DNA of 21,617 bases from a virus. The stretch spans positions 1-21,617 of the IMG/VR virus record IMGVR_UViG_3300046323_000408; one strand, written 5' to 3'. A program made the translations under genes and the position numbers. The notes below the pieces were generated by a model. It was not told the DNA's origin, searched no databases, and saw only the letters and a program-made list of their open reading frames with translations. Each line of letters opens with the position of its first letter. Position 1 is the stretch's first letter. This document shows, in pieces, positions 1 through 21,617 of this stretch.

Positions 1-1
1 T

Positions 2-418
2 GTTTTAGAGCAATTTACAGAGCTTTTAGAAAGAAAGATTTATTCACTACTACTACAAATTAGTTCTGCAAAAAAACAAAAAACAATTATAGGCAGTAGT
101 GAATTAAAAGAAGGTTTATCTCATTATTTAGACGCTTTGGTAGACTTAGAGTGGACAGCACACAATGGAACTTGCTTTTCAGGTCTTACAAAAGAATACT
201 CTGAACATTTTGAAAAAGTAACAAAGGCTAATTGGAGTAAGTTTGATGTAAATGCAAAAGATGCTTTTATTACTAAACAAAATTATTTGGATAAGGGTAT
301 AGATACTCACTTTGAAGAAAAGGTCTTGAATGATACAACTTATTATGTAACATATAGAAATGATAAAAAGATTATGAAGTCTTATCGTTTCAAAGAACCA
401 CAATTAACTTTATTTTAA
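2..418 (+). CDS. Unknown protein, 5' end cut by window edge, C-terminal QLTLF motif
   Basis: The frame is open from base 2 with no start codon before the window edge, so this is the C-terminal 138 residues of a longer protein. An internal TTG at 137 could be called as a start, but codons upstream of it read as ordinary protein, so I treat the gene as truncated. The visible part is charged and mostly hydrophilic, with no fold I recognise. The last five residues before the stop are QLTLF, which fits the bacterial beta-clamp-binding consensus QL(S/D)LF; such motifs are often at the extreme C-terminus of DNA-processing proteins. The motif is seen; clamp binding is inference. The next gene starts three bases after the stop. 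Confidence 0.8.
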   Translation, partial: VLEQFTELLERKIYSLLLQISSAKKQKTIIGSSELKEGLSHYLDALVDLEWTAHNGTCFSGLTKEYSEHFEKVTKANWSKFDVNAKDAFITKQNYLDKGIDTHFEEKVLNDTTYYVTYRNDKKIMKSYRFKEPQLTLF

Positions 419-421
419 CTA

Positions 422-694
422 ATGATACAAGAACACGAAACAAGAATACCTAATTTTTCATTGTACGAAGGACACGATAAAAAATGGTTGTTTGATAATA
501 ACTATGATGTTGTGTGGTATGCAAAGAGTATAGACCTTTCAAAACCTATAAGTGAAGGAGTTGTATATAGCTTTCACGATGAAGAATATTTTACTTTTTG
601 TGCTCCTGCTAACTTAGATTTAGAAGAAACTATGGTGTATGAGACAAAAGATTACATATTCGAAGAATTTATTATTGACCTTAATTTGTATTAA
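422..694 (+). CDS. Hypothetical protein, 90 aa
   Basis: An ATG three bases after the preceding stop opens a 90-residue acidic protein rich in aromatic residues (many Y, F and W), with no signal peptide, membrane segment or motif I recognise. The tight spacing on both sides (next start two bases after its stop) supports translation as part of one transcript. There is no Shine-Dalgarno sequence before the ATG, as for the whole window. Function unknown. Confidence 0.75.
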   Translation: MIQEHETRIPNFSLYEGHDKKWLFDNNYDVVWYAKSIDLSKPISEGVVYSFHDEEYFTFCAPANLDLEETMVYETKDYIFEEFIIDLNLY

Positions 695-695
695 T

Positions 696-941
696 ATGAT
701 GTATTTAAAATCAATACATGATGAAACTTATTACTATTTTAGTGCAGAAGAAGTAATGGTAAAAATGTTTACAAGTAATGCTGTAGAAAGAGGTTGGACA
801 ACTAATCAAAATCCTTATTATTTGGGAAGCACATCTAAATATGCTGTACAAATGGAACAAACACAAGAGATTACAAAAGAAGCATATATGATTGCATATA
901 ATAAGTTTGTAAATGGATTTTTAACTTTTAAATACGTTTAG
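696..941 (+). CDS. Hypothetical protein, 81 aa
   Basis: The frame is open further upstream to an ATG at 639, but that would overlap the previous gene by 56 bases. The ATGATG at 696 sits directly after its stop in the TAATATG arrangement that recurs in this window, so I choose 696. The product has a tyrosine-rich start and a mixed, weakly charged body; no known domain is recognised. Function unknown. Confidence 0.7.
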   Translation: MMYLKSIHDETYYYFSAEEVMVKMFTSNAVERGWTTNQNPYYLGSTSKYAVQMEQTQEITKEAYMIAYNKFVNGFLTFKYV

Positions 942-960
942 TTTACTAAACACTTTTAAT

Positions 961-1197
961 ATGCAAGAAACTACATATAAAGTATTAATGTATAATGGTG
1001 GTTATGTGGATTTTGAAAAAATATCATCAGGAATTTACACAAAACAAACTCCTTCGTTATATGACGCAGAAACTACAATAGAAAATCTAATTGTTAGAAT
1101 AAAAGATATTCAGATAAGTGATGATTGGACAGCAAATATTGTTGAAAATTTAAGACAATGTGAATTAGTTGAAGTTAAATTAACTTTTGTAAAATAA
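961..1197 (+). CDS. Hypothetical protein, 78 aa
   Basis: This small soluble protein follows the previous gene after 19 bases and touches the next one in a TAATATG junction. The N-terminal half looks beta-rich (alternating hydrophobic residues, YKVLMYNGGYVDF) and the C-terminal third looks helical. No catalytic or metal-binding motif is seen. Function unknown. Confidence 0.72.
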   Translation: MQETTYKVLMYNGGYVDFEKISSGIYTKQTPSLYDAETTIENLIVRIKDIQISDDWTANIVENLRQCELVEVKLTFVK

Positions 1198-1198
1198 T

Positions 1199-1420
1199 AT
1201 GACAAAACGAGAAGTTGTATTAAATCAAATTCATTTACAAGAAAAACTTCAACAAGCAGGATTTAATATTGTAGAATGTGGTAATTGTGGTACAGTATTA
1301 ATTCACAAAACTGGTGATGAAACTACACATTGTTTTTGTGGGGAAGAAATGGATTTATGTGATTGTTCAGACTTGTATTATTCAGGAATGGAAAATAATA
1401 AAGAATTTGAAGAAAAATAA
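1199..1420 (+). CDS. Small zinc-ribbon protein, 73 aa
   Basis: A short helix-like N-terminus (about residues 8-20) leads into CGNCG at residues 27-31 and CFCG at 45-48, a CxxC...CxC pair about 15 residues apart with glycines at the knuckles, as in zinc ribbons. Further cysteines at 54 and 56 could give a second site or swap ligands. The tail is acidic. Zinc binding is a confident reading of the pattern; DNA, RNA or protein binding cannot be told apart. The gene begins one base after the previous stop and is followed by another TAATATG junction. Confidence 0.78.
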   Translation: MTKREVVLNQIHLQEKLQQAGFNIVECGNCGTVLIHKTGDETTHCFCGEEMDLCDCSDLYYSGMENNKEFEEK

Positions 1421-1421
1421 T

Positions 1422-1628
1422 ATGAAAGACGTAATAGTTAAGTTTGTTCCCAATCTTGAAGTTGGTGAGCTACATGCTCTTATACTTATTGAGCAGGACG
1501 ATTGTAGTAAAGTAGTATTACTATGTCAAGATAGAATTTGTGTAGCAATAAAAGATGGTGAAGTGTACAGACCATATCCTAATACGCACGCATTAGATTT
1601 ATTTGATTATATAAATGGTACAATGTAA
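1422..1628 (+). CDS. Hypothetical protein, 68 aa
   Basis: The open frame reaches back to 1314 inside the zinc-ribbon gene, but the upstream part is out of character (basic and hydrophobic), and the ATG at 1422 sits in the usual TAATATG junction, so I start there. The first half has alternating hydrophobic residues (VIVKFVP, HALILIE, VVLLC) typical of a small beta-rich fold. After its stop, a protein-like stretch continues in another frame to 1669 (see findings), so the C-terminus may have been shifted. Function unknown. Confidence 0.68.
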   Translation: MKDVIVKFVPNLEVGELHALILIEQDDCSKVVLLCQDRICVAIKDGEVYRPYPNTHALDLFDYINGTM

Positions 1629-1678
1629 ACAAAACATACCAAGAATTACGTGATAATAATAAATTGTAAAAAAATAAC

Positions 1679-1924
1679 ATGAAAACATTTAATGAAGTAC
1701 AAGAGATTTTTAATAGCTTATCTGTATATGAATTAATTGAATATCATACAGAATTAGTTGAATATAGTTTATATCCATCAGAGCAAGATATGCCGTTAGT
1801 TTATAAAGTTGTTAGATTAGTGTATGGTGAAGTTGATATGATTCATTTACAAGTTAATGCTTTACATTGGCATTTTGCTTCTGCTTGTGTTAAAACTTTG
1901 AAAAAATTACCTAAATTAGTTTAA
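1679..1924 (+). CDS. Hypothetical protein, 81 aa
   Basis: This mostly helical-looking protein has an N-terminal segment (FNEVQEIFNSLSVYELIEYHTELVEY) resembling two short amphipathic helices, a histidine-containing middle (HLQVNALHWHF, about residues 56-66) and a basic C-terminus. The histidines do not form a motif I can name. It is separated from the gene before by 50 bases and from the next by six. Function unknown. Confidence 0.7.
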   Translation: MKTFNEVQEIFNSLSVYELIEYHTELVEYSLYPSEQDMPLVYKVVRLVYGEVDMIHLQVNALHWHFASACVKTLKKLPKLV

Positions 1925-1930
1925 AATAAT

Positions 1931-2191
1931 ATGAAAGACAGAAAAGAAATTATAGACCATTTATTTCAGTCAGCTTGTGGTTATGGTATGGCTGAGGGAA
2001 ATGGAATACAATCTAAGTTTGATGTAGATGGTGATTATATGCCAAATAAATCAGGTGGTACTGTGGAAGGTGGTAAAAAAGCATTTGCTAAATGTATAAA
2101 TGCTATACCAGAAAAATACTTTGAAGATTTTTTATACACTTTGTATAGAATTGCTGATAAAAGTGGTTCTGATGGATTTTCAATAGATTAA
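1931..2191 (+). CDS. Hypothetical protein, 86 aa
   Basis: This is the last gene before the long non-coding stretch. The product is glycine-rich in the middle (GYGMAEGNGI, KSGGTVEGGKK) between a short N-terminal helix and an aromatic helix-like C-terminal half (residues about 60-77). No known domain is recognised. It starts in the window's usual AATAATATG context. Confidence 0.72.
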   Translation: MKDRKEIIDHLFQSACGYGMAEGNGIQSKFDVDGDYMPNKSGGTVEGGKKAFAKCINAIPEKYFEDFLYTLYRIADKSGSDGFSID

Positions 2192-2213
2192 TTTAAAAAT
2201 AATTTGTTTGAGA

Positions 2214-2245
2214 TTTGGATAATATAAATATTTGTTGTACCTTTG
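2214..2245 (+). promoter_or_regulatory. Bacteroidota-type promoter for the structured RNA
   Basis: TTTG at 2214-2217 and TACCTTTG at 2238-2245 are 20 nt apart and match the -33 TTTG and -7 TAnnTTTG elements of the primary sigma factor of Bacteroidota. The predicted transcription start is about 2250, exactly where the first 10-bp helix of the structured region begins (2252). This is the closest match to consensus in the window, so I expect strong transcription by host RNA polymerase. Confidence 0.8.
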
Positions 2246-2251
2246 CATCAA

Positions 2252-2417
2252 TGACGAGAACAACACCAAATATACGTATTATTACAAAGAAATTTGTGGG
2301 ATTTATTACAGAAGAAGTCTGTTAATAGGTTTCATTTTTTTGTTAAACTATTCCCTCTGGGTGCGTATATTTGTAGAAGTTCTCGTCAAACTTACTAATG
2401 AATATTTCCCAGAGGGA
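2252..2417 (+). other. Pseudoknotted 5' RNA domain (three 10-bp helices)
   Basis: TGACGAGAAC 2252-2261 pairs with GTTCTCGTCA 2379-2388, and CAAATATACG 2267-2276 pairs with CGTATATTTG 2364-2373; a 5x5 internal loop separates them. Inside are ACAAA-GAAA-TTTGT (2284-2297, a GNRA-type loop), ACAGA/TCTGT (2308-2312 with 2318-2322) and AATAGGTTT/AAACTATT (2324-2332 with 2345-2352, one bulge). TCCCTCTGGG 2352-2361, within the loop, is perfectly complementary to CCCAGAGGGA 2408-2417 outside the closing stem, which makes a pseudoknot. T2352 is shared by two helices, so one pair must give way. Confidence 0.7.
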
Positions 2418-2422
2418 TTTTT
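2352..2422 (+). terminator. Possible terminator or attenuator arm with T-run
   Basis: The 10-bp perfect inverted repeat 2352-2361 / 2408-2417 is followed at once by a run of five T. This looks like an intrinsic terminator, though the 46-nt loop is long. If it works, it would end a short RNA of about 170 nt and leave the downstream domain to read-through or another promoter. The same arms serve as the pseudoknot helix, so the two readings are alternatives. Confidence 0.35.
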
Positions 2423-2503
2423 GTTTACTTGCCCTATAACTAAGTTTGCCTCAAACAATGTATGAGGACTATTAATGAACATCAGATGACACCTAATCAA
2501 TAT

Positions 2504-2645
2504 GGAAGTCGTTACAACAGTCGTACTATTACGGCTTTGGATAAGGTAATGTTCACCCTTATCAAAATTCCCAGATTGACCGCATTATAACCTTTTAGGG
2601 CTTAGTTTTGACAAATAATGTGCTGGTTCTTATACTCAAACTTCC
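2504..2645 (+). other. Multibranch RNA domain (second domain of candidate ncRNA)
   Basis: GGAAGT 2504-2509 pairs with ACTTCC 2640-2645 (plus a T2503-G2646 wobble) and encloses three hairpins in sequence. These are AGTCGTA 2519-2525 with TACGGCT 2530-2536 (loop CTAT, one wobble), GATAAGG 2540-2546 with CCTTATC 2557-2563, and CATTAT 2583-2588 with ATAATG 2615-2620, the last extended by GACC/GGTT through bulges. TAGGGC 2596-2601 in the third loop could pair with GCCCTA 2431-2436 upstream. The pairings were found by eye, not by folding software. Confidence 0.55.
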
Positions 2646-2667
2646 GATGTACGCAGTTAAACTAAGT

Positions 2668-2714
2668 GGGGAGTTGAGTGATATGACGAAACGTATTTTT
2701 ACTTAATTCACCCC
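2668..2714 (+). other. Long 3' hairpin of candidate ncRNA
   Basis: GGG 2668-2670 pairs with CCC 2711-2713. After one bulged A (2710), GAGTTGAGT 2671-2679 pairs with ACTTAATTC 2701-2709 (two wobbles), and ATATG 2681-2685 pairs with CGTAT 2692-2696 around the loop ACGAAA. CCCCTAC 2711-2717 is also perfectly complementary to GTAGGGG 2758-2764, so the two pairings exclude each other. Confidence 0.5.
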
Positions 2715-2832
2715 TACACTATTGTTCAATTTAAAGCAATTTTTATTTTATTGGGGCGTAGGGGATATTAGTTCCATTCTGAAATGTATGTGTATTATTT
2801 ACACTAAGCTAAAATTTTAATTAAATAAAACT

Positions 2833-3321
2833 ATGGAAGATTTATACAATTTTATACACAATATAATATTTAAAGCAGTAAACAATATTCCTATGAATGG
2901 TAAATACAAACCATATAAGGAATTAGATTTTGAATTGGCTTATACATTAAAACCTTTATTGAAATTTTTTACACAAGAACAATTGCAAGATTATTGTAAA
3001 TGGAGTAAAACTCAAAAAACTTGTTGGGTAAGAAAATCCTTCTATAAAACAATGGAGTATAGAGGATATACTGTACAATGGTGTATATTTGAACCTAAGT
3101 ATAATAAACATGGTATGAGTGCTTTAATTTATACCAAATATGTGTGTTATCATACTAACAATAAGTATAAAGAAGTGGTAATGGGTAAGACTATTAAATC
3201 TGAATTTGTTATGCCAGCTAATTATACAATTCACGAATTTATAAATGGGCATTTATCAAATAAAGAATTTAAAAAAGAATTAGATAAAATAATCAAACGA
3301 GAAAATGAACATACAATTTGA
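2833..3321 (+). CDS. Hypothetical protein, 162 aa
   Basis: This is the first gene after the structured region, starting in the recurrent AAAACTATGG context. The product is basic, with many lysines and tyrosines, a WSK..KTCWVRK stretch near residues 57-68 and a lysine- and glutamate-rich C-terminal helix (residues about 135-160). The positive charge would suit nucleic-acid binding, but no domain is recognised. Its 3' end overlaps the next gene by 17 bases. Confidence 0.75.
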   Translation: MEDLYNFIHNIIFKAVNNIPMNGKYKPYKELDFELAYTLKPLLKFFTQEQLQDYCKWSKTQKTCWVRKSFYKTMEYRGYTVQWCIFEPKYNKHGMSALIYTKYVCYHTNNKYKEVVMGKTIKSEFVMPANYTIHEFINGHLSNKEFKKELDKIIKRENEHTI

Positions 3322-3658
3322 AACAGGACAAGGGAAGTTTACTTTGATAAAAATAGCTGAAACTTGGAATAAAAAAGATAGATTAGCTGTATCAATGGGA
3401 ATTGAGCAGGAACTGTTATCTGTAAATCAATTTTATCATCCTATACAAATAGTTGAGTTAGGATTTGTAAACGAATTAACAGAAGAACAATGGAGTGTTG
3501 TTGTAGGTAAGGTTAATTGGTCAGATAAAGCTAAATATTTGTGTTATGATGATTCAGATACTGTATTGTTTAAATCAGCAATTAAATCTGGTAAATCATT
3601 AATGGAAAGTTTAGGAGTAGATATTACAGATAATTATTTTTTGGTAAAGCATTTATAA
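3305..3658 (+). CDS. Hypothetical protein, 117 aa
   Basis: The ATG at 3305 lies inside the end of the previous gene; the next in-frame ATG would remove a well-formed N-terminus, so I keep 3305. The sequence suggests a mixed alpha/beta soluble protein with tryptophans at about 23, 62 and 71. No recognised motif. The next gene starts four bases after its stop. Confidence 0.7.
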   Translation: MNIQFETGQGKFTLIKIAETWNKKDRLAVSMGIEQELLSVNQFYHPIQIVELGFVNELTEEQWSVVVGKVNWSDKAKYLCYDDSDTVLFKSAIKSGKSLMESLGVDITDNYFLVKHL

Positions 3659-3662
3659 GATT

Positions 3663-3938
3663 ATGAAATATTTACATGAGAAAATACCAATATTAATAAG
3701 ATATTTAGAAAGAGGTCTGTGGAGTGTTGAAATTGCAGATAATTACAAAGAGTATATACCAGCTTATCAGCAAGATATTAATTTTGAAGATGTACTATTT
3801 CATTTTCACATTCCTATTTGGAATGGCTTTGATGAAAGAAGTGTAACAAATTACTTCAGTAATAAAAAAATAGCTATAAGTGTAGCTAAATACGTTAATG
3901 AAACATATTTGAACAATAAAGGTGAAATAATACAATGA
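3663..3938 (+). CDS. Hypothetical protein, 91 aa
   Basis: This small protein has an N-terminal helical segment (EKIPILIRYLERGLWSVEIADNY in part) and aromatic residues through the middle. No metal site, signal peptide or known domain is seen. It overlaps the next gene by the ATGA type (four bases), which implies coupled translation. Confidence 0.7.
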   Translation: MKYLHEKIPILIRYLERGLWSVEIADNYKEYIPAYQQDINFEDVLFHFHIPIWNGFDERSVTNYFSNKKIAISVAKYVNETYLNNKGEIIQ

Positions 3939-4204
3939 AATATTATCTATACAACGAACACAGTAAATTAGTACAGACTTTTAATAAATTTGATACAAAT
4001 ACCATAAGAGAAGCTATTATAGAGCAATTGAAAGTACATAAATTGATTACTTATGAGAAAGACAATGAGAACACAGATGAAGTAGGTAATACAGTATTAG
4101 ATTTATATCAGATTAATCCTGCCAACGGAGAGCCCTCAAAGATTTTTGAGAAATACGGAAAAATGTTTTATTTTTCATTAGTAAGTGATGATGACGAACA
4201 GTAG
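3935..4204 (+). CDS. Hypothetical protein, 89 aa
   Basis: The start codon overlaps the previous stop (ATGA). The product begins with a beta-like stretch (YYLYNEHSKLVQTFN), followed by a helix and an acidic end (SDDDEQ). The layout resembles small phage proteins of unknown role; I recognise no family. Its end overlaps a 43-aa frame starting at 4188. Confidence 0.7.
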   Translation: MKYYLYNEHSKLVQTFNKFDTNTIREAIIEQLKVHKLITYEKDNENTDEVGNTVLDLYQINPANGEPSKIFEKYGKMFYFSLVSDDDEQ

Positions 4205-4319
4205 AAAAAAGATATTCAAAAGATTACGTAATGCAGGGTATAACCTAAGACTGTATATAGAAATGTTAAGATTAAGGATTACAGATAAACAATATAATTA
4301 TGAGGAACATGGAGATTAG
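4188..4319 (+). CDS. Very small basic protein, 43 aa
   Basis: An ATGATG at 4188-4193 overlaps the end of the acidic gene before it and opens a 43-residue frame ending in TAG at 4319. The product is strongly basic in its first half (RKKIFKRLRNAGYNLRL) with an amphipathic helix-like look, unlike its acidic neighbours. Either ATG could be the start. It fills the space between two genes, which supports reality, but its length alone does not prove coding. Confidence 0.5.
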   Translation: MMTNSRKKIFKRLRNAGYNLRLYIEMLRLRITDKQYNYEEHGD

Positions 4320-4331
4320 TTTAATAGAACA

Positions 4332-4496
4332 ATGAAAGCAGAAAGACCTATTTACAATGAGCAAACTAATCAATGGGAAATATGGGATTTTGTGTATGAA
4401 GAAAATAACGAAAAGTATTATGAGCTTCATACATTTTGGTCATACAAAGAAGCTATTGATTACTGGAAAATATTAAACCCAAAAAATAATAAATAA
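4332..4496 (+). CDS. Very small protein, 54 aa
   Basis: An ATG 12 bases after the previous stop opens a 54-residue frame (4332-4496) rich in tryptophan and tyrosine, starting MKAERPIYNEQTNQWEIW. It is acidic with a lysine- and asparagine-rich tail. It is the last gene before a terminator-like hairpin and a new promoter. The sequence reads like a genuine small globular protein. Function unknown. Confidence 0.6.
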   Translation: MKAERPIYNEQTNQWEIWDFVYEENNEKYYELHTFWSYKEAIDYWKILNPKNNK

Positions 4497-4531
4497 AAAC
4501 CTTGTCATTTACTTGATTAGGTTTCTTTTTT
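4497..4531 (+). terminator. Terminator-like hairpin with T-run
   Basis: AAACCT 4497-4502 and AGGTTT 4519-4524 form a 6-bp stem directly after the stop of the 54-aa gene, followed by a T-rich tract (CTTTTTTT). The stem is AT-rich and the loop is 16 nt, so it may be weak. It overlaps the promoter elements of the next operon. Confidence 0.45.
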
Positions 4532-4543
4532 TAAGTATATTTG
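4513..4543 (+). promoter_or_regulatory. Bacteroidota-type promoter for the 4564-14309 operon
   Basis: TTG 4513-4515 and TATATTTG 4536-4543 are 20 nt apart, giving the -33/-7 pair of Bacteroidota primary-sigma promoters. The start of transcription would be near 4549, leaving a leader of about 15 nt before the ATG at 4564. It sits in one of the few intergenic gaps, as expected for a real promoter. Confidence 0.7.
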
Positions 4544-4563
4544 TAAAATAAACATTTAATCTT

Positions 4564-4941
4564 ATGGAATTTAGTGAGAAATTAAAAGTAAAGATATTAC
4601 AAGTTTTGATTAGTCAAGATATTTCTTATAAAGCAAATGTCGGGGAAGTAATAACTATGGATTTACTATCATATTTAGATAGATTAGAATATACCTTGCA
4701 AGAACTTGTAGATATACAGAATGAATTAGATTATAAATTATCTGATAATCAGTTGTTGTTTGTATTTATAGCATTAGAAAATAACCTTGAATTATCTTAT
4801 GATTATTCGGGTAGAGGAATGTATGGTGAGCAATGTCCAAGTGTAGTTGGTAATGATACAGATACTAAGTATTTTAGTGGTGTATCTATTAGAACAGATA
4901 GTGCTGGTAAATACGATACTGTAATTTATGCACAAAACTAA
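4564..4941 (+). CDS. Hypothetical protein, 125 aa
   Basis: First gene of the long central operon. The N-terminal 75 residues look helical (EKLKVKILQVLI..., LDRLEYTLQELVDIQNEL), and the rest is glycine-, serine- and tyrosine-rich with a probable beta character. No known domain is recognised. Its stop overlaps the next start (TAATG). Being promoter-proximal, it should be among the better expressed of the unknown genes. Confidence 0.73.
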   Translation: MEFSEKLKVKILQVLISQDISYKANVGEVITMDLLSYLDRLEYTLQELVDIQNELDYKLSDNQLLFVFIALENNLELSYDYSGRGMYGEQCPSVVGNDTDTKYFSGVSIRTDSAGKYDTVIYAQN

Positions 4942-5153
4942 TGGGAATGTTAGAATTTGCTAACCCTATCCCAGTTGTGATAAAAGAAACTAAACAATTG
5001 GGATATGCTTTGTATGTAACAAGTTCGGGCACTCTGGAAAATGATGTGTTCTGTGTAGTTTTATGTGATGGCGGAACAATACTTCATGTTTTAACTAATC
5101 AAATTGTAATTCATTCAAATAAAACATTTAACATTACAAAACAAGAATTATGA
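4941..5153 (+). CDS. Hypothetical protein, 70 aa
   Basis: Starts on the last base of the previous stop and overlaps the next gene by four bases. The product is small, uncharged and beta-like (PIPVVIKETKQLGYALYVTSS, FCVVLCDGGTILHVL), with three valine/leucine-rich strands that suggest a small barrel or sheet. No membrane segment long enough to call. Function unknown. Confidence 0.7.
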   Translation: MGMLEFANPIPVVIKETKQLGYALYVTSSGTLENDVFCVVLCDGGTILHVLTNQIVIHSNKTFNITKQEL

Positions 5154-5833
5154 CTACTATATTAAGTAATAGCAAAGAAGTTAAGTCTAAGTGTTTAGAT
5201 TATATTGGTGTAGAGTGGTTAAATGTAAAAGAAAGCTGGGTAAGCGAAGTGCAAGAATCTGTAATTAATGAGTTTGATGTATCAAAGTATCACAGTAAAG
5301 AAGATTTTATATTAGATTATGGTATATTAGGATTTAATTGCAGGTCTATAACTGTTTTTGATGATTTGAAACATGGTGTTTGTGGTAGAATAGCTAATAC
5401 ATTTCCTTTATTTGTAAATATGACTTATAGTGTAGATATACATTCATTCTTACATTTTTATATCAAAGCTATTAAAAATGAAGATTTGTTATATACACTC
5501 TTGAATATTTACAAATCACCAACAAGTAATAGCTTTACAGTTTATACAAGATTACAAACTGTAAAAGATAAGGTTCGTAATTTACATCCTCACCAAGACA
5601 TCTATTGTATTGATTGCAATAATAACAAAACAATGCAACTATTGATAAATTTGTTAAACTTTTTGATTAGTTTTGATACTTCTGATTATTATAAAGATAA
5701 AACTATAATTGAAAACGATTATAGTAGAGTGAATGTTATATTTTTGTCAAATGTAAATAGTCAAGAACATTTGTTATTACAAGAAATTAATAAACTATTC
5801 GTAAATACAACATTTATTATTAATGAAATATAG
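5150..5833 (+). CDS. Hypothetical protein, 227 aa
   Basis: One of the longest unknown genes here. The product has a tryptophan-rich N-terminus, a central region with several histidines (HSFLHFYIKAI near residue 100, HPHQDIYCIDC near 145-155) and a hydrophobic C-terminal half ending in strand-like VNVIFLSNV and FVNTTFIINEI. The IYCIDC and VIFLSN stretches resemble core strands of an alpha/beta fold, but I find no P-loop or nuclease motif. It is coupled to both neighbours by overlaps. Confidence 0.75.
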   Translation: MTTILSNSKEVKSKCLDYIGVEWLNVKESWVSEVQESVINEFDVSKYHSKEDFILDYGILGFNCRSITVFDDLKHGVCGRIANTFPLFVNMTYSVDIHSFLHFYIKAIKNEDLLYTLLNIYKSPTSNSFTVYTRLQTVKDKVRNLHPHQDIYCIDCNNNKTMQLLINLLNFLISFDTSDYYKDKTIIENDYSRVNVIFLSNVNSQEHLLLQEINKLFVNTTFIINEI

Positions 5834-6032
5834 TGATGAGTTATTTTTAAATTATCAAGATGTACAGCAATTATTATGGAAAGAAACTTTTGATGATTAT
5901 ATTGAATTATATCTTGATTTACAATTAGTTGGTGAAGTAGAAGTTTGGACAGATACAGGTAATGGAAGCAAAGAGTATATCATTATCAATTCTGAAATAG
6001 TCTATTTAGATAGCATAAAAGAAGTTTATTAA
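5823..6032 (+). CDS. Hypothetical protein, 69 aa
   Basis: An 11-base overlap with the gene before supports translational coupling. The product is acidic; a helical N-terminal half (YQDVQQLLWKETFDDYIELYL) is followed by a beta-like half ending EIVYLDSIKEVY. No known motif. Confidence 0.68.
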   Translation: MKYSDELFLNYQDVQQLLWKETFDDYIELYLDLQLVGEVEVWTDTGNGSKEYIIINSEIVYLDSIKEVY

Positions 6033-6048
6033 CTAAACACATGTTACA

Positions 6049-6339
6049 ATGAAAAAATATAAGTTATTGGTAGACTCTCCATTATTAGGTGTAAGTGCTG
6101 GAGCTATATTTATAAAATCATCTGATAAAAGTGATTTTTATGGTTTTACACGTAAAGATGGTTATAGTGATTTTACAACAGTAGATTTTGTAGAAAATAC
6201 CCCCAATATATTTGAAGAAATTAAACTTACAAATTCTTTTACAGAAGAAGATATGATTAATTTTGCAGAATGGCTTATAGGAGATAAACTTTACAAAGAA
6301 CAATTAGAGTATTGGGTAAACAAACATAAACATGACTAA
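6049..6339 (+). CDS. Hypothetical protein, 96 aa
   Basis: The first half looks beta-rich with paired KxGxF-like turns (GVSAGAIFIKSSDKSDFYGF, KDGYSDFTTVDF). The second half is a likely helix pair (EEDMINFAEWLIGDKLYKEQ). The ordering resembles small proteins in which a sheet precedes a C-terminal helix, but I do not recognise a family. Overlaps the next gene by eight bases. Confidence 0.7.
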   Translation: MKKYKLLVDSPLLGVSAGAIFIKSSDKSDFYGFTRKDGYSDFTTVDFVENTPNIFEEIKLTNSFTEEDMINFAEWLIGDKLYKEQLEYWVNKHKHD

Positions 6340-6628
6340 GAAAATAGAATTACAAATAATTGAAGATTTTACTTATCCTTTGTATTATGAAGATGAGTTT
6401 ATTCAAGATATTAACTATAATACTTTCTTACAGTTAAGAGTTGATATTAGAAAATTGAATGATAGATTAGATCAAAAACCTTCTGGTTATTATCTTTTAA
6501 TTAAAGAAAGGAAAGTTCATATTTTGAAGAATGGAAGGGTTAGTTGTATAGATGAATTAGGTTTCTTTTCTGAAGTACCTAAAAACAATTTTGAATTTCA
6601 AGTAAATTGTATGTTTGAATTATTTTAA
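6332..6628 (+). CDS. Hypothetical protein, 98 aa
   Basis: The product has a helical centre (NTFLQLRVDIRKLNDRLDQK) followed by a short basic beta hairpin (YYLLIKERKVHILKNGR). No recognised domain. The start codon overlaps the previous gene and the next ATG follows five bases after its stop. Confidence 0.7.
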   Translation: MTKKIELQIIEDFTYPLYYEDEFIQDINYNTFLQLRVDIRKLNDRLDQKPSGYYLLIKERKVHILKNGRVSCIDELGFFSEVPKNNFEFQVNCMFELF

Positions 6629-6633
6629 AAACT

Positions 6634-7047
6634 ATGAACAAATTATATAAATACTTACCATTTGGTATTCAAGGAATGTTAAATGAAGTTAATAAAGCAG
6701 AGTTGATTGGTATAAACTATTATCAAGAAAAATTAATACTTAAAAGTGGTTGGTCTTTTGAAGAAGTAGAGTATGATGAGTTTAAACCTATTCTAAGACC
6801 ATTTGAAGATTTAATAAAAGAGCTACCCTTAACAAAAGCTGCTGCTGAAATGATTGGATTGAAAGAAAGTGAGTTAGTTATACCTATTGATTTACTTAGC
6901 CAAGAAAGTAATTTTAATTGGCAACATAAATCAAATTCAGAAAATGAGTTTTTAGTTTTTACAAACGAAAAAGATTTAGATTTTCTTAGAGCTATGAAAT
7001 TTGCGATTGACTTTAAAGAATGTGACTATATTAAACTAACTGATTAA
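6634..7047 (+). CDS. Hypothetical protein, 137 aa
   Basis: The product starts with basic and aromatic residues (MNKLYKYLPFGIQGMLNEVN), where LPFGIQGML resembles the LPFEITKML start of the protein encoded at 7279; the likeness is short and may be chance. A central acidic stretch and a hydrophobic KAAAEMIGL segment follow. No catalytic motif is seen. It sits in the same tight operon, with five-base gaps on each side. Confidence 0.72.
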   Translation: MNKLYKYLPFGIQGMLNEVNKAELIGINYYQEKLILKSGWSFEEVEYDEFKPILRPFEDLIKELPLTKAAAEMIGLKESELVIPIDLLSQESNFNWQHKSNSENEFLVFTNEKDLDFLRAMKFAIDFKECDYIKLTD

Positions 7048-7052
7048 ACATT

Positions 7053-7289
7053 ATGTATATAGGATTTATAAGTTATTCATTTGGAGACCATTATTCTTGG
7101 GTATGTAAAGATTGGAAAGAAATGGTTGCATTTTGTTTAGATATGGAAGTAGAAATTGATAGAACAGAACCTTCTTATTTAGACGATAGAAATTATTATC
7201 AAGAAAATAATGATGGTACTTGGATTAGTATAGGTTTAGCAAGTGAATATAGTTTGAACCAAATAAAACAGTTTAAAGATGAATCATAA
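7053..7289 (+). CDS. Hypothetical protein, 78 aa
   Basis: Aromatic-rich acidic protein (SYSFGDHYSWVCKDWKEM at the N-terminus, NYYQENNDGTWISIGL in the middle). The pattern suggests a small compact fold with strands around the tryptophans. No family recognised. The end overlaps the next gene by 11 bases. Confidence 0.7.
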   Translation: MYIGFISYSFGDHYSWVCKDWKEMVAFCLDMEVEIDRTEPSYLDDRNYYQENNDGTWISIGLASEYSLNQIKQFKDES

Positions 7290-7689
7290 TTTTTTACCTT
7301 TTGAGATAACTAAGATGTTACCAAAAGTAAATTCTTATCAAAAAGGATTAATTGAATGTGAATTATATAGATTTTACGAAATGATAGAAGACGGTGTTGA
7401 GCCATTCGTTAATATTGGGGAAGGTTTGGAATCTGACAGTTATGATTATTTATTTGATGCTTGGACTGTATTAGATGCTTTGTCTTGGCTTGAAACGCAA
7501 GATTATTATATTACTTGTAAACAGCAATGGGATAATAAAAATGTATGGTATTTTGATTTACATAAATATAATCCATTAACAATAATGTCTAAAAAAGATA
7601 TAAAATTAATGAGTTATACTTCAAGAATAGAAGCATATACAAAGGGAATTGAGTATTGTTTAAAATTAATGCAAAAGAATGGAGAATAA
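7279..7689 (+). CDS. MNHNF-family hypothetical protein, 136 aa (paralogue of 16078 gene)
   Basis: Begins MNHNF, followed by ITKMLPKVNSY; the gene at 16078 begins MNHNF and has LTQLLPKINLY at the same place. Both also share a central tyrosine-isoleucine strand after a helix and a C-terminal EAY/EAR-x-x-I-x-(Y/H)CLxL helix, so I take them as paralogues. The conserved core seems to be the N-terminal helix and the C-terminal helix with its buried cysteine. No catalytic motif is seen. The gene overlaps both neighbours and lies three genes before the end of the run leading into the helicase. Confidence 0.75.
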   Translation: MNHNFLPFEITKMLPKVNSYQKGLIECELYRFYEMIEDGVEPFVNIGEGLESDSYDYLFDAWTVLDALSWLETQDYYITCKQQWDNKNVWYFDLHKYNPLTIMSKKDIKLMSYTSRIEAYTKGIEYCLKLMQKNGE

Positions 7690-8248
7690 AAGCATATTAT
7701 ATTTTGTTGAAGAGCCTTTGATTCAAAAAGCATTACTTGAAGTAGGTTTATTAGTGTGGGATGAGTTTGATGAGCAATATTATTCTTCACAAGAGCTTCA
7801 AGAATTGATTTTAAAGCACTCTGATAGTAAGACAAGTAAAACATCATTTAGTGAAAAATCTCTTGTTGTAGAGCAGTTGTGTGAGCAATTTAGGGAAGTT
7901 TTTCCCGATAGTAAACACAAACTTGGTATTATAGCTGGTTCTCCAGTCAGAGAGTCTGTAACTACTCTCTCTACTAAAATGGAGAAATGGATAAAAACGT
8001 ATTACGTTAAGTATTACAAAAAAGATTACGGTGTAGATAAGTTTAATGATTTAATTTTAAAATCTACAAAATCTTATGTAGATAGATGTATTAAGAATAA
8101 TTCATTTATAATGAAATCTGGGAATTTCATTTACAAAGGTTCTCCTGAAAAAGAATCAGCTTTACTTAACGCAATTGAGATGTATTTAGAAAATAATCCA
8201 ACAAATGAAAATAGAGAAAGTGGAAAGTCTGAAGTCCCAATTTGGTGA
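7679..8248 (+). CDS. Unknown protein overlapping the helicase gene, 189 aa; possible helicase partner
   Basis: The product has an acidic N-terminal half and a basic, lysine/tyrosine-rich middle (KMEKWIKTYYVKYYKKDYG, about residues 100-120). A helical C-terminus follows. Its last 44 bases overlap the start of the DnaB-type helicase gene in another frame, which ties the two by translation. In many phages the gene just before the helicase codes for a loader or replisome organiser; that role here is inference from position only. No Walker motif is present, so it is not a DnaC-type AAA+ loader. Unusually, the coding density is doubled in the overlap. Confidence 0.75.
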   Translation: MENKSILYFVEEPLIQKALLEVGLLVWDEFDEQYYSSQELQELILKHSDSKTSKTSFSEKSLVVEQLCEQFREVFPDSKHKLGIIAGSPVRESVTTLSTKMEKWIKTYYVKYYKKDYGVDKFNDLILKSTKSYVDRCIKNNSFIMKSGNFIYKGSPEKESALLNAIEMYLENNPTNENRESGKSEVPIW

Positions 8249-9293
8249 TAGAAAGACAATACCTTTAATAACACAAAGAGAAGCTATTGATAGAGCATTA
8301 GAGTATATTAAAGGGAGAAAAGATGGAACTATTACAAGTATTAAAACAGGTTTGAAAAAACTTGATGAATATACAATGGATGGTCTTGAATACAATAAAA
8401 TATTCAGTATTGCGGCTTTGTCTTCTCATGGTAAATCAGCTTTATCTAAAAAGTTAAGAAATGGTATAGCTTATCTAAATGATAATGTTAAACAATTATG
8501 CTTTGGCTTTGAGATGGAAGCAAGAGAGCAAATTGATAGAACGATTGCTTCTGATTTAACTATTGATTTGAAGAAGTTATACTCTGTAAGTGAAAACTTA
8601 TCTGATAATGACTTCAAACTTGTTCAAACTCACGTAAATACAGCACTTAAAAATAAGGACATCGTTTATGTTGAGGAAACTAACAACGTAGATACTATTA
8701 TAAACACTATTTATAGTTATTGGTTACAAGAATGTGCTGAAAAAGACTTAACTTTGGTTGTAGAGATTGACCATATTCTTCTTACAAAAGGTAAAGATGG
8801 ACAAACAGAGAAGTCAAAGATAGATGAGCTAATGGAAAAGTGTAATACTTTAAAGCAGTATATTGCAACACAAGGCGGTAGGATTCTTATTATATGCTTA
8901 TCTCAAATGAATAGAAATATTAGAGGTTCAAGTGAGTTAGAACTAAGAGAACCTGATACAGAAGATTTGTTTGGTAGTTCGTATATAGAGCAATTTAGCC
9001 ATTATATAATGTTTCAGTATATCCCATTTAAGTTAAGGTGTAAGCATTATACTGAGAATAAGTATCCTACATACATTAAATATGTAAGTCAGAGTAAAAA
9101 ATGGGATAGTTTTAAAGTACCTTTTATTTTCCATCATTTGAGAAAAAATAGAAGTGGTGCAACACCAGAATATCCAGCAATATACCTTTCAAACTTGAAA
9201 CATTTTGATATAACAGAAATACCAAAAGATGAGATGGCTGAATATTGGACAGAGTTTAGAGATAAAGGAGAACTTATACGTTATAAAGATTAA
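8205..9293 (+). CDS. DnaB-type replicative helicase ATPase domain
   Basis: A 362-residue RecA-fold helicase of the DnaB C-terminal type, which would unwind DNA ahead of the fork using ATP. Residues 45-65 carry the linker and entry signature (TGLKKLDEYTMDGL). Walker A is ALSSHGKS at 71-78, a degenerate form in which the usual first glycine is replaced. FGFEME at 100-105 matches the strand after H1a in DnaB. Walker B is LVVEID at 184-189, the SQMNR at 233-237 matches DnaB motif H3, and GSSYIEQFSH follows at about residue 255, where DnaB-type proteins carry H4. The DnaB N-terminal primase-interaction domain is absent; family members are usually 430-500 residues. The start at 8205 lies inside the previous gene; a GTG at 8220 is an alternative. 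Helicase identity is confident, exact subfamily not. Confidence 0.9.
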   Translation: MKIEKVESLKSQFGDRKTIPLITQREAIDRALEYIKGRKDGTITSIKTGLKKLDEYTMDGLEYNKIFSIAALSSHGKSALSKKLRNGIAYLNDNVKQLCFGFEMEAREQIDRTIASDLTIDLKKLYSVSENLSDNDFKLVQTHVNTALKNKDIVYVEETNNVDTIINTIYSYWLQECAEKDLTLVVEIDHILLTKGKDGQTEKSKIDELMEKCNTLKQYIATQGGRILIICLSQMNRNIRGSSELELREPDTEDLFGSSYIEQFSHYIMFQYIPFKLRCKHYTENKYPTYIKYVSQSKKWDSFKVPFIFHHLRKNRSGATPEYPAIYLSNLKHFDITEIPKDEMAEYWTEFRDKGELIRYKD

Positions 9294-9297
9294 TTTT

Positions 9298-9525
9298 ATG
9301 TGGAAATATTTACCAGAAGTACCAAATGATAACAGAGATGTATTGGTTGCTTACAAATATGACAAACTACCAATTCAAGCATGTTGGGATGGTTATCAGT
9401 GGCATGGTTCACGAATTGTACAAGATTATATGAAACAAGGTTGTGCAAACGATTCAGTATTAATTGTACAAAATAAAATTTACGCTTGGTGTGAATTACC
9501 AAAAGTTCCAGAAGTATTAAACTAA
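9298..9525 (+). CDS. DUF551-like small protein, 75 aa
   Basis: The open frame extends upstream into the helicase gene, but ATG at 9298, two bases before which lies the usual AT-rich leader, gives MWKYLPEVPNDNRDVLVAY. This W-x-x-LP-x-x-P-x-x-N/D-x-x-VLV start, a central A-x-WDGYQWH and the end AWCELPKVPE match the layout of the DUF551 family (start W..LPe.....VLV, end .HW..LP.pP), which is common in phages and has no known function. Family call by memory of the pattern. Confidence 0.7.
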   Translation: MWKYLPEVPNDNRDVLVAYKYDKLPIQACWDGYQWHGSRIVQDYMKQGCANDSVLIVQNKIYAWCELPKVPEVLN

Positions 9526-9532
9526 TAAAATT

Positions 9533-9820
9533 ATGAATAAAGCATTAATTTACTTAAAAGAAGAATATAAATTTCCAGATGAAGATTTAGAAGATTTTTT
9601 AGCAATATCTATTGAAGAAGGTTATGTTGAAGAACAGTACGAGTTAGATAATTCAAGTGGGCTTGGCTCACTACCTAATGAAATAGTAACTTACATTTTT
9701 AAAATAGGCGATAGATTATGTAGAGTAGTTTACATCAATGACAACTTAGATGAAGATTCTATTTGTTTTGTAGAAGAAAAAGAAAGAATGGTAAAATATT
9801 ATGTACCAATAAAAGACTAA
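9533..9820 (+). CDS. Hypothetical acidic protein, 95 aa
   Basis: Strongly acidic product (many E and D, few K and R outside the ends) with a helical N-terminal third and a beta-like C-terminal half (IVTYIFKIGDRLCRVVYIND). The acidity would suit a DNA-mimic or a regulator, but that is speculation. No known domain. Starts eight bases after the DUF551-like gene. Confidence 0.7.
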   Translation: MNKALIYLKEEYKFPDEDLEDFLAISIEEGYVEEQYELDNSSGLGSLPNEIVTYIFKIGDRLCRVVYINDNLDEDSICFVEEKERMVKYYVPIKD

Positions 9821-9824
9821 ATTT

Positions 9825-10079
9825 ATGACAACGCAAACAATAAATAGAGTTGAGTATAGTGAGCTTTTTAAATTTGCAGAAGTTTATTATAATCTTTCTT
9901 GGAATGAATCTAATGATTTATTTTTTAATTATGTTGTTTCTTATGAATCGTTTGCAGAATATACAATTGATGAAGTAGCAAATCATACCTGGAAATCAGA
10001 AAGAGCAATTTTTGCATTTAAAATATTGTTAGATTTTATGCAGCAAAATAACATTAATTCAATATTTATAATAGGTTAA
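9825..10079 (+). CDS. Hypothetical protein, 84 aa
   Basis: Aromatic- and asparagine-rich protein with a likely all-helical fold (EYSELFKFAEVYYNL, FAFKILLDFMQQNN). The C-terminus is hydrophobic (SIFIIG) but too short for a membrane span. No family recognised. Confidence 0.68.
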   Translation: MTTQTINRVEYSELFKFAEVYYNLSWNESNDLFFNYVVSYESFAEYTIDEVANHTWKSERAIFAFKILLDFMQQNNINSIFIIG

Positions 10080-10085
10080 ATTTTT

Positions 10086-10325
10086 ATGAAAAAAAAAGTA
10101 ATAATAGTTTATCAGGTTTCTTATGAAACTGAGATAGAAGTAGACACTAATTTACCAAGTGGGCAATATGACCAGTATATGTCACAAGAAAATGTAGAAT
10201 TATACCTTGACCAAATAAATGACATTACTGATTCTGTAGAAGTTGATAATATTGCAATACCTGAAAATGAAACAAGTTTTTATCGTAAACAATCGTTTGA
10301 AATAACTTCATTTGAAATAGTATAA
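10086..10325 (+). CDS. Hypothetical protein, 79 aa
   Basis: A basic start followed by a strand (KKVIIVYQVSYETEIEV), then an acidic helical middle and a final strand pair. The beta-alpha-beta order suggests a small ferredoxin-like or similar fold, but this is only a guess from the residue pattern. No motif. Confidence 0.68.
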   Translation: MKKKVIIVYQVSYETEIEVDTNLPSGQYDQYMSQENVELYLDQINDITDSVEVDNIAIPENETSFYRKQSFEITSFEIV

Positions 10326-10327
10326 CT

Positions 10328-10525
10328 ATGAAACTAATTAAAGAGAAAACTTGGAAATTTTCTGATAAATTTGAAATAAAATATGAAAATTTATTAGTTG
10401 GGGAATTTGCTGGTAAAATGATTAGATTTCTTCCTTGTATTGATATTTGGTGGGATAGAACTTTTGTTATTGGTGTAAGTTGGCTAAACATTAGTGTTGA
10501 ATTTTGGTTTAATAAAAACTTATAA
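10328..10525 (+). CDS. Hypothetical protein, 65 aa
   Basis: Small product rich in tryptophan, phenylalanine and lysine with a W-S-D-K-F-E-I-K-Y start and a WWDRTFVIGVSWLNI end (about residues 39-55), which looks like a beta sandwich half with paired aromatic strands. The GEFAGKMIRF stretch has no nucleotide-binding signature. Two-base spacing on each side fits the operon. Function unknown. Confidence 0.66.
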   Translation: MKLIKEKTWKFSDKFEIKYENLLVGEFAGKMIRFLPCIDIWWDRTFVIGVSWLNISVEFWFNKNL

Positions 10526-10527
10526 TT

Positions 10528-10791
10528 ATGAAAAGTAAAGAGGAGAATTATTATTTACGGTTATTAGAACTACAAGATGTTAGTAGTGAAAGCGAAGATT
10601 TGTATGGCAATTTACAAGAAAACTATACAAAATTAATAATAACACGAGAAATATTGCACAATCTTATTGAGAGTAATTTATTATTACCACAATATAGGAA
10701 ACAATATAATGAGCATTGGGAAATAATTAACGCTGAAAAAGAACGTCAATTTGAATTGATAATGAAGTATCACAAAGATAGTCGTAAATAA
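10528..10791 (+). CDS. Hypothetical coiled-coil-like protein, 87 aa
   Basis: Almost wholly charged and helical in appearance, with heptad-like leucines and isoleucines (YYLRLLELQDVSSESEDL, NYTKLIITREILHNLIESNLL) and a basic C-terminus. It lies one base before the polymerase gene in a TAATATG junction, so it is likely co-translated with it; a role as a polymerase partner is only a guess. Confidence 0.7.
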   Translation: MKSKEENYYLRLLELQDVSSESEDLYGNLQENYTKLIITREILHNLIESNLLLPQYRKQYNEHWEIINAEKERQFELIMKYHKDSRK

Positions 10792-10792
10792 T

Positions 10793-12988
10793 ATGCAAGT
10801 AGTCTTACATGATATTGAGATAAACTACAATGAGGAGGAACACTCAGGAGTGTTCATAGACTGTGTTTATGATTATGCAAGGGAGGATTTTGTAGGTGTA
10901 TTTGAAATATCTCACAGGAGAAATCAACTAAAAGAATTGGTTGAATATTTTAAAAAAGAAATGTTAGTTGTTGGGTATAATAGTTTATATTTTGATGACA
11001 TTATTATTCATTTCTTGATTAAAAACTACGATAGACTTTCTAAAACACCTACAATAGACATTGTAAAGGAAATAGCTACATTATCTGATACTATTATTGA
11101 ATCTCAAAAGAAGGATAATAATGATGGTAGTTTAATTGGTATATGGAATAAGTATAAATATAATAAACCATTCCATACAGTAGATTTGTTAGCTATGCAC
11201 TTTTCTAAGAAGTTAAGGATAGGTTTGAAGTATGCTGGTATTTGTTTAAATTATCCTAAAATACAAGAAATGCCTATACATCATAAAGACCATTTATCTG
11301 ATGAGCAAATAGATATGCTTATAGATTATTGTAAAAATGATGTAATGATTACCAAATCTATATTTGATTATTCTAAAAAGGCTCTTACTTTGCGAAAGAA
11401 TATCAAAACTGAATTAGGTGTAGGTTGGGAAGTTTTATCGTTTGATGGTATTAAGTTGGGCAATACTGTTACTGCAAGAATGATATGCGAAGAACTTGGG
11501 ATTACTGAAAAAGAATTTAATAAATTAAGGAGTGAAGTAACACAAGTCTCTGGGCAGGAAATACTTTTACCATTTATTAAGTTTAATAATCAGAATCTCA
11601 AAGAACTACATAAGACTTTACTTGAAAGAACTTATTATACTAATGAGATAGAACATCAATTAAAAAAAGCTAAGGAAGAACAAGATGAACTTGAACCAGA
11701 TGATGAAAACGAGCAAAAGAAAAAGAAGGGCAAGAAAGACAAAATCTTTGAATTATTCATCACTATTGACGATTTGGAATATTCTATTGGCTATGGTGGT
11801 TTACATTCAATTAATAAGCCTGAGATAATTGTACCTCCAGAAGATTGTTATTTAATACAGTCAGATGTAGGAGGTTATTATCCAAGTCAAATTAAAATGC
11901 ACAACTATTATCCAAAACATATTGGGGAAGCATTTAGTAAATCTATTGGTAAATCAGTTGATAAACGTAATATAGCTAAGGCAAGCGGAGATACTCTTTC
12001 TAATGAACTTTACAAATTAGCTAATAATGGTGTGTTTGGTCAGTTAAACAATAAATATTCTCCCTTTGCTTCAATAGACGTATTTCTTAAAGTTACAATG
12101 AATGGACAGCTAATGTTACTTATGTTAGTTGAACTTATTGTAAATGCTGGGTTTAAAGTGATTAGTGCTAATACTGATGCTGTGAATGTTATTGTACCAA
12201 AAGACAGGTATGAAGAATATATTAGCATTTGTGAGTATTGGGAATACATTACAAAGATGAAATTAGACCATGAGAAGTTTGTTAAAATAATCCAAGAACA
12301 TATTAATAGTTATGTAGCAATCTATGAGAAACCAGGAAAAGTCAAGGTCAAAGGTTATTTTGAACAGATTAGATTTGGTAAAGGTTATAAACATCCTGTA
12401 GTAAAGAAAGCTGTATTAGATTACTTCATTAAAGGAGTTACAGTTGAAAAAACTATATTTGATTGTAAAGAAATTTATGATTTTTGTATGGGTACTACAG
12501 TCGGTAAAACTTCTACAAAAGGTGCTTACAGAGTAATGTGGGGAGATAAGCAAACACAAAATATAGTAAGGTACTATGCTTGTAACTCTGGGGAATATCT
12601 TTTAAAAGTTAGGGATGCTCAAATTAATCCTGGCAATATATTAAAAGATAGTAAAGTAATGTTGTTTAATGATTATTTTTCAGTAGATAATTTTGAAGAT
12701 TATGATGTAAACTATACATTTTATATAAATGAGGCTTACAAAATGATTGATAAAATTGAAAATAATGAAAAGTTAAAGTTGAAAGATTTTAGTTTTTATG
12801 CTGAAAAAACACAGATTAAAATTAAAAAACAACATTTAGATTGTACCAATGAAACAAATGTTTGTAGTGAGTATCACAGTATTAATTATTTAGATAAAGA
12901 TACAGTAATTAAAAAGTGTGGTATTTGTAATAAAACATTTATAACAAACTTAGAACTAAAAAACGTTTATGTGGAAGAAAGCAAGTGA
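10793..12988 (+). CDS. Family B DNA polymerase with 3'-5' exonuclease domain
   Basis: This 731-residue replicative polymerase has all the expected motifs in order. Exo I is D7-I-E9, Exo II is N63 with D68 (YNSLYFD), and Exo III is Y179 with D183 (YCKND), so proofreading should be active. Pol motif A is DVGGYYPSQ (358-366) in place of DFxSLYPS. Motif B is K408-x3-N412-G-V-F-G (KLANNGVFG), and motif C is N460-T-D462 where most family members have DTD. D358 and D462 would hold the two metals; the first Asp of DTD is replaced by Asn. A lysine- and glutamate-rich linker lies at about 295-325. Cysteines 684, 691, 709 and 712 at the C-terminus could bind zinc. No protein-priming (TP) signature is evident, so primer use is probably RNA. 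Confidence 0.92.
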   Translation: MQVVLHDIEINYNEEEHSGVFIDCVYDYAREDFVGVFEISHRRNQLKELVEYFKKEMLVVGYNSLYFDDIIIHFLIKNYDRLSKTPTIDIVKEIATLSDTIIESQKKDNNDGSLIGIWNKYKYNKPFHTVDLLAMHFSKKLRIGLKYAGICLNYPKIQEMPIHHKDHLSDEQIDMLIDYCKNDVMITKSIFDYSKKALTLRKNIKTELGVGWEVLSFDGIKLGNTVTARMICEELGITEKEFNKLRSEVTQVSGQEILLPFIKFNNQNLKELHKTLLERTYYTNEIEHQLKKAKEEQDELEPDDENEQKKKKGKKDKIFELFITIDDLEYSIGYGGLHSINKPEIIVPPEDCYLIQSDVGGYYPSQIKMHNYYPKHIGEAFSKSIGKSVDKRNIAKASGDTLSNELYKLANNGVFGQLNNKYSPFASIDVFLKVTMNGQLMLLMLVELIVNAGFKVISANTDAVNVIVPKDRYEEYISICEYWEYITKMKLDHEKFVKIIQEHINSYVAIYEKPGKVKVKGYFEQIRFGKGYKHPVVKKAVLDYFIKGVTVEKTIFDCKEIYDFCMGTTVGKTSTKGAYRVMWGDKQTQNIVRYYACNSGEYLLKVRDAQINPGNILKDSKVMLFNDYFSVDNFEDYDVNYTFYINEAYKMIDKIENNEKLKLKDFSFYAEKTQIKIKKQHLDCTNETNVCSEYHSINYLDKDTVIKKCGICNKTFITNLELKNVYVEESK

Positions 12989-12989
12989 A

Positions 12990-13328
12990 ATGGATAAATT
13001 ACTCACAAAAAAATGGGTAAAAATGGAGTATTGGTATGGAAATCCTGAATTAAATCTTGATTGTTGGGGTAGAAAAATAACTTCAAATAGGCAAGGTTAT
13101 AATGTTTATGTATTTGGTAAAAAAGACCAACACAAAGAACTTTATCAAATTACCGATTTTAGTTTTGTAGTACGTAACAATTTTACAGGGATGTTTAAAC
13201 CAGATAGTACAGCAGAAGAATTGATGGCATATATTGATTTTCGTGCTGAGTTGGGAATATTATCACATGGCAGAAGTCTTACTGAAAAAGAATTACAACA
13301 ATTTTATTCTAAAACAAATGGAATTTAA
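12990..13328 (+). CDS. Hypothetical protein, 112 aa
   Basis: The frame is open from an ATG at 12969 inside the polymerase gene, but the ATG at 12990 follows the polymerase stop after one base and fits the gene spacing here, so I choose it. The N-terminal half is beta-like and aromatic (WVKMEYWYGNPELNLDCWG), with a helical C-terminus. No known domain. Overlaps the next gene by 11 bases. Confidence 0.68.
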   Translation: MDKLLTKKWVKMEYWYGNPELNLDCWGRKITSNRQGYNVYVFGKKDQHKELYQITDFSFVVRNNFTGMFKPDSTAEELMAYIDFRAELGILSHGRSLTEKELQQFYSKTNGI

Positions 13329-13566
13329 TAACTATGATGAATATGTCAATCCAATTTATGATGGGCTTGATAAAACAAACAATGGTGATAGTTATGCCTT
13401 AATAACTAATGGCAAAAATGGTTTGACTAAACGAGAACATGCTGTATTAACAATACTTAATGGTTTGTTATCTAATTCTATTTATGTTGAAAGATTTACA
13501 CCTGAATATATGGTAGATAAAGCTGTCCAACTTTCAGACTTACTATTTGATAAACTACAACGATGA
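13318..13566 (+). CDS. Conserved small phage protein with GLTKRE motif, 82 aa
   Basis: ATG at 13318 is chosen because the upstream in-frame start at 13234 lies far inside the previous gene. The middle reads GLTKREHAVLTILNGLLSN and the end has AVQLSDLLFDKL. A similar arrangement (gLTKREyfA-a-x-x-GLLAN, then AD-x-LI-x-x-L) recurs in many small phage proteins of unknown function. This is recognition from memory, not a search. The ATGA overlap with the next gene implies coupling. Confidence 0.72.
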   Translation: MEFNNYDEYVNPIYDGLDKTNNGDSYALITNGKNGLTKREHAVLTILNGLLSNSIYVERFTPEYMVDKAVQLSDLLFDKLQR

Positions 13567-13811
13567 CCGATAAAGAGTTTGAAAAATCAGTAATGGGAAT
13601 TGCTGAACAGTATAAAGACTTGTACGATTCTATTGTAATAGATAGAGTTAAACAAATTTTATCTGTCGAGGAAGTATTCTTTGCACAAGGTGAAGATGCT
13701 GAATTAATATTTGATGATTTAACATTTTGTCCAAAAGGTTTAGATGAGAAGTATTATTTATTGTGGTATTTAGATGGTGCTGGAGTTTTAACAAATGAAG
13801 AAGAAGATTAA
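13563..13811 (+). CDS. Hypothetical acidic protein, 82 aa
   Basis: Four-base overlap (ATGA) with the previous gene. The product is acidic, with a helix-like first half (YKDLYDSIVIDRVKQIL) and an acidic end (NEEED). No domain recognised. Confidence 0.68.
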   Translation: MTDKEFEKSVMGIAEQYKDLYDSIVIDRVKQILSVEEVFFAQGEDAELIFDDLTFCPKGLDEKYYLLWYLDGAGVLTNEEED

Positions 13812-13822
13812 ATTGTACAAAT

Positions 13823-14014
13823 ATGATTATAAAAAACAAAATAGAATTTGCAAGTGAATTAGCAGATAAAATGCTAAGAAGTTCACACAATGACATTGAG
13901 ATAGATATTTTTGAAGATGACGTATGTTATTACACAGAAGAAGCTCAAAAGTATTTTGATATTTATTATGACATAGTTTTAAATCATATAGAAGAAAATG
14001 AGCAAGAACAATAA
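13823..14014 (+). CDS. Hypothetical acidic protein, 63 aa
   Basis: Very acidic short protein with little structure to name beyond a helical start (KIEFASELADKMLR) and end. It overlaps the following gene by 17 bases, which supports its being translated. Function unknown. Confidence 0.62.
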   Translation: MIIKNKIEFASELADKMLRSSHNDIEIDIFEDDVCYYTEEAQKYFDIYYDIVLNHIEENEQEQ

Positions 14015-14309
14015 TACAGCTTCAATGTACAGGGAAGAATACGATACATTAAGTGATTCTATCATTGACTCAATTAAGTTTGTAGCATTAGAAAGTAGAT
14101 TGGGAAGAATTAAAATAACAGATTGGTGTAGAACAATCTTAGAATTTAACTATAATACTAATAAGAACTTTATTGATATTGTGTATTTTTATAGTGGAAT
14201 TTTTGAGAACCCAACAAGATTTGTACTTAATGGTAATACTAAATCTGTCATGGATTTAATCAATATTTTACGTTTATTAGAAGAAAAAAATTACACAATT
14301 TTATCGTAA
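13998..14309 (+). CDS. Hypothetical protein, 103 aa
   Basis: Last gene before a promoter. The product looks mainly helical, with an aromatic centre (NFIDIVYFYSGIFENP) and a C-terminal helix (VMDLINILRLLEEKN). No motif recognised. No terminator is seen after it, so transcription may read into the next unit. Confidence 0.68.
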   Translation: MSKNNNTASMYREEYDTLSDSIIDSIKFVALESRLGRIKITDWCRTILEFNYNTNKNFIDIVYFYSGIFENPTRFVLNGNTKSVMDLINILRLLEEKNYTILS

Positions 14310-14312
14310 TTA

Positions 14313-14344
14313 TTTGCATAATTGTAGGATTTGTTGTATATTTG
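14313..14344 (+). promoter_or_regulatory. Bacteroidota-type promoter for the ATPase-SSB pair
   Basis: TTTG 14313-14316 and TATATTTG 14337-14344 are 20 nt apart, the same spacing as at 2214 and 4513. Transcription would start near 14350, about 40 bases before the ATPase start at 14390. It gives the ATPase and SSB genes their own supply, as expected for proteins needed in large amounts. Confidence 0.72.
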
Positions 14345-14389
14345 TGAATAGTTTATAAGTTTTATAGTTTAAATTTAATATTTTATTTT

Positions 14390-15082
14390 ATGGCTAATAT
14401 AGCGATTGTAGGTAAAAGTGGTACAGGAAAATCTACGAGTTTAGGTAATTTTCCAGAATTAGGGATTGAGGGTTTAGTTCCAAAAGAAACAGTAATAGTA
14501 AATGTAAGTGGTAAAGATTTGCCGTTTAAGGGTTGGAAGAAAAAGTATTCTGGTAAAGTTTCAGAAGGTGGCAATTACATGGAATCATCAAACAGTGATG
14601 ATATTGCAAAATTAATTCAATATGTCTCTGAGAAAAAACCAGAATTTAAAAATATTGTAATTGATGATGCGCAATATTTGATGTCTTTTGAATTTATGAA
14701 ACGTGCAAAAGAATCTGGTTATGGTAAATTCGCAGATATTGGAGTAAATTTGGCAAAAGTAGCAGAAGCAGCAAGAACTGCAAGAAAGGATTTAAAAGTT
14801 TATTTCTTGTGGCATCCAGAAGAAGATGCTAAGGGTAATATGAAAATGAAAACTGTTGGTAAGATGGTAGATGACTATTTGACTTTAGAAGGTTTATTTA
14901 CAGTTATCCTTTATACAAGAGTTACTACTGACCCACAAGATAGGGCTGTTTATCAATTTGTTACTAACAATGATGGTACATATCCTGCAAAATCACCTTA
15001 TGGTATGTTTACTGAAAAATATATCAAGAATGATTTAGGTGCAGTTTCTAAGGCTATTGATTTGTATAACGAAGGAGAGTAA
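14390..15082 (+). CDS. Sak4-like / AAA_24 family phage ATPase
   Basis: This 230-residue P-loop ATPase has Walker A GKSGTGKS at residues 8-15 and Walker B IVIDDAQ at 89-95. It has the compact length and layout of the phage nucleotide-binding family AAA_24 (PF13479), which includes the RecA-like single-strand annealing protein Sak4. Such genes are usually next to an SSB gene, as here, and act in recombination-dependent replication or repair. An arginine-rich helix (EAARTARKDLK, about 124-134) precedes YFLWHPE, a strand-like stretch ending in polar residues. The family is fairly sure; the annealing role is inferred from neighbours and family. Confidence 0.85.
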   Translation: MANIAIVGKSGTGKSTSLGNFPELGIEGLVPKETVIVNVSGKDLPFKGWKKKYSGKVSEGGNYMESSNSDDIAKLIQYVSEKKPEFKNIVIDDAQYLMSFEFMKRAKESGYGKFADIGVNLAKVAEAARTARKDLKVYFLWHPEEDAKGNMKMKTVGKMVDDYLTLEGLFTVILYTRVTTDPQDRAVYQFVTNNDGTYPAKSPYGMFTEKYIKNDLGAVSKAIDLYNEGE

Positions 15083-15136
15083 TAAGTTTTTTATATTTAT
15101 AGTTTATATTTTTTACATTTTAAAAGTTTAATTTTT

Positions 15137-15967
15137 ATGGGTTACAATACAAGTGGAAATCAGGCAAAATCAAGTGGTTCAAATGAGCAGAAGTTAATTA
15201 TTGGTACAGATACAGCAAAAGTTTTATCTGTAAAATTGGGAATACAAGAGAAAGATGATATTAAAGTAAGGTCTTTGCAATTTTGGTTGAAATCTACATT
15301 GGGTGGTAGTGCTAATCACAATATCACTGTTAGTGCAAAAGATAGGGAAGCATCTAAATTGAAAGAAGATGGTACAGGTAATGATTTTGAGTTTATTGAC
15401 CAATTTGGTAGCACTGGTTGGGGTAAGACATTAGAAACAATTGGTCTAACTTACTCTTATGCTGATAAAAAAACAGGTAATATGGTTGAAGGTAAAAGGG
15501 CTTTTGATTTTTCTACTGGAAGACGTGCAAAAGTTGGTGAAGCTGCTCTTACTCAATTCATTAGAACTCTGTTTAACAAAGCAAAAGATTCTCCTACTTA
15601 CGACAAACTAAGTGAGTTTACAGGTGCTTCTGATTTTATCAAGTTAATTCAAGAAGATAGTGAGTTACTAAAAGAACTTAATGAAGCTATTAAAGCAGAC
15701 AACAAAGAGCTTTTTGTAAACTATACTGTCTATACAAAGAACGATGGTACTTTAGGTAACAGGGTTATTCCTGTATTTGCTTCAGCTTTAACTTCTCCTG
15801 TAAACTTTAACAAAGAGTTGATTAAATATGCAGACAGACAAGCTAAATCTGGTTATCCTATTAAAGATGAGTATAGCTTTTTAAATGCTGTTGAATATGG
15901 AACAAAACAAGTTTCAACAGATACTGTTGTAAGTAAAGTAGTTGAAGACGAAGGATTGCCCTTTTAA
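15137..15967 (+). CDS. Single-stranded DNA-binding protein with acidic LPF tail
   Basis: A 276-residue protein that starts with a flexible serine-, glycine- and asparagine-rich stretch (about 1-20), then a beta-rich region likely to be an OB fold (LQFWLKS, NHNITVS, and TVYTKNDG...VIPVFAS near 205-225), with a helical insert between about 145 and 205. It ends in EDEGLPF. Bacterial SSBs end in an acidic tip with PF (such as DDDIPF) that recruits partner proteins. The call rests on this tail, the downstream position to a Sak4-like ATPase, and the absence of catalytic motifs. The body is longer than bacterial SSB (about 175) and is not a close match to it. Confidence 0.78.
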   Translation: MGYNTSGNQAKSSGSNEQKLIIGTDTAKVLSVKLGIQEKDDIKVRSLQFWLKSTLGGSANHNITVSAKDREASKLKEDGTGNDFEFIDQFGSTGWGKTLETIGLTYSYADKKTGNMVEGKRAFDFSTGRRAKVGEAALTQFIRTLFNKAKDSPTYDKLSEFTGASDFIKLIQEDSELLKELNEAIKADNKELFVNYTVYTKNDGTLGNRVIPVFASALTSPVNFNKELIKYADRQAKSGYPIKDEYSFLNAVEYGTKQVSTDTVVSKVVEDEGLPF

Positions 15968-15989
15968 CATTTGTTAACATAAAGAAGTT

Positions 15990-16032
15990 AAAATCCCAGA
16001 GATGTAAAATATCTTTGGGATTTTTCTTTTTT
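15990..16032 (+). terminator. Strong intrinsic terminator after the SSB gene
   Basis: AAAATCCCAGAGAT (15990-16003) and ATCTTTGGGATTTTT form a stem of about 13 bp with one wobble around a 7-nt loop (16004-16010), followed by a T-rich tract (TTTTTCTTTTTT). This is the most convincing terminator in the window and separates the SSB unit from the next. Confidence 0.88.
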
Positions 16033-16034
16033 AT

Positions 16035-16055
16035 TAGAATTAAGTTGTAATTTTG
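16035..16055 (+). promoter_or_regulatory. Weak promoter candidate for the 16078 operon
   Basis: TAATTTTG at 16048-16055 fits TAnnTTTG, and a new transcript is needed after the strong terminator just upstream. No TTTG is found 20 nt before it; only a T-rich stretch lies there. Confidence is therefore low. Confidence 0.4.
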
Positions 16056-16077
16056 AAACATTAAAATAAAATAATTT

Positions 16078-16449
16078 ATGAATCATAATTTCGCAGATTG
16101 GGAACTAACTCAATTACTTCCTAAAATAAATCTTTATAATGATACAAAAGCTATTGATTGTATGGGTTATGAGCAATTAGTTGCTGTTTGTAAATCTATG
16201 TTAAAACCTGAACAATGGAGATATTTGTGGCATTGGGAGGATATTCGTTTATATCTGAAAGAACGTGGTTACATCATATCTATATTTTGCCACGCTTTTG
16301 AACAAGAAGACAGGATAATTGACCGCTATGAAGTTTCTATAATTGGAGATGAATTATATGATGAATATTTTGACACTTATGAAGAAGCAAGATATGAAGC
16401 TATTAAACATTGTTTAACTTTAATTAATAACGCAAATGTGGAATTATAG
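16078..16449 (+). CDS. MNHNF-family hypothetical protein, 123 aa (paralogue of 7279 gene)
   Basis: Starts MNHNF and has LTQLLPKINLY at the place of ITKMLPKVNSY in the 7279 gene product. It also shares a central strand (RGYIISIF against DYYITCK) and the C-terminal helix with a CLTL/CLKL core. This one has a histidine and tryptophan cluster (LWHWEDI near residue 42) and three cysteines (residues 28, 37, 66 approximately). Function unknown. The gene opens the operon after the terminator and overlaps the next gene by 14 bases. Confidence 0.75.
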   Translation: MNHNFADWELTQLLPKINLYNDTKAIDCMGYEQLVAVCKSMLKPEQWRYLWHWEDIRLYLKERGYIISIFCHAFEQEDRIIDRYEVSIIGDELYDEYFDTYEEARYEAIKHCLTLINNANVEL

Positions 16450-16684
16450 AATTGGTACTAAAAAAGACGGAGCTAACACCAGAGTATATTCAATATTTGA
16501 ATGTTACTATGATGAAAACGGTGTTCCTGACAGCAATATTGATGATAATTCAAATATATTAGGATGTTGGGAATATTTAGAAGATTTAAAAGGAACTTAT
16601 GATTTAATTAAGTTAGCTTTTGAAAAGCCTATCATTGATTTAGATAATTTTCCAAACATATTTACAGAAGATACAAATGATTAG
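16436..16684 (+). CDS. Conserved small WNYRI-type protein, 82 aa
   Basis: The start MWNYRIGT, the middle YSIFECYYDENGVP and the end YLEDLKGTYDLIKLAFEKPII follow a layout I remember from many small phage and bacterial proteins of unknown role (W-N-Y-R, then EvYYDe-G, then an L-x-L-x-x-M-x-x-A-F-x-K-P end). The phage acidic tail follows. This is recognition from memory and not a search. It overlaps genes on both sides (14 and 8 bases), so it is very likely translated with them. Confidence 0.72.
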   Translation: MWNYRIGTKKDGANTRVYSIFECYYDENGVPDSNIDDNSNILGCWEYLEDLKGTYDLIKLAFEKPIIDLDNFPNIFTEDTND

Positions 16685-17558
16685 TATGTTTAAAAATGTC
16701 AGTAGCCCAGTTGAAATCAACCGTTTTACTGTAGATGAGATAGTTAATTACATAGAGAATAATCCTGACCAACTTATTATTAAACAAGCACGAGAATTTG
16801 TTAAACGATTTGGGAAAGATTGTATCCAATACCAAAAGATTAAACATCAGTTACCTGTAGTTAGTTGGGCTGGAACTTTCAAATATAGAAATACAGAAAG
16901 CATTGAAGAGTTTTCTAATCTAATGTACTTTGATATTGATAATTTAGAAGATGAAACTAAATTGAATAGTGTAGTTGGTATATTAAATGATTTAGATTTT
17001 GTATATGCGTATTGGCAATCTGTATCTCAAACAGGGTTGGGAATATTGATAAGAACTAAACATGGACTTAACAAAGATAACTTTAAACCTACTTGGATTA
17101 AGTATTATGAATTACTTAATGCAGCTTTAAAAGATATAGATGTAGTGTTAGATTGGCTACCAGATTATACAAGAGTTAATATCCTATCTTCATCTGTAGT
17201 AACTGGAAATGCTAATAGTATTGAAGTAGAACTTGAAGAAAGTACAACATACTTTAATACTTCAATAAATGACATTACAGACACGATTGTTCCTAATGGT
17301 AATATGTTACTTCACATTTGTTATGTTGCCTCTAATGCAGCATATAAGCGTCATGGAGCTTTTCTGTATGATGATGGTACTTGTGCATTAGCAATGTATT
17401 TTGGTATGTGTAATGGATTTGGTATTGAGAAACAATTTAGTATTGACTATATTTGTAGATTGTTAGATGATAAGAATAGAACTATTGAAAGAGTTGCGAA
17501 TTACATCTATAAAAGCTACGAAAAAGAATTTAATACTAAACAATTTAATTTAACATAA
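16677..17558 (+). CDS. BT4734-like / VirE-N archaeo-eukaryotic-type primase
   Basis: A 293-residue protein with the layout of the BT4734/VirE N-terminal family, an archaeo-eukaryotic primase (AEP) fold that is mainly found in Bacteroidota and their phages. GTFKYRN (66-72) starts the catalytic core. D86-I-D88 in YFDIDN is the metal-binding motif, and S115-V-S-Q-T-G-L-G122 is the nucleotide-binding strand-turn. DWLPDYTRVNILSSS at about 160-175 matches the third motif region. It would make RNA or DNA primers for the polymerase. No helicase domain is fused; the helicase is the separate gene at 8205. The start could be either ATG at 16677 or 16686; the second lies just after the previous stop. Confidence 0.85.
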   Translation: MISMFKNVSSPVEINRFTVDEIVNYIENNPDQLIIKQAREFVKRFGKDCIQYQKIKHQLPVVSWAGTFKYRNTESIEEFSNLMYFDIDNLEDETKLNSVVGILNDLDFVYAYWQSVSQTGLGILIRTKHGLNKDNFKPTWIKYYELLNAALKDIDVVLDWLPDYTRVNILSSSVVTGNANSIEVELEESTTYFNTSINDITDTIVPNGNMLLHICYVASNAAYKRHGAFLYDDGTCALAMYFGMCNGFGIEKQFSIDYICRLLDDKNRTIERVANYIYKSYEKEFNTKQFNLT

Positions 17559-18055
17559 TGAGAGGTAAAAAAAAAGGTCAAAGAAGTACGAAATCACCAG
17601 CAAAACCTAAACTTAAAAACCCTAAAAACACTTCTCCTGTAAGGGGGAATAAAGTGGAGTATGATGGGATACTGTTTGCATCAGGGCTTGAAGTCTATTG
17701 CTATAAACAACTTAAATTGCACGATTTAATACCTGCGTTTGAGTATGAAAAACAATCTTATACATTAGTTGAATCTTTTAACTATACAAAAGATTGCTGG
17801 GAGAAAACTAACACATCTAAGACCTTTGAAATGAAAAAACAAAAGGTACAATCTATTTCATATACTCCAGACTTTGAATCTACGAAAGCCATCGTAGAGA
17901 CGAAAGGTAGGATGAATGAGCTATTTCCGATGAGGTGGAAATTGTTTAAAAAGCATTTGATGGACACAGGAAATCAGAAGGAGCTATTTATGCCATCTAA
18001 TCAAAAAGAAGTAGATTTGTGTATCAAAATAATTTTAGAGAACAACTTATACTAA
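17558..18055 (+). CDS. PDDEXK endonuclease (DUF1064 / T7 endonuclease I-like)
   Basis: This 165-residue nuclease begins on the last base of the previous stop (TAATG). After a lysine-rich tail (1-27) it has E45 in FASGLEVY, P104-D105 in YTPDF, E114-T-K116 in IVETKG and a basic helix MRWKLFKKH, the PDDEXK arrangement of small phage endonucleases of the DUF1064 type. Such enzymes cut branched or junction DNA during replication and packaging. The pattern is clear; substrate is inference. Its neighbours (primase before, exonuclease after) fit a replication and repair role. Confidence 0.85.
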   Translation: MRGKKKGQRSTKSPAKPKLKNPKNTSPVRGNKVEYDGILFASGLEVYCYKQLKLHDLIPAFEYEKQSYTLVESFNYTKDCWEKTNTSKTFEMKKQKVQSISYTPDFESTKAIVETKGRMNELFPMRWKLFKKHLMDTGNQKELFMPSNQKEVDLCIKIILENNLY

Positions 18056-18056
18056 T

Positions 18057-18302
18057 ATGATTGATATATTTCAAGTAGAAATAGTAGAACGTAATAATGC
18101 GTGGATTGATTACGATAATGATGAAAATAAGATTTTATTTTTTAAAACGTACACTAATGCAAAACGTTATATAGATAAAATCATTACAGAAAGTGAAAAC
18201 GAAAAAGAAAGTTTTTCTGGCACATACTGGAAAATGAAAAGAAAGACAGGAAAGATTATTCATATTTATTTAACTTACGAAAATTTTCAAGACAATGATT
18301 GA
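18057..18302 (+). CDS. Hypothetical basic-acidic mixed protein, 81 aa
   Basis: Starts at a TAATATG junction one base after the endonuclease. Strand-like start (IFQVEIVERNNAWIDY), then a helix with lysines (YTNAKRYIDKIITESENEKE) and a strand (TGKIIHIYLTY), a beta-alpha-beta order. No family recognised. It overlaps the next gene by eight bases. Confidence 0.68.
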   Translation: MIDIFQVEIVERNNAWIDYDNDENKILFFKTYTNAKRYIDKIITESENEKESFSGTYWKMKRKTGKIIHIYLTYENFQDND

Positions 18303-18654
18303 TTTAACAATATTAGATAACGGAGATTTGGAAATCTCTGTTACAGATGAAAAAGAATTTCTATATGAAGTAGAAAGATTTGAGGATTTAAGTGAGAATG
18401 AAATGTTGTATGAATTGTTAGAAGCAGCAAGATATATTGGTAATGATTGGTATGCAAATGTTTATATTGGTTTAACTGATTCTCCAACAATAGGACAAGG
18501 AGCTTTATTTAATGAAGGGGAAGATGAAGGTGATGAAGCATATTGGGAGAATACTGATTATGAAAAAGCGTGGTGGTATCCTGACTATATGGTAAAATCT
18601 TTTCTTGATGAATTAGTAGAGACAGGCAAAACAATTTTTACAAAAGCATGGTAG
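18295..18654 (+). CDS. Conserved phage hypothetical protein, 119 aa
   Basis: Layout: an N-terminal strand-helix unit with acidic helices (EFLYEVERFEDLSENEMLYE), then GLTDSPTIGQGALF at about residues 60-73, an acidic loop, then YEKAWWYPDYMVKSFLDELVE. A GLTdaP-x-ig-x-ga then (vW)yfPdYMv arrangement recurs in hypothetical phage proteins as far as I remember. The product is very acidic. Function unknown. Confidence 0.7.
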   Translation: MIDLTILDNGDLEISVTDEKEFLYEVERFEDLSENEMLYELLEAARYIGNDWYANVYIGLTDSPTIGQGALFNEGEDEGDEAYWENTDYEKAWWYPDYMVKSFLDELVETGKTIFTKAW

Positions 18655-18657
18655 TCT

Positions 18658-18834
18658 ATGTTTTCAGAAACTGACAAAAGTGAAATTATAGAAATCCATA
18701 ATTTCATTAGAAACAATTTGAATAGGTCTTTAAGTAATGAAAAAACTATACTTAAATACTTAATGTCTAACTATTCTATTAAAGAAAGTGAAGCTAATCT
18801 TTACATTAAAATAATAAAAGCAGAATGGGTATAA
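18658..18834 (+). CDS. Very small protein, 58 aa
   Basis: An ATG three bases after the previous stop opens a 58-residue frame ending with TAA at 18832-18834, overlapping the next gene by ten bases. The product looks all-helical, with NEKTILKYLMSNYSIKESEA in the second half resembling a short helix-turn-helix, but this is too short to assert. Filling the gap and the coupling overlap support it. Confidence 0.6.
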   Translation: MFSETDKSEIIEIHNFIRNNLNRSLSNEKTILKYLMSNYSIKESEANLYIKIIKAEWV

Positions 18835-19142
18835 AAATAGAACAAATTGCAAAGTTATATAAACTTCTTGGGTATGGTCATATTACAATATTACATAAAG
18901 AAGGATATGAGATTAATGAGCCAACAGATGATTGTACTTATAAATTTTATACTATTGATGTTGGATTATTACTAACAATAACTCCTGAGAATTATGATAA
19001 TATAAAATACATCAATATTGTTTTGTATGAGTTGTATAATAATAGATTTGAAATGGTACAAGACTTGGCTATTGATGTAGATTATAACATATTAAAATTA
19101 CCAATGGATAAATACATTAACGAACTTTTGAAGTATGTTTAA
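18825..19142 (+). CDS. Hypothetical protein, 105 aa
   Basis: Alpha/beta-looking protein with a long helix at the start (IEQIAKLYKLLGYGHI) and several strands (FYTIDVGLLLTI, YINIVLYEL). No motif. It overlaps the exonuclease gene by eight bases, so it is probably translated with it. Confidence 0.7.
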   Translation: MGIKIEQIAKLYKLLGYGHITILHKEGYEINEPTDDCTYKFYTIDVGLLLTITPENYDNIKYINIVLYELYNNRFEMVQDLAIDVDYNILKLPMDKYINELLKYV

Positions 19143-19998
19143 CACAAGTACAATAAATAACGATAAATATCTTATCATAGATGGCGACAGTTTGATTTAT
19201 CAAGCTACACATTCTGGTAAAGATTTAAACTTTGAATATGCTGTATCAGCTTTTGAAGAAAAGTTGAATTGGATATTCTTAAATTGCTTTCCTTTTTGTG
19301 ATAAGTATATTATCCTTTTAACAGAGAAGTTAAAACAATCTTTTAGATATGCTATTTATCCAGAGTATAAAGCTAATCGTAAAGACAGGGAAATATTAGA
19401 ACATTTGCCAGGATTATATCATCATGTAATAAGTAACTACAATGCTTATGTAGATGAGTATTATGAAGCAGATGATTGTGTGGGTATATTACATAAAGTT
19501 TATGGTGATAGCTCTGTTATAGCTTGTATAGACCATGACATTTATCAATTAGAAGGGGTTAAGTATAACTATCATTACAAAGCAAGGATAGATGTAGTTG
19601 ATAAAAAGTGGGCTGATAGAGAATACTATACATTAATGTTTGGTGATGCAGGTGATAATATTAAACCTTTTACAAATGTTTTAAAAAAAGAAGTTAAAGA
19701 ATACTTTGGATTAAAGAATGTAAAAGGTTTAGGCGAAGCATCTATTAATCTAATATTAAAAGATTGCGATAGTCCTTTGTCTTACATAAAAAGAATTGTA
19801 AAAACATATCAATTACAGTTTGGGGAAGATTGGAAAAATCAATTAAGACTCATTATAAGTTTAGTAGATTTGAGAAATCATAAACAAGATGCGAGATTTG
19901 AAAAGATTGCTTCTTTGCAATTTTCCCCAATTGTAGTAAGACAAGATTTATTAGAACCAAAAACAATAGAAGACGAAGAATTTAACTTACCTTTTTAA
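19135..19998 (+). CDS. 5'-3' exonuclease / flap endonuclease (PIN-type)
   Basis: A 287-residue nuclease of the FEN/PIN family, which includes T4 RNase H, T7 gp6 and T5 exonuclease, and would remove RNA primers or flaps behind the fork. D16-G-D in LIIDGDSLIY holds the first metal residue. Y75-P-E-Y-K-A-N-R82 matches the arch/substrate contact, E111-A-D113-D114 the second metal group, and D133-H-D135 and GDAGDN (170-175) the others. A helix-hairpin-helix-like KGLGEASINLIL follows (about 195-206). The C-terminus is IEDEEFNLPF, an acidic tail with PF like SSB tails (see findings). Starting at 19135 it overlaps the previous gene by eight bases. Function is confident, exact subfamily not. Confidence 0.88.
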   Translation: MFNTSTINNDKYLIIDGDSLIYQATHSGKDLNFEYAVSAFEEKLNWIFLNCFPFCDKYIILLTEKLKQSFRYAIYPEYKANRKDREILEHLPGLYHHVISNYNAYVDEYYEADDCVGILHKVYGDSSVIACIDHDIYQLEGVKYNYHYKARIDVVDKKWADREYYTLMFGDAGDNIKPFTNVLKKEVKEYFGLKNVKGLGEASINLILKDCDSPLSYIKRIVKTYQLQFGEDWKNQLRLIISLVDLRNHKQDARFEKIASLQFSPIVVRQDLLEPKTIEDEEFNLPF

Positions 19999-20004
19999 AA
20001 TTAT

Positions 20005-20292
20005 ATGTGGTGGAAAAATAAATTAGTACCATTTGATTGGAAAATAGGAGATACAATAAATAATATTCCATTATTTTCTTTGAATTGGCATTTAGGAACA
20101 CTTATGTCAATTTCGCCTTGTAGAAAATACTTTATCATTAGAGCTTATGTTAGTAATGAACTTCACAAAGTTAAATATAATTCATACTACAAAAATTCTC
20201 GTACTGAAAATAATAAGTTTTCAACAGAACTTACCGAATGGGAAGAATATAATCAAGCACTAAAAGAATTGCAAGATAAATTTAATATTTAA
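20005..20292 (+). CDS. Hypothetical protein, 95 aa
   Basis: Basic, aromatic product with tryptophans at the N-terminus (MWWKNKLVPFDWKIGDTIN) and a helical C-terminus (EWEEYNQALKELQDK). The middle is basic with several tyrosines (YNSYYKNSR). No family recognised. It follows the exonuclease after six bases and precedes the next gene by four. Confidence 0.7.
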   Translation: MWWKNKLVPFDWKIGDTINNIPLFSLNWHLGTLMSISPCRKYFIIRAYVSNELHKVKYNSYYKNSRTENNKFSTELTEWEEYNQALKELQDKFNI

Positions 20293-20296
20293 AATT

Positions 20297-20815
20297 ATGA
20301 TTAATTTATACAATTATTTAGTAAGTAAGTATAATACTAATCCAAATGACAATTTAATAATTGTAATACAAGATTTTAAGCCACCAAGTGATTTTAAAAT
20401 ATTACGCAAATTGCGAACACAAGAATTAGATTGTAATTGGGTTATTAGAAATATTTGTGAAGGAAGTATTCATGTGTTTAGTAAAATTAGGTGGGATAAC
20501 AATTATGATTTAGGTTATACTGATGATGAAATCAAAGTGGTTAATAATGGTTCACATATCAAAACGAGTTTTACTTGTCCTAATAAAACAGTTTCTGTAA
20601 CAAACGCTCAAATTGAAGAATTAGAAACTACAATAACAGGAATAAAAACTGAAATCAAAAGATTGATGACACCGATTTACAAAATATTTAATAGTGAAGG
20701 TGTTATAGTAAAAGAATTTGATAACGCAACCAATGATTTTTACAAATACAAATATGAAAATAATATAACTTGTAAAATAATAAATAATGAATTTTTCCCA
20801 AAACTTGTAATTTAA
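20297..20815 (+). CDS. Hypothetical protein, 172 aa
   Basis: Unknown protein with a helical start (INLYNYLVSKYN), a beta-like central region and a helix rich in E, T and K around residues 105-123 (AQIEELETTITGIKTEIKR), which could be a coiled coil. Cysteines at about residues 45, 53 and 93 are too spread out to call a metal site. Function unknown. Confidence 0.72.
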   Translation: MINLYNYLVSKYNTNPNDNLIIVIQDFKPPSDFKILRKLRTQELDCNWVIRNICEGSIHVFSKIRWDNNYDLGYTDDEIKVVNNGSHIKTSFTCPNKTVSVTNAQIEELETTITGIKTEIKRLMTPIYKIFNSEGVIVKEFDNATNDFYKYKYENNITCKIINNEFFPKLVI

Positions 20816-20819
20816 AACT

Positions 20820-21104
20820 ATGGACAAATACCAAAGATTAAAAGAAAAAGCTGAAAAAGATTTAGAACTTTTTAGGGAAAGAAATCAGAAAAAGTATGAG
20901 CCAATTATTGAAAATCTTGTAAAGAAAATTGGCTTAAATGTGGTTAATTCACAATGGGCTTGTAGTTTTAGAACTGAAACTGATAGAGATTTTGAAAGTG
21001 ATGAAATAGAAAGTTTTAAAGATTTATTGTATTATCTTGAAGATGATTTGAGATTACAGTTTTTATTTCAATATAGAGATGGTGTTTTTACATGGTTTAA
21101 GTAA
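20820..21104 (+). CDS. Hypothetical protein, 94 aa
   Basis: Strongly charged helical N-terminus (YQRLKEKAEKDLELFRERNQKKYEPI), then a mixed half with aromatic residues ending VFTWFK. The first helix could mediate dimerisation. Starts in the AAAACTATGG context seen at 2830 as well. Function unknown. Confidence 0.7.
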   Translation: MDKYQRLKEKAEKDLELFRERNQKKYEPIIENLVKKIGLNVVNSQWACSFRTETDRDFESDEIESFKDLLYYLEDDLRLQFLFQYRDGVFTWFK

Positions 21105-21113
21105 ATTAAAATT

Positions 21114-21353
21114 ATGGAAATAAAAGAAGTTTATAGTAAGCTCTGTTACTACGATTTAAGAAACCCAGAAGGAATTGGAGAATATAAAGATAATCCAGTC
21201 AATTGGGGCTATGAATATGAAGACTTTATAGGTCTTGGGAATTTTGCTAAAAAAGATTGTGCTTGTGATAATTGCTTTTATGGTAGAACTAAATTGGCAG
21301 AATACATTATTGAATTAGAAAATCAATTATTAACACTTAAACAAATAGACTAA
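21114..21353 (+). CDS. Small conserved protein with CxCDNCFYGRTKLAEYI motif, 79 aa
   Basis: Layout: Y-Y-D-x-R-N-P at 12-18, a spacer, then C49-A-C51-D-N-C54-F-Y-G-R58-T-K-L-A-E-Y-I. With C11 this makes four cysteines in a CxCxxC arrangement able to hold a metal ion. From memory the YYDxRNP ... CxCDNCFYGRxxLA pattern recurs in small proteins of Bacteroidota phages; no function is known to me. Its stop overlaps the next start (TAATG). Confidence 0.75.
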   Translation: MEIKEVYSKLCYYDLRNPEGIGEYKDNPVNWGYEYEDFIGLGNFAKKDCACDNCFYGRTKLAEYIIELENQLLTLKQID

Positions 21354-21617
21354 TGGAGAATAAGTTAGAAACATCTGCGTATTGGGAAGCAAAAATTTTG
21401 AATATTAATTTGCAACATAATATGCTAATTAGAACAGTTGATACTTTATTTGATGATATAAAATCAAATTTAACTAAAACTGTAATGTTTGAAGAACCTG
21501 TAATGGTGATGGAATCAAATGATTTTGATAATCAATATTATCCAACTACGATATTTGGCATTGAAAAAAGTGGATTAATAGGAACTTGTGGTGATGTAAC
21601 TCATTTAGCTTTTGAGG
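21353..21617 (+). CDS. Unknown protein, 3' end cut by window edge
   Basis: ATG at 21353 overlaps the preceding stop and the frame stays open to the window edge, giving the first 88 residues. A helical N-terminal half (YWEAKILNINLQHNMLI...) is followed by a glycine-containing segment. No domain recognised in the visible part. Confidence 0.7.
   Translation, partial: MENKLETSAYWEAKILNINLQHNMLIRTVDTLFDDIKSNLTKTVMFEEPVMVMESNDFDNQYYPTTIFGIEKSGLIGTCGDVTHLAFE

What the first reader, a model, noticed from the sequence alone, without database searches (positions are those of the whole stretch)
2250..2810. Large structured non-coding RNA candidate in a phage early region
Seen: 640 bp with no credible gene in a window where genes otherwise touch, starting with the best promoter here. 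The promoter's predicted start (about 2250) coincides with the first helix, and at least ten helices can be drawn by eye, in three domains. Known: large structured phage RNAs such as ROOL and GOLLD have about this size (500-900 nt) and occur in early or tRNA-rich regions. Inference: this could be a member or relative of such a class, or a new one. I cannot assign it because I do not recall the consensus sequences well enough.
Basis: partly seen in the sequence, partly recalled or inferred. Interest (0 to 1): 0.85.

Follow-up and report, generated by a model that had tools for sequence, protein, structure and literature searches.

The report
Orphan structured RNA in crAss-like phage
A 640-base gene-free stretch in an uncharacterised crAss-like phage starts at a Bacteroidetes-type promoter and begins with a strongly folded, pseudoknotted 170-base RNA domain; it has no detectable relative anywhere searched, so whether it is a free RNA or a long structured mRNA leader is unproven.

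Summary
Between stop 2191 and ATG 2833 no credible gene exists (codon scores negative, GC 34% against 27%, purine skew lost). A Bacteroidetes-type promoter (TTTG 2214, TACCTTTG 2238) puts the start at about 2250, where the first helix begins. The structure is lopsided. Bases 2251-2425 fold far better than shuffles (z -5.1) as nested stems plus a 10-bp pseudoknot; 2426-2810 is near chance (z -1.45). Nothing matches in Rfam (ROOL, GOLLD and 6S included), in phage and plasmid records, or in 1.4 Mb of related loci with a covariance model. The only other copy is 100% identical, so covariation cannot be tested. The phage is an orphan member of Crassvirales. No terminator separates the element from the downstream operon, so I favour a structured 5' leader or leader-derived RNA over a stand-alone RNA. 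"Large RNA class" is not shown. Side result, stronger than the finding: over 40 Suoliviridae crAss-like phage loci carry an unannotated RNA of about 2 kb upstream of DNA polymerase, with strong covariation (12 of 14 pairs in one domain; about 144 of 221 overall) and no Rfam match. The window element is not a detectable member.

The parts
2192..2832 (+). gene-free interval holding the element
   Evidence: ORF list; codon score, GC and skew
2214..2245 (+). Bacteroidetes-type promoter: TTTG (2214-2217), 20-nt spacer, TACCTTTG (2238-2245); predicted start about 2250
   Evidence: strict motif scan of the phage, 18 sites against 5.9 in shuffles; consensus itself from general knowledge
2250..2810 (+). 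candidate structured non-coding RNA, whole
   Evidence: z -4.59 over 2251-2820; rank 17 of 918 580-nt windows of the phage
2251..2425 (+). 5' domain, the well-supported part
   Evidence: z -5.09, 0 of 200 shuffles as good; top 15 of 5350 200-nt windows
2252..2261 (+). P1 5' arm, pairs with 2379-2388
   Evidence: pair probability 0.98; inverted repeat I1
2379..2388 (+). P1 3' arm
2267..2276 (+). P2 5' arm, pairs with 2364-2373
   Evidence: pair probability 0.95
2364..2373 (+). P2 3' arm
2284..2343 (+). inner hairpin P3-P5 (2284-2291/2336-2343, 2296-2307/2324-2335, 2308-2312/2318-2322)
   Evidence: pair probabilities about 0.9
2352..2361 (+). pseudoknot 5' arm TCCCTCTGGG, inside the P2 loop
   Evidence: perfect 10-bp complement; P about 0.017 in shuffles of the region; duplex -19.7 kcal/mol against 13.1 to free the arms
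2408..2417 (+). pseudoknot 3' arm CCCAGAGGGA, 3' of P1; also claimed by a competing long-range pairing with 2770-2787
2519..2536 (+). 3' region hairpin AGTCGTA/TACGGCT
   Evidence: pair probability 0.96; region not above shuffles overall
2540..2563 (+). 3' region hairpin GATAAGG/CCTTATC
   Evidence: pair probability 0.97
2671..2709 (+). 3' region hairpin GAGTTGAGTGA/TTACTTAATTC
   Evidence: pair probability 0.96
1931..2191 (+). upstream gene (86 aa, unknown)
   Evidence: no Pfam or PHROG match
2833..3321 (+). downstream gene (162 aa, unknown); starts about 20-30 nt after the last hairpin with no terminator found between
   Evidence: no Pfam or PHROG match

Best explanation
The interval is transcribed from the promoter at 2214-2245 as the first ~580 nt of the early operon transcript. 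Its first ~170 nt fold into a compact domain: P1 and P2 stacked at the very 5' end, an inner hairpin, and a pseudoknot joining the P2 loop to the sequence just 3' of P1. I infer that this domain seals the 5' end of the early transcript against RNases, and either stays on as a structured, possibly regulatory, leader for the genes from 2833 on or is cut off and persists as a free RNA. Shown: non-coding composition, promoter match, above-chance 5' folding, pseudoknot complementarity, no terminator found. Inferred: transcription, the fold in vivo, protection, any release.
For: Promoter start and first helix coincide. 5' domain z -5.09, and the 25-nt stem is beyond all 120 shuffles. The interleaved 10-bp pairing fits an RNA pseudoknot rather than a DNA cruciform. 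Coding is rejected by codon score, GC and skew. No terminator found before ATG 2833. The genes downstream are packed, and the next strict promoter is at 14313.
Against: Single sequence: no homologue, so no covariation. The 3' 385 nt are barely more folded than shuffles. 580 nt is very long for a plain leader. Other parts of the same phage are more strongly structured, so strong folding alone is not distinctive. The terminator scan uses a simple consensus and may miss this host's terminators.
Confidence: 0.5

Rival explanations
1. A stand-alone, trans-acting large phage RNA of about 560 nt, working like ROOL or GOLLD (self-assembling or ribosome/tRNA-related), the first known member of its own class.
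For: Size, own promoter, non-coding, pseudoknotted. Crass-like phages do carry conserved large structured RNAs.
Against: No terminator found; 3' two thirds weakly structured; no relative; no Rfam match.
Confidence: 0.25
2. A DNA-level element (replication origin, packaging site or operator array) whose inverted repeats act as DNA.
For: Intergenic, in the early/replication region, with inverted repeats and loss of GC skew.
Against: The main inverted repeats are interleaved, which fits an RNA pseudoknot and not a cruciform. Folding is stronger on the + strand than on the - strand (z -2.35 against -0.99 relative to the phage's windows). Cumulative skew flattens but does not reverse.
Confidence: 0.12
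3. Neutral filler or remnant of a lost gene, with a stem-loop that arose by chance or by local inverted duplication.
For: No homologue in any collection; 3' part near background.
Against: 5' stem and pseudoknot exceed shuffles; promoter start sits on the first helix; phages rarely keep 640 bp of filler; no long frame even with stop codons reassigned.
Confidence: 0.1
4. Small or recoded proteins are encoded (77 aa TTG ORF at 2232 or 42 aa ATG ORF at 2462).
For: The ORFs exist.
Against: Codon scores -0.20 and -0.17 against +0.24 to +0.44 for neighbours; composition unlike the genes; the 77 aa ORF starts inside the promoter.
Confidence: 0.03

Closest known systems
ROOL and GOLLD RNAs (phage/prophage large ornate RNAs; PMC12286853)
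   Same: Large non-coding RNA of a phage, about 500-900 nt, pseudoknotted, in a gene-poor interval
   Different: No covariance-model match at E up to 5; no tRNA in the window (nearest two about 13 kb upstream of the window); weak 3' structure; no relatives; no oligomer evidence
Unannotated ~2 kb structured RNA of Suoliviridae crass-like phages (found here)
   Same: Crassvirales, early region upstream of the replication genes, same strand as them, no ORF, raised GC
   Different: Three to four times longer, covariation-supported, conserved in over 40 loci; neither a full-length HMM nor two covariance models of it match the window element
Structured 5' leaders of phage and bacterial mRNAs (5' stem-loops that protect transcripts; general knowledge)
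   Same: Stem at the very 5' end, promoter immediately upstream, no terminator found before the operon
   Different: Far longer than usual, pseudoknotted, no known regulator

Membership tests
ROOL RNA | match to the Rfam covariance model | tested here: not met
   cmscan of the whole window, E up to 5, all 4227 families: no ROOL match, none in 2250-2810
ROOL RNA | position near a phage tRNA island (frequent, not universal) | tested here: not met
   no tRNA in the window; two tRNAs about 13 kb upstream of the window in the parent contig
GOLLD RNA | match to the Rfam covariance model (conserved 3' region) | tested here: not met
GOLLD RNA | self-assembly into a cage | not testable with these tools
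   needs cryo-EM or native gels
6S RNA | match to the Rfam model | tested here: not met
tmRNA / tRNA | ARAGORN or Rfam detection | tested here: not met
Suoliviridae ~2 kb RNA (found here) | match to sequence HMM of the whole element | tested here: not met
   nhmmer on the 134 kb phage: best E about 4, not at the element
Suoliviridae ~2 kb RNA (found here) | match to two covariance models of its conserved domains | tested here: not met
   R1 and R3 recover loci outside their training sets but not the window element
structured 5' leader of an early operon | promoter upstream, no terminator before the first gene | tested here: met
   (simple consensus scans only)
structured 5' leader of an early operon | continuous transcript into the operon | not testable with these tools
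   needs RNA-seq
any conserved structured RNA class | covariation across divergent homologues | tested here: inconclusive
   only a 100% identical copy exists in the collections searched

The most novel reading that the evidence does not exclude
The element is the founding member of a new class of large pseudoknotted phage RNA, a functional counterpart in an orphan crass-like lineage of the ~2 kb RNA of Suoliviridae: Crassvirales would then generally carry giant non-coding RNAs in their early region.
Probability: 0.2. Interest if true: 0.85.

Novelty: new member of a known kind. Interest (0 to 1): 0.45.

Why it matters
Large phage RNAs such as ROOL and GOLLD have no known function (PMC12286853), and none was known to me, or found in the papers searched, for crass-like phages, which are among the most abundant viruses of the human gut. 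The window element alone is a single-sequence candidate. Following it up exposed a covariation-backed ~2 kb RNA in many crass-like phages, which can be probed, imaged and deleted, and which would make the question of what giant phage RNAs do testable in a cultivable group.

Tried and rejected
blastn of the element against phages and plasmids: none. Neighbouring proteins, helicase and terminase as single queries in viral contigs and the polymerase: only same-species contigs or relatives at or below 35% identity, none with the element. Pseudoknot pattern scan: nine unrelated GC-rich hits. Paralogues in the same phage: only a 12-mer ATTGACCGCATT shared with a second non-coding region, not significant. 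Alternative genetic codes: no gene. The E. coli-type promoter scan does not list the promoter, because it is of the Bacteroidetes type. A shuffle-based z-scan of the whole phage timed out and was replaced by regression on dinucleotide content. Literature search for crass-like non-coding RNAs: nothing found, within an open-access library only.

Full report
What was checked. The window is a 21.6 kb virus record. A 130 kb contig (IMGVR_UViG_3300046328_000506) is the same phage: window base 1 is contig base 112299 and the overlap is 100% identical. Portal and terminase match crass-like phage families (phrog_6547, phrog_6681) and the polymerase is nearest to crass-like polymerases (about 31-39% identical), so it is a member of Crassvirales, but terminase identity to any listed record is at most about 26%. 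It is an orphan lineage, which is probably why homologues are scarce.

Non-coding. From 2192 to 2832 no credible gene is found under table 11 or with TAG and TGA reassigned. Codon scores of the two best ORFs are negative where real neighbours are positive; GC rises from 27% to 34%, and the strong G-over-C excess of the coding strand disappears.

Promoter. TTTG-N20-TACCTTTG at 2214-2245 fits the Bacteroidetes consensus (general knowledge) and predicts a start at about 2250. The strict pattern occurs 18 times in 134 kb against 5.9 in shuffled sequence.

Structure. The whole 570 nt gives -144.5 kcal/mol, z -4.59. The signal sits in the first 175 nt (z -5.09): P1 2252-2261/2379-2388, P2 2267-2276/2364-2373, an inner hairpin 2284-2343, and a 10-bp complement 2352-2361/2408-2417 that crosses P1/P2 as a pseudoknot. 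The 25-nt inverted repeat has 21 matches against a maximum of 19 in 120 shuffles; the perfect 10-mer has P about 0.017. Freeing the pseudoknot arms costs 13.1 kcal/mol and the duplex returns 19.7 before any further loop penalty, so it is plausible, but it competes with a long-range pairing of 2402-2419 with 2770-2787. Bases 2426-2810 give z -1.45. Genome-wide, the 5' region is among the top 15 of 5350 windows of 200 nt, but the 580-nt window is only 17th of 918: other non-coding regions of this phage fold more strongly.

Relatives. None: Rfam at E up to 5, phages, plasmids, over 100 loci of crass-like relatives by blastn and nhmmer, a covariance model of the 5' domain against 1.39 Mb and against 11 whole records, and a pseudoknot pattern in all viral contigs. 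The 5'-domain model was built from a single sequence and is of limited reach. Covariation therefore cannot be tested, and the claim of a new RNA class is not established.

Mechanism. No intrinsic terminator was found after the element, the downstream ATG lies 20-30 nt after the last hairpin, and the packed operon has no other strict promoter until 14313. The simplest reading is that the element is the first ~580 nt of the early operon transcript, with a pseudoknotted 5' cap domain. Release as a free RNA is possible and untested.

A larger result found on the way. In more than 40 loci of crass-like phages with a DNA polymerase of this family, an ORF-less gap of mostly 2.0-2.2 kb lies 3-4 kb upstream of the polymerase; annotated records leave it essentially blank. 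An HMM of 32 of them (~1945 positions) aligns along nearly its whole length in over 40 loci. One 88-position domain has 12 of 14 consensus pairs with changes on both sides, 93.8% of cells paired, and a covariation score of 0.77 against 0.20 in shuffles and at most 0.20 when slid. In 16 closer relatives about 144 of 221 consensus pairs (windows overlap a little) show compensatory changes, against few in column shuffles. Models built from two domains recover the element in loci outside their training sets (some of these loci were in the HMM set). No Rfam family matches and no paper on it was found. It is a strong candidate for a new giant RNA class, but the window element does not match it and is not filed under it.

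Noticed in passing
L006 4359-6467, L008 4076-6100, L092 4160-6340, L124 1501-3681 (NC_055893.1 60885-63065) and about 40 other Suoliviridae-type loci: Unannotated, ORF-less ~2.0-2.2 kb structured RNA upstream of DNA polymerase, conserved in over 40 crass-like phage loci with strong covariation and no Rfam match. Likely a new giant RNA class.
   Followed up: yes
L109 13563-14926 (contig 93163-94526, same phage as the window): 1.36 kb non-coding stretch, among the most strongly folded of the phage, holding tRNA-like D-arm and T-arm sequences split by about 130 nt; Rfam tRNA score only 18.5.
   Followed up: partly
L109 10440-11340 (contig about 90.0-90.95 kb): A further ~0.9 kb non-coding, strongly folded + strand stretch next to a RepL-like gene.
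   Followed up: partly
L109 16734-16801 (contig 96334-96401): type-P3 twister ribozyme above Rfam's gathering score in the early region of this crass-like phage.
   Followed up: no
L109 9854-10366, - strand: RepL plasmid replication protein family match (PF05732) in the phage, perhaps plasmid-like replication.
   Followed up: no
L109 1358-6065, - strand: Ribonucleotide reductase large and small subunit ORFs; the small-subunit ORF (649 aa) also matches ribonucleotide reductase profiles in its N-terminal part, suggesting a split or fused arrangement.
   Followed up: no
contig G001 9823-26997, - strand: Single ORF of 5724 aa, probably the giant RNA polymerase-type protein of crass-like phages (identity not tested).
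   Followed up: no
window 14313-14344: Second strict Bacteroidetes-type promoter in the window, just upstream of the Sak4-like gene.
   Followed up: no
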